Translations under genes and position numbers: made by a program | The notes under the pieces: model-generated | The model's input: the letters and a program-made list of their open reading frames with translations, nothing else | Told to the model about the DNA's origin: nothing | The model's database searches: none | Shown here: positions 1-38,792 of the stretch, in pieces | How positions within the stretch are numbered: the stretch's first letter is position 1 | How the letters are laid out: every line of letters begins with the position of its first letter | NCBI GenBank assembly: GCA_947382875.1 | Contig: CANDBG010000019.1 | Coordinates: forward strand, 1-38,792 | DNA length: 38,792 nucleotides | Source: an uncultured Oscillibacter sp. | GTDB taxonomy: Bacteria; Bacillota; Clostridia; Oscillospirales; Oscillospiraceae | Direction: 5' to 3'

Positions 1-1285
1 TGTCCCGGATGCGCTGGCGCTTGGTGGCTTTCAGCTCCTCCTGGAGGTCCGCCAGTACCGCCTCCAGGTTGGAGGCGCTCTGCTCCGTCTCGGCTACGTC
101 CTCGTCCTCTTTGGCAAGGCCGGCGTTTAACCGTTCCAGCATGGCGGCGGAGTTGTCCTTGACCTTTCGGACATAGATTTTCAGCAACTCATCTAGCTTG
201 TCCACCCGGATATGGTGGCTGGTGCAGCCCTTGAGCCCCCGGCGGTGGTACGTTCCGCAGCGGTAGGCGTCCCGGATGTCCCGGCGGCTCATGGCGAACA
301 TGGGGGCCCCGCAGTCACCGCACTCCAGGAAGCCGGAATAGACGTTGTCATATTTTTTCTGCCCCCGGTAATGGGCGGTGGACCGGCTCTCCCGTAGGGC
401 CCGGGCCGTGGCAAAGGTACGGTAGTCAATAATTTCCTGGTGGTGGTGCTCCAGGACGATATGCTCCTGCTCGTCCTGCTTGATTTCTTTCCCGTTGATT
501 TTCCGCCGGGCGTACTTCCCCTGCCGGAGGGTGCCGATGTAGAAGTCGTTGTCCAAAATCCCCTGCACCGTCACAATGGCCCAGGCGGGCTTGACGGAGC
601 GGCGGTATTCCTCTCCCGCCGCCTCCTTGCGGTCCCGTTCCGCCATACGGGGGGTGGGGATGTCCTCGTCAGTGAGCTGGTTGGCAATTTTTTTGTAGCC
701 CCAGCCGTCAATGTAGAGTTGGAAAATTCTGCGGACAATTTCCGCCTCCGTGGGAACCACCTCAAACTCCTGCCGCTTGTTGATGATGTAACCGTAGGGA
801 GCGGCGCAGATCCATTTCCCGTCCTGCTGGCGGCGCTTGATGACCGATTTCACTTTTTTGCTGGTGTCGGTAACCGGCATTTCGTTAATCAGGAATTGGA
901 ACTGGATTTTCAGCCAGTCGTCATCGTTGGGGAAGTCAATCCCGTCTCCGATGGAGATAATCCGGGCCCCCGCATCCCGGAGGTCCTCCAGCTCCACCAG
1001 CCCCCGGCTGTTCCGGCGGGAGAAGCGGGAAAAGTCCTTGATAATGAGGATATCCTTTTGATGGGACATCAGCTCCCGGCGCATGGACTGGTAGCCCTCC
1101 CGCTGCTCGAAGGTGTACCCGGAGCGGTCCCGGTCCTCATAGAAGGTCAGGGTACTGCCGGGAAACTTCTGGCGCACGAAGTCCTCAATAATGGCCTTCT
1201 GGTTCTCAATGGAGGTGTTGTCCCGGTCCAGTTCCTCGTCTACGGAGATGCGGCAGTATCCGGCGATGTTAAAGCGTTCAATCAT
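1..1285 (-). CDS. Large serine recombinase (partial, 3' end off-window)
   Basis: The minus-strand frame is open for 428 codons from an ATG at 1285 to the window edge, so the C-terminus is missing. The N-terminal resolvase domain (about residues 1-150) shows GYCRISVDEE, where the Ser is the expected nucleophile, then YEDRDRSGYTFEQREGY and the KDFSRFSRR motif. A recombinase domain follows (about 160-270), then a zinc ribbon near 305-345 (CGDCG, later Cys residues in YRCGTYH and KGCTSH) and the start of a charged coiled coil. This is the layout of the integrases of Tn4451/Tn5397-like elements, which cut and join attachment sites as synaptic tetramers. Its start overlaps the 3' end of the RhuM gene by 8 bp, implying translational coupling. 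No attachment site could be placed because one element end lies outside the window. Confidence 0.93.
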   Translation of the reverse strand, partial: MIERFNIAGYCRISVDEELDRDNTSIENQKAIIEDFVRQKFPGSTLTFYEDRDRSGYTFEQREGYQSMRRELMSHQKDILIIKDFSRFSRRNSRGLVELEDLRDAGARIISIGDGIDFPNDDDWLKIQFQFLINEMPVTDTSKKVKSVIKRRQQDGKWICAAPYGYIINKRQEFEVVPTEAEIVRRIFQLYIDGWGYKKIANQLTDEDIPTPRMAERDRKEAAGEEYRRSVKPAWAIVTVQGILDNDFYIGTLRQGKYARRKINGKEIKQDEQEHIVLEHHHQEIIDYRTFATARALRESRSTAHYRGQKKYDNVYSGFLECGDCGAPMFAMSRRDIRDAYRCGTYHRRGLKGCTSHHIRVDKLDELLKIYVRKVKDNSAAMLERLNAGLAKEDEDVAETEQSASNLEAVLADLQEELKATKRQRIRD

Positions 1286-2030
1286 GGGCTGGGGTCCTCT
1301 CCTCTCTGCCTATGTATCTGTTCAGGGTGCTAAGCCAGTTATTCATGTACAGGAGTTGACCGTTTTCCTCTGCGACTTCCGCGTAGTCGAACATCCCGTG
1401 AGAGATCGCTTCAGTGCGAGACTTTTCTGTACTGTCGGCCTTGGGCAGCAGGGAACTCCAAATCACAGTATAAAATGCGTTCGTGGTCTCGCTGTTTTTG
1501 TCGTAGTCGTAGCTGCACTGTTCAAAGATGTCGGCGATTTTCTGGTAGGCTCGGCGCTCGCTGGCCCGGATTTCCCGGATGCGTTCCAGCAATTCGTCGA
1601 AGTAGTCGCGGCCAAAGGGACGGCCGTTTTTCATCAGGTCGTCATTGAGGACGAAGCCTTTTTGGATGTACTCTTTCAGGGCCTTTGTAGCCCACTGGCG
1701 GAATCGGGTGGCCTTCTTGGAGTTTACCCGGTAACCTACGGCGATGATGGCGTCCAGGTTATAGAAATCCATGGTGCGCTTGACAGAGCGTCCACCCTCG
1801 TTTTGAACTGTTTCCATTTTGGAAACAGTTGCGTCCCGGTCAAGCTCTTCCTCTTCGTAGATATTTTGCAGATGCTTGGAAATAGCGGGAACATTTACAT
1901 CAAATAGTTCTGCCATAGCCTTTTGAGTCTGCCAAAAGGTCTCGTCCTTAAAAACTACGCTGACGAACTCTTTTTCTCCTCCGCTGTTATAGAGCAGGAT
2001 TTCTCCCGCCTTGCCGCATTCCTGGCTCAT
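1278..2030 (-). CDS. RhuM family protein, internally shortened
   Basis: The N-terminal two thirds matches the RhuM (Virulence_RhuM) family, a DNA-binding-like protein common on mobile elements whose molecular role is unclear. Typical stretches are FWQTQKAMAELF, NVPAISKHLQNIY, YNLDAIIAVGYRVNS and ATRFRQWATKALKEYI. Family members are usually about 330 residues; this one has 250. The family-typical middle of the C-terminal half is absent: FYTVI is followed by about 20 unrelated residues and then the usual DYAE-type ending, so an in-frame deletion is likely. The start is set at the ATG at 2030, preceded by GGGAGGGG at good spacing; an upstream in-frame start at 2063 lacks a ribosome site. The stop overlaps the recombinase start, so the two are probably made from one message. 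Confidence 0.82.
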   Translation of the reverse strand: MSQECGKAGEILLYNSGGEKEFVSVVFKDETFWQTQKAMAELFDVNVPAISKHLQNIYEEEELDRDATVSKMETVQNEGGRSVKRTMDFYNLDAIIAVGYRVNSKKATRFRQWATKALKEYIQKGFVLNDDLMKNGRPFGRDYFDELLERIREIRASERRAYQKIADIFEQCSYDYDKNSETTNAFYTVIWSSLLPKADSTEKSRTEAISHGMFDYAEVAEENGQLLYMNNWLSTLNRYIGREERTPAHD

Positions 2031-2083
2031 TGGTCCCCTCCCATCAATTTTAATTCTATTCAAGAACGTCGTTTACAGATAAT

Positions 2084-2112
2084 ATTGTATCATTCTTTGC
2101 GGTAAAAAGCAA
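2084..2112 (-). promoter_or_regulatory. Predicted sigma-A-type promoter for the rhuM-recombinase pair
   Basis: On the minus strand, TTGCTT (2112-2107) and TACAAT (2089-2084) are separated by 17 bp, with a TGA extension just before the -10 box. The RhuM start lies about 50 bp downstream. Confidence 0.55.
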
Positions 2113-2148
2113 CCAGAATTCCCGAACAGAACCGTGCGGTTTCACATC

Positions 2149-2186
2149 GCCCCCAAGGCCCTCCTCTGTGGGAGGGCCTTGGGGGC
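2149..2186. repeat. Perfect 16-bp hairpin after the small element gene
   Basis: GCCCCCAAGGCCCTCC (2149-2164) and its exact reverse complement (2171-2186) flank the 6-base loop TCTGTG. It lies just downstream of the 2195 stop codon and upstream of the rhuM promoter, so it could stop minus-strand transcription. No T-run follows on either strand, so it is not a textbook intrinsic terminator. Confidence 0.75.
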
Positions 2187-2194
2187 TTATGATT

Positions 2195-2455
2195 CTACCG
2201 GCACTCTCGCGTTTTCTGCTTCTTTTTCCGCTGGACCTCCTGCTCAGCAGAGCGTCTCCGGTTATAGAGGAGCAGTGCGCCAGTCTCTTCCTCCAGGTCC
2301 TGTGTCCCGGACAGGAACACGGCCACCATACATTTTTGCGCGGAGTAGTAGCGGGTCACCTCCCGCAGTTTTGCCTGGGCGACTGGGTCGGTCCTCTCCG
2401 CTTTGGTGAGCCAGACCTCCACCAGCTTGCTGTTTTCATGGGGATTAACTTCCAA
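2195..2455 (-). CDS. Small mobile-element protein of unknown function
   Basis: An 86-residue, charged, soluble protein containing KLVEVWLTKAERTDP, a VAVFLSG segment and an ALLLYNRRR motif before a very basic tail. From memory, similar small proteins occur between mobilization and recombinase genes on Clostridia integrative elements, but I know of no function. It starts with TTG at 2455; an AAAGGA sequence lies about 13 bases upstream, rather far. A perfect hairpin follows its stop. There is no membrane segment and no recognised domain. Confidence 0.6.
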   Translation of the reverse strand: MEVNPHENSKLVEVWLTKAERTDPVAQAKLREVTRYYSAQKCMVAVFLSGTQDLEEETGALLLYNRRRSAEQEVQRKKKQKTRECR

Positions 2456-2651
2456 ATGCGTGGGCCCGTCCTTTCTCTGATTTATGTTGGAAGTATTTTC
2501 CGTTTCTTTTGCGTTTCCTATGCGCGAAACGGAACCTATTTCTCAGAAAAAGGCAGAGCAGACGCGGGGAATTGATTGGCCTGTCTATGGTCGAAACCTC
2601 CTCTCGTGACAGTCTTGCCAATTTGAACGTTCCATGTTTGGTTCATTTCAC

Positions 2652-2708
2652 GTGGGGCATACAACCCCACTCTCCTGGATCGAGGCCCACACTGGGCCTC
2701 ACAAGGCC
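2652..2708. repeat. Cluster of three short palindromes between mob genes
   Basis: The 261-base gap 2456-2716 holds no convincing gene. It contains GTGGGG/CCCCAC (2652-2670, 7-base loop), GAGGCCCA/TGGGCCTC (2682-2700, 3-base loop) and GGCCT/AGGCC (2695-2708), which partly overlaps the second. They follow the stop of the downstream MobC-like gene. They could end mob transcription or be part of a transfer origin. This is where a relaxase gene is expected in related elements, and none is present. Confidence 0.5.
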
Positions 2709-2716
2709 AAGAAATG

Positions 2717-3070
2717 CTATTTTTGAGCCGCGAGCAGATAAACTTCCTCGCAGAGCTTGTCCGTCAGAAAAAGTATCTGCGCGACCGCTCTAGCGTCCAA
2801 CTCCTTGGTCCGCTGATGGCGGGTAATCTGCTGTATGTTGGAATAGATTTTGTTAAGACTTGCGTGGAGGGCGCGATTCAACTCTCGCGAACGCCCCTTG
2901 AATGGATCTTCGATGATCAACTTGCGGAAATAATTTGTGCTGTTCAGCGGAGTCAGTTTCATATATCTCTGTAGCTGCTGAAACTGGACATCCGTCATGC
3001 GAACGGCAATATTCCGGCTGTTGTCCCCCATAGGGCCTCGCACTTTCCGCCGTTTTCGGTTATGAAACAC
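2717..3070 (-). CDS. MobC-like relaxosome accessory protein (second copy)
   Basis: A 117-residue basic protein with an N-terminal ribbon-helix-helix-like segment (NIAVRMTDVQFQQLQRYM), then TNYFRKLIIEDPF and a helical C-terminal half (LNRALHASLNKIYSNIQQI). This matches the MobC type of mobilization protein, which binds near the nick site and helps the relaxase open oriT. The start is a GTG at 3070, with GAAGGGAT about 8 bases upstream; it overlaps the preceding mob gene by 11 bp, implying coupled translation. The relaxase normally found next to such genes is absent from the window, so the protein may act with a relaxase supplied by another element, or be a leftover. Confidence 0.75.
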   Translation of the reverse strand: MFHNRKRRKVRGPMGDNSRNIAVRMTDVQFQQLQRYMKLTPLNSTNYFRKLIIEDPFKGRSRELNRALHASLNKIYSNIQQITRHQRTKELDARAVAQILFLTDKLCEEVYLLAAQK

Positions 3071-3410
3071 GAAGGTATCCCTTCTTTCTCAGTGCGTAGA
3101 TATGTTCGTAAATCTCCATCAGAAGTTGGACCGTCCGCCGGAGCTCCTCCGCCGTGCCGTAGCCGCTGTTAAACTCCTTTGCGATGGCGTTGATCTCCCG
3201 GCCCGCTTTGTCCATAAAGTGGATCAGCTCCCAGGTTTCCTGCTCCCGGTGCAGTGTAGGGCGGTTCGTCTCCAGCTGTGTCATTAGCCATGCGTTGGCA
3301 GATAGCCCAGCGGCCGCACTTTTTTCTTTCAAAAGCCTGTACTCTTTCGCACTCATGCGGACGCAGGTGCGGTGTGTTTGATTGCTTATGGTCTTGCTCC
3401 TTTCTTTCAC
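3060..3410 (-). CDS. MobC-like relaxosome accessory protein (first copy)
   Basis: A protein of up to 116 residues with a ribbon-helix-helix-like N-terminus (TCVRMSAKEYRLLKEKSAAAG), then LSANAWLMTQLE and a conserved-looking C-terminal helix (DKAGREINAIAKEFN, LRRTVQLLMEIY), typical of bacterial mobilization proteins of the MobC group. It is the first gene after the palindromic oriT-like region and overlaps the next mob gene by 11 bp. The start is uncertain: the GTG at 3410 has no ribosome site, whereas AAAGGAG sits 7 bases before an ATA codon at 3389, raising the possibility of a rare ATA start that would give a 109-residue protein. Confidence 0.75.
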   Translation of the reverse strand: MKERSKTISNQTHRTCVRMSAKEYRLLKEKSAAAGLSANAWLMTQLETNRPTLHREQETWELIHFMDKAGREINAIAKEFNSGYGTAEELRRTVQLLMEIYEHIYALRKKGYLRVS

Positions 3411-3419
3411 AGCAATGGT

Positions 3420-3530
3420 ATTTTCCGCCAGTCGGCGGCATTGGGGTCAGGGGATTGCCCCTGCAAGATGCATTTTGACATCAAAATGCGATGCTTGCGT
3501 TCCCTTTGACGGAGGATTCTCTCGATTTTT
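3420..3530. other. Putative origin of transfer (oriT-like palindrome array)
   Basis: Directly upstream of the paired MobC-like genes are three nested-size palindromes in 65 bases: CCGCC/GGCGG (3425-3438), CAGGGG/CCCCTG around ATTG (3448-3463), and GCATTTTGA/TCAAAATGC with a 2-base loop (3470-3489). Inverted repeats beside mobC are the usual oriT signature in Firmicute integrative elements. The nick site cannot be assigned from sequence alone. Confidence 0.55.
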
Positions 3531-3594
3531 CTAGGGTTTTTTTGTGCTTATTTTCTTATCGTGACTCCAGCATTCTGCGATTCTAGAAAATTGT

Positions 3595-3622
3595 AAGAGG
3601 GTGTCATGTGTGACACCTTCTT
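3595..3622. terminator. Inverted repeat / possible bidirectional terminator after the ParB-like gene
   Basis: Arms AAGAGGGTGTCA and TGACACCTTCTT flank a TGTG loop; one position is a mismatch (a G-T wobble when read on the plus strand). The core TCATGTG-(TG)-ACACC recurs at 3662-3672, across the stop codon of the ParB-like gene. It could be a terminator or a pair of protein-binding sites. Confidence 0.45.
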
Positions 3623-3660
3623 AGCAATTTTTAGCCCTTTCCCTGAAAAAAATGGGTGCA

Positions 3661-4563
3661 TCATGTGACACCCTGCCCTGTGATTTTCGCCGGTAAGATA
3701 GTATTTTTGAGAATATCACCGATGGTTTGGAAGGTCTGGGCCAACTCATAGGACTCCTGTATGGAATCTTCGATTTCCTCCGGTTTCATGCGGGTGCCCT
3801 CTGTCCAATAGTGGACATTTTCTACCGATGGTGTCAGCAGAACCGCTTTTTCGTATGCTTTGCAGAAAAGAGCGGCAATTTTTTCTCTTTGATCTGCTTC
3901 TATATCGATTTGCTTCACTTCCCGCACAGCCGCTAGTATCTCAGCAACAGCATTTTCCTGTTCTTCCAACGGCAGTTCCTGCACAGCTTTCAGGATTTCC
4001 CAGCCGCGATTCACCGAAATTTCTTTACTGCTCAAAGCGTCTTTCAGGACCTGCGGAGCACGGTCTGTTAGCTGTGCGATCCGTCCCATGGTCTGTTCCC
4101 CGATCCCCACTGTTTGGGCCATCTCCTTACGGGTATCTATTGGACCATAGCATTTCGGCGAATTCATCGAAAGGTCCGTCCGACGGCCCTGACTGCTTTT
4201 GGCCCTTGCCTCCAACTCCGGTTTCAATTTCAGAGCGATTTGTCCCAGTTCCCAAAGGGATAAGTTTCTGCGGCTTTGCTGTGTGTCCAGCGCCCACTGT
4301 TTGGCCTCCAGCAGGTCTCGGAAAGAAAACATCAGCATTTTGAATGGCAGGCCGTGTTTTTCGCAAATGCGGAATCGGTTGTGTCCATCAATGATGATGC
4401 GCTCCTCGTTGATGATAATTGGGGAATAGTAGCCGTTTTCCAGAATGTCTCTCTCCAACGCAGAAAATTGCTCCACGATTAACGGTGGGAGTAGTTCTTC
4501 CATCTCCGATAGGACAACTGGCGTCAATTCGGAGCTTTTGTATTTGGTTTGTGTGTTGTGCAA
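3661..4563 (-). CDS. ParB-like (ParB/Srx N-terminal domain) element protein
   Basis: A 300-residue protein whose N-terminal third carries the ParB/sulfiredoxin-type fold signature: ALERDILENGYYSPIIINEE followed by IIIDGHNRFRICEKHG, equivalent to the GERR-type box of ParB. The central part (RKEMAQTVGIGEQTMGRIAQL) is a helix-turn-helix like the ParB DNA-binding domain, and the rest is helical. Such proteins on integrative elements act in partition or maintenance, or regulate element genes. No ParA ATPase gene is near, so classical segregation is unproven. The start is a TTG at 4563 with AAAGGA about 10 bases upstream. Nothing visible suggests a frameshift. Confidence 0.82.
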   Translation of the reverse strand: MHNTQTKYKSSELTPVVLSEMEELLPPLIVEQFSALERDILENGYYSPIIINEERIIIDGHNRFRICEKHGLPFKMLMFSFRDLLEAKQWALDTQQSRRNLSLWELGQIALKLKPELEARAKSSQGRRTDLSMNSPKCYGPIDTRKEMAQTVGIGEQTMGRIAQLTDRAPQVLKDALSSKEISVNRGWEILKAVQELPLEEQENAVAEILAAVREVKQIDIEADQREKIAALFCKAYEKAVLLTPSVENVHYWTEGTRMKPEEIEDSIQESYELAQTFQTIGDILKNTILPAKITGQGVT

Positions 4564-4979
4564 ATCACCATTCCTTTCAGTTTGATTTTTGAGCTTTCGC
4601 CGTTCTACCCAATCCGGTTCCTGACAGGCAACCCTGCTCGGCGCTGTGTCGTGTTTCTTTTCTCGGCTCGCTCGTTCAAACTGAAGTCATGGCAAACTCT
4701 CCCGAAAAGTATCTGATTGGACGGTCATTCAATTGTATGTAATTCAGAAATTTCCACACGCCCTGTGACAGCCATGATAACTGTAACGATGCCTGGCATA
4801 TCACCCAGCCCTTGAAAAAGCTGTCGCAGCGGTCACAGTCGTCACGTCGGGGCCGATTCCGAGGTTAGTCGAATCCTCCTTCCAGCATGAGTACGGTCGC
4901 TCTCGTAGCGGATGTAATTTCCTCCAGAGACTTCTCTGAAGGATTGCATTCATTCACATAGTATACTCCTTTCTACATT
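4564..4979. other. Intergenic stretch with no recognised gene
   Basis: This gap between the ParB-like gene and the regulator operators has stops in all frames and no domain-like translation. It presumably holds the promoter for the ParB-like gene, but I see no strong -35/-10 pair. Confidence 0.5.
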
Positions 4980-5026
4980 AAGCATAAATGCTTAGTTTTC
5001 TAAAATTATACTAAGCGCAGTTGCTT
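4980..5026. promoter_or_regulatory. Two operator-like dyads upstream of the Xre regulator
   Basis: AAGCATAAATGCTT (4980-4993) and AAGCGCAGTTGCTT (5013-5026) share the pattern AAGCR-N4-TGCTT. Their centres are 33 bp apart, about three helical turns, so two dimers would sit on the same DNA face. They lie between the divergent ParB-like and regulator genes, and the likely ligand is the Xre-family protein encoded just downstream. Confidence 0.6.
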
Positions 5027-5077
5027 TTGTCAAGTGTTTTTCACAAAAAGGCAAAACAAAAATATTTAAGTCCTCTC

Positions 5078-5106
5078 TTGAATGATCTAAACTTATCTGC
5101 TATACT
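5078..5106 (+). promoter_or_regulatory. Predicted promoter of the Xre regulator
   Basis: TTGAAT (5078-5083) and TATACT (5101-5106) are 17 bp apart, with a TGC extension before the -10 box. The regulator start codon is about 30 bp downstream. Confidence 0.65.
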
Positions 5107-5134
5107 ACTCTATATTGAAAATGAAACGGAGTTG

Positions 5135-5668
5135 ATGAGTATGGCGATAGGAGAACGAATTCGCTTTTTCCGCACCATGCGGGGCATGACTCAAAAATCT
5201 CTCGGGATGCTGTTGGGTTTCCCGGAGAAATCCGCCGATGTTCGGTTGGCACAGTATGAGACTGGAACTCGAACGCCAAAGGCGGATTTGACCGCTTCCC
5301 TGGCCCATACGCTGGATGTGTCTCCCAAGGCACTGGCGGTGCCGGATATTGATAGTTTTATCGGTCTAGCGCATACCCTGTTTACTTTGGAAGATGTTTA
5401 TGGGCTGAGGGTATGCAGTGATGCGGAGGGTGTCTGTTTGCGGATGGACTCATCGAAAAGCCGCGTTGCTGACGAGCTTTTCAAAATTCTGGCGGCTTGG
5501 TGTGAGCAGGCCTCCAGGTTGGAAAATGGAGAGATTACCCAGGAGGAATATGATCGGTGGCGGTATTACTATCCCGAATTTGACACCACTCAGCATTGGG
5601 TAAAAATCCCCTCTCAGACTCTGAGTGACACACTGGCAAGGTCATTTAAAGATAAACTGGATTCGTAA
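5135..5668 (+). CDS. Xre-family helix-turn-helix regulator
   Basis: A 177-residue protein. Residues about 5-65 form an Xre/Cro-type helix-turn-helix (GERIRFFRTMRGMTQKSLG, LAQYETGTRTPKADLTASLA, VSPKALAVPDI). The C-terminal part (LFTLEDVYGLRVC, CEQASRLENGEITQEEYDRW) is a helical domain that I cannot name. The start is the ATG at 5135 or the one at 5141; GGAG lies 3 or 9 bases upstream, which slightly favours the second. The frame is open further upstream to 5021, but the promoter at 5078-5106 rules that out. It is transcribed away from the ParB-like gene and probably represses one or both divergent promoters through the paired AAGCR-N4-TGCTT sites. Its 3' end meets the helicase operon at a shared terminator. 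Confidence 0.85.
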   Translation: MSMAIGERIRFFRTMRGMTQKSLGMLLGFPEKSADVRLAQYETGTRTPKADLTASLAHTLDVSPKALAVPDIDSFIGLAHTLFTLEDVYGLRVCSDAEGVCLRMDSSKSRVADELFKILAAWCEQASRLENGEITQEEYDRWRYYYPEFDTTQHWVKIPSQTLSDTLARSFKDKLDS

Positions 5669-5670
5669 GC

Positions 5671-5717
5671 AAAAAGAACTGGCCAGCTCCAACAAGGGAG
5701 CCGGCCAGCTCTTCTTT
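5671..5717. terminator. Bidirectional terminator between regulator and helicase operon
   Basis: A GC-rich hairpin (AACTGGCCAGCTCC pairing with GGAGCCGGCCAGCTC, with a small bulge) is flanked by AAAAAG on the left and CTTCTTT on the right. It lies between two convergent genes and overlaps the helicase stop codon. Confidence 0.8.
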
Positions 5718-7983
5718 ACTCATTCAGCCGTTGGTAATACGCCTCCAGCTTTTCGTCGCAGATTTTTTCTATTTCCACTTTTTCCCCTTTGTTCAGCCGC
5801 TTCCAAACCGTCTCATCCACCTGGATAATGCCAAGAGTTTTGGTGTGTCGGAGCATCTGCATATCCTCAAAGCGCTTGAACGGATTTGATAATATATTCC
5901 GCTGGGCCTCGCTGTTGGTATAGCCGCCTTTCGCAAAGATGCTGTTCGCCTTCTCTACCACCAGGCCGGCAGTCCGCCGCCCCTCGTAATAAGAGCGGAA
6001 GTAATCCGCGATCTCCGACAGCTTTACACGCCCCTTTTCATCCGCACAATGCAGCACTGCCTTAATCAGGACCGGCTTGTAGGAATAGCTCATATCCATT
6101 TTGCGGACCATGTCCAAAAACAGGTCTTTCCGGTTTTTGTCGTTAATCAGCGTCCAGCCATACTGTTTGGCATAGGCTTCCAGCGTTTCCTCCTTGAAAT
6201 ATTTGAATGTCCTGTGTTCGCTCATAGGGACAGACAAATCAGGAATCAGCTTGCCCTCCCGAACATAGCGCTCTATCGTCTCGCTCTGCACATTTACCCG
6301 GCGGACAAACTCCATCTGGGAAACCATACCCTCGGCTTCCTCCTGCCAATTAAAGATGTCCACCAGTTCATAGTCTGTTGCGTCAATCGGCCAGTCCAGC
6401 AGGGCGGCAGGTTTCTCCCGCCGGTCATAGAGCGCCCCTTCGGCCATTCGTTTGTCCCAGGGAGACAGTACCAATTCCCCCGCCCGGTACCTCCGCAGCT
6501 TGAACAGGCGGTGAAGGGACATGGGCATATTGTACTGACTGGCATTGTCCACGAAGTCAAAGACCATCAGGCTTTCCTTACCCTCGCAGAGCCGCATTCC
6601 CCGGCCAAGCTGCTGGGTATAAAGCACACGGCTCATGGTAGGCCGGGCCATGAACAGCACCTCGATCTCCGGGCAGTCCCAGCCCTCATTCAGCAAATCG
6701 CAGGCGCAGAGCACCTGTATTTCCCGGCGGACAAACCGGTCTCGGAACTCCTCCCGTTCCGCGCGCTTCATATTGCCGGACACCGCGGCGGCGGAAATGC
6801 CCTCCTTCTGGAACAGCGCCGCAATTTCCTCTGCGTGCCACACGGAGGCACAAAATACCACCGTCCGGCGGCCCTGGGCGTATTGAAGCCAGGTATCTAC
6901 GATCAGTCGGTTGCGCTCCGGCACATAGATTTTGGTTTCCAAATCCCGGATGTTGTATCGAACACTGTTGAACCGCACTTTTGTCAGATCAATATTGGTA
7001 TGGATGCGGATGCAACGCACGGGGACCAGTTCTCCCAGTTCCACGGCGGCCTGGATGTCCAGCTTGTGGGCCGTGTTCTTGAAAATGTCCAGGATGCTTT
7101 TGCCATCGTTCCGCTCCGGCGTGGCGGTCAGTCCCAGGGTGAACGCGGGCCTGAAAAAAGCAAGCGCTTTCTGGTATGTATCCGCCGCCGCATGGTGGGC
7201 TTCGTCGATGATGAGATACCCAAAATCATCGTCTTTGAAGCAATCCAAGTGCAGCGCCACGCTCTGAACACTGCCGCAGACTACATGGGCTTCCGGCTCT
7301 TTTACCGACTCCAGATAGCGGCCCACGGATACCTCGGGCCAGAGAGAGCGAAAGGCTTCCGCCGCCTGGTCCACCAGTTCCTGGGTATGGGCCAGGAAAA
7401 GCGTTCTGCCGCCCAGGCGCTTTGCGTCCAGGACTGCCGTCACGGTCTTGCCGGTCCCGGTGGCATGGCACAGCAGGGCAATCGTTTCTCCACGACCGCG
7501 CATCTCTGCCAGAGCGTTCAGCGCCTCCTGCTGGTGACGCTTCAGCTCCAGGCCAGCTCCATTCAAAGCCCGTCCCCGCTGGGTGGGGAGATAGTCCTCA
7601 ATCTCCCGAAGCCGGGGACGGCTGCCCAGAAAAACACGGAGCTCGTCCTTCACTGCCTCCGGCTGAAGCTGCATCTGCCGCACTGCCCAGCGGTAGACAT
7701 CCCAGCCCAGATAGACCATGCTGTTCTGCTTGAGAAGGTCGTCGTAAAATTTGCCGGAGGCCACCAAGCTTTTGTGATGAGAGCCCTCGTCGTCGATCTC
7801 AATGGCCACCCGCCGCCCGTTGTTTTCCAGAACAAAATCGGCATAGCGGCTGTTCTGGTAAATATCGTAGAAGTGGTATTGGGAATAGAGATATTGAGCC
7901 TTCTCCGCGCCGAAGGCTTCGCTGAACAACTGGATGAACAGATCCTCGGCAATACTGCCGGAGGCGGAACGGCGGGTACGCAT
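5716..7983 (-). CDS. SF2 helicase with N-terminal DUF559/Vsr-like nuclease domain
   Basis: A 755-residue protein. Residues about 10-110 resemble a DUF559/Vsr-type PD-(D/E)xK nuclease: SRYADFVLENNG, then VAIEIDDEGSHH, giving the Asp, Glu-x-Asp and His pattern. The helicase core follows: Walker A HATGTGKT near 175-182, IIDEAHH near 260, GLTATPER near 284 and QQLGRGMR near 475, as in type III restriction-like DEAD/DEAH translocases. The C-terminal third has a MerR-like helix (VNVQSETIERYVREGKL) and helical repeats of unknown role. The ATG at 7983 is chosen because GAGGTG lies 6 bases upstream; a GTG at 7992 falls inside that ribosome site. It is the last gene of a four-gene operon and probably moves on and cuts foreign DNA; substrate and partner are inferred. 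Confidence 0.87.
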   Translation of the reverse strand: MRTRRSASGSIAEDLFIQLFSEAFGAEKAQYLYSQYHFYDIYQNSRYADFVLENNGRRVAIEIDDEGSHHKSLVASGKFYDDLLKQNSMVYLGWDVYRWAVRQMQLQPEAVKDELRVFLGSRPRLREIEDYLPTQRGRALNGAGLELKRHQQEALNALAEMRGRGETIALLCHATGTGKTVTAVLDAKRLGGRTLFLAHTQELVDQAAEAFRSLWPEVSVGRYLESVKEPEAHVVCGSVQSVALHLDCFKDDDFGYLIIDEAHHAAADTYQKALAFFRPAFTLGLTATPERNDGKSILDIFKNTAHKLDIQAAVELGELVPVRCIRIHTNIDLTKVRFNSVRYNIRDLETKIYVPERNRLIVDTWLQYAQGRRTVVFCASVWHAEEIAALFQKEGISAAAVSGNMKRAEREEFRDRFVRREIQVLCACDLLNEGWDCPEIEVLFMARPTMSRVLYTQQLGRGMRLCEGKESLMVFDFVDNASQYNMPMSLHRLFKLRRYRAGELVLSPWDKRMAEGALYDRREKPAALLDWPIDATDYELVDIFNWQEEAEGMVSQMEFVRRVNVQSETIERYVREGKLIPDLSVPMSEHRTFKYFKEETLEAYAKQYGWTLINDKNRKDLFLDMVRKMDMSYSYKPVLIKAVLHCADEKGRVKLSEIADYFRSYYEGRRTAGLVVEKANSIFAKGGYTNSEAQRNILSNPFKRFEDMQMLRHTKTLGIIQVDETVWKRLNKGEKVEIEKICDEKLEAYYQRLNE

Positions 7984-7993
7984 GGATGTCACC

Positions 7994-8314
7994 TCAATTC
8001 TCGATCACTTCTTTTAGTAAGATTTGTTTCTCAAAACCGCCCCGCCGGGCGGCTTTTTCCTGCCGGATCCGCTCCAACTGCTCCCAGCTCCAGCCCCGGG
8101 CGTGGACCACCGCCCGCATGACCTCCAGCAGGTCGGCCAGCTCCTCCAGGGATTTGCTCTCCTGATATTCGGATAGCTCTTCCTCCAATTTGGTATCCAG
8201 CAGTTTCAGATATTCCGAATTGGTCAAGGTTTCTGTTATACAGGTTTTGCCGTCCGCTTCGATAATCTCGGGGATACGGTCGCGAACAAGTTTATTACAT
8301 TGAATTTTCCTCAT
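7994..8314 (-). CDS. MazG-like nucleotide pyrophosphohydrolase (COG4997 type)
   Basis: A 106-residue all-helical protein. It opens with KLVRDRIPEIIEADG, the signature of the COG4997 house-cleaning NTP-pyrophosphatase group, and carries the metal-binding pattern LEEELSEYQ followed by LEELADLLEVM. The family hydrolyses nucleoside triphosphates to monophosphates and pyrophosphate; the substrate here cannot be read from sequence. The ATG at 8314 follows GGGAGGG at 9 bases; an upstream TTG at 8332 overlaps that site. The gene lies 22 bp after the SF1 helicase and 10 bp before the SF2 helicase, so co-expression is very likely. A nucleotide hydrolase between two DNA motors suggests it acts on modified or phage-altered nucleotides, or depletes a pool on activation; that is inference. 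Confidence 0.88.
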   Translation of the reverse strand: MRKIQCNKLVRDRIPEIIEADGKTCITETLTNSEYLKLLDTKLEEELSEYQESKSLEELADLLEVMRAVVHARGWSWEQLERIRQEKAARRGGFEKQILLKEVIEN

Positions 8315-8336
8315 GGAAGTATACCCTCCCAAAAAT

Positions 8337-11159
8337 TTATAGCGGATCTCTGCTTAATGGGATAATATTCGTACACTTTTTGTCTTCATTGTAGTAATTT
8401 GTACAGCCATAAAAGACATTTCCGGTTTTCTGGTTCATTTTTACAATCATATAACCGTCTGAACACTTTGGACATTTAAAAATATCGTGTTTGTGTACCT
8501 TGTCATTGGTCATAAAGTCGCACACTTCTGCTTCGTTGGTACAAATCCAGAGATTCAGCCCGTAATTCTTGTTGAACTCGTATTTGAGGGGAAACCCGCA
8601 TATGGGACAACGCAGATTGAACTGATCTACCACCTGCATGTTGATTTTATCGGTATGTGGAATGCGGAAGTCTTGAATCAGTTCCACAAGAAACCGGGAC
8701 GGTCGGTTTTGGGGGACAGCGATGTAAACGCGGTTTTTTGTACGGGTCATGGCGACATAGAATAGCCGCCGTTCCTCCGCAAAGGGCATGCTCTTATCTT
8801 CATAGGTAACCAGCTTTATAATCGGGTCATCCTCGATCTGGCAGGGAAAACCAAACTTTCCCTCAAACATATTGATCAGAATCACGTTGTCATATCCCAG
8901 TCCCTTAGAACTGTGAGCCGTCATAAAGGATAATTTTGCGTTTGGGTAGCGGTTACTTTTGATGTGCCCGCCGGGCAGCTCTGTGAATCGCCCTGTATTG
9001 CAAAGCTTGTACCGATCATAATTGTATCGTCCAACCAGTAGGATGGAGCCGCTTTCGCCATACTCATCAAGAATATCTCCGATCATTTTTTCAACCTTGC
9101 CGGCCAGGGACTGCATGGGCCGGAAACTGTCGTCAAACACCTCCAAGACTATGGGATTGTCCAAATGCTTGGGAGAAATCAACTGTTTCCGAATTTGCGA
9201 AGAGTTTTTCTGGACAAACCCGCCAGCAATATCAATCAATTCCTGAGAATTACGGTAGGTATGGGTGATCTTTAATTCCGTCCCGGCGCCCATTAGCTCC
9301 AGGAATCGAGTAAACAGGGTAATATCAGAGCCGGAGAAGGCATAAATGGACTGCCAGTCATCTCCCACCGCCACAACTTTGGCGTTTGTGATCTGGGACA
9401 GCCGTTTGGTCAGATTAAATCGCTGCCGGGCAATATCCTGAAATTCGTCAATGATGATGTACTTGTAGGGCAGTTCGATATTCTGCCGCTCGATCTCCTG
9501 TAAATAGAAGTGGGCATCGTTGATCATATCGGCAAAGTCGATCTGATTCCTTCGCTGCAGTTCGGACTGATAGTGCTGGTAGACCTGTTCCGCAATGTCT
9601 AAAAACAACAGTGTTCGGGGATTGTCGGTCTTTTTCCGCAAAATAGAGAACCCGCCGGCATCATAGCCGGTCGTCTTGTACTGCTCAATAAAGTTCATCA
9701 TGAAGGAAATCAATTTATAGATATACTTGTCCTTTCCGGTCTCTACAATCTTCTGGTAGACCTCTTCCAGATTCCGGGGTTTCAGCACAAAGCCCTCCTT
9801 TTCCAAGCATTCTTTCAAATGCTCAAGGAGAGGACGCCGGTCGTGATAAAGCGACCATGTCTCCAGTAAGGTAGTCCGATTTGCTTTATGCAAATGGCGC
9901 TTGTCCCAGATGGATTTTTTGTATCGCGCCAGCTGCTGGGGCGTAAGCAGATTGCTGTACCAGCTCTCGGTCAGCGCATAGTGTTCAAGCCAGACGGCAT
10001 GCTCGCCCTGCGAAATGTAGAAGTCTGGTGTGTACTTTTTGTTTCGGGAGGGAGAACCGTAGGGATACACCCGCTCATATTCGTAATTCAGTCCGTTCAA
10101 GTAGAGGAAATTTGCAATTTGAACCTCCTGAATGGACCGCAGATACTCCCCGGTAATTGTTTTTACCTTTCTGGAGCGTTGCTGCTGTATTTTTTTCACA
10201 TATTCTCCAAGTCCGCTTTTCAACGTCTCAAAATTTTGCGCCGCCTTATAGAGATGGTATTGCTCCAGATTTGAGAACTGGAACACGTCCTCTGCCAAAT
10301 CGAAATAGTAGCCCAGAAAGAGCACCAGATTCCGCATAAGAGGCTTATTATAGAAAATGGCCTTTTCCAGCATCTCGAATATGATTTGGTAGGAGGAAAA
10401 ATTGATCTCCGGAGGCTCTGCGGAAAACCGCTTGACAATGTCAAAGGCAAAAGCATGGAACGTGCATATCTTGGCCGGGATTTCCAGCCCTTTGTTTATC
10501 CGGTTGCGAAGTTCATTAATGGCTTTGTTTGTATAGGAAATCACAATGATTTCTTCCGGATCAATCCGTTTCTTTTCAACCAGGTATTTTACTTTCGCCG
10601 CCATGGTAGTCGTCTTTCCGGCTCCTGCGCCCGCAACAAGGAGACAGTAATCGTCATCTGTGACCACAGCCTTGCGCTGTTCTTCGTCCAATTGGATATT
10701 AGGGTCAATATCCTTTAAAATAGAATCAAAATATTCTTTTTCACGTGTAAGTATCCATTCGACATAGTTTGTATTGTGGGTAATAATGTCATTGGATAAT
10801 GTACGCATTTTTTCCAAAAACTGTCTTAGTGCGTCTATATCTACCCGAAATACAGTTGCGTTATTACATACATACCGGAAAATCAGTGGATTTGTCATTT
10901 CGCGGGAATACGGTTCATAGGTTTTGCGCAGCTTTTCTTCATCTCGGTGGGATATGTAATGGTCCGCGGCAAAAAGGGTGATATAATCTCTGTCGAAAGA
11001 CAGAAGCAAGTTTCCTAAGTTTTTGTAATCGATCCCCTTGCTTACCGGAGTATCTTTCTGCTCTGTGGGAAAATATGCTGCCGGCAGCCCGCAATGAGGA
11101 CACATCTCCGCTCTATTTGAAATCGAATTTCCGCATTCGGGACATTTGATCAACGCCAT
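8337..11159 (-). CDS. UvrD-type SF1 helicase with zinc ribbons and an embedded nuclease-like motif
   Basis: A 940-residue protein. Residues 6-24 form a zinc ribbon (CPECG, CPHCG). The SF1 motor shows Walker A VAGAGAGKTTT near 175-185, ISYTNKAINELR, IIIDEFQDIARQRF near 568-581, AVGDDWQSIYAFSGSDI near 597-613, TAHSSKGLGYDNV and RRLFYVAMTRTKNRV. Between motor motifs, near 345-395, lies a PD-(D/E)xK-like arrangement (EVQIANFLYLNGLNYEYERV, YTPDF, WLEHYAL), so this could be a helicase-nuclease. The C-terminus has two topoisomerase-type zinc ribbons (CPICG with later Cys, and CPKCSDGYM with later Cys). The start follows AGGAGG with 7-base spacing. It is the second gene of the operon. Housekeeping PcrA/UvrD lacks these additions, which argues for a specialised accessory role. 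Confidence 0.9.
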   Translation of the reverse strand: MALIKCPECGNSISNRAEMCPHCGLPAAYFPTEQKDTPVSKGIDYKNLGNLLLSFDRDYITLFAADHYISHRDEEKLRKTYEPYSREMTNPLIFRYVCNNATVFRVDIDALRQFLEKMRTLSNDIITHNTNYVEWILTREKEYFDSILKDIDPNIQLDEEQRKAVVTDDDYCLLVAGAGAGKTTTMAAKVKYLVEKKRIDPEEIIVISYTNKAINELRNRINKGLEIPAKICTFHAFAFDIVKRFSAEPPEINFSSYQIIFEMLEKAIFYNKPLMRNLVLFLGYYFDLAEDVFQFSNLEQYHLYKAAQNFETLKSGLGEYVKKIQQQRSRKVKTITGEYLRSIQEVQIANFLYLNGLNYEYERVYPYGSPSRNKKYTPDFYISQGEHAVWLEHYALTESWYSNLLTPQQLARYKKSIWDKRHLHKANRTTLLETWSLYHDRRPLLEHLKECLEKEGFVLKPRNLEEVYQKIVETGKDKYIYKLISFMMNFIEQYKTTGYDAGGFSILRKKTDNPRTLLFLDIAEQVYQHYQSELQRRNQIDFADMINDAHFYLQEIERQNIELPYKYIIIDEFQDIARQRFNLTKRLSQITNAKVVAVGDDWQSIYAFSGSDITLFTRFLELMGAGTELKITHTYRNSQELIDIAGGFVQKNSSQIRKQLISPKHLDNPIVLEVFDDSFRPMQSLAGKVEKMIGDILDEYGESGSILLVGRYNYDRYKLCNTGRFTELPGGHIKSNRYPNAKLSFMTAHSSKGLGYDNVILINMFEGKFGFPCQIEDDPIIKLVTYEDKSMPFAEERRLFYVAMTRTKNRVYIAVPQNRPSRFLVELIQDFRIPHTDKINMQVVDQFNLRCPICGFPLKYEFNKNYGLNLWICTNEAEVCDFMTNDKVHKHDIFKCPKCSDGYMIVKMNQKTGNVFYGCTNYYNEDKKCTNIIPLSRDPL

Positions 11160-11195
11160 ATTTTCCCCTCCTGAAAATCTTAAACGTCCGTTTTT

Positions 11196-11915
11196 CTATA
11201 TCAGGCCAAGCCTTTTGAGCCTTTTCCGTACGGAGGATGTGTTTCGTTTCAACGTGACTGCAATCTCGCTCAAAGGTACATCTTTTTTGTATAGGTCTAC
11301 GAGGCATTCCTCCTGCGCCATAGTCCAGGGTTTTTGGGACAATTCCGCGTTCATATTTTCCGTTTCAATCACTGCGTCCAGGTTATCTATAATAAAGTGC
11401 TGTGCGACCAGATTGTAAACCACGACCTCGTAAGGCCCGTTGCTTCCGTTTCTTTTTTCAACCGATATCCCATTCTCAATTCCACTGGAGGTTGGATGCT
11501 TTGCTTTCTTCCCGTCAGTTGTTGTAGCCCACATTAACATGCCAATTTCAGAAAGCCAATTTACAATGCCGCTGTAAGAGAGTTTCCGCATATTTTCGCA
11601 GTCACACAGTGCATTGATTCTCCGGGCCACCTCGCTTGCAGAAATGGGCTTTTCAGAAAACGCAAACATGCTCCTTTTTTCAAATGGAACGCTGAAAGGC
11701 ATTTTTTCCTTCTTTTTTGATGCAGCTGGAGCAACTATGCCGCCATTGTCAATTACCCGGCGCAAAATGTCCGAAATAAAGAAGAAACAACGAGCCAGCC
11801 GAACCTGATTGATGACATCCCCTTCCGGTACCACCGTATCATCAATAGGGTTTATGCCATTTGCCAGTTTGTCCATATACGTCTTAGCGCGGTTCAGGGC
11901 CTCAAGCTCTGTCAT
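11196..11915 (-). CDS. Putative DNA-binding protein, first gene of the helicase operon
   Basis: A 239-residue soluble protein without a domain I can name over its first 190 residues. It begins with a helical region (LEALNRAKTYMDKLANGINPID, VRLARCFFFISDILRRVIDNGG), followed by a winged-helix-like stretch (ISASEVARRINALC, LSYSGIVNWLSEIGML). The last 45 residues look like a Myb/SANT-type or sigma-like helix-turn-helix (PWTMAQEECLVDLYKK, LSEIAVTLKRNTSSVRKRLKRLGLI). The ATG at 11915 follows AAGGAGG at 7 bases; an upstream in-frame start at 11939 has no site. It is the promoter-proximal gene, 36 bp before the SF1 helicase, and could regulate the operon or direct the helicases to DNA. Confidence 0.7.
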   Translation of the reverse strand: MTELEALNRAKTYMDKLANGINPIDDTVVPEGDVINQVRLARCFFFISDILRRVIDNGGIVAPAASKKKEKMPFSVPFEKRSMFAFSEKPISASEVARRINALCDCENMRKLSYSGIVNWLSEIGMLMWATTTDGKKAKHPTSSGIENGISVEKRNGSNGPYEVVVYNLVAQHFIIDNLDAVIETENMNAELSQKPWTMAQEECLVDLYKKDVPLSEIAVTLKRNTSSVRKRLKRLGLI

Positions 11916-11959
11916 GGTTTGCCTCCTTATTTCAATCACGACATTTCTAATACGCTGTC

Positions 11960-11988
11960 ATTATACATCGTTTCAGGCATTGCTTCAA
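11960..11988 (-). promoter_or_regulatory. Predicted promoter of the four-gene helicase operon
   Basis: On the minus strand, TTGAAG (11988-11983) and a consensus TATAAT (11965-11960) are exactly 17 bp apart, 45 bp upstream of the ATG at 11915. No comparable promoter is seen inside the operon, whose gaps are 36 bp or less. Confidence 0.7.
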
Positions 11989-12036
11989 GGTAATTTGATT
12001 TGAGGAATTGAGATTAGCCGCAGATCACTACTGATA

Positions 12037-12075
12037 TAGATAAGAGCCGCTGTTAAAGGTAGCGACTTTTATCTA
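12037..12075. repeat. 15-bp imperfect inverted repeat upstream of the helicase operon
   Basis: TAGATAAGAGCCGCT and AGCGACTTTTATCTA pair at 13 of 15 positions around a 9-base loop. It lies in the 271-base gene-free stretch 11916-12186. It may be a terminator for the opposite side, an operator, or a scar at the boundary between the accessory region and ancestral chromosome. Confidence 0.45.
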
Positions 12076-12186
12076 CGGAAAATATTCGTTGGTTGAAATC
12101 CTCCAGGAGTTTACTCAACCTTGGTTCTTTGTAATTCAACCGCTGACGCTGAAGAGGCATTTCATTGGTAAGCTATTGCGCTTCAC

Positions 12187-12351
12187 TTACGAAAGCAACT
12201 CCCACTCAAAACTTTCCCATTTTAAGCGGCTGCCCACGTCCGTGCCCTCCGGCAGGAGGAACATCGCCACCTGGTTTTCCACGCCCTCGTCGCTGATCAT
12301 GTAGGCGTAATCCCCGTTGATATTTTGAACAGTATAAAATACAGGACCCAT
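12187..12351 (-). CDS. Conserved-looking small protein of unknown function
   Basis: A 54-residue protein (MGPVFYTVQNINGDYAYMISDEG, then VAMFLLPEGTDVGSRLKWE). The pattern of a GDYA turn, an acidic loop and an LLPEG segment is reminiscent of small DUF3006-like beta-barrel proteins, but I cannot assign it firmly. The ATG at 12351 has GGGAGG 8 bases upstream, which supports expression; an in-frame TTG at 12369 overlaps that site. There is no signal peptide or membrane segment. It is about 80 bp downstream of the amidohydrolase gene in the same orientation and could be read from the same message. Confidence 0.6.
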   Translation of the reverse strand: MGPVFYTVQNINGDYAYMISDEGVENQVAMFLLPEGTDVGSRLKWESFEWELLS

Positions 12352-12429
12352 ACAAATAGCCTCCCCCAAACTTGAAAATCTCTCGGTAAAAACAGGATAG
12401 CCGCCGGACTGTCAAGCAGTTACAGCCGC

Positions 12430-13608
12430 TCATACCACTCCTGCCTCTTCTTCCAGCCACCGCGCGGCACAGTGGGCAAGCCCCGCAGGGCCAATGGCGC
12501 AGACGTCCTCGTTGAACCGCACCTTCGGATTGTGGGCCGGGGCCTCGCCCCGCTGGTCCAAAAATCCGGCGGAGAGGTACATGAACACGCTGGGCACCCG
12601 CTCGGCAACGATGGCAAAATCTTCCGAGGCGTTTGCAGAAATGCCGGGACAGGGCGTCAAACCGTGCAACTCCTGGAGATAGCCCGCCAGTTGCTCCGTC
12701 AGTTCCTTATTGCAAATCAGAGGCGGCACCTGGGACAGCATCTCCACTGTAGCCGTCCCGCCGTAGACCTGGGCCGTCCCCGTTGCAACTTCCTTCATCC
12801 GCCGGACCAGCAATTCCCGACAGGCCGTGTCGTTGGTGCGGATGGTCCCCTGTAACACGGCGGTATCCGGGATAATGTTAGCGGCGGAACCGGCGGAGAA
12901 ATTGCCCACTGTCAACACGCAGTTCTTACCAGGGTCCGCCTCCCGGGCGATCAGCGCCTCCAAGGCCAGGTAAATGTGGACGGCAATGTTAATCGGGTCA
13001 ATCGAACTGTTGGGATAGGTCCCGTGAGCGCCTCGTCCGTGGACCGTGATTTTGAACCCGTCCACAGAGGACATCATCACCCCGCCGCTGTTGTACATAA
13101 AGAGCCCCATGGGCATTTTCCCTGGGGCGACATGGAAGGCCAAGGCGGCGTCCACGCCCTCCAAAATCCCCTGGGCGATCATGTCCTTAGCCCCCTCAAA
13201 GGTTTCCTCCGCCGGCTGGAACATGAAGCGGACTGTCCCCTTGAGGGCCGTCTCGTTTTCCTTCAGCATCTTGGCGGCGGTGAGGAGCATGGCGGCGTGG
13301 AAGTCGTGGCCGCAGGCGTGGGCTTCGGTGCCCGTGGGACAGGCGAAAGGCTCCCCGCTCTCCTCTCCCATGGGCAGGGCGTCCATGTCCGCCCGGAGCA
13401 GCAGCGTCCTGCCGCCCGTTCCCAAACTGGCGGTAACGCCATGGCCGCACTTCTCCGGTTTTAACCCGTATTCGGTCAGTTTTTCCATAATATAGGCCAC
13501 CGCCCTGGGCGTCTCCAGGCCCACCTCGGCGTTGGTGTGGAGATAACGACGGTGGGCCACCGTCTCCTCCCGCAGTTCCTGGGCTCTTTTCTGGTAATCA
13601 AAACGCAT
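12430..13608 (-). CDS. M20D-family amidohydrolase
   Basis: A 392-residue metallopeptidase-like protein of the amidohydrolase group that includes hippurate hydrolase, IAA-amino-acid hydrolase and N-acyl amino acid deacylases. It cleaves an amide bond to an amino acid using a two-metal site. Visible motifs are HRYLHTNAEVGLETPRAV, LRADMDALPM, the metal-binding AHACGHDFHAAML with the Cys and His ligands, FQPAEETFEGAKDMI with the catalytic Glu, and a dimerisation domain around HGRGAHGTYP. The exact substrate cannot be read. The ATG at 13608 is preferred because GGAG lies 9 bases upstream; an ATG at 13617 abuts the same GGAG. The gene is divergent from yaaA, with 85 bp between starts, and is cytoplasmic. 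Confidence 0.9.
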   Translation of the reverse strand: MRFDYQKRAQELREETVAHRRYLHTNAEVGLETPRAVAYIMEKLTEYGLKPEKCGHGVTASLGTGGRTLLLRADMDALPMGEESGEPFACPTGTEAHACGHDFHAAMLLTAAKMLKENETALKGTVRFMFQPAEETFEGAKDMIAQGILEGVDAALAFHVAPGKMPMGLFMYNSGGVMMSSVDGFKITVHGRGAHGTYPNSSIDPINIAVHIYLALEALIAREADPGKNCVLTVGNFSAGSAANIIPDTAVLQGTIRTNDTACRELLVRRMKEVATGTAQVYGGTATVEMLSQVPPLICNKELTEQLAGYLQELHGLTPCPGISANASEDFAIVAERVPSVFMYLSAGFLDQRGEAPAHNPKVRFNEDVCAIGPAGLAHCAARWLEEEAGVV

Positions 13609-13632
13609 ACGATACATCTCCAAATCTTTTAA

Positions 13633-13661
13633 TTGTATTTTTACCTGTTTTGCGCTATCAT
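13633..13661 (+). promoter_or_regulatory. Predicted promoter of yaaA
   Basis: TTGTAT (13633-13638) and TATCAT (13656-13661) are 17 bp apart, ending 32 bp before the yaaA ATG. I see no obvious peroxide-regulator box. Confidence 0.5.
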
Positions 13662-13693
13662 TTTCCCAACAACACTTGAAATGGGGCTTTACA

Positions 13694-14443
13694 ATGCGGA
13701 TTATCATTTCCCCGGCGAAGAAAATGATTGTGGACACGGACAGCTTTTCCATTGACGGTCCGCCCGTCTTTCTGGAGCAGGCCGAACGGCTGAAAGCGGC
13801 CCTGCAAAGCATGTCCTCCAAGGAGCTGCAAGCCCTCTGGAAATGCAATGACTCCATCGCCAAGCTGAATGTAGAGCGGCTGAACCATATGGACCTGCGC
13901 CGCCGTCTCACGCCCGCCATTCTCTCCTATGAGGGGATTCAATACCAATACATGGCCCCCGGCGTGATGGAGACGGGCCAGCTGGACTACCTCCGAGAGC
14001 ACTTGCGCATCCTGTCCGGTTTCTACGGCCTGCTGCGGCCCTTTGACGGCGTGACTCCTTACCGCCTGGAAATGCAGGCCCGGCTGGCCGTGGACGGCTG
14101 CCGGGACCTGTACCAGTTCTGGGGGGACCGTCTGGCTCATCAACTGGCGGATGAGACGGATTTTGTGCTGAATCTGGCCTCCAAAGAGTACAGCAAGGCA
14201 GTACAGCCCCACCTGCCGGGGGCGGTCCACTTTGTGACCTGCGCCTTCGGCGAGTGGAAGGACGGCAAGGTCGTCGAAAAGGGCACCATGTGCAAGATGG
14301 CCCGGGGGCAGATGGTCCGCTGGCTGGCGGAGAACAACGTCACCGAGCGGGCGGATATCCGGGCTTTTGATCAGCTGGGGTATCGTTTTCACGCGGAACT
14401 GTCAACGGAAGAGCACGATGTGTTTCTTAAGGAAGCTAAATGA
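13694..14443 (+). CDS. yaaA: Peroxide stress protein YaaA
   Basis: A 249-residue protein, the normal length of the YaaA/DUF328 family. It opens with MRIIISPAKKM, the family hallmark, and carries LSYEGIQYQYM, the GFYGLLRPFDGVTPYRLEM block and a C-terminal GYRFHAELSTEEHDVFLK. In Escherichia coli YaaA lowers free iron and DNA damage during hydrogen peroxide stress, and the fold binds DNA; the same role is inferred here. The ATG at 13694 is used; an in-frame TTG at 13676 lies close to the -10 box. It is the only plus-strand housekeeping-type gene nearby and appears to stand alone. Confidence 0.93.
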   Translation: MRIIISPAKKMIVDTDSFSIDGPPVFLEQAERLKAALQSMSSKELQALWKCNDSIAKLNVERLNHMDLRRRLTPAILSYEGIQYQYMAPGVMETGQLDYLREHLRILSGFYGLLRPFDGVTPYRLEMQARLAVDGCRDLYQFWGDRLAHQLADETDFVLNLASKEYSKAVQPHLPGAVHFVTCAFGEWKDGKVVEKGTMCKMARGQMVRWLAENNVTERADIRAFDQLGYRFHAELSTEEHDVFLKEAK

Positions 14444-14723
14444 TAAAAGAGCTCCTTACCCATGTTGCTTGCGGACAGCCATGCGCCTGACTCAAATTCA
14501 GGACGCAGTGGGTCCTAAATCGACATTTCGTTGGTATTCTGAAGATAATCCGTTAAAACGGAACGCGGTGCGTTCCAAAACTATGAGACGAAACCGCTTC
14601 TCATTCCAGACGAAAATCTTATCGCTATTATAACAAATTCCACCTCAATCCACAACTAGAATCATTTTGCCTCGTTTCTTTATACATTACTTTTTAATCC
14701 TTTACCAGACACGATTTCTGCCG
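14444..14723. other. Intergenic stretch without a gene
   Basis: Between yaaA and the toxin-antitoxin promoter no frame gives a believable product. A perfect 7-bp hairpin (GGAACGC/GCGTTCC around GGT, 14560-14576) may help end yaaA transcription, though only short T-runs lie beyond it. Confidence 0.45.
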
Positions 14724-14752
14724 TTGACGACCGGGAATAATTTCGTTATAAT
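14724..14752 (+). promoter_or_regulatory. Predicted promoter of the Phd/ParE-type toxin-antitoxin pair
   Basis: TTGACG (14724-14729) and consensus TATAAT (14747-14752) are 17 bp apart, 35 bp before the antitoxin start. This is the strongest promoter-like match in the window and suits a constantly produced, self-repressed module. Confidence 0.75.
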
Positions 14753-14786
14753 AAAGATAGAATAAATGCAGGGGGGAGCGGTTCCT

Positions 14787-15053
14787 ATGATGATAAAATC
14801 GGCTACTATGCTGCGCAATGACTATGACAAAATGGTTCAGCTTTCCAAGGAGAAGCAGGAGCCAATCTTCATCACCCGCAATGGCGAGGGCGAAATGGTA
14901 TTTCTCCCGCAAGAGCTCTGGGAAAAACGAGAGGCTGAATTGGACCTGCTGGCGGAGATGCTCCGCCGGGAACAAAACCGCGTTGCCGGAGCGCGGACAT
15001 TCTCCATGGATGATCTGCGCAAAGTCGCGGAGGATGTTCTGAATGAAGGTTGA
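14787..15053 (+). CDS. Phd/YefM-type antitoxin
   Basis: An 88-residue protein with the Phd/YefM pattern: an N-terminal DNA-binding half (SATMLRNDYDKMVQLSKEKQEPIFITRNGEGEMVFLP) and a helical C-terminal toxin-binding half (ELDLLAEMLRREQNR, FSMDDLRKVAEDVL). Such antitoxins neutralise the partner toxin by direct binding and repress their own promoter. The ATG at 14787 follows GGGGGAG at 8 bases; a second ATG is adjacent at 14790. The last 11 bp overlap the toxin gene, so translation is coupled, as usual for these pairs. Confidence 0.88.
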   Translation: MMIKSATMLRNDYDKMVQLSKEKQEPIFITRNGEGEMVFLPQELWEKREAELDLLAEMLRREQNRVAGARTFSMDDLRKVAEDVLNEG

Positions 15054-15351
15054 GTGGCTCTACGAGGCCCAATGCGAATTTCGGGATTTCCTCATTTATT
15101 ACAAAACGCAGGTCGGCGAACCCTACGCCAGAAAATTCTCCGATAAGATATTAGGGCAAGTTCAGCAGTTGGCCTCTTTCCCGGAGATGGGCGTGCTGAA
15201 AAAGGCGACCCTGATGGGGAAATACGGTTTTCGGGCGTTGTTCATCGGCCAATATGTCTGCGTCTATAAAATCGAAGGGGATACCGTTCTGGTCTATCAC
15301 CTGGCAGACGCAAGGAGGAATTATATCTATCACATTTTTGGGTTGGAATAA
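15043..15351 (+). CDS. ParE/RelE-superfamily toxin
   Basis: A 102-residue protein with the RelE/ParE fold pattern: EWLYEAQCEFRDFLIYYKTQVGE (helical hairpin), ARKFSDKILGQVQQLASFPEMG, then the beta-strand core with YGFRALFIGQYVCVYKIEGDTVLVYHLADARRNY. The FPEMG turn and the RRNY end are typical of the ParE branch, whose known members poison DNA gyrase, while RelE members cut mRNA on the ribosome; I cannot separate the two by eye. It overlaps the antitoxin gene by 11 bp and is followed by a strong terminator. Confidence 0.87.
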   Translation: MKVEWLYEAQCEFRDFLIYYKTQVGEPYARKFSDKILGQVQQLASFPEMGVLKKATLMGKYGFRALFIGQYVCVYKIEGDTVLVYHLADARRNYIYHIFGLE

Positions 15352-15369
15352 ACGTACCTGCCTCATTGC

Positions 15370-15398
15370 AAAGGCCCACGGTGTAACCGTGGGCCTTT
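15370..15398. terminator. Terminator shared by two convergent toxin-antitoxin modules
   Basis: A perfect 12-bp stem (AAAGGCCCACGG with CCGTGGGCCTTT) around the loop TGTAA lies between the ParE-type and PIN-type toxin stops. A T-rich tail follows on the plus strand. Confidence 0.85.
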
Positions 15399-15408
15399 CT
15401 ATTCTGTG

Positions 15409-15813
15409 CTATACAGAAACAATGCACTTCTCATTGTAATACGGCAGCAGAGAATCATGGGTCAAAAAGGACATATTCTCCGCCTTGGCCTGTGCGATCA
15501 GCATCCGGTCAAAGGGGTCATGGTGGGGCGGAGCGCCGGCGGCGCGGGTGATCGTCTCCAGCGCGAACACATGCCTGTCCCGCATCTCTACAGGCAGGAA
15601 ACCCGCCTCCTGACAATATTGGGAAAGTTCCTTTCCCGAAAATGTCACATTCTCGGGGTGGAGCGCGTGCTTGATGGCCACCTCCCACACGGACACGGCG
15701 CTGTAATAAATCGCATTATCTGGGTCAAGAATCAGCTCCCGGGCTTTTTCGGACAGCCGTGGGTCCTCGTTCAGGGCCCAAATCAGAATATGGGTGTCCA
15801 GCAGCAGATTCAT
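15409..15813 (-). CDS. PIN-domain toxin (VapC-like)
   Basis: A 134-residue PIN-domain ribonuclease. The acidic metal site is visible: Asp in NLLLDTHILIWAL, Glu in YYSAVSVWEVAIKHAL, Asp in HHDPFDRMLIAQAKAE, and the last Asp in FLTHDSLL. The HxDPFDR motif is characteristic of this PIN subgroup. Family toxins cut specific RNAs such as tRNA or rRNA when freed from the antitoxin. The start overlaps the antitoxin stop by 4 bp. The gene runs tail to tail against the ParE-type toxin, with the shared terminator between them. Confidence 0.9.
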   Translation of the reverse strand: MNLLLDTHILIWALNEDPRLSEKARELILDPDNAIYYSAVSVWEVAIKHALHPENVTFSGKELSQYCQEAGFLPVEMRDRHVFALETITRAAGAPPHHDPFDRMLIAQAKAENMSFLTHDSLLPYYNEKCIVSV

Positions 15814-16052
15814 AGGGCCGCCCCTCCAAACAGTTGGGCAATCTCACCGTTGTCCCGGTCAAGGTCGCCGGGCGATTGGAGCTTGCCCTTTGCAATTCCA
15901 ATCCGCTTTGATACCGGCGCGTCATTGTAAACCGTCATTTTCACCACCGGCTTCCCATACCGCGCGATGATGATATGGTCTTCTTTCCCTGTTTCGATCA
16001 ATCGAATCAGCTTGGACAGCTCTGTCTTTGCCTCCAAAATATTTACCTGCAT
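15810..16052 (-). CDS. Phd-family antitoxin partner of the PIN toxin
   Basis: An 80-residue protein with the Phd/YefM DNA-binding pattern (MQVNILEAKTELSKLIRLIE, then IIIARYGKPVVKMTVY) and a short C-terminal toxin-binding tail (DRDNGEIAQLFGG). It pairs with the downstream PIN toxin, whose start it overlaps. The ATG at 16052 is chosen because AGGAGGGC lies 8 bases upstream; the ATG at 16058 is too close to it. Its promoter lies directly upstream, next to a GACCAA/TTGGTC repeat that is a plausible site for self-repression. Confidence 0.87.
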   Translation of the reverse strand: MQVNILEAKTELSKLIRLIETGKEDHIIIARYGKPVVKMTVYNDAPVSKRIGIAKGKLQSPGDLDRDNGEIAQLFGGAAL

Positions 16053-16074
16053 GACCATGCCCTCCTTTCATTTT

Positions 16075-16137
16075 TGACCAAACTGGTCCTGTTGGTCTTC
16101 TTGACTATATTATATGCAAATACACGCTGGAAAGCAA
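16075..16137 (-). promoter_or_regulatory. Promoter and operator-like repeat of the PIN toxin module
   Basis: On the minus strand, TTGCTT (16137-16132) and TATAAT (16114-16109) are 17 bp apart, with TGCA before the -10 box. Between the -10 box and the antitoxin start lies an inverted repeat, GACCAA and TTGGTC at about 16076-16097, likely bound by the antitoxin. Confidence 0.65.
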
Positions 16138-16155
16138 CCCCAAATTTTGGTCAGG

Positions 16156-16335
16156 CTATGTACCCCACCCCATCCGTTTCCCCACTCCCATCATCCCCCC
16201 GCAGAACCGCTCCCACGGCTCCAATGTTATCAGCGACGGGTCGCCTTCGCGGATACGCATGGTGCGGCGGATTTCCTTGGGAATAACTACTCGGCCAAGG
16301 TCGTCAATGCGCCGCACGATTCCAGTTGCCTTCAT
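16156..16335 (-). CDS. AbrB/SpoVT-like transition regulator, shortened with atypical tail
   Basis: The first 34 residues are a near-standard AbrB/SpoVT swapped-hairpin DNA-binding domain (MKATGIVRRIDDLGRVVIPK, EIRRTMRIREGDP). After REGD the usual continuation of the family, a short beta hairpin and in SpoVT a GAF-like domain, is missing. Instead 25 unrelated residues end in ERFCGGMMGVGKRMGWGT. Total length is 59 residues. The start has AAGGAG upstream. It may still dimerise and bind DNA, or be a decayed copy; AbrB-type proteins control the shift from growth to sporulation. A similar tail is found in inverted orientation at 16630-16697, which suggests rearrangement. Confidence 0.65.
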   Translation of the reverse strand: MKATGIVRRIDDLGRVVIPKEIRRTMRIREGDPSLITLEPWERFCGGMMGVGKRMGWGT

Positions 16336-16629
16336 ATTCAAAACTCCTTTTCTCTGTTCATTGCTATGTCTGTCTGGCAAAAGATAGTATACGCAATATT
16401 TCCTGTGCAATACTGCTGCCACCCTTGGGGATGTTTGGAAATTGATAAACAAAGGCTTTTCGACAGACAAACATTCCGGAAGCAGCGGACAGCAGTTCCG
16501 GATCTCTGAGCTGGACGATTGACGCTGCATTTAAGACGGTAGAGCTTGCGGCTCGTGGTCTTGCAGAAAGCGGAGGAGATCGATCAGAGTAGGTCACACG
16601 TCTCCTGGAAACTGCTCAAAATCCGATTT
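16336..16629. other. Gene-poor stretch between AbrB-like gene and DUF1810 gene
   Basis: No believable coding frame is seen on either strand over about 300 bases. It lies between two inverted related sequences and may be debris of a rearranged region. The AbrB-like promoter presumably lies at its left edge. Confidence 0.4.
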
Positions 16630-16697
16630 TCGACGGCTGGAGCAGCGGTTTTGGGGTGGGATGTTAAGGTTGAAAAAGCGGATGAGATGGGGTACAT
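16630..16697 (+). repeat. Inverted, diverged copy of the AbrB-like gene's 3' tail
   Basis: Read on the plus strand it would encode LEQRFWGGMLRLKKRMRWGT and then a stop, matching the LEPWERFCGGMM and KRMGWGT tail of the AbrB-like gene on the minus strand. The DNA also matches: TATGTACCCCA and CATCCG occur in both, in opposite orientation. It overlaps the 3' end of the DUF1810 gene. Confidence 0.5.
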
Positions 16698-17122
16698 AAG
16701 GTTTTCAACAGCTTTAAGGTCTGGATGTCCTGCTGGCCGTGGAAGTATTTTTCCAGAACATCCAAAAAGATTTGGTTGTCGCTGCACGCGTTGGCAAACA
16801 GCGTCATGGACGATTTCAGCTTCATGTAATCTGGAACGCCAAACACCGCCCGTGCATCACTTCCAGCAAGCTCCATCAAAGCCGCGCAAATCTCCCGGAG
16901 GTTTCCGCCCAAATATGGGTCGTCCCAAAAAGCCGCCGCTTCTTCCCGGTTTGCAATGCCGAAATATTCTGACGTTGAACTCCTTCCCAAGCCCTTGAGC
17001 TGGGGGAATATATACCACATCCAATGGCTGGTCTTTCGTCCCCTCTTTATTTCGGACAATGCCGTTTGATAATCTTCGCGCTGCGCTTTTATAAACCGGT
17101 CTAAATGATATTGTGATTTCAT
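16664..17122 (-). CDS. DUF1810 family protein
   Basis: A 152-residue protein of the DUF1810 family. Family-typical blocks are LDRFIKAQREDYQTALSEIKRG, SHWMWYIFPQLKGLGRS, the YFGIANREEAAAF segment and YLGGNLREICAALMELAG, with a C-terminal FLDVLEKYFHGQQD. Cytoplasmic, biochemical role unknown. The ATG at 17122 follows an AGGAGG-rich ribosome site; the frame is open upstream to 17311 but that part overlaps the broken ATPase gene. The ATG overlaps the stop of that fragment (ATGA), so it may be read by coupling. Its 3' end overlaps the inverted tail repeat. Confidence 0.85.
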   Translation of the reverse strand: MKSQYHLDRFIKAQREDYQTALSEIKRGRKTSHWMWYIFPQLKGLGRSSTSEYFGIANREEAAAFWDDPYLGGNLREICAALMELAGSDARAVFGVPDYMKLKSSMTLFANACSDNQIFLDVLEKYFHGQQDIQTLKLLKTLCTPSHPLFQP

Positions 17123-17505
17123 AAATACCTCCTCCTCTTTTTTCGTTTTAACAAACGATTCCATAATCTTACAGACGTTGCTTCTCTCTGCCAATGGAGA
17201 AAAAAGCGTCCTTTTGCTACGCTCCCGTGGGGCGATGTACCATCCGCCACAGCGCATTTCAGCTCCGGTATGACCACGCCGTCCAGAGAATCCGGGTCGC
17301 CGGAACACCATAAATACTCCACTGCTGTCCCGGCCTGTTCCATTGTGCGGCCAATCTCCCGCATGAACGTATTTTTCCCTACGCCCGGTCCGCCCTTCAA
17401 TACCATCAAATCGTATGTATCCTCGATATCTACCAGTTCTGGAAACAGATTCTGAAAGCCCTCGCCGCTGTTTGCGCCGACGAAAAAATTTGTCACCTGT
17501 GCCAT
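17119..17505 (-). pseudogene. Truncated ATPase gene (PRK06851-like N-terminal fragment)
   Basis: From the ATG at 17505 (GGGAGG upstream) the first 93 residues look intact: QVTNFFVGANSGEGFQNLF, a P-loop MVLKGGPGVGKNTFMREIG, YLWCSGDPDSLDG and VVIPELKCAVADGTSPH. These resemble a two-P-loop ATPase family of roughly 380 residues, in which DGTSPH continues into a longer conserved segment. Here the reading runs into about 35 unrelated basic residues and stops, so most of the protein, including the second P-loop half, is lost, probably by deletion near 17227. The stop overlaps the DUF1810 start. A residual function for the fragment cannot be excluded but is unlikely. Confidence 0.7.
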
Positions 17506-17591
17506 GTGATGACCTCCCTGAGTTTTTTCACTTTCAGGGTATGCCAAAACAGTCCCGTTTGACAATGCCTGGAAATAATTCCTGTGAAAAA

Positions 17592-17624
17592 GCGGAGTTT
17601 CCCTGCCGGACAAGGAAACTCCGC
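17592..17624 (-). terminator. Intrinsic terminator of the lon-ysxC unit
   Basis: A perfect 11-bp stem, GCGGAGTTTCC with GGAAACTCCGC, is followed on the minus strand by TTTTTC. It lies about 25 bp after the ysxC stop. Confidence 0.85.
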
Positions 17625-17648
17625 CTGTTTTATATGCTTCTCAAAAGG

Positions 17649-18245
17649 TCATAATCCATCGCCGCAGGCCATGTTCAGCAGACGGAGTAATTCTTCCTTG
17701 CCTGCGCCCTTTTCCGCAGAAAAGGGAATCAGCCAGTCCTCTTCCCCCAGCTCCAGGGTTTCCTGGATCAAGGCCAATGCTGGTTCTATCTGACTCTTTT
17801 TCAGCTTATCCAGCTTGTTTGCAACCACAATTTTCGGACAGCCCGTCTCCCGAAACCAAGAATTCATGATCACATCATCCGTCGTCGGCTTGTGCCGGAT
17901 GTCGACAATCAACACGCCGGCGGTGATATGAGCTTGCTGAAAATAGCAGTCCATCAAACGGCCCCAGCGTTCTTTTTCCGCCTTGGAAACCTTGGCGTAG
18001 CCGTAGCCGGGCAGGTCCACCAGGTACGCCCGCCGGTCGACCAGATAGTAATTGACCTGGGTGGTCTTTCCGGGAGACGCACCCACATAAGCCAGGTTTT
18101 TCCGGCCTAATAAACGGTTAATCACCGAGGACTTTCCCACGTTCGACCGCCCTGCAAATGCAAACTGCGGCAAGCCGTCCCATAAAAATTGCTCTTTCGC
18201 TGCGGCGGAACGCACAAACTCCGCCTTTCCAAAGTTCAAACCCAT
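17649..18245 (-). CDS. ysxC: Ribosome biogenesis GTPase YsxC/EngB
   Basis: A protein of about 198 residues, the usual length of this essential GTPase that helps assemble the large ribosomal subunit. GTPase motifs are clear: G1 AFAGRSNVGKSSVINRL, G2 region GASPGKTTQVNYY, G3 LVDLPGYGYAKVSKAE, G4 VVANKLDKLKKS and G5 FSAEKGAGKEEL. The ATG at 18245 is preferred over 18251 because GAGGGA is then 6 bases upstream. It lies 12 bp after lon and ends at a strong terminator, the standard lon-ysxC arrangement of Firmicutes. Confidence 0.96.
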   Translation of the reverse strand: MGLNFGKAEFVRSAAAKEQFLWDGLPQFAFAGRSNVGKSSVINRLLGRKNLAYVGASPGKTTQVNYYLVDRRAYLVDLPGYGYAKVSKAEKERWGRLMDCYFQQAHITAGVLIVDIRHKPTTDDVIMNSWFRETGCPKIVVANKLDKLKKSQIEPALALIQETLELGEEDWLIPFSAEKGAGKEELLRLLNMACGDGL

Positions 18246-18257
18246 ACGCATTCCCTC

Positions 18258-20672
18258 TTACTGCCGGAGCGTGTCGCTGCCAGCGCCGCTCTCACAGCCG
18301 GAGAACACAGACAAAGTTTCCGGACGTTCCTCCCAGGCCGCCGGCGCAGCCGAACACAGGGCTTCTGCAAACACCTGCTCAACCGTCTCCACCGGGACAA
18401 ACCGCAGAAATGTCCGAACTTTTTGATCAATTTCTTCCAGATCCCGTTCATTGTCCTTGGGAATCAAAACCGTACCAATGCCATAGCGTTTGGCGGCCAT
18501 GGTTTTTTCTTTCAGCCCGCCAATGGCCAGTACCCGGCCCCGCAGCGTCACCTCGCCGGTCATGGCGATTCCGGCCCGGACTTTCCGGCCTGTCAGCGCG
18601 GAGAGCATGGCCGTAGTTACGGCAATTCCCGCCGACGGCCCATCCTTGGGGACCGCGCCCTCGGGGAAATGAACGTGTATATCCTTTGTTTTGTAAAAAT
18701 CGGTCGGAATTCCAAGTTCTGCCGCGCGGCTCCGCAGAAAGCTCAAAGCCGCCTGTGCCGATTCCTTCATCACGTCGCCCAGGTTGCCGGTCAGTTCCAG
18801 CTTGCCCGTGCCTTCCATGACGTTGACTTCCACTTCCAGAATTTCCCCGCCCGATTCCGTCCACGCTAAACCGTTCACTACGCCGATTTCCTCCCGGTCC
18901 GTGTGGACAGCCGGCGGGTACGGCTGACAGTCCAGCAGCTTGGGCAGGTCTTCCTCATTCACCTGCACCCGCTTGAGTTCCTCCGACAGCAGCCGCATAT
19001 CGGTCTTGCGGCAGATGGCCGCAATGCGCCGTTCCAGCTGCCGAACGCCGGATTCCCGGGTATAATCCCGGATGATGGTTCGGAAAATATCGTCGCTGAT
19101 TCGCAGCAGGGACTTGCGCAGGCCATGCTCCGCCAACTGCTTGGGCAGCAGATAACGCTTTGCAATCTGCACTTTTTCCTCGTCTGTGTAGCTGGACAGC
19201 CGAATGATCTCCATACGGTCCAGCAGAGGACGGGGAATGGTGTCCGTCGTATTGGCGGTGGTAATGAACATCACATGACTCAAGTTTATCGGGATTTCCA
19301 GGTAGTGGTCCCGGAAAGCGTGATTCTGCTCGCTGTCCAGCACTTCCAGAAGCGCGGCAGAAGGGTCGCCCCGGTAATCGCTTCCCAGCTTGTCGATCTC
19401 GTCCAGAAGCAGCAGCGGATTCATGGAACCGCCCCGGGTGATGGCTTCCACCACGCGCCCCGGCATGGACCCTATGTAGGTCCGCCGGTGTCCCCGGATA
19501 TCCGCCTCGTCCCGCACGCCGCCCAGAGACAGACGGGCCAGTTTCCGGTTCAGCGCCTTGGCGACGGAAATCGCAATGGACGTTTTGCCCACACCCGGCG
19601 GGCCAACCAAACACAGAATCTGTCCCTTGCCTTGGGGGTTCATCTGCCGCACAGCTATGGTTTCCAGGATTCTTTCCTTGACCTTCTCCATGCCGTAATG
19701 GTCCCGTTCCAGCACCTTACGGGCGGCGTCTACGCTGACACGTTCCCGGGTTTCGGTGTTCCAGGGCACTTCCAGGCAGGTGTCCAGGTAGTTTCGAATC
19801 ACAGACGCCTCGGCGCTTCCGTAGGACTGCCGAGCCAGCTTCGACACTTCCTTCAAAAGGTGATCACGGGAGTCCTCCTCCAGCTTGAGGCTCAGGATTT
19901 TTTCACGATAACTTTCAAGTTCGTCTTCCTCGTCGCCCTCACCCAGCTCGTTTTGCAGCACACGGATTTGTGTCCGCAGAATCTGATCCCGCTGGGTTCT
20001 TACCAGCTGATCCCGAATCTTGTCCTCCATTTCATGCTCGAACCCCAGCACATTGCACTCGCGGGACAAAAAGCCGATCAGCTTCCGCAGGCGGGCAAAG
20101 GGCGCCAATTCGTCCAGAATCTCCTGTTTGTCCGGGTGGCGCAGAGGAATATTTTGCGCGATAAAATCCGCCAGATAGCCCACTTCATGGCAGTCCATCA
20201 CAGCGGAAATAACTTCCTCCGGCACACTCCCCGCCAGCTGGGCGTAATCCCCAAACAGATTCCAGGCCTGCCGCAAAAGCGCTTCGGTCCGGGGGCTGCG
20301 GAGCAGGCTTTCCGAAAGCGTCTCCTCCTGCACCTCCTCCACGTTGGCCTGAAGGTATGGCACCGAATGCCATAAACGGTGCAGCCGCGCCCGGCGCAGA
20401 CCCTCCACAATGACCCGGACGGAATTGGACGACAGCCGCAGGACCTGTCGGATATGAGCCACCGTGCCCATCTTAAACAGGTCGTCTTCCTCCGGCAGCT
20501 CGATGCCAATTTCTTTCTGGGTGACCAGAAACACGTTCTGATCCGCCTCCATCGCCCGCTCCAGGGCCGCAATGGAAATCCGGCGCTCCACGTCAAAAGT
20601 CAGGTTCATATGGGGGAATACCGTCAGGCCCCGCAGCGCCAGGACGGGAATATTCATTGTCATCAATTCCAT
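18258..20672 (-). CDS. lon: ATP-dependent protease Lon
   Basis: An 804-residue LonA protease, full length. The N-terminal LAN substrate-binding domain starts at about residue 8 ([15 protein letters not shown]); a long coiled region spans about 210-300. The AAA+ module has Walker [11 protein letters not shown] at 356-365 and Walker [10 protein letters not shown] near 420. The protease domain has the catalytic dyad Ser680 in PKDGPSAG and Lys723 in GGLKEKT. Lon degrades misfolded and selected regulatory proteins as a soluble hexamer. The C-terminal 40 residues after VEQVFAEAL are a low-complexity extension. The start has AAAGGAAG upstream. It follows clpX after a terminator and so probably has its own promoter. 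Confidence 0.97.
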
Positions 20673-20703
20673 AGGAATGCTTCCTTTCCGAAGAAACCCA
20701 AAA

Positions 20704-20752
20704 ATGCGGACGATACACGGTTGTACATGGAAACATCAATTACCGTCCGCAT
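20704..20752. promoter_or_regulatory. Long-range dyad in the lon promoter region
   Basis: ATGCGGACG (20704-20712) and CGTCCGCAT (20744-20752) are exact inverted copies 31 bases apart. A weak promoter, TTGATG then 18 bp then TATCGT on the minus strand, lies within the dyad, so a dimer or looped repressor could cover it. It is not a CIRCE element. Confidence 0.5.
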
Positions 20753-20787
20753 GGTAGTAAACTCTTTTCATAGGGAAAAAACGGACA

Positions 20788-20813
20788 GAGGAAGGGACCG
20801 GCGTCCCTTCCTC
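20788..20813 (-). terminator. Intrinsic terminator after clpX
   Basis: A perfect 11-bp stem, GAGGAAGGGAC with GTCCCTTCCTC around a 4-base loop, is followed on the minus strand by a T-rich tail containing TTTTTT. It lies 8 bp after the clpX stop and separates tig-clpP-clpX from lon. Confidence 0.88.
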
Positions 20814-20820
20814 CGATTTT

Positions 20821-22134
20821 TCATGACGCCGACTTCGGGGTTGATTTGCGGGATTTCCCGCCCTTGCCGGTGTTCAGCTTTACAGAATAGCTCACCTTGT
20901 CCGGGTCCCGCACCAGCTCCGGCTGGCTGTTCCCCTCCACACAGTCCTTGGTGACGATGGCCTTTACGATGGTTTGATCGGACGGAATATCGTACATGAT
21001 CTGCGTCAGCATCCCCTCCATCACGGCCCGCAGGCCCCGTGCGCCGATGTTGCGCTCGATGGCCTTATCGGCAATGGCGTCCAGGGCTTCCGGCTGAAAT
21101 TCCAGATCCACATCGTCATATTCCAGGAGCTTTTTATACTGCTTCACCAAAGCATTCTTGGGTTCCTGCAAAATACGCACCAGATCTTCGCGTTTCAGCG
21201 CGTTGAGCGGCGCAATGATGGGCAGACGGCCCACCAGCTCCGGGATAATGCCGAATTTCAGAAGATCATGGGGCTGGACCTCGTGCAGAATCTGGCTGAG
21301 GTCCTTTTCCTTTTTGCCCTGGACATCCGCACCAAAGCCGATGCTTTTCTTGTCCAGACGCCGCTCAATAATCTTTTCCAGCCCGTCAAAAGCGCCGCCG
21401 CAGATAAACAGAATGTTCTTTGTGTTGATCTGGATGAACTCCTGATGGGGGTGCTTGCGCCCGCCCTGGGGCGGCACGTTGGCGACAGTTCCCTCCACAA
21501 TTTTCAGCAGCGCCTGCTGTACGCCTTCGCCGGATACGTCCCGGGTAATGGAGGTGTTTTCGCTCTTGCGGGCAATTTTATCGATCTCGTCCACGTAGAT
21601 AATGCCGTGTTCGGCCCGTTCTACATCGAAATCCGCCGCCTGAAGCAGACGCAGCAGAATGTTTTCCACATCGTCGCCCACATAGCCGGCCTCCGTTAAA
21701 GTGGTTGCGTCGGCGATGGCGAACGGTACCCGCAAAATGCGCGCCAGCGTCTGGGCGAACAGTGTCTTGCCGGAACCGGTGGGGCCGAGCATCAGAATGT
21801 TGCTTTTTTGCAGCTCGACATCCTCGTCGCCGCCGAAGAAAATACGCTTATAGTGGTTGTAAACTGCGACGGACAGCGACACCTTGGCGTCCTCCTGCCC
21901 GATCACGTACTGATCCAGGATATCCCGAATCTCGCGGGGCGTGGGAAGCTGGTCCGGAATATCCTCCAGGGGGTCCGGACCCATCGGCTCAAAGCCGTCG
22001 TTTAAAATACTCATACAAAGCTGAACGCACTCATCACAAATGCGTACGCCGGGGCCTTGTATCATGCGATGAACCTGCTGCTCATGTTTGCCGCAGAAGG
22101 AACACCGCAGGGGCTTCTTGCCTTCGTCATTCAT
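20821..22134 (-). CDS. clpX: ATP-dependent Clp protease ATPase subunit ClpX
   Basis: A 437-residue AAA+ unfoldase. The N-terminal zinc-binding domain has Cys11, Cys14, Cys33 and Cys36 (RCSFCG, ICDEC). Walker A is LGPTGSGKT at 116-124, Walker B is [10 protein letters not shown], and the pore loop region is [17 protein letters not shown]. The IGF-type loop that docks on ClpP is seen as KSIGFGAD. It unfolds tagged substrates and feeds them to ClpP. The C-terminal Lys/Ser-rich tail is a lineage-type extension. It lies 33 bp after clpP in the same transcript. Confidence 0.97.
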
Positions 22135-22167
22135 GGCACTACCTCTTGTCCTTGCTTTCCGGCGGGC

Positions 22168-22770
22168 TTATTCCTCCGCCTTTTTCTCGCTCTTGTTGGT
22201 GAGGATCTTGTCGATCAGGCCGAATTCCAGAGCTTCCTCGGCGCTCATGAAGTTGTCGCGCTCACAGGCCGCGGTGACTTCCTCCACGGACCGGCCGGTA
22301 TTTTCCGCCAGAATCCGGTTCATACGCTTCTTGATAATCTCCAAGCGTTTCAGGTGGATCGCCATATCGGTGATCTGGCCTTGGGTTCCGGCGGAGGGCT
22401 GGTGAATCATGATTTCTGCATTTGGCAGCGCAATGCGCTTGCCCTTGGTCCCGGAGGAGAGCAGAAACGCGCCCATGCTGGCCGCCATACCGACGCAGAT
22501 GGTGGATACATCGCACTTGACGTACTGCATGGTGTCATAAATCGCCATGCCGTCAGTGACGGAACCGCCGGGGCTGTTGATATACAGCTGAATATCCTTG
22601 TCGGGGTCCTGGGCCTCCAGGTACAGGAGCTGGGCCACAATCAGGCTGGCGGTGGTGGCGTTGACCTCCTCGCCAAGAAACACAATGCGGTCGTTCAGCA
22701 GCCGGGAGAAAATGTCGTAAGAGCGTTCACCCCGGTTGGTCTGCTCTACTACATAAGGGACTAAACTCAA
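22168..22770 (-). CDS. clpP: ATP-dependent Clp protease proteolytic subunit ClpP
   Basis: A 200-residue serine peptidase that forms the two-ring ClpP barrel. The catalytic triad is visible: Ser98 in [10 protein letters not shown], His123 in IMIHQPSAG and Asp172 in [11 protein letters not shown]. The start is a TTG at 22770, giving the usual N-terminus [10 protein letters not shown] with GGAGG 8 bases upstream; the frame extends to 22824 without another ribosome site, through the leader hairpin. The C-terminal tail is charged. It pairs with the downstream ClpX ATPase. A TTG start may hold output down relative to clpX. Confidence 0.96.
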
Positions 22771-22800
22771 TTTGAAAACCTCCAGTCTTTTGTAGGCGCG

Positions 22801-22822
22801 GCGTCCGCCAGAAGGCGGACGC
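22801..22822 (-). promoter_or_regulatory. Perfect hairpin in the clpP leader
   Basis: GCGTCCGCC and GGCGGACGC form a 9-bp stem around a 4-base loop, about 30 bp upstream of the TTG start. No T-run follows, so it is more likely a processing or stability element, or an end for tig transcripts, than a classic terminator. No CIRCE or clear CtsR site is seen here. Confidence 0.55.
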
Positions 22823-22918
22823 ACAGCGGCGGCCCGTGAAACCGTTTATCCATGATACCATGCAGGGTCATGGAAAATGTGTCGAATCTGTAAAATCTGC
22901 CGCCGGAATCCTTCGCGC

Positions 22919-24370
22919 TTATTCGTCAGACTTTTCTTCTTCCGCCGGAGCTTCGGCCTCCTCGGTTTTCTTCCTGCGAGGCTTGCGGGCAGGCTTTTCA
23001 CCGTCGGCGGCATCGGTTTTTTTCGCGGCGGTCTTGCGGGGCTTACGGGCGGGTTTCTCCTCGCTTTCGGCGGGAGCCTCTTCTTTTTCCTCGAGCTTGG
23101 TGGCAGTGGCGTTTTCCTTCACGAGATCAATCGCCCGGCGGCTCTTGACCTGATCACGAATCTGCTCCTCCTGGAGATACTTCTTCACCGTCTCCAAATC
23201 CATGCCGAACTGGTCGGCCATACGCTGGTATTCGGCGGCGACCTCCTCCTCGGAAGCCTCAATGTTCTCCGCCTTGATAATGGCCATTACCGCCAGGTCC
23301 ATACGTACCTGCTTGAGCGCCGGTTCTTTGGCGTCTTCCAGGAGCTTTGCCTCGCTGATGCCGGTCATTTCCGCATATTGATCGAAGGGGATGCCCTGCT
23401 GGGCGATTTGCGTCTTGAAGTTCTGTACAAACTGCCTGGCTTGTCCGTCGACCATCGCGTCGGGAATCTCCGCAGTGATGTTGTTGGCGACCTGCTCGAT
23501 CAGGGCGTCCTCGAAGGCGCGGTCGACCTGGGTCTGACGCTCGTCCCGAATCTTCTGCTCCAGGTCAGCTTTCAGGGCGTCCAGGGTGTCGAACTCGGAC
23601 ACATCCTTTGCAAACTCGTCGTCCAGGGCGGGGACGTCCTTTTCCTTCACCTCATGGCACTTTACCTTAAATACAACCGCCTTGCCGGCCAGTTCGGCAT
23701 GATAATCCTCGGGGAACGTGATGTCGATGTCCTTTTCCTCGCCGGCCTTCATGCCGATAACCTGTTCCTCAAAACCGGGAACGAAACTATGAGAACCCAG
23801 CTCCAGACTGTGATTCTCACCCTTGCCGCCGTCGAAGGGTTCGCCGTTCAAATAACCGTCGAAGTCGATGACAGCGGTGTCGCCCTCCTTCGCCTCGCGG
23901 TCCACGGACACCAGACGGGTGTTACGGTTCGTCAGCAGCTTCAGGCGCTCCGCCACATCCTCCGCCGTGACCGTCACTTCACCTCTGGGGGCGGACAATC
24001 CTTTATATTCGCCCAGGGTTACTTCCGGGTATACCGGCGCGGTGGCCTTGAAGGTAAAGCCCTCCCGGGTGCATTCTCCCACCATCTCTACGGACGGGTA
24101 GCCCACCACCTGAAGTTCCTTTTCCTTGACCGCCGCTTCGTAGGCGTCAGGGAACGCAATATTGATGGCCTCGTCGAAGAATACTTCCACTCCGTACATC
24201 CCCTCCACAATTTTGCGGGGGGCCTTGCCAGGACGGAAGCCGGGCACACGAATCTTGCCCCGCATTTTCCGGTAAGCCTTTTCCAAAGCGGCTTCAAACT
24301 CCGCCGCCTCGACCTCAATTGTCAATACAACCTGGCTCTTTTCCGCCGTTTCACAGCTTTTTACACGCAT
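22919..24370 (-). CDS. tig: Trigger factor
   Basis: A 483-residue ribosome-associated chaperone and prolyl isomerase. The N-terminal ribosome-binding domain carries the signature GFRPGKAPRKIVEGMYG. The FKBP-like isomerase domain lies at about 150-235 (GDTAVIDFDGYLNGEPFDGG, LGSHSFVPGFEEQVIGMKAGE). The C-terminal chaperone arms run to about residue 430. The last 55 residues are an Ala/Lys/Glu/Pro-rich disordered tail with two KPARKPR-type repeats, which makes it longer than typical trigger factors. The ATG at 24370 follows GGAGGAG; upstream in-frame starts lie in the leader. It heads the tig-clpP-clpX unit. Confidence 0.97.
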   Translation of the reverse strand: MRVKSCETAEKSQVVLTIEVEAAEFEAALEKAYRKMRGKIRVPGFRPGKAPRKIVEGMYGVEVFFDEAINIAFPDAYEAAVKEKELQVVGYPSVEMVGECTREGFTFKATAPVYPEVTLGEYKGLSAPRGEVTVTAEDVAERLKLLTNRNTRLVSVDREAKEGDTAVIDFDGYLNGEPFDGGKGENHSLELGSHSFVPGFEEQVIGMKAGEEKDIDITFPEDYHAELAGKAVVFKVKCHEVKEKDVPALDDEFAKDVSEFDTLDALKADLEQKIRDERQTQVDRAFEDALIEQVANNITAEIPDAMVDGQARQFVQNFKTQIAQQGIPFDQYAEMTGISEAKLLEDAKEPALKQVRMDLAVMAIIKAENIEASEEEVAAEYQRMADQFGMDLETVKKYLQEEQIRDQVKSRRAIDLVKENATATKLEEKEEAPAESEEKPARKPRKTAAKKTDAADGEKPARKPRRKKTEEAEAPAEEEKSDE

Positions 24371-24462
24371 GATGTCAACTCCTCCGTTCATCACCGGCAA
24401 TCCATCCGGTGCCAAGATACGATTTTATCAGAAAAATCTGAAAAAAGCTAGTATTTTTTCCT

Positions 24463-25137
24463 TTATTCCCAAATTTTTTTCGGAACAAACCCTAAATGGT
24501 CCGCAGAGATCAATGAAAACTCGGTTTTTCCCCGTTTCCCCTCCCATCGGCGTCGAATTGCGGGACCGTGCAAATGACCGTAGCAGCAGGTCAGAACGGG
24601 ATATTTCTCCAAAACCGCCAGAATTTCCGGGCATTCGTAGCCCTGGTACAAGGGTGGGTAGTGAAGTATGCACAGACTGGGACGCCCCTCCGCCGCCTTC
24701 AGGGACGCTTCCAGACGTCCGACTTCCCGGTTCAGGACTTTGACGTTATGAGCGTCCTCCTCCAGGAACCAGCCGCGGGTGCCGCAGACAGCCAGGCCTC
24801 CATATGGAACACAGTTGTTGTGCAGCATTTCCAGGGTGTGAATGCCCTTTTCGTCAAAAAAGCGATGGAGTTTCGCGGCGGTGGTCCACCAATAGTCGTG
24901 GTTGCCCTTGACCAGATATTTTTTGCAGGGGAACTGGTCCAGAAAACGGAAGTCCGCTTCCGCTTCTTCCAGGCTCATGCCCCAGGAGGTGTCTCCGGCG
25001 AGAATGAGAATGTCTTCTGTATTCAGACAGCCCAGCGCAGAGGCAATCCGTTCCGTGTAATTTTCCCACGCAGGTCCAAATACCTCCATCGATTTGTTGG
25101 TTGACAGAGAGAGGTGCAGGTCTCCGATTGCATACAA
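24463..25137 (-). CDS. Calcineurin-like metallophosphoesterase
   Basis: A 224-residue phosphoesterase with all five metal-site motifs: YAIGDLHLS, LAGDTSWG, VKGNHDYWW, CILHYPPLY and YGHLHGPA. Two metal ions activate water for phosphoester cleavage; the substrate (nucleic acid, cyclic nucleotide or protein phosphate) cannot be read. The start is uncertain: the frame is open to a GTG at 25164, but GGGGG lies upstream of a TTG at 25137 that gives the family-typical N-terminus just before YAIGDLH. I chose the TTG although its spacing is long. It is 50 bp downstream of the small zinc-ribbon membrane genes. Confidence 0.88.
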   Translation of the reverse strand: MYAIGDLHLSLSTNKSMEVFGPAWENYTERIASALGCLNTEDILILAGDTSWGMSLEEAEADFRFLDQFPCKKYLVKGNHDYWWTTAAKLHRFFDEKGIHTLEMLHNNCVPYGGLAVCGTRGWFLEEDAHNVKVLNREVGRLEASLKAAEGRPSLCILHYPPLYQGYECPEILAVLEKYPVLTCCYGHLHGPAIRRRWEGKRGKTEFSLISADHLGFVPKKIWE

Positions 25138-25187
25138 GGCTATTGGGATTCCCCCTTTCTTCACGGAAGCATCAGGCCGTTTGCCGC

Positions 25188-25469
25188 TTACACTTCATCA
25201 TCAAAATAAATCCGTTCATGACATTTGGGACAGCTCTGATTCCAGCCGGGTCCCCAGTAGACGATGGCAGCGCTCTTGCCGCAGTGCGGACAGCGCAGGT
25301 AACGCCAGCGGATGAACGCAATCACCAGAACCGATACCACCAGCATGACGATGGACCCGCGCAGAATCATGGGGTTCTTTCGAAACGCCAGGGCAAACCC
25401 CAGCGCCAAAAGTGCGATCATGCTCAGTCCAACGACCATTTTGGCGTATTTCCTTTTTAATACCTTCAT
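25188..25469 (-). CDS. Small two-helix membrane protein with zinc ribbon
   Basis: A 93-residue protein with two predicted membrane helices (about 12-29 and 37-53), followed by a cytoplasmic zinc-ribbon-like domain (CPHCGKS then CPKCHER). I cannot assign a function. It is a paralogue of the gene directly upstream, with which it overlaps by 4 bp (ATGA), and resembles the 31158-31424 gene. The ribosome site is GGAGGAAGG. Confidence 0.8.
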   Translation of the reverse strand: MKVLKRKYAKMVVGLSMIALLALGFALAFRKNPMILRGSIVMLVVSVLVIAFIRWRYLRCPHCGKSAAIVYWGPGWNQSCPKCHERIYFDDEV

Positions 25470-25765
25470 CCTTCCTCCCCCTCCGTATCATCGTCATAGA
25501 CAAACGGTTTTCGGCAGTTCGGACAGTAATCCGTATGAAACACATTCCAGCGGGGCCGCGCGTAACGCTTGCCGCAGTTGGGACAGCGAAGCCATTTCGA
25601 CAAAACCAGCCCCGCTCCCACCAGAAGCAGTACCGCCAAAATCATGAGTCCGTCGGTCAGCGGCGCGGCTTGCGGAAAACGCTGTGTTACACTTCCTAAA
25701 ACCAACACTGCAACACCGCCGTAGAACAAACCCAGACACAGCCTCGCGTGCTTTCGTTTCAGCAT
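25466..25765 (-). CDS. Small two-helix membrane protein with zinc ribbon (paralogue)
   Basis: A 99-residue protein with two membrane helices (about 9-27 and 37-56) and a zinc-ribbon-like end (CPNCGKRYARP, CPNCRKPF) with an acidic tail. Same layout as its downstream neighbour, so a tandem duplication is likely. The ribosome site is AAGGAGGAAGG. It starts 11 bp after thrC and is probably co-transcribed with it. Function unknown; zinc ribbons attached to short membrane anchors often mediate protein contacts. Confidence 0.8.
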   Translation of the reverse strand: MLKRKHARLCLGLFYGGVAVLVLGSVTQRFPQAAPLTDGLMILAVLLLVGAGLVLSKWLRCPNCGKRYARPRWNVFHTDYCPNCRKPFVYDDDTEGEEG

Positions 25766-25776
25766 CGCCTTCCTCC

Positions 25777-27264
25777 TTACTGCAAAAATGCTTGAACAAC
25801 GCTGTCCATTTCCGCTTTCTCGGCCGTTTGGTGAAAGCGGCGCGTCTTTCCCTTTAACGCCGCTAACCGGTCGGGGATTTTTACCCCGGTGACGGCGTGA
25901 AGCTGGTCCAGAAGGTCCGTGCCGCTGCCCTGGGGCGTCTCGCCGATGGCGCGGAGAACGTGGTCGCAGAATTTGTACGGCGACGCCGTTGACGCAAACA
26001 CCGTCAGGGTTTGGTCGCCGGTCCCCTGACGATACTGTTCCATGACGTTCGCTGCAACGGCAGTATGCGTATCTATCAGATAACTGTAATCCTTATAATA
26101 TCTGGCGATGGTGGCGGATGTTTCTTCCTCTCCGCAGGAACCGCCCCAGAACAGGTCCTTCAGAGCCGCCTTGACGGCGCTGGATACCTCATACTGTCCC
26201 TCGTTGTTCAGCGCTTTCATGCAGCGCCGGACTTCGGCATCGTCTTCGCCGGAGAGGTCGAAAAGCAGCCGTTCCAGGTTGCTCGAAACCAGAATGTCCA
26301 TGGAGGGACTCATGGTTGTGTAAAAAGGACGGTTGCGCACATAGATGCCTGTACGGAGAAAATGCGTCAGGACGTCATTTTTGTTCGAGGCGCAAATCAG
26401 CCTGCCCACCGGTACGCCCATACGCTTTGCGTAATACGCCGCTAAAATGTTGCCGAAGTTTCCGGTCGGAACGCAGACATTCATCTTCTCGCCGTACTGC
26501 AAATGGTTTTCCCGCAGCAGGTCGCAGTAAGCGGAGACGTAATAAACCACCTGCGGAAGAATTCGTCCCCAGTTGATGGAGTTGGCGGAGGACAGAAAAG
26601 ATCCTTGACTTGCCAGGGTTTCCCGCAGCGCCGCGTCGGAGAAAATGCGCTTTACGCCTGCCTGGGCGTCATCGAAATTGCCTTGCACTGCACAGACGCC
26701 CACATTCTGCCCCTCCTGTGTAACCATCTGAGCTTCCTGCACAGCGGAAACGCCGTCCTTGGGATAAAACACCATGATCTTTGTCTGCGGTATGTCCGCA
26801 AAGCCTTCCATGGCGGCCTTTCCGGTGTCGCCGGAGGTGGCAGCCAAAATACACGCCGTTTTTACCTCCCCGGTTTTCCGAAGGGCCGCGGACAAAAGCT
26901 GCGGCAGCATTTGCAGCGCCATATCCTTGAATGCGGACGTTGGGCCATGCCACAATTCCAGGCATGCGGTATTGGCATCCACCATTCGCAAAGGCGCGGC
27001 GGCGGGATGGTCAAATTTGTCCGGGCTGTAGGCGTTTCCGGCAAAGGTTCGAAGCTCGTCTTCTGTGTAGTCTGTCAGAAACAGTCCCATGACCTTGGCC
27101 GCCCGTTCCTGGTAAGACGCAGACGCCAGATTCCGCAGAAAGGCTTCGTCAATCTGCGGGATGAACTCCGGCGTCAACAGGCCGCCGTCCCGGGAGAGAC
27201 CCTGTTTGACCGCCTCCGCGCCGTCAAGCTGGACCGACTTGTCCCGTGTGCTGTAATACTTCAT
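25777..27264 (-). CDS. thrC: Threonine synthase
   Basis: A 495-residue PLP enzyme that converts O-phosphohomoserine to threonine and phosphate, the last step of threonine synthesis. The N-terminus KYYSTRDKSVQLDGAEAVKQG is typical of the longer ThrC class. The PLP lysine is Lys113 in GPTSAFKDMALQ, with the phosphate-binding loop in ATSGDTGKAAMEG and the NSINWGRI segment. The ribosome site is GAGGAG. It sits 18 bp after yraN within a mixed housekeeping operon rather than with hom or thrB, which are not in the window. No attenuator or T-box is visible upstream. Confidence 0.96.
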   Translation of the reverse strand: MKYYSTRDKSVQLDGAEAVKQGLSRDGGLLTPEFIPQIDEAFLRNLASASYQERAAKVMGLFLTDYTEDELRTFAGNAYSPDKFDHPAAAPLRMVDANTACLELWHGPTSAFKDMALQMLPQLLSAALRKTGEVKTACILAATSGDTGKAAMEGFADIPQTKIMVFYPKDGVSAVQEAQMVTQEGQNVGVCAVQGNFDDAQAGVKRIFSDAALRETLASQGSFLSSANSINWGRILPQVVYYVSAYCDLLRENHLQYGEKMNVCVPTGNFGNILAAYYAKRMGVPVGRLICASNKNDVLTHFLRTGIYVRNRPFYTTMSPSMDILVSSNLERLLFDLSGEDDAEVRRCMKALNNEGQYEVSSAVKAALKDLFWGGSCGEEETSATIARYYKDYSYLIDTHTAVAANVMEQYRQGTGDQTLTVFASTASPYKFCDHVLRAIGETPQGSGTDLLDQLHAVTGVKIPDRLAALKGKTRRFHQTAEKAEMDSVVQAFLQ

Positions 27265-27282
27265 TTTGTTCTCCTCACTCTT

Positions 27283-27639
27283 TCACTCAAATGCGTTTTC
27301 CAGATATTCAATCCGCAGCCGCCCGTTTGCTTCCTCGTAAACCTCCGCTACGTCGAAACGGGTGAAGGCGTCGCTTTCCTGCAAGGCCAGATACGCGGCA
27401 GCCGCTTTGCGCAGACGTTCCTGTTTTCGTTCGTCCACGAACTCCCGCGGCAGACCGATGGAACCTGGACCGCGGCGTTTGACCTCTACGAAACAAACCG
27501 TTTTTCCGTCCTGAACCACCAGGTCCAGTTCGCCGTACCGACAGCGCCATTGACGCTCCAGCACCGTACAGCCCCGCTGGGTCAAATAGTCTGCAACCCT
27601 GGCCTCACCCTGGTCCCCGGCGGCCTTCGCACGGCTCAT
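27283..27639 (-). CDS. yraN: YraN family (UPF0102) endonuclease-like protein
   Basis: A 118-residue protein of the UPF0102/YraN family, which has a Holliday-junction-resolvase-like nuclease fold. Visible are GDQGEARVADYLTQRGCTVLERQWRCRYGELDLVVQDG (split here by the family's variable turn) and FVEVKRRG, giving the Glu, Asp and Glu-x-Lys pattern. Biological role is not settled. The ATG at 27639 overlaps the rnhB stop (ATGA), with GGGAGG 10 bases upstream. The rnhB-yraN pairing is widespread. Confidence 0.92.
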   Translation of the reverse strand: MSRAKAAGDQGEARVADYLTQRGCTVLERQWRCRYGELDLVVQDGKTVCFVEVKRRGPGSIGLPREFVDERKQERLRKAAAAYLALQESDAFTRFDVAEVYEEANGRLRIEYLENAFE

Positions 27640-28259
27640 ATACGATTCGCCTCCCACTTTTTCAAAAAGGTTTTGCGGTGGAATGGACAGGGACCGTGAA
27701 GGTCCAGCATTTCATAATGGTATTTTGTACCATAGCCCTTGTGTTTGGCAAAACCGTATTCCGGGTATTGTTTTTCTAATTCTGTGGATACAAAGAGGTC
27801 CCGGCTGACCTTTGCCAGAATCGACGCCGCCGCAATGGAGGCGCTTTTTCCGTCGCCTTTGACAATGGTGCAGTGCGGCGTCGTAATGGAATAACGGCTT
27901 CCGTGGTCCCGGTTGCCGTCGATAAGGGCGAAATCCGGTTTTACCTTCAATCCGTTAATGGCCCGCTGCATCGCCAGCATCCGGGCATTCAAAATGTCTA
28001 TTTCGTCGATCTCCGCCGCCTCTACCCGCGCGATACTCCAGGAGTCGGCTTTGGAGAGAATCTCCTTATATAATTTCTCCCGCTTTTTGGCGGTGAGCTT
28101 CTTGGAGTCGTCCAGACCGGGCAATTCCAATTCCCGCGGCAGAATGACCGCCGCCGCGTACACTGGACCTGCCAAGGGTCCCGCCCCGGCTTCGTCCACG
28201 CCGCAGACGGTTTTATGTCCGCCGTCCCACTGTTTCCGCTCATAGGTCCAAAGGTCCAT
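27636..28259 (-). CDS. rnhB: Ribonuclease HII, with Ala replacing Arg in the GRG motif
   Basis: A 207-residue RNase HII that removes ribonucleotides from RNA/DNA hybrids. Catalytic acids are present: Asp22 and Glu23 in CGVDEAGAGPLAG, Asp114 in ALIDGNRD, and a later Asp in AKVSRDLF. The conserved DEAGRGPL motif reads DEAGAGPL here: the codon is GCG (Ala). The Gly-Arg-Gly motif normally contacts the RNA-DNA junction, so substrate choice may be altered. The start overlaps the upstream membrane gene by 20 bp. The rest of the fold (KKLTAKKREKLYKEI, KVKGDGKSASIAAASILAK-type region) is normal. Confidence 0.95.
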   Translation of the reverse strand: MDLWTYERKQWDGGHKTVCGVDEAGAGPLAGPVYAAAVILPRELELPGLDDSKKLTAKKREKLYKEILSKADSWSIARVEAAEIDEIDILNARMLAMQRAINGLKVKPDFALIDGNRDHGSRYSITTPHCTIVKGDGKSASIAAASILAKVSRDLFVSTELEKQYPEYGFAKHKGYGTKYHYEMLDLHGPCPFHRKTFLKKWEANRI

Positions 28260-28695
28260 GATTTATCCTCTTTTCTCTCTGCCGGCGCAGCCATGCGAAA
28301 TAAAATAGCTGCAGCCCGCTGAACAGAATCAATGCGCTGAGACACCAGGCGTCCCGGACCCTTCCGGGCCACGTGAAACACCGGATGAACGGCGCAAACG
28401 GAAGTACCGGCACAACTGGCAGCAAAAACACAAGCCAACTGGCGTCTTCGTCCAGCAGCAAGCATATCAACGCCAGAACCGTAACGCCGCCGCAAAAACG
28501 CCAGTACCATTTGGGAGGCTTTCCGGTTTCGTTTCCGAAAAAGAGCGCGGCGTCTACGGCAGCTATGCTGCAAAGCCATAGGAAGGACCGGAGAAAACTG
28601 CTCCCGTCTTCAAACAGCTCCGAAACGGTAATCATCACCTGTGAAACGGCCCATACCGCTTTTCCGCACAGAGACAGTATTTCCCAGCGTGTCAT
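28240..28695 (-). CDS. Membrane protein of unknown function
   Basis: A 151-residue protein with about four hydrophobic segments (around 33-50, 66-81, 86-104 and 118-134) and a basic C-terminus. No family is recognised. The ATG at 28695 lacks a good ribosome site, so the start is weakly supported, but the position between rbgA and rnhB in one orientation and the 20-bp overlap with rnhB argue that it is real. Confidence 0.6.
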   Translation of the reverse strand: MTRWEILSLCGKAVWAVSQVMITVSELFEDGSSFLRSFLWLCSIAAVDAALFFGNETGKPPKWYWRFCGGVTVLALICLLLDEDASWLVFLLPVVPVLPFAPFIRCFTWPGRVRDAWCLSALILFSGLQLFYFAWLRRQREKRINHGPLDL

Positions 28696-28759
28696 ACGGC
28701 TTTTAAGCGACGCTTGGGATGGCTTGCCATGCCCGCCATTTCTGGATTTTTATATTCTG

Positions 28760-29638
28760 TCATTCTTCCGGTACCTCTAGTGTAAAGCGCCCCAGCTTGC
28801 CAGAACGGAACTCGTCCAGCAGAATGTTTGCCATTCGTTCCGTGTCTACCTCGCCGCCGGAAACCAAAAATCCCCGTCGCCGTCCGGCCGTCTCTAATAG
28901 ACGGTATCCATAGGAAATATCGTTTTCTTCCGCCTCCCGCTCCGGCAGGGCGGAGAGTTTATAGCCCGTCATAAGCGCCTGAGGATATGTTCCCGCCAGA
29001 TAGGACATCAAATGACAGCCCAGAGTCTCCATGTCCAACACCTCGCTCTTGACAGCGCCGGTGTAGGCCAAATGCAACCCTACCTGAACATCCTCGAACT
29101 TTGGCCACAGAATCCCCGGCGTGTCCAGCAGGTCCATGGACGCATCCACGTTCACCCACTGCTTTCCGCGGGTGACGCCGGGACGGTCCCCCGCCTTGGC
29201 GGATTTTTTCTTCGCAGCTTTATTGATAAACGTAGACTTGCCTACGTTCGGCACGCCAACCACCATCGCACGGATTGGACGGCCTACCTGCCCCTTTTCC
29301 TGCCATTTGGCGATTTGCTCCTTCAGCACCAGCCGCGCCGCTGCCGTCATTTGACTTACGCCTGTCCCGGAACGGGAGTCAACGGCAATGGCTTGTATGC
29401 CCTTCTTTTTGGTGAAGTAACTGCACCATTCCTGATTTTTCTGCGGGTCCGCCTGGTCCGCACGGTTCAGGACAATCATACGCGGCTTGCCTGCGCAGAT
29501 TGTGTCCAGGTCCGGGTTGCGGCTGGATACCGGAATCCGGGCGTCTGTGATCTCGATTACAATGTCTACATGCTTCAAATCGCTCTCAATCTGACGCCGG
29601 GTTTTTGTCATGTGCCCCGGATACCACTGTATTTGCAT
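28760..29638 (-). CDS. rbgA: Ribosome biogenesis GTPase RbgA/YlqF
   Basis: A 292-residue circularly permuted GTPase needed for late assembly of the large ribosomal subunit. The N-terminus MQIQWYPGHMTKTRRQI is the family hallmark. Motif order is permuted: G4 VLNRADQAD near 57-65 comes before G1 VVGVPNVGKSTF near 126-137, G2 RPGVTRGKQW and G3 LLDTPGILWP. The C-terminal RNA-binding helical domain is present. The ATG at 29638 follows GGAGGG, and the lepB stop is 1 base upstream, so translation is coupled. Confidence 0.95.
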   Translation of the reverse strand: MQIQWYPGHMTKTRRQIESDLKHVDIVIEITDARIPVSSRNPDLDTICAGKPRMIVLNRADQADPQKNQEWCSYFTKKKGIQAIAVDSRSGTGVSQMTAAARLVLKEQIAKWQEKGQVGRPIRAMVVGVPNVGKSTFINKAAKKKSAKAGDRPGVTRGKQWVNVDASMDLLDTPGILWPKFEDVQVGLHLAYTGAVKSEVLDMETLGCHLMSYLAGTYPQALMTGYKLSALPEREAEENDISYGYRLLETAGRRRGFLVSGGEVDTERMANILLDEFRSGKLGRFTLEVPEE

Positions 29639-29639
29639 C

Positions 29640-30221
29640 CTATCCAATCCCTCCAATTCGACGGAAATCCCGCTTCCCTGTGGTGACATCCTGTCCCGGG
29701 AAAAGCAGAAATACCGCCCGGCCGATCACATACCGCGTGTCGACCGTGCCCAGACGGGCGTCCCGGCTGTCGTTGCTGGCGTTGCGGTTGTCACCCATGA
29801 CGAAAAGACTCCCCTCTGGCACCTGCAAGGGGAAAGCGGTTCCATCGTTTGTGTAGGTTGGTTCGTTGATATAGCCCTCGTTCAGTCTTTCGCCGTCCAC
29901 AAACACGGAACCCGTGTTGAAATCAATATCCACTAACTGGCCTTCCGCTGCAATGACTCGCTTTACAATCGGTTCCGGCAGAAACGAATTTTTTCGGAGA
30001 ATTACGATGTCTCCCGGCTGGTAATCCCTGCACAGCATGGAATTCAATACCATCAGCCGGTCCCCGTGCTGGAGCGTCGGCACCATGGAATAGCCGTCCA
30101 CGCCAATCAAACGGATTATAAAAGTAAATACCAGCACAACCACCAGTACAGAACATACCAGCGTCTGCGCCCACTCGTATAACTCCCGCCCCTCGCTTTT
30201 TTCGCTCTTTTCTTTTGTCAT
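29640..30221 (-). CDS. lepB: Signal peptidase I (second copy)
   Basis: A 193-residue type I signal peptidase that removes signal peptides from exported proteins at the outer face of the membrane. One N-terminal membrane helix spans about 20-40. The catalytic dyad is Ser45 in DGYSMVPTL and Lys87 in PEPIVKRVIA; the conserved MGDNRNASNDSRD box follows. The ribosome site is AGGAGAG. It is a close paralogue of the gene 19 bp upstream; two copies probably differ in substrate preference. It is coupled to rbgA downstream. Confidence 0.95.
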   Translation of the reverse strand: MTKEKSEKSEGRELYEWAQTLVCSVLVVVLVFTFIIRLIGVDGYSMVPTLQHGDRLMVLNSMLCRDYQPGDIVILRKNSFLPEPIVKRVIAAEGQLVDIDFNTGSVFVDGERLNEGYINEPTYTNDGTAFPLQVPEGSLFVMGDNRNASNDSRDARLGTVDTRYVIGRAVFLLFPGQDVTTGKRDFRRIGGIG

Positions 30222-30240
30222 CTTTCTCTCCTGGTCTCTC

Positions 30241-30819
30241 TTACCTCAGCTTCCCAGCCCGGCTCCATTCCCGTTGACCGCTCTCTGCCGTTTCACCCGG
30301 CAACAGCAGAAATACCGCCCGGCCAATAACATACCGCGTGTCTACAACGCCCAAGTCCGGGTCGCGGCTGTCGCGGCTGTCGTTGCGGTTGTCGCCCATG
30401 ATAAATACACAGCCCTCCGGCACCGTCAGGGGAAACTGCGTTCCTTCAAATAAATGCGTCGCTTCCCGAATGTATGGCTCATTTAAGGGGGCGCCGTCCA
30501 CGAAGACCTCTCCGGCGTCGAAATCAATGTCTACCGTCTGGCCCTCTGTGGCAATGACACGCTTCACAATCGGTTCGCCGCTCTCAAAGGACGGCTTTGC
30601 CGCGATGACAATATCACCTGCGTGGTACGTGTTGTAAATCAGGTTGTTTACCACTAACAGCATATCGCCGTTTTGCAGCGTGTTCCGCATGGAATCGCCG
30701 GATACGCCGACAATTCGTACGCCAAACGTAAACAGCAGCACTGCCGCCAGTACCGAGCATACCATCGCTTGTACCCACTCGAAAAGGCCCGCATTTCCTG
30801 TTTTTTTCTCCGCTGACAT
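30241..30819 (-). CDS. lepB: Signal peptidase I (first copy)
   Basis: A 192-residue type I signal peptidase. The membrane helix is at about 18-38, the catalytic Ser43 in SGDSMRNTL, Lys87 in EPIVKRVIA, and MGDNRNDSRDSRD is the conserved C-terminal box. Compared with its neighbour it carries SMRNTL rather than SMVPTL after the nucleophile, placing the difference next to the substrate-binding site. The ATG at 30819 is chosen because GGAGG is then 7 bases upstream; the ATG at 30825 is too close. The promoter lies immediately upstream, so this gene heads the lepB-lepB-rbgA-rnhB run. Confidence 0.95.
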   Translation of the reverse strand: MSAEKKTGNAGLFEWVQAMVCSVLAAVLLFTFGVRIVGVSGDSMRNTLQNGDMLLVVNNLIYNTYHAGDIVIAAKPSFESGEPIVKRVIATEGQTVDIDFDAGEVFVDGAPLNEPYIREATHLFEGTQFPLTVPEGCVFIMGDNRNDSRDSRDPDLGVVDTRYVIGRAVFLLLPGETAESGQREWSRAGKLR

Positions 30820-30853
30820 TGCCATTCCTCCGAACTCCAAAAGTATGCAACCC

Positions 30854-30882
30854 AGTATAGCAAAAATGTCCCAGAAGCACAA
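30854..30882 (-). promoter_or_regulatory. Predicted promoter of the lepB operon
   Basis: On the minus strand, TTGTGC (30882-30877) and TATACT (30859-30854) are 17 bp apart, with TGC before the -10 box. The -35 box lies in the loop of the inverted repeat at 30862-30892. Confidence 0.6.
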
Positions 30883-30892
30883 GGACATTTTT
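30862..30892 (-). terminator. Inverted repeat: terminator of the recN unit overlapping the lepB promoter
   Basis: AAAAATGTCC and GGACATTTTT are perfect 10-bp arms around 11 bases. On the minus strand the second arm ends in TTTTT, about 34 bp after the stop of the 30926 gene, as for an intrinsic terminator. The GC core is short, and the lepB -35 box lies in the loop, so a repressor site is an alternative. Confidence 0.55.
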
Positions 30893-30925
30893 TGCTCTAC
30901 CCGGAAAATGAACTTTTCTTGTCGC

Positions 30926-31138
30926 CTAGGGCCGAAATCCGGTTCGGTCCAGTTCCCTTCCGATCAATTCATTGGCAATTTCAAATGCTTGTATTCTCCT
31001 TTTTGCCAATGTGATCTGGGATTTATACCGTTCCGCATTTTCTTTTGATGCGAGTGTTTTTAACGTCTCTCTTAATTTGTGCAGCGTAGAGTCAATTTGC
31101 CGCTTCGCTTCGGTTAGTTCCTCTTGTGTAAATTCCAT
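30926..31138 (-). CDS. Small helical protein of unknown function
   Basis: A 70-residue highly charged protein (MEFTQEELTEAKRQIDSTL, then KLRETLKTLASK) that should form one long helical hairpin or coiled coil, ending ELIGRELDRTGFRP. No family is recognised. The ATG at 31138 has only a weak ribosome site (GTGGAA). It lies 19 bp after the zinc-ribbon membrane gene in the recN unit. Confidence 0.6.
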   Translation of the reverse strand: MEFTQEELTEAKRQIDSTLHKLRETLKTLASKENAERYKSQITLAKRRIQAFEIANELIGRELDRTGFRP

Positions 31139-31157
31139 CGTTCCACGCTTTCTGGTT

Positions 31158-31424
31158 TTATAAATCCAATTTGCTGCCGCATTTCGGACAGTAGTCCGGC
31201 TTCTTTCCTCGAATGCTGAATTTTTCTCCGCAGTGAGGACATTTGTAGAATACAAGCGCCTGCCCGATTCCCAGCAGCATCGCAAATACGCCAAGTCCGG
31301 CTGCCCCATTTCCAAGCGCCATCGTGTCAGGACTGGATGTTCCTAAAAACATACCAATTAACATCACAATGCCCCCGCCCCATACGCCGGCGGCCATCAG
31401 CAGGTAGCTCTTTTTATAATCCAT
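31158..31424 (-). CDS. Small two-helix membrane protein with zinc ribbon
   Basis: An 88-residue protein with two membrane helices (about 8-26 and 37-57) and a C-terminal zinc ribbon (KCPHCGEKFSIRG, YCPKCGSK). It shares the layout of the two genes at 25188-25765. The ATG at 31424 follows AAAGGGG. It starts 11 bp after recN and is probably co-transcribed. Function unknown. Confidence 0.8.
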   Translation of the reverse strand: MDYKKSYLLMAAGVWGGGIVMLIGMFLGTSSPDTMALGNGAAGLGVFAMLLGIGQALVFYKCPHCGEKFSIRGKKPDYCPKCGSKLDL

Positions 31425-31435
31425 GTGTTCCCCTT

Positions 31436-33133
31436 TCACTTCTTTGCGTTGTCAAGTGTCTCCCGATAGGCCGACGCTGCGTCCAGCAGCTCTCCAGCGC
31501 TTTCTAAAAGAGCTTCCGTTACCTGGGCGCCTCCCGTAATCCGGGCAAGCTCTTCCTTCCGACGCTCCCGGCTTAAAAGGACAACTTGTGTAAAGGTTCT
31601 TCCCTTGCGTTCTCCCTTCTCGACGGAAAAATGCGTGTCTGCCATGGCCGCAAGCTGGGGCAGGTGCGTGACGCACAGAACCTGCTTGCGACGGCTTACC
31701 TGCGCCAGCTTTTCCGCTACCTTCTGCGCCGCCCGACCAGATACGCCGGTGTCCACTTCGTCAAAAACGAGTGTTCCGATGGATTCCTGTTCCGCCAGCA
31801 CATTTTTTAACGCTAACATGATCCGTGCAAGCTCGCCGCCGGAGGCAATCTTTGCAATCGGTTTCAAGTCTTCTCCTGTGTTAGCCGACATTAAAAACCG
31901 TATTACATCGCAGCCGTCGGGGGACGGCTCCTTTTCTGTGAACGCAATCGCAAATTGAACGCGGTTCATGTCCAGGTCGCGCAGTTCTTTTTGAATCCGC
32001 GCTTCCAGTTCAGACGCCGCTTTTTTGCGGGCCTCCGTCAGCGCCTTGCCAGCCGTCAGGGCCTCCTTTTGCGCTTTTTTAAGTTTTTGTTCCAACTGAA
32101 TCAATGTGTCGTCCGCCGTCTCTATGGCGTCCAGCTCTTTTTGACACTTGTCCAAGTAGTCCAACATATCCTGCACCGTCGCGCCATACTTCTTTTTTAA
32201 CCGGTACAGCTGGTCCGCACGGCTCTCCGCGGCGTCCAGTTCTTCCGGTGAAAAATCAAACGCACTCCTCAGGTCCCGTACAGTTTCCGCTAAGTCGTAT
32301 GCCTCGCTTTGCAGCGCGCCTAAGCGGTTATATACGTCTAATACGTCGTTGTCCAGCATCCGAATGCCGGATAGGGCGGCTTCCGCGTCGCTTAGCTGGC
32401 CTACGGCTCCGGCGCTGTCGTCGTCGCCGTTCAGACAGTAGTCCGCACCTGTGAGGGCTGACAGGTATTTTTCGCCGTTCCGTAAGAGGTTCCGACGGGT
32501 TTCCAGTTCCTCCTCCTCACCAGGCTGAAGTTCTGCCCGTTCCAGTTCTTCAATCTGAAAACGTAAACTGTCCATACGACGGGCCTTCTCGGCTTCGTCC
32601 ATTTGCAGAGCGTTGATTTGATTGCGCAGGTTCGTCATGGCGGCGTAGATTTTCCGATATGCAGTGAAGGGAGCGTCAGTTCGCCCAAAACGGTCCAGAT
32701 ATGCGCCGTGCTGTTCTTCGTCCAGAAGTTGGGTTCCGTCGTGCTGACCGTGGATGTTTAGAAGTTCACTGCCGATTTGACGTAATTGTGCTACTGTTAA
32801 AGGACGGCCATTGATCCGGCAGACGTTTTTTCCTTCACTGGAAATTTCGCGCTGTAAGAGCAGGTTTCCATCTTCGTCAGGAGAAAAGCCGTTTTCAGAG
32901 AGTCCGGGTAAGTTCGTCGGAACGTTTGAAAATTCTGCGCTGACGAACGCCTTTGCTGAGCCTGTGCGGATTAAGTCCCGCGAGGTACGGCCGCCCAGGA
33001 CTGCGCCCATAGCGTCGATGACGATGGATTTGCCTGCGCCGGTCTCGCCTGTGAGAGCGTTAAATCCTGGGCGGAACTCTATGTCCGCTTCTTCAATGAC
33101 CGCTATATTTTCAATATGCAGCAGTTCCAGCAT
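31436..33133 (-). CDS. recN: DNA repair protein RecN
   Basis: A 565-residue SMC-like ATPase that acts early in double-strand break repair by gathering DNA ends. The N-terminus MLELLHIENIAVIEEADIEF leads to Walker A TGETGAGKSIVIDAM near 28-42. A long coiled-coil middle (about 150-370) separates it from the C-terminal ABC signature ASGGELARIMLALK and Walker B TLVFDEVDTGVSG, followed by CVTHLPQLAAMAD. The ATG at 33133 has GGGAGAG about 10 bases upstream. It is 478 bp from argR, unlike the close spacing in Bacillus, because of the repeat-rich gap. Confidence 0.96.
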   Translation of the reverse strand: MLELLHIENIAVIEEADIEFRPGFNALTGETGAGKSIVIDAMGAVLGGRTSRDLIRTGSAKAFVSAEFSNVPTNLPGLSENGFSPDEDGNLLLQREISSEGKNVCRINGRPLTVAQLRQIGSELLNIHGQHDGTQLLDEEQHGAYLDRFGRTDAPFTAYRKIYAAMTNLRNQINALQMDEAEKARRMDSLRFQIEELERAELQPGEEEELETRRNLLRNGEKYLSALTGADYCLNGDDDSAGAVGQLSDAEAALSGIRMLDNDVLDVYNRLGALQSEAYDLAETVRDLRSAFDFSPEELDAAESRADQLYRLKKKYGATVQDMLDYLDKCQKELDAIETADDTLIQLEQKLKKAQKEALTAGKALTEARKKAASELEARIQKELRDLDMNRVQFAIAFTEKEPSPDGCDVIRFLMSANTGEDLKPIAKIASGGELARIMLALKNVLAEQESIGTLVFDEVDTGVSGRAAQKVAEKLAQVSRRKQVLCVTHLPQLAAMADTHFSVEKGERKGRTFTQVVLLSRERRKEELARITGGAQVTEALLESAGELLDAASAYRETLDNAKK

Positions 33134-33233
33134 GGCACTTCTCTCCCTAATTTTGATAGTGTTTTTCAACAAAAGAAATTATTTGTGCAATGTCCGACTC
33201 TTTTGACCAACAACGCCAATTGTATCAACAGCA

Positions 33234-33418
33234 CCAATTGCACCCGGCCTTTTCACGCACCGCAGCAGCGACAGCGGAGTTAGACGCACCGGCAAGTTGA
33301 ATTGGATTTCCCTCTTCCTTTCAGCCGGTCCATTTCAAGCGCCAATTGCACCCAGCCTTTTCACGCACTGTAGCAGCGACAGCGGAGTTAGACGCACCGG
33401 CAAGTCGAATTGGACTTC
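33234..33418. repeat. Two 77-bp direct repeats with 108-bp period
   Basis: Copies at 33234-33310 and 33342-33418 agree at about 72 of 77 positions; both contain GCAGCGACAGCGGAGTTAG-type sequence (TAGCAG in copy 2). Each begins with CCAATTG and ends with GAATTGG, so each unit has short inverted ends. A further GCCAATTG lies just before copy 1. No convincing frame runs through them. They fill the recN-argR gap. Confidence 0.8.
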
Positions 33419-33496
33419 TCGTTTCCAGAGGCAGAAATCCGTAGTTCTCCACCACACCTAATAAACGCTCTTTTCTTTTGGACCGTGAACGGCCCG

Positions 33497-33588
33497 TTTT
33501 CTTTTCTCTCGCAGAGAAAAGAAAATGGGGGGTTCAAATTGGACCAGCCATTTCAAATGGCTGCCCTGCGCCCGCGCCGTGAGGCGCG
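33497..33588. repeat. Three strong palindromes in the recN-argR gap
   Basis: TTTTCTTTTCTCT with its exact complement around CGC (33497-33525, extendable outward through flanking CCC/GGG), CAGCCATTT/AAATGGCTG around one base (33545-33563), and CGCGCC/GGCGCG around GTGA (33573-33588). On the minus strand they follow the argR stop at 33612 and could end argR transcription or form a structured 3' end. The packing suggests a mobile intergenic repeat. Confidence 0.7.
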
Positions 33589-33611
33589 CCCTATTATACC
33601 GGGCGGTATGT

Positions 33612-34061
33612 CTAAAGCATCGCTTTTAGTTCCTCACAGAAGTCTGAGGCGGAATCGGAATCCTTCATCAGTAAAAAGGCGGTGTCGTCACCCGCCAGAG
33701 AGCCAACCATATACGGAAGCTCCATGTGATCCAGAGCCGAACATGCCGCGCTGGCTAAACCCGGCATGGTCTTTATCACAACAATGTTTTGCGCGTACGC
33801 AATACTCAATATGCTTTCCCGGAAAATCGTTTGCAGCTTCTCCGCAACATTCAGCTTCGTCCGGTTGCCCGAAACCGCGTACTTGTACATCCCTTGCCCT
33901 ACCGGCTCCTTAATCAAATGCAGCTGCTTGATGTCTCGGGATATCGTTGCCTGCGTGCTGTGTATTCCGCGCTCCTGAAGCCGCTCCAAAAGCTGCTCCT
34001 GCGTCTCAATGTTTTCCTGGGAAATAATATCCAGAATCATCGTCTGACGGTCATTCTTCAT
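33612..34061 (-). CDS. argR: Arginine repressor ArgR
   Basis: A 149-residue regulator of arginine metabolism. The N-terminal winged helix-turn-helix (MILDIISQENIETQEQLLER, STQATISRDIKQLHLIK) binds ARG boxes; the C-terminal domain (PGLASAACSALDH, VGSLAGDDTAFLLM) forms the hexamer and binds arginine through the GDD-type motif. Overlaps nadK by 4 bp. In Firmicutes this gene, also called ahrC, normally lies between tlyA and recN; here nadK is inserted, as is common in Clostridia. Confidence 0.96.
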   Translation of the reverse strand: MKNDRQTMILDIISQENIETQEQLLERLQERGIHSTQATISRDIKQLHLIKEPVGQGMYKYAVSGNRTKLNVAEKLQTIFRESILSIAYAQNIVVIKTMPGLASAACSALDHMELPYMVGSLAGDDTAFLLMKDSDSASDFCEELKAML

Positions 34062-34936
34062 CCTTCCAGCCCTCCCGGCAGCATTTTCTGGGCGAATATC
34101 TCACAAAAACTCCGCTCCGACAGACGCACCAAACGCGTCACGTACTTCGAACGACGTACCTGTATCTTGTCGTCGGCCCGGAGGGCAAACGCCCGGCTTT
34201 CATCCACAAATAAATACACCGGCTTCCGCCCGTTTCGTTCCAGCTCCACCGTCAGCGTGTGCTCCGGCGAGAGAACGTAGGACGAAAAGCGCATATTGTG
34301 TATGCAAATCGGACATACCACCATCGTTTGCGCGACCGGTTCCACTACCGGCCCGCCTGCTGACAGGGAATAAGCCGTTGAACCTGTGGGCGTCGCTACA
34401 ATCACCCCGTCGCCGGCTATGTCCGCCAAGTGCCGCCCGTCGGAGGAAATTTTCAGGTGTATTACATGAGAAATCGGTCCTTCCCGGATCACAGCGTCGT
34501 TTAACCCCAGATTCGTGTAAATCTGACGCCCGTCACGGAATACCGATACGTCCAGCATCATCCGCTGCTCCAACTCAAAATCCCAGTTCTTCAGCTTCCG
34601 CAGAGCGTCCAGCTCTCCGGCCTCCAGCTCCGCCACAAAGCCTAAACCGCCCATGTTTACGCCCAGTACCGGCATCTTGTGCAGCGCGGCCAGTTTCGCC
34701 AAGTGCAAAATCGTGCCGTCGCCGCCGAAGGTGATTAACAGGTCCGAGCCTTTCAGCTCCTGGGGCAGAGGCTGTACGTCGTACCCGGCAAACGCCCCCT
34801 CCTTCCGGTCCCGGAAAGGTGAACAGACCACAGTCTGAAACCCTGACTCCCGCAGAATTTTTTCGGCGGTGCGGGTCGCTTTCATGCCCTGGTCCCGGTT
34901 CGGGTTGGGACAGAGAATGATCTTTTTCGGATTCAT
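34058..34936 (-). CDS. nadK: NAD kinase
   Basis: A 292-residue enzyme that phosphorylates NAD to NADP. Signature motifs are ITFGGDGTILHLAKLA, GVNMGGLGFVAELE, LNDAVIREG and the glycine-rich VATPTGSTAYSLSAGGPVV. Full length. The ribosome site is GGAGAGGAG, and the start overlaps the tlyA stop by 4 bp. Cytoplasmic housekeeping gene, translated as part of the dxs-tlyA-nadK-argR unit. Confidence 0.96.
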   Translation of the reverse strand: MNPKKIILCPNPNRDQGMKATRTAEKILRESGFQTVVCSPFRDRKEGAFAGYDVQPLPQELKGSDLLITFGGDGTILHLAKLAALHKMPVLGVNMGGLGFVAELEAGELDALRKLKNWDFELEQRMMLDVSVFRDGRQIYTNLGLNDAVIREGPISHVIHLKISSDGRHLADIAGDGVIVATPTGSTAYSLSAGGPVVEPVAQTMVVCPICIHNMRFSSYVLSPEHTLTVELERNGRKPVYLFVDESRAFALRADDKIQVRRSKYVTRLVRLSERSFCEIFAQKMLPGGLEG

Positions 34937-35754
34937 TGGACGTTCTCCTCTCCGTGCTCCTGCAAGGTTTCATGGGATTCCTCCACCAAAGCCTTCAGGT
35001 CAAAGCTCCTGGACGGTGTTCCGCTTTTTTCCAGAAATCCCAAATATTCAATGTTGCCCTCCGGTCCGCGGATGGGCGAATAGGTCAGGCCCTGGACGGT
35101 GAAGCCTGCCTCTGACGCGTGGACGAGGAACTGTTCCAAAACCTCCCGGTGAACCGCCGGGTCCCGGACGACCCCCTTTTTGCCGACTTTTTCCCGGCCT
35201 GCTTCGAACTGCGGTTTGACAAGGGATACCACTTGACCGCCGTTCCGCAACAGCGCTTCCAGAGGCGGCAATATCAATTTCAACGAAATGAAGCTCACGT
35301 CCACCGAGGCAAAATCCAGCTCCTCCGGCACCTGCTCCCGACTTAAATACCGGGCGTTCGTCCGTTCCAGGCAGACAACCCGTTCGTTCGTCCGCAGCTT
35401 CCATGCAAGCTGCCCACGGCCTACATCCACCGCGTAAACCTTCGCCGCACCGTTTTGCAGCATGCAATCCGTGAAACCGCCGGTGGATGCGCCAATGTCG
35501 CCGCAAATGGTTCCCTTCAAATCTATCGGAAAACTCGTCATGGCCTTTTCCAGTTTCAAACCGCCCCGGCTTACATACCGCAGGCCGCCTCGTACTTCAA
35601 CCGCCGCCTCCGGCAAAACCGCCGTGCCGGGCTTGTCCACCCGGCGGCCTTCCACATACACCTGGCCGCTCATGATAACCGCCTGCGCCCGCTGACGGCT
35701 TTCCTCAAAGCCTCGCTCTACCAGCAGCACATCCAGCCGCGTCTTACCACTCAT
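34933..35754 (-). CDS. tlyA: TlyA family rRNA 2'-O-methyltransferase
   Basis: A 273-residue protein. The N-terminal S4 RNA-binding domain (TRLDVLLVERGFEESRQRAQ, IMSGQVYVEGRRVDKPG) is followed by an FtsJ-like SAM methyltransferase domain (GDIGASTGGFTDCMLQNGA, VYAVDVGRGQLAWKL, FASVDVSFISLKLILPP, LVKPQFEAGREKVGKKG). The family methylates ribose 2'-OH groups in rRNA and is often mislabelled hemolysin. The first 11 bp overlap the dxs 3' end. Confidence 0.95.
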   Translation of the reverse strand: MSGKTRLDVLLVERGFEESRQRAQAVIMSGQVYVEGRRVDKPGTAVLPEAAVEVRGGLRYVSRGGLKLEKAMTSFPIDLKGTICGDIGASTGGFTDCMLQNGAAKVYAVDVGRGQLAWKLRTNERVVCLERTNARYLSREQVPEELDFASVDVSFISLKLILPPLEALLRNGGQVVSLVKPQFEAGREKVGKKGVVRDPAVHREVLEQFLVHASEAGFTVQGLTYSPIRGPEGNIEYLGFLEKSGTPSRSFDLKALVEESHETLQEHGEENVQ

Positions 35755-37600
35755 GCTCTATCGCCTCCCGCACCGCTCCGGCGATGCCGGCGGCGTCCAG
35801 TTTGAATCTTTGCTCCAATTGTTCCACACTGCCCTCGGAGGCAAACGTATGGCCCAAATTCTGTAATATTAAACGTTTCGGGGAACAACAGCCCTCCGCC
35901 AGAGCTGCCGCGGCCCGTTGGCCTGCGCAGCCCTCGCCAAACGCATCCTCAACCACCAGCAAAAGACTTGTTGTGCAAAGCTCCTGCAAAACCGCTGCGT
36001 CCAAGGGTGCAATGCGGTTCAGCTTGATGACCTCCGCTTCAATGCCCTCCGCTGCCAGCAGTTTTGCCGCGTCCAGCGTGTGGTTGATCTGTATGCCGTA
36101 AGAAAGAAGCGTTACATTTTTGCCCTCCCGCAGGCGTACGGCGGTTTGTTCCGAAGTGTCTTCCCGGAATACTCCCTCGCCGCCCCGCGGATAACGTATC
36201 GCAACCGGACCGGAAATTTCAAACAGCGCCTGCCGCAGCATATGCCGCAGTTCTGCAAAGTTCGATGGACACAACACCGTAAAACCGGGAATGCCCGGCA
36301 GAAACAACGGGTCAAAACAACCGTGATGGGTTTCGCCGTCGGCTCCCACCAGTCCCGCACGGTCTACACCGAATACCACGTGCAGGTTTTCCAGGGCAAC
36401 GTCGTGAATCAGCATATCATAGCTTCGCTGCAAAAAGGTCGAGTATACCGCAAAAACCGGAATCATTCCCTGCGCCGCAAGCCCGGCTGACATGGTAACG
36501 CCATGCCCTTCCGCGATGCCTACATCGAAAAAGCGGTCCGGATACCGCTTCGCAAACTCCGTCAGACCAGTGCCGTCCGCCATCGCTGCCGTCACCGCGC
36601 ATACCCGTTCGTTCTGCGCCGCGCAGTCCGACAGCGTTTGGCCGAACACACTGGAAAAGCTTTCGCCCGACGGCTTTTTTACCAGGCCCGTCAGTGGGTC
36701 AAATGGGCTGATGCCATGAAATTTGTCCGGGTTTTTCTCCGCATACGGATACCCTTTCCCCTTTACCGTGTTCACGTGAACCAAAACCGGACAGTGCAGC
36801 TCCCGCGCCCAGGTCAGTACGTCGCAGAGACGGGGCAGGTCGTGTCCGTCGATCGGACCCAGATACGTGAAGCCCATGTCCTCAAACAAGGTGCTGCCGG
36901 GCCACAGCGTCCGTTTCAGCCACGTCTTGACGCCGTGGTTGAAACGGTATAAGGCATTTTTCCCCGGCGTACGCCCGAACAGACTCCGATACCATTTTTT
37001 GAAATGGTAGTAAGCCGGCTTCGACCGCAGCCGCGCCAAATGCCGCGGAATCGCTCCCACGTTGCGGCTGATGGACATTCCGTTGTCATTCAAAATCACA
37101 ATGAGCGGTTCGCCGGAGGCCCCTGCGTTGTTCAGCCCCTCGTAGGCAAGACCGCCGGTCAGCGCGCCGTCGCCGATCAGCGCCAGAACGCTGTATTCTT
37201 CCTTTTGCAGCGTCCGGGCGCGGGCCATGCCCAGGGCTACCGAAACCGAATTGGACGCATGACCTGCGATAAAGGCGTCGTGGACGCTTTCGCGAGGCTT
37301 CGGAAACCCGGACAGGCCGTCCAGCTGCCGGAGTCCGCCGAACTGCTCCCGCCGTCCGGTGAGAATTTTGTGAACATAGCACTGGTGCCCCACGTCGAAA
37401 ATGAGACGGTCGCGTTCCGTGTCAAAAACCCGGTGAATGGCTACGGTCAGCTCCACCGCGCCCAGGTTGGAGGCCAGATGCCCGCCCGTTTCGGAGACGC
37501 TCTTCACAAGAAATTCCCGCAGCTCGTTGCAAAGCTGGGGAAGCGCTTCCCGGGAAAGCCTGCGCACATCAGCGGGAGAATGAATCGTTTCCAGCAGCAT
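35744..37600 (-). CDS. dxs: 1-deoxy-D-xylulose-5-phosphate synthase
   Basis: A 618-residue thiamine diphosphate enzyme that joins pyruvate and glyceraldehyde 3-phosphate, the first step of the MEP isoprenoid pathway. Visible are GGHLASNLGAVELTVAIHRV, DVGHQCYVHKIL, the ThDP-binding motif GDGALTGGLAYEGLNNAG, DIGIAEGH-like FDVGIAEGHGVTMSAGLA, and DRAGLVGADGETHHG. The C-terminal transketolase domain is complete. The ribosome site is GAGGAGG. It lies 13 bp after the oapA-like gene. Upstream ispA is not visible and may lie beyond the window, past the structured RNA. Confidence 0.96.
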   Translation of the reverse strand: MLLETIHSPADVRRLSREALPQLCNELREFLVKSVSETGGHLASNLGAVELTVAIHRVFDTERDRLIFDVGHQCYVHKILTGRREQFGGLRQLDGLSGFPKPRESVHDAFIAGHASNSVSVALGMARARTLQKEEYSVLALIGDGALTGGLAYEGLNNAGASGEPLIVILNDNGMSISRNVGAIPRHLARLRSKPAYYHFKKWYRSLFGRTPGKNALYRFNHGVKTWLKRTLWPGSTLFEDMGFTYLGPIDGHDLPRLCDVLTWARELHCPVLVHVNTVKGKGYPYAEKNPDKFHGISPFDPLTGLVKKPSGESFSSVFGQTLSDCAAQNERVCAVTAAMADGTGLTEFAKRYPDRFFDVGIAEGHGVTMSAGLAAQGMIPVFAVYSTFLQRSYDMLIHDVALENLHVVFGVDRAGLVGADGETHHGCFDPLFLPGIPGFTVLCPSNFAELRHMLRQALFEISGPVAIRYPRGGEGVFREDTSEQTAVRLREGKNVTLLSYGIQINHTLDAAKLLAAEGIEAEVIKLNRIAPLDAAVLQELCTTSLLLVVEDAFGEGCAGQRAAAALAEGCCSPKRLILQNLGHTFASEGSVEQLEQRFKLDAAGIAGAVREAIEHEW

Positions 37601-37613
37601 GATGCGCCTCCTC

Positions 37614-38159
37614 TCAGCGGTGGAAAATGTGCAGAACCCGTCCGGCGCAGTAGACTACCTTCGTGCTTTTCTGAATGGCGAAGGTTTTTCCAAGCGCCTT
37701 GCCGCCGATGGTCAGACCGGAGATGAGGGCCGTCACGCCTACGGAGATCAGGACCGTCCGCAGGTTCAGCGCCCGCTGAAGCTGCGCGACGATCACGGCT
37801 CCTGTCGCACCGCTGACGATGCCGCAGATATCGCCAACCACGTCATTGCACACGCTGGAAACCCGCCCCGCGTTCCGCAGGAGCATCAGGGATTCCTTCG
37901 CGCCCTTTTCCTTGTGCGCGGCCATGGCGTGGAAGGGCTTCGGGTCCGCCGAAGTCACCGCCACGCCAATGATGTCAAATAAAATGCCAAGGCCGATAAA
38001 CAGCGCCAGCATCAAAAGAGCGGCCGCCATGCCCGCGCCTTCCAGCATCGATTCCGACGCCAGACTCAGCACCGCCGACAGGGCCACCGCCATCAAAAAG
38101 ACTGTTAAGGCCCAACGATATTGGGCGGACATTCCGTTCTTTTTTTTCTGATTTTTCAA
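37614..38159 (-). CDS. oapA: OLE-associated protein A-like membrane protein
   Basis: A 181-residue protein with four predicted membrane helices at about 15-34, 43-68, 104-126 and 135-152, a basic N-terminus (KNQKKKNG) and a basic loop between helices 2 and 3 (AAHKEKGAKES). Helix 3 opens with an Asp-x3-Asp pair (Asp106, Asp110 in NDVVGDI). Size, topology and position directly between a long structured RNA and dxs match OapA, the membrane partner of OLE RNA in Firmicutes; such proteins are often mislabelled as CorB-like transporters. The start is a TTG at 38159, with GGAGG 8 bases upstream. The assignment rests on topology and gene order, not a database hit. Confidence 0.75.
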   Translation of the reverse strand: MKNQKKKNGMSAQYRWALTVFLMAVALSAVLSLASESMLEGAGMAAALLMLALFIGLGILFDIIGVAVTSADPKPFHAMAAHKEKGAKESLMLLRNAGRVSSVCNDVVGDICGIVSGATGAVIVAQLQRALNLRTVLISVGVTALISGLTIGGKALGKTFAIQKSTKVVYCAGRVLHIFHR

Positions 38160-38179
38160 AAGGAAACCTCCATAAAAAT

Positions 38180-38792
38180 CATCCGCCCGTTCTAAAAAAG
38201 GCGGAGGAAAACCAAAACAGGAAAGCTAAAACAGCGGCGGCAGAAAAAGTAAATCTTACGGCTTAGGTACGGGCTGGATTTCCCCGCAGCGCACCCCTCG
38301 TTGCCGATGGAGGCGGTTTCCCTTTCAGCACTGCGGCACGGCGTCGCCTGTCCGCGCTGCCCGACTGCCACTTAGTCCGCACTGCAATCCTTTTTCTGCC
38401 CCGTTAGGACAGCCTAGGTGATTTCCACCACAGTCCGTCCGTTTCTTTAGCCTCTTTTGCAGAACGGGTTTCAAAGGGCGATCACGGCCCCGCCCTGGCC
38501 GGGGCAAAAGCCGCGTAGTTCCCAAATCCACCCGCCCCACGCAAGGCAGGCTACGGCTGCACACAGCGTTACGGCCCAAACGGACCGATGCACCGCATTG
38601 CAGGTTCACAATCTGCTTCGTACACGGGCCGGAAATACCACGATGGGAGTACGTCCATGCACAAGAACAGGTCTCCACGAAAACAGGGTCGGATTGACCA
38701 TGCCATTGGAAAGCGCCCTGAGTCCGCAAGCGCGCCGAGCGCGCTTCCCCCCAGCACCCACCCAAAACTGGGCGTATCAAGCAGGCACCACG
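38180..38792 (-). ncRNA. ole: OLE RNA (ornate, large, extremophilic), 5' end near or past the edge
   Basis: About 610 bases upstream of the oapA-like gene, with only an unconvincing Cys/Arg/Gly-rich frame on the minus strand. Minus-strand hairpins include AAGCGCGC/GCGCGCTT (38728-38746), GCCCCG/CGGGGC (about 38490-38510), GGTG/CACC around GAAAT (about 38417-38430) and TCCGCC/GGCGGA near the 3' end. The length fits the usual OLE size of about 600 nt. Known OLE RNAs lie in this same operon context, upstream of oapA and dxs, and form membrane ribonucleoprotein complexes linked to alcohol, cold and magnesium stress. The identification comes from context and structure; I did not align it to the family model. 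Confidence 0.72.

Follow-up and report, generated by a model that had tools for sequence, protein, structure and literature searches.

The window analysed here is a stretch of 38,792 nucleotides from an uncultured Oscillibacter sp. (contig CANDBG010000019.1), in which four minus-strand genes with Shine-Dalgarno-like sequences follow each other at gaps of 10, 22 and 36 bp (Table 1). In the direction of transcription, they encode a SANT-family protein, a UvrD-type helicase (UvrD), a small NTP-pyrophosphohydrolase-like protein (PPH) and an SF2 helicase-nuclease (SF2). This agrees with the original prediction of four genes spaced by 10–36 bp, whereas the single promoter proposed for them stands in part: a TTGAAG-N17-TATAAT site is present, but it is a consensus match only, with 14 such sites in the region against 8.3 expected by chance. 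A terminator-like hairpin follows the SF2 stop codon and is absent from the list of the consensus scan.

The PPH–SF2 genes lie beside a serine-recombinase element, at a place where a relative (L095) has Wadjet I instead, and stretches of this mobile-element side are common to L095 and L097. Two of its ORFs we take to be ParB-like and MobC-like; scans of positions 3661-4563 named neither ParB nor MobC. In a search for an empty site, the M20 gene to the right of the island matched G571 and G575, where its immediate flanks in the window do not continue.

Table 1. Positions of the features described, in window coordinates.
Feature	Position	Strand	Evidence
Mobile-element side: serine recombinase, RhuM, presumed ParB-like and MobC-like ORFs, HTH gene	1..5668	.	
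Serine recombinase, cut by contig end	2-1285		Pfam
RhuM	1278-2030		Pfam
HTH gene	5021-5668	+	Pfam
Intrinsic-terminator-like hairpin 3' of SF2 stop	5671..5714	-	18-bp stem, -34.3 kcal/mol, z -7.1; 0/200 shuffles as good
SF2 helicase-nuclease, 755 aa	5716..7983	-	ResIII 3.7e-32, Helicase_C 1.3e-15
Putative N-terminal nuclease domain of SF2 (MTES_1575, Vsr-type)	7609..7983	-	PF18741 1.9e-5, under curated Pfam cut-off
PPH, small NTP-pyrophosphohydrolase-like protein, 106 aa	7994..8314	-	hhalign to HisE P 8e-4, probability 24%
UvrD/helicase IV-like SF1 helicase, 940 aa, optional partner	8337..11159	-	UvrD-helicase 1.4e-48; helicase IV model 2.1e-89, yet below its cut-off
Endonuclease I-like insert in UvrD	10005..10151	-	Phage_endo_I 1.6e-4; excised stretch 8.8e-6; both under curated cut-off
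SANT-family protein with C-terminal Myb/SANT-like HTH, optional partner	11196..11915	-	2lvs 1.8e-5, phrog_323 8.5e-8
Sigma-70-like promoter site TTGAAG-17-TATAAT	11960..11988	-	10/12 matches; consensus match only

Features of the four proteins

The helicase motifs and nuclease residues of SF2 are invariant in 22 aligned sequences, and within the nuclease domain E13, D49, E62, D64 and H69 are invariant in 16 sequences. SF2 had been described as a helicase with a DUF559/Vsr-like nuclease domain. The helicase part and an MTES_1575/Vsr-type N-terminus were recovered, the latter below the curated cut-off in the window as well as in the relatives L174 and L265 (PF18741 at 4.7e-8 and 7.3e-9), but DUF559 matches weakly and in these two relatives only; the isolated nuclease domain had no credible match in the PDB. 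The motor is, by sequence, closest to the SauUSI-type restriction helicases: its best solved match is 7clg (1.4e-65), which we take to be SauUSI, and the PADLOC model mREase_IV scores 3.2e-49, with further helicase-core matches to PbeA and dnd_restrict_1 (PADLOC/NCBIfam). SF2 thus shares a motor core of the same clade with SauUSI-type type IV restriction enzymes, but their N-terminal PLD is replaced by the Vsr-type nuclease, and neither their C-terminal DUF3427 recognition domain nor another modified-base reader was found in SF2 by Pfam scan.

EExxE and ExxD acidic motifs typify the MazG/HisE all-alpha NTP-pyrophosphohydrolase superfamily. In PPH, E46, E47, E50, E59 and D62 (numbering counts one residue before the Met) are invariant in 22 sequences, and hhalign pairs its EExxE and E.AD stretches with HisE, an unrelated SANT control giving 0.065 in this comparison. 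What remains of the earlier assignment as a COG4997/MazG-like hydrolase is this weak HisE-type resemblance together with the acidic motifs; hhalign did not support a relationship to MazG (0.089). All Pfam matches lie under cut-offs (PRA-PH 0.066 in the window; best MazG-like value 0.0018, found for a relative), and PPH does not reach profile similarity to the superfamily above the curated cut-off. The family assignment of PPH, a putative one, rests on weak profile similarity.

The other two proteins are of the predicted kinds: UvrD has a UvrD/helicase IV-type SF1 core, and the C-terminus of the SANT-family protein matches chain 2lvs and, more weakly, Myb chains. The latter protein also matches a PHROG regulator family (phrog_323), and its N-terminal region matches no Pfam family. 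UvrD holds, in addition, a Phage_endo_I-like insert and two zinc ribbons (Pfam), which had been overlooked earlier. It scores with the GajB models of Gabija (GajAB; best 2.6e-50), from which its own insert and zinc ribbons set it apart, and no GajA was among the PADLOC matches listed for the four genes and two neighbours. Likewise, the matches listed include neither the type I restriction-modification partners HsdM and HsdS for the four genes nor Jet, DndC/D or GmrSD components for the window operon (PADLOC). In library scans, SF2 and UvrD hit helicase-core or generic models among the matches listed, and nothing convincing was found for PPH or the SANT-family protein in the libraries scanned.

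Conservation of the gene pair

The set of four genes, originally proposed as one system, is not conserved. From 259 SF2 relatives, the 80 best loci were compared; they overlap the family survey (e.g. L113, the same locus as L074), and one genome contributes both L123 and L127. All four gene kinds occur together at two of these loci, with a UvrD gene (at least 150 bits) near three and a SANT-family gene near 15, ‘near’ meaning within 9 kb. PPH lies upstream of SF2, on the same strand and within 650 bp, at 71 of the 80 loci (gap of at most 60 bp in 43), and beside SF2 in 36 of 38 clusters formed at 90% identity. PPH was counted by tblastn in these neighbourhoods because the ORF caller sometimes chose an antisense ORF and so lost it; by this count, it is undetected at seven loci and more than 1 kb away at two. 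The SF2 relatives L174 and L087 (53-54% identity) show no PPH, nor does G189 (L078), and an SF2 match is absent from 5 of 15 PPH-bearing family genomes. Distances between SF2 proteins correlate with those of PPH (r=0.73, 69 loci), JetC (0.62, 10 loci) and NUDIX (0.67, 19 loci); the value for SauUSI is 0.18 (19 loci).

As judged from sequence comparison, the conserved unit is PPH–SF2, and UvrD and the SANT-family protein are optional partners that lead it in the window. UvrD relatives occur in 13 of 394 genomes of the order, and at 16 UvrD loci with flanks of 1.5 kb or less, an SF2 gene of this type adjoins UvrD only at that of G143. A single defence system of four genes, in which the SANT-family protein would recognize a target, the two motors process and cut it and PPH remove nucleotides, is in our view very improbable. 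It would fit the one promoter-like site, the short gaps and the one terminator-like hairpin, and the gene order SANT-UvrD-PPH-SF2 is kept in L096, with UvrD-PPH-mini-SANT-SF2 in L113; yet the UvrD of L096 lacks about residues 125–477, ATP-binding motif included, L100 has SANT-PPH-SF2 without UvrD, and GC content splits the window operon, its UvrD/SANT half differing from its PPH/SF2 half. With all four kinds at so few loci, we reject the four-gene unit as a conserved system.

Defence neighbourhood and hydrolase partners

The predicted defence character and enrichment near defence genes are supported by at least one of 11 defence-related markers (NUDIX excluded) at 33 of the 80 SF2 loci against 0 of 17 control regions (20 requested, from arbitrary contig numbers); the markers were derived from eight of the same 80 loci, without which the count is 25 of 72, and for four markers (MkoA-like, PLD-like, Vsr, NucS-like) a defence role is less well established. 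With PADLOC at 1e-25, 174 families (not proteins) were matched for 105 of 147 neighbour proteins, those above 1300 aa and those past the residue limit being left out, against seven for 101 controls (105 drawn, four at contig edges dropped), which were predicted with the same ORF caller, so that some could be spurious ORFs. PPH–SF2 often stands directly behind another defence system, such as Wadjet I, Dnd, GmrSD or SauUSI-NUDIX, and 42 of 67 PPH genes have a same-strand gene within 120 bp ahead, including JetD, DndA, GmrSD-type, NUDIX and UvrD genes (representatives identified). Type I restriction-modification, with a protein of about 1050 aa as HsdR, was considered as a recurrent neighbour and rejected: one member has the Pfam architecture PLD-ResIII-DUF3427 and is SauUSI-like, and the 1051-aa neighbour in L094 carries DUF3427. 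Of the 19 loci that contain a SauUSI-like gene, 12 have a NUDIX gene as well.

The place behind varied restriction systems could also mean that PPH–SF2 serves host DNA repair or house-cleaning after restriction by its neighbours, and not attack on phages, and the helicase core resembles that of the DNA repair helicase RadD too (NCBIfam 1.5e-43, far below the model's cut-off). RadD is not known to have an N-terminal nuclease of the SF2 kind. The restriction-type nuclease domain, the mobile-element neighbourhood and the patchy distribution, with SF2 in 12 of 200 family genomes, speak against such a repair role, which we consider unlikely. When plasmids and phages were searched with SF2, most of the matches listed were to the helicase core; one faecal phage scaffold matches SF2 over 99% at 29% identity, and PPH was not found on it.

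Small hydrolases also accompany other SF2 restriction helicases. At nine distant SF2 loci, a HIT gene was found at five (two from one genus) and PPH at one. Nine motor-only matches (L271-L279) had PPH in five and lacked it in four; the five were picked as seeds, for having PPH, in a search for PLD-type SF2 helicases, and among the 30 best loci fetched PPH and/or HIT is present at 22 (17 of 25 without the seed loci) and a hydrolase absent at eight, two of which are cut at a contig end. L295 encodes a HIT-PPH fusion. PPH, HIT and NUDIX gave no match in 261 kb of other regions or at 15 UvrD loci, a control set that excludes L058 of G143, the one UvrD locus with PPH. According to a figure legend, a MutT gene adjoins SauUSI homologues (PMC7641849), likewise a small nucleotide hydrolase beside an SF2 restriction helicase, but here the hydrolases are of the PPH and HIT families and the helicase carries another nuclease.

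Proposed role of PPH–SF2

Starting from the architecture, the linkage and co-divergence of PPH and SF2, their place behind known defence systems and the hydrolase partners of different families, all of which can be read from the sequences, we propose, with about even confidence, that the core is a modular two-gene DNA-restriction unit with a nucleotide-hydrolysing partner. A role in defence is highly probable, and DNA cutting is likely; the clearing of modified nucleotides is quite possible, if somewhat short of probable. In the proposed model, SF2 is an ATP-driven motor of the SauUSI class whose Vsr-type nuclease most likely cuts invading DNA, and PPH is a nucleotide hydrolase most likely removing non-canonical nucleoside triphosphates, for example the precursors of modified phage bases, or modified nucleotides set free when DNA is degraded. 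Once removed, these would no longer shield phage DNA or be built into that of the host. Often the pair comes last, after another DNA-targeting system. MazG is predicted as a defence domain by DefensePredictor, likewise an NTP pyrophosphohydrolase, but no helicase partner is named in extracts of that paper (PMC13092281), and among the titles and abstract openings listed for open-licence PMC papers, none describes the PPH–SF2 pair. SauUSI is reported to need only one protein chain for restriction, both in vitro and in vivo (PMC3874153), so that cutting of this type cannot depend on a hydrolase.

That hydrolases of different families take the same position suggests a common nucleotide substrate, which could instead be a nucleotide signal or the free NTP/dNTP pool during infection, the hydrolase acting in an abortive manner and SF2 being its sensor or partner. 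The PPH, HIT and NUDIX folds each include enzymes that act on signalling or free nucleotides. No signal synthase lies beside PPH–SF2 among 25 of the 174 neighbour families listed, a weak point against this alternative, to which we assign a low probability.

Returning to restriction with a nucleotide-removing partner, we suggest more tentatively that SauUSI-class SF2 restriction helicases, irrespective of the nuclease they carry, may form two-part systems with a small hydrolase (NTP-PPase-like, HIT or NUDIX), in which the enzyme destroys modified phage DNA and the hydrolase modified nucleotides. If true, this would be a two-pronged defence against base-modified phages, which would also prevent self-damage by recycled modified nucleotides. 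Nucleotide hydrolases near defence genes are easily dismissed as housekeeping; the findings suggest that some restriction enzymes are paired with a protein that removes nucleotides, and that PPH–SF2 acts like a module plugged in after Wadjet, Dnd and type IV systems. The repeated, interchangeable pairing of hydrolase and restriction helicase, HIT-PPH fusion included, would allow a direct and cheap test of whether defence against base-modified phages acts at the level of the nucleotide pool, besides that of DNA.

Layout and proteins of the operon

The window is a complete contig (C19 of its own genome, G000), and the closest named relatives of its SF2 protein come from Oscillibacter- and Flavonifractor-type gut bacteria. 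The original prediction had one promoter driving four closely spaced minus-strand genes, and the gene layout is borne out: the short gaps are present, together with ribosome-binding-like sequences, a promoter-like site lies ~45 bp 5' of the first start codon, and beyond the last stop codon there is a strong hairpin that leads into T-rich sequence. An ORF antisense to SF2 is most likely a codon-bias by-product.

Features of the window and of loci (L handles) fetched from other genomes
Location	Coordinates	Strand	Feature
Window	1-5668		Serine-recombinase element: serine recombinase, RhuM, two MobC-like ORFs, ParB-like ORF, HTH gene
Window	5716-7983	-	SF2 helicase-nuclease
Window	6049-8121	+	690-aa ORF antisense to SF2
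Window	7994-8314	-	PPH, putative small NTP-pyrophosphohydrolase-like
Window	8337-11159	-	UvrD, SF1 helicase
Window	11196-11915	-	SANT, Myb/SANT-like HTH C-terminus
L036	5090-5971		PADLOC candidate PDC-S13 match (4.6e-141), downstream of SANT-UvrD pair
L042	9709-12582		957-aa PrimPol-helicase-like protein; SANT-family gene one gene upstream
L082	10691-11158		Small gene between PPH and SF2, at mini-SANT's place in other loci
L096	7855-9666		UvrD remnant, in frame, about residues 125-477 missing
L101	9531-9989		Small gene between PPH and SF2, at mini-SANT's place in other loci
L295	3854-4555		Single ORF, HIT hydrolase fused to PPH domain, directly behind PLD-type SF2 helicase

In SF2 (755 aa), Pfam detects a ResIII/Helicase_C motor, whose best-matching solved structure is 7clg, annotated 'putative helicase', which we take to be SauUSI. 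N-terminal to the motor is an MTES_1575-family nuclease domain, matched at 1.9e-5 in the window protein and more strongly in two relatives (4.7e-8 and 7.3e-9), all under the curated cut-off; 22 aligned SF2 sequences show no variation in acidic residues or helicase motifs. PMC3710099 places MTES_1575 among Vsr-family nucleases. PPH (106 aa) bears EExxE and E.AD stretches that align to HisE in a profile alignment (P 8e-4, probability 24%), about equal to the yardstick of MazG against HisE (1.3e-3), with 0.065 for an unrelated SANT profile as control; comparison of PPH with MazG was unsupportive (0.089). UvrD resembles helicase IV; the endonuclease I-like insert and the zinc ribbons that it carries are absent from the earlier description. 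The Myb/SANT-like C-terminus predicted for the first gene's protein was found, and its N-terminal region is without a Pfam family; mini-SANT versions (115-130 aa) at other loci have the same N-terminal pattern, as judged by eye.

PPH and SF2 as the conserved unit

Among 200 family genomes, including the window's own and counted at set E-value limits, SF2 was found in 12, one of these matches being a fragment; 15 genomes have PPH, 10 of which also have SF2, 6 have UvrD and 27 have SANT. At the best 80 of 259 SF2 relatives in named genomes, PPH lies at most 650 bp upstream of SF2 on the same strand in 71 (at most 60 bp in 43 of these), further off in 2 and undetected in 7; after clustering of SF2, this placement holds for 36/38 clusters at 90% and 61/67 at 97% identity. 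SANT-family genes are near SF2 at 15 of these 80 loci. GC content divides the operon along the same line as these counts (SF2 56% and PPH 52%, UvrD 45% and SANT 46%). PPH and SF2 distances correlate at 0.73 (69 loci; 0/2000 permutations equally high), and those of SF2 and SauUSI at 0.18 (19 loci, p 0.17); correlations of SF2 with JetC (0.62, 10 loci) and NUDIX (0.67, 19 loci) indicate that other neighbours are partly co-inherited too.

The proposal that all four genes form one set is not supported, UvrD being near SF2 in only 3 of the best 80 loci. L096 keeps the window's order SANT-UvrD-PPH-SF2, L100 has SANT-PPH-SF2 without UvrD, and the order at L113, a locus also listed as L074, is UvrD-PPH-mini-SANT-SF2, so that UvrD is no fixed part of the unit. 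At UvrD loci elsewhere, with short flanks, an SF2 of the window's kind occurs in 1 of 16 (genome G143) and a SANT-family gene lies upstream in 3 more. The small genes between PPH and SF2 at L082 and L101 belong to different families: one weakly matches the Mrr nuclease and the other is DUF6998.

Hydrolases beside other SF2 restriction helicases

Run across the phylum at 1e-80, the SF2 profile matched 20/348 genomes. In nine distant SF2 loci examined, a HIT-family hydrolase adjoins SF2 in five (two from one genus), PPH in one and neither in three; in nine further motor-only matches, PPH is downstream in five, with HIT between in one, and absent from four. Two PPH-bearing motor-only proteins tested with Pfam are PLD-ResIII without DUF3427. 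The five PPH-bearing loci seeded a search that matched 75/398 genomes; at 22 of the best 30 loci fetched, PPH and/or HIT occurs on the same strand, downstream in all but one, and with the seeds left out a hydrolase is found at 17/25 (PPH 12, HIT 11, both 6). PPH, HIT and NUDIX matched at 0/15 UvrD loci (PPH-bearing L058 excluded) and nowhere in 17 other regions (261 kb). At L271, L272, L275 and L292 a small methyltransferase-like gene, named by eye, adjoins the SF2 helicase in the hydrolase's stead. A MutT gene adjoining SauUSI homologues is already on record in PMC7641849, and PMC13092281 predicts MazG as a defence domain.

Defence neighbourhood and a possible role of the hydrolase

A same-strand gene lies at most 120 bp ahead of PPH in 42 of the 67 cases with at least 400 bp of upstream sequence; these leaders, with representatives identified individually and others assigned by sequence clusters, include JetD (Wadjet I operons), DndA (Dnd operons), a GmrSD-type gene, NUDIX genes and UvrD. 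In tblastn, the best 80 SF2 loci contain JetC (8), JetA (8), SauUSI (19), NUDIX (19, including 12 of the 19 SauUSI-bearing loci), DndC (2) and GmrSD (2). One or more of 11 markers (NUDIX excluded) occur at 33/80 loci, at 25/72 without the eight that supplied markers, and in 0/17 other regions (261 kb); PADLOC at 1e-25 gave 174 families from 105 neighbours versus 7 from 101 control proteins.

The ORFs left of the window's operon include those we take to be ParB-like and MobC-like; the ends of this mobile element were not found. Parts of the backbone recur, in the window's order next to SF2, in each of L095, with Wadjet I-PPH-SF2 as cargo at that place, and L097, with PPH 1.9 kb upstream of SF2. 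Given this differing cargo, such elements seem to exchange what lies upstream and to retain SF2 together with PPH.

The window SF2, with its 7clg-like motor, differs from SauUSI in having an MTES_1575 rather than a PLD nuclease. According to PMC3874153, SauUSI alone restricts modified phage, so that beside SauUSI the hydrolase is at most an enhancer or self-protection factor. Differing hydrolase families in one genetic position argue for a nucleotide substrate that the PPH, HIT and NUDIX partners would share; with a type IV-like partner, the simplest candidate would be non-canonical nucleotides.
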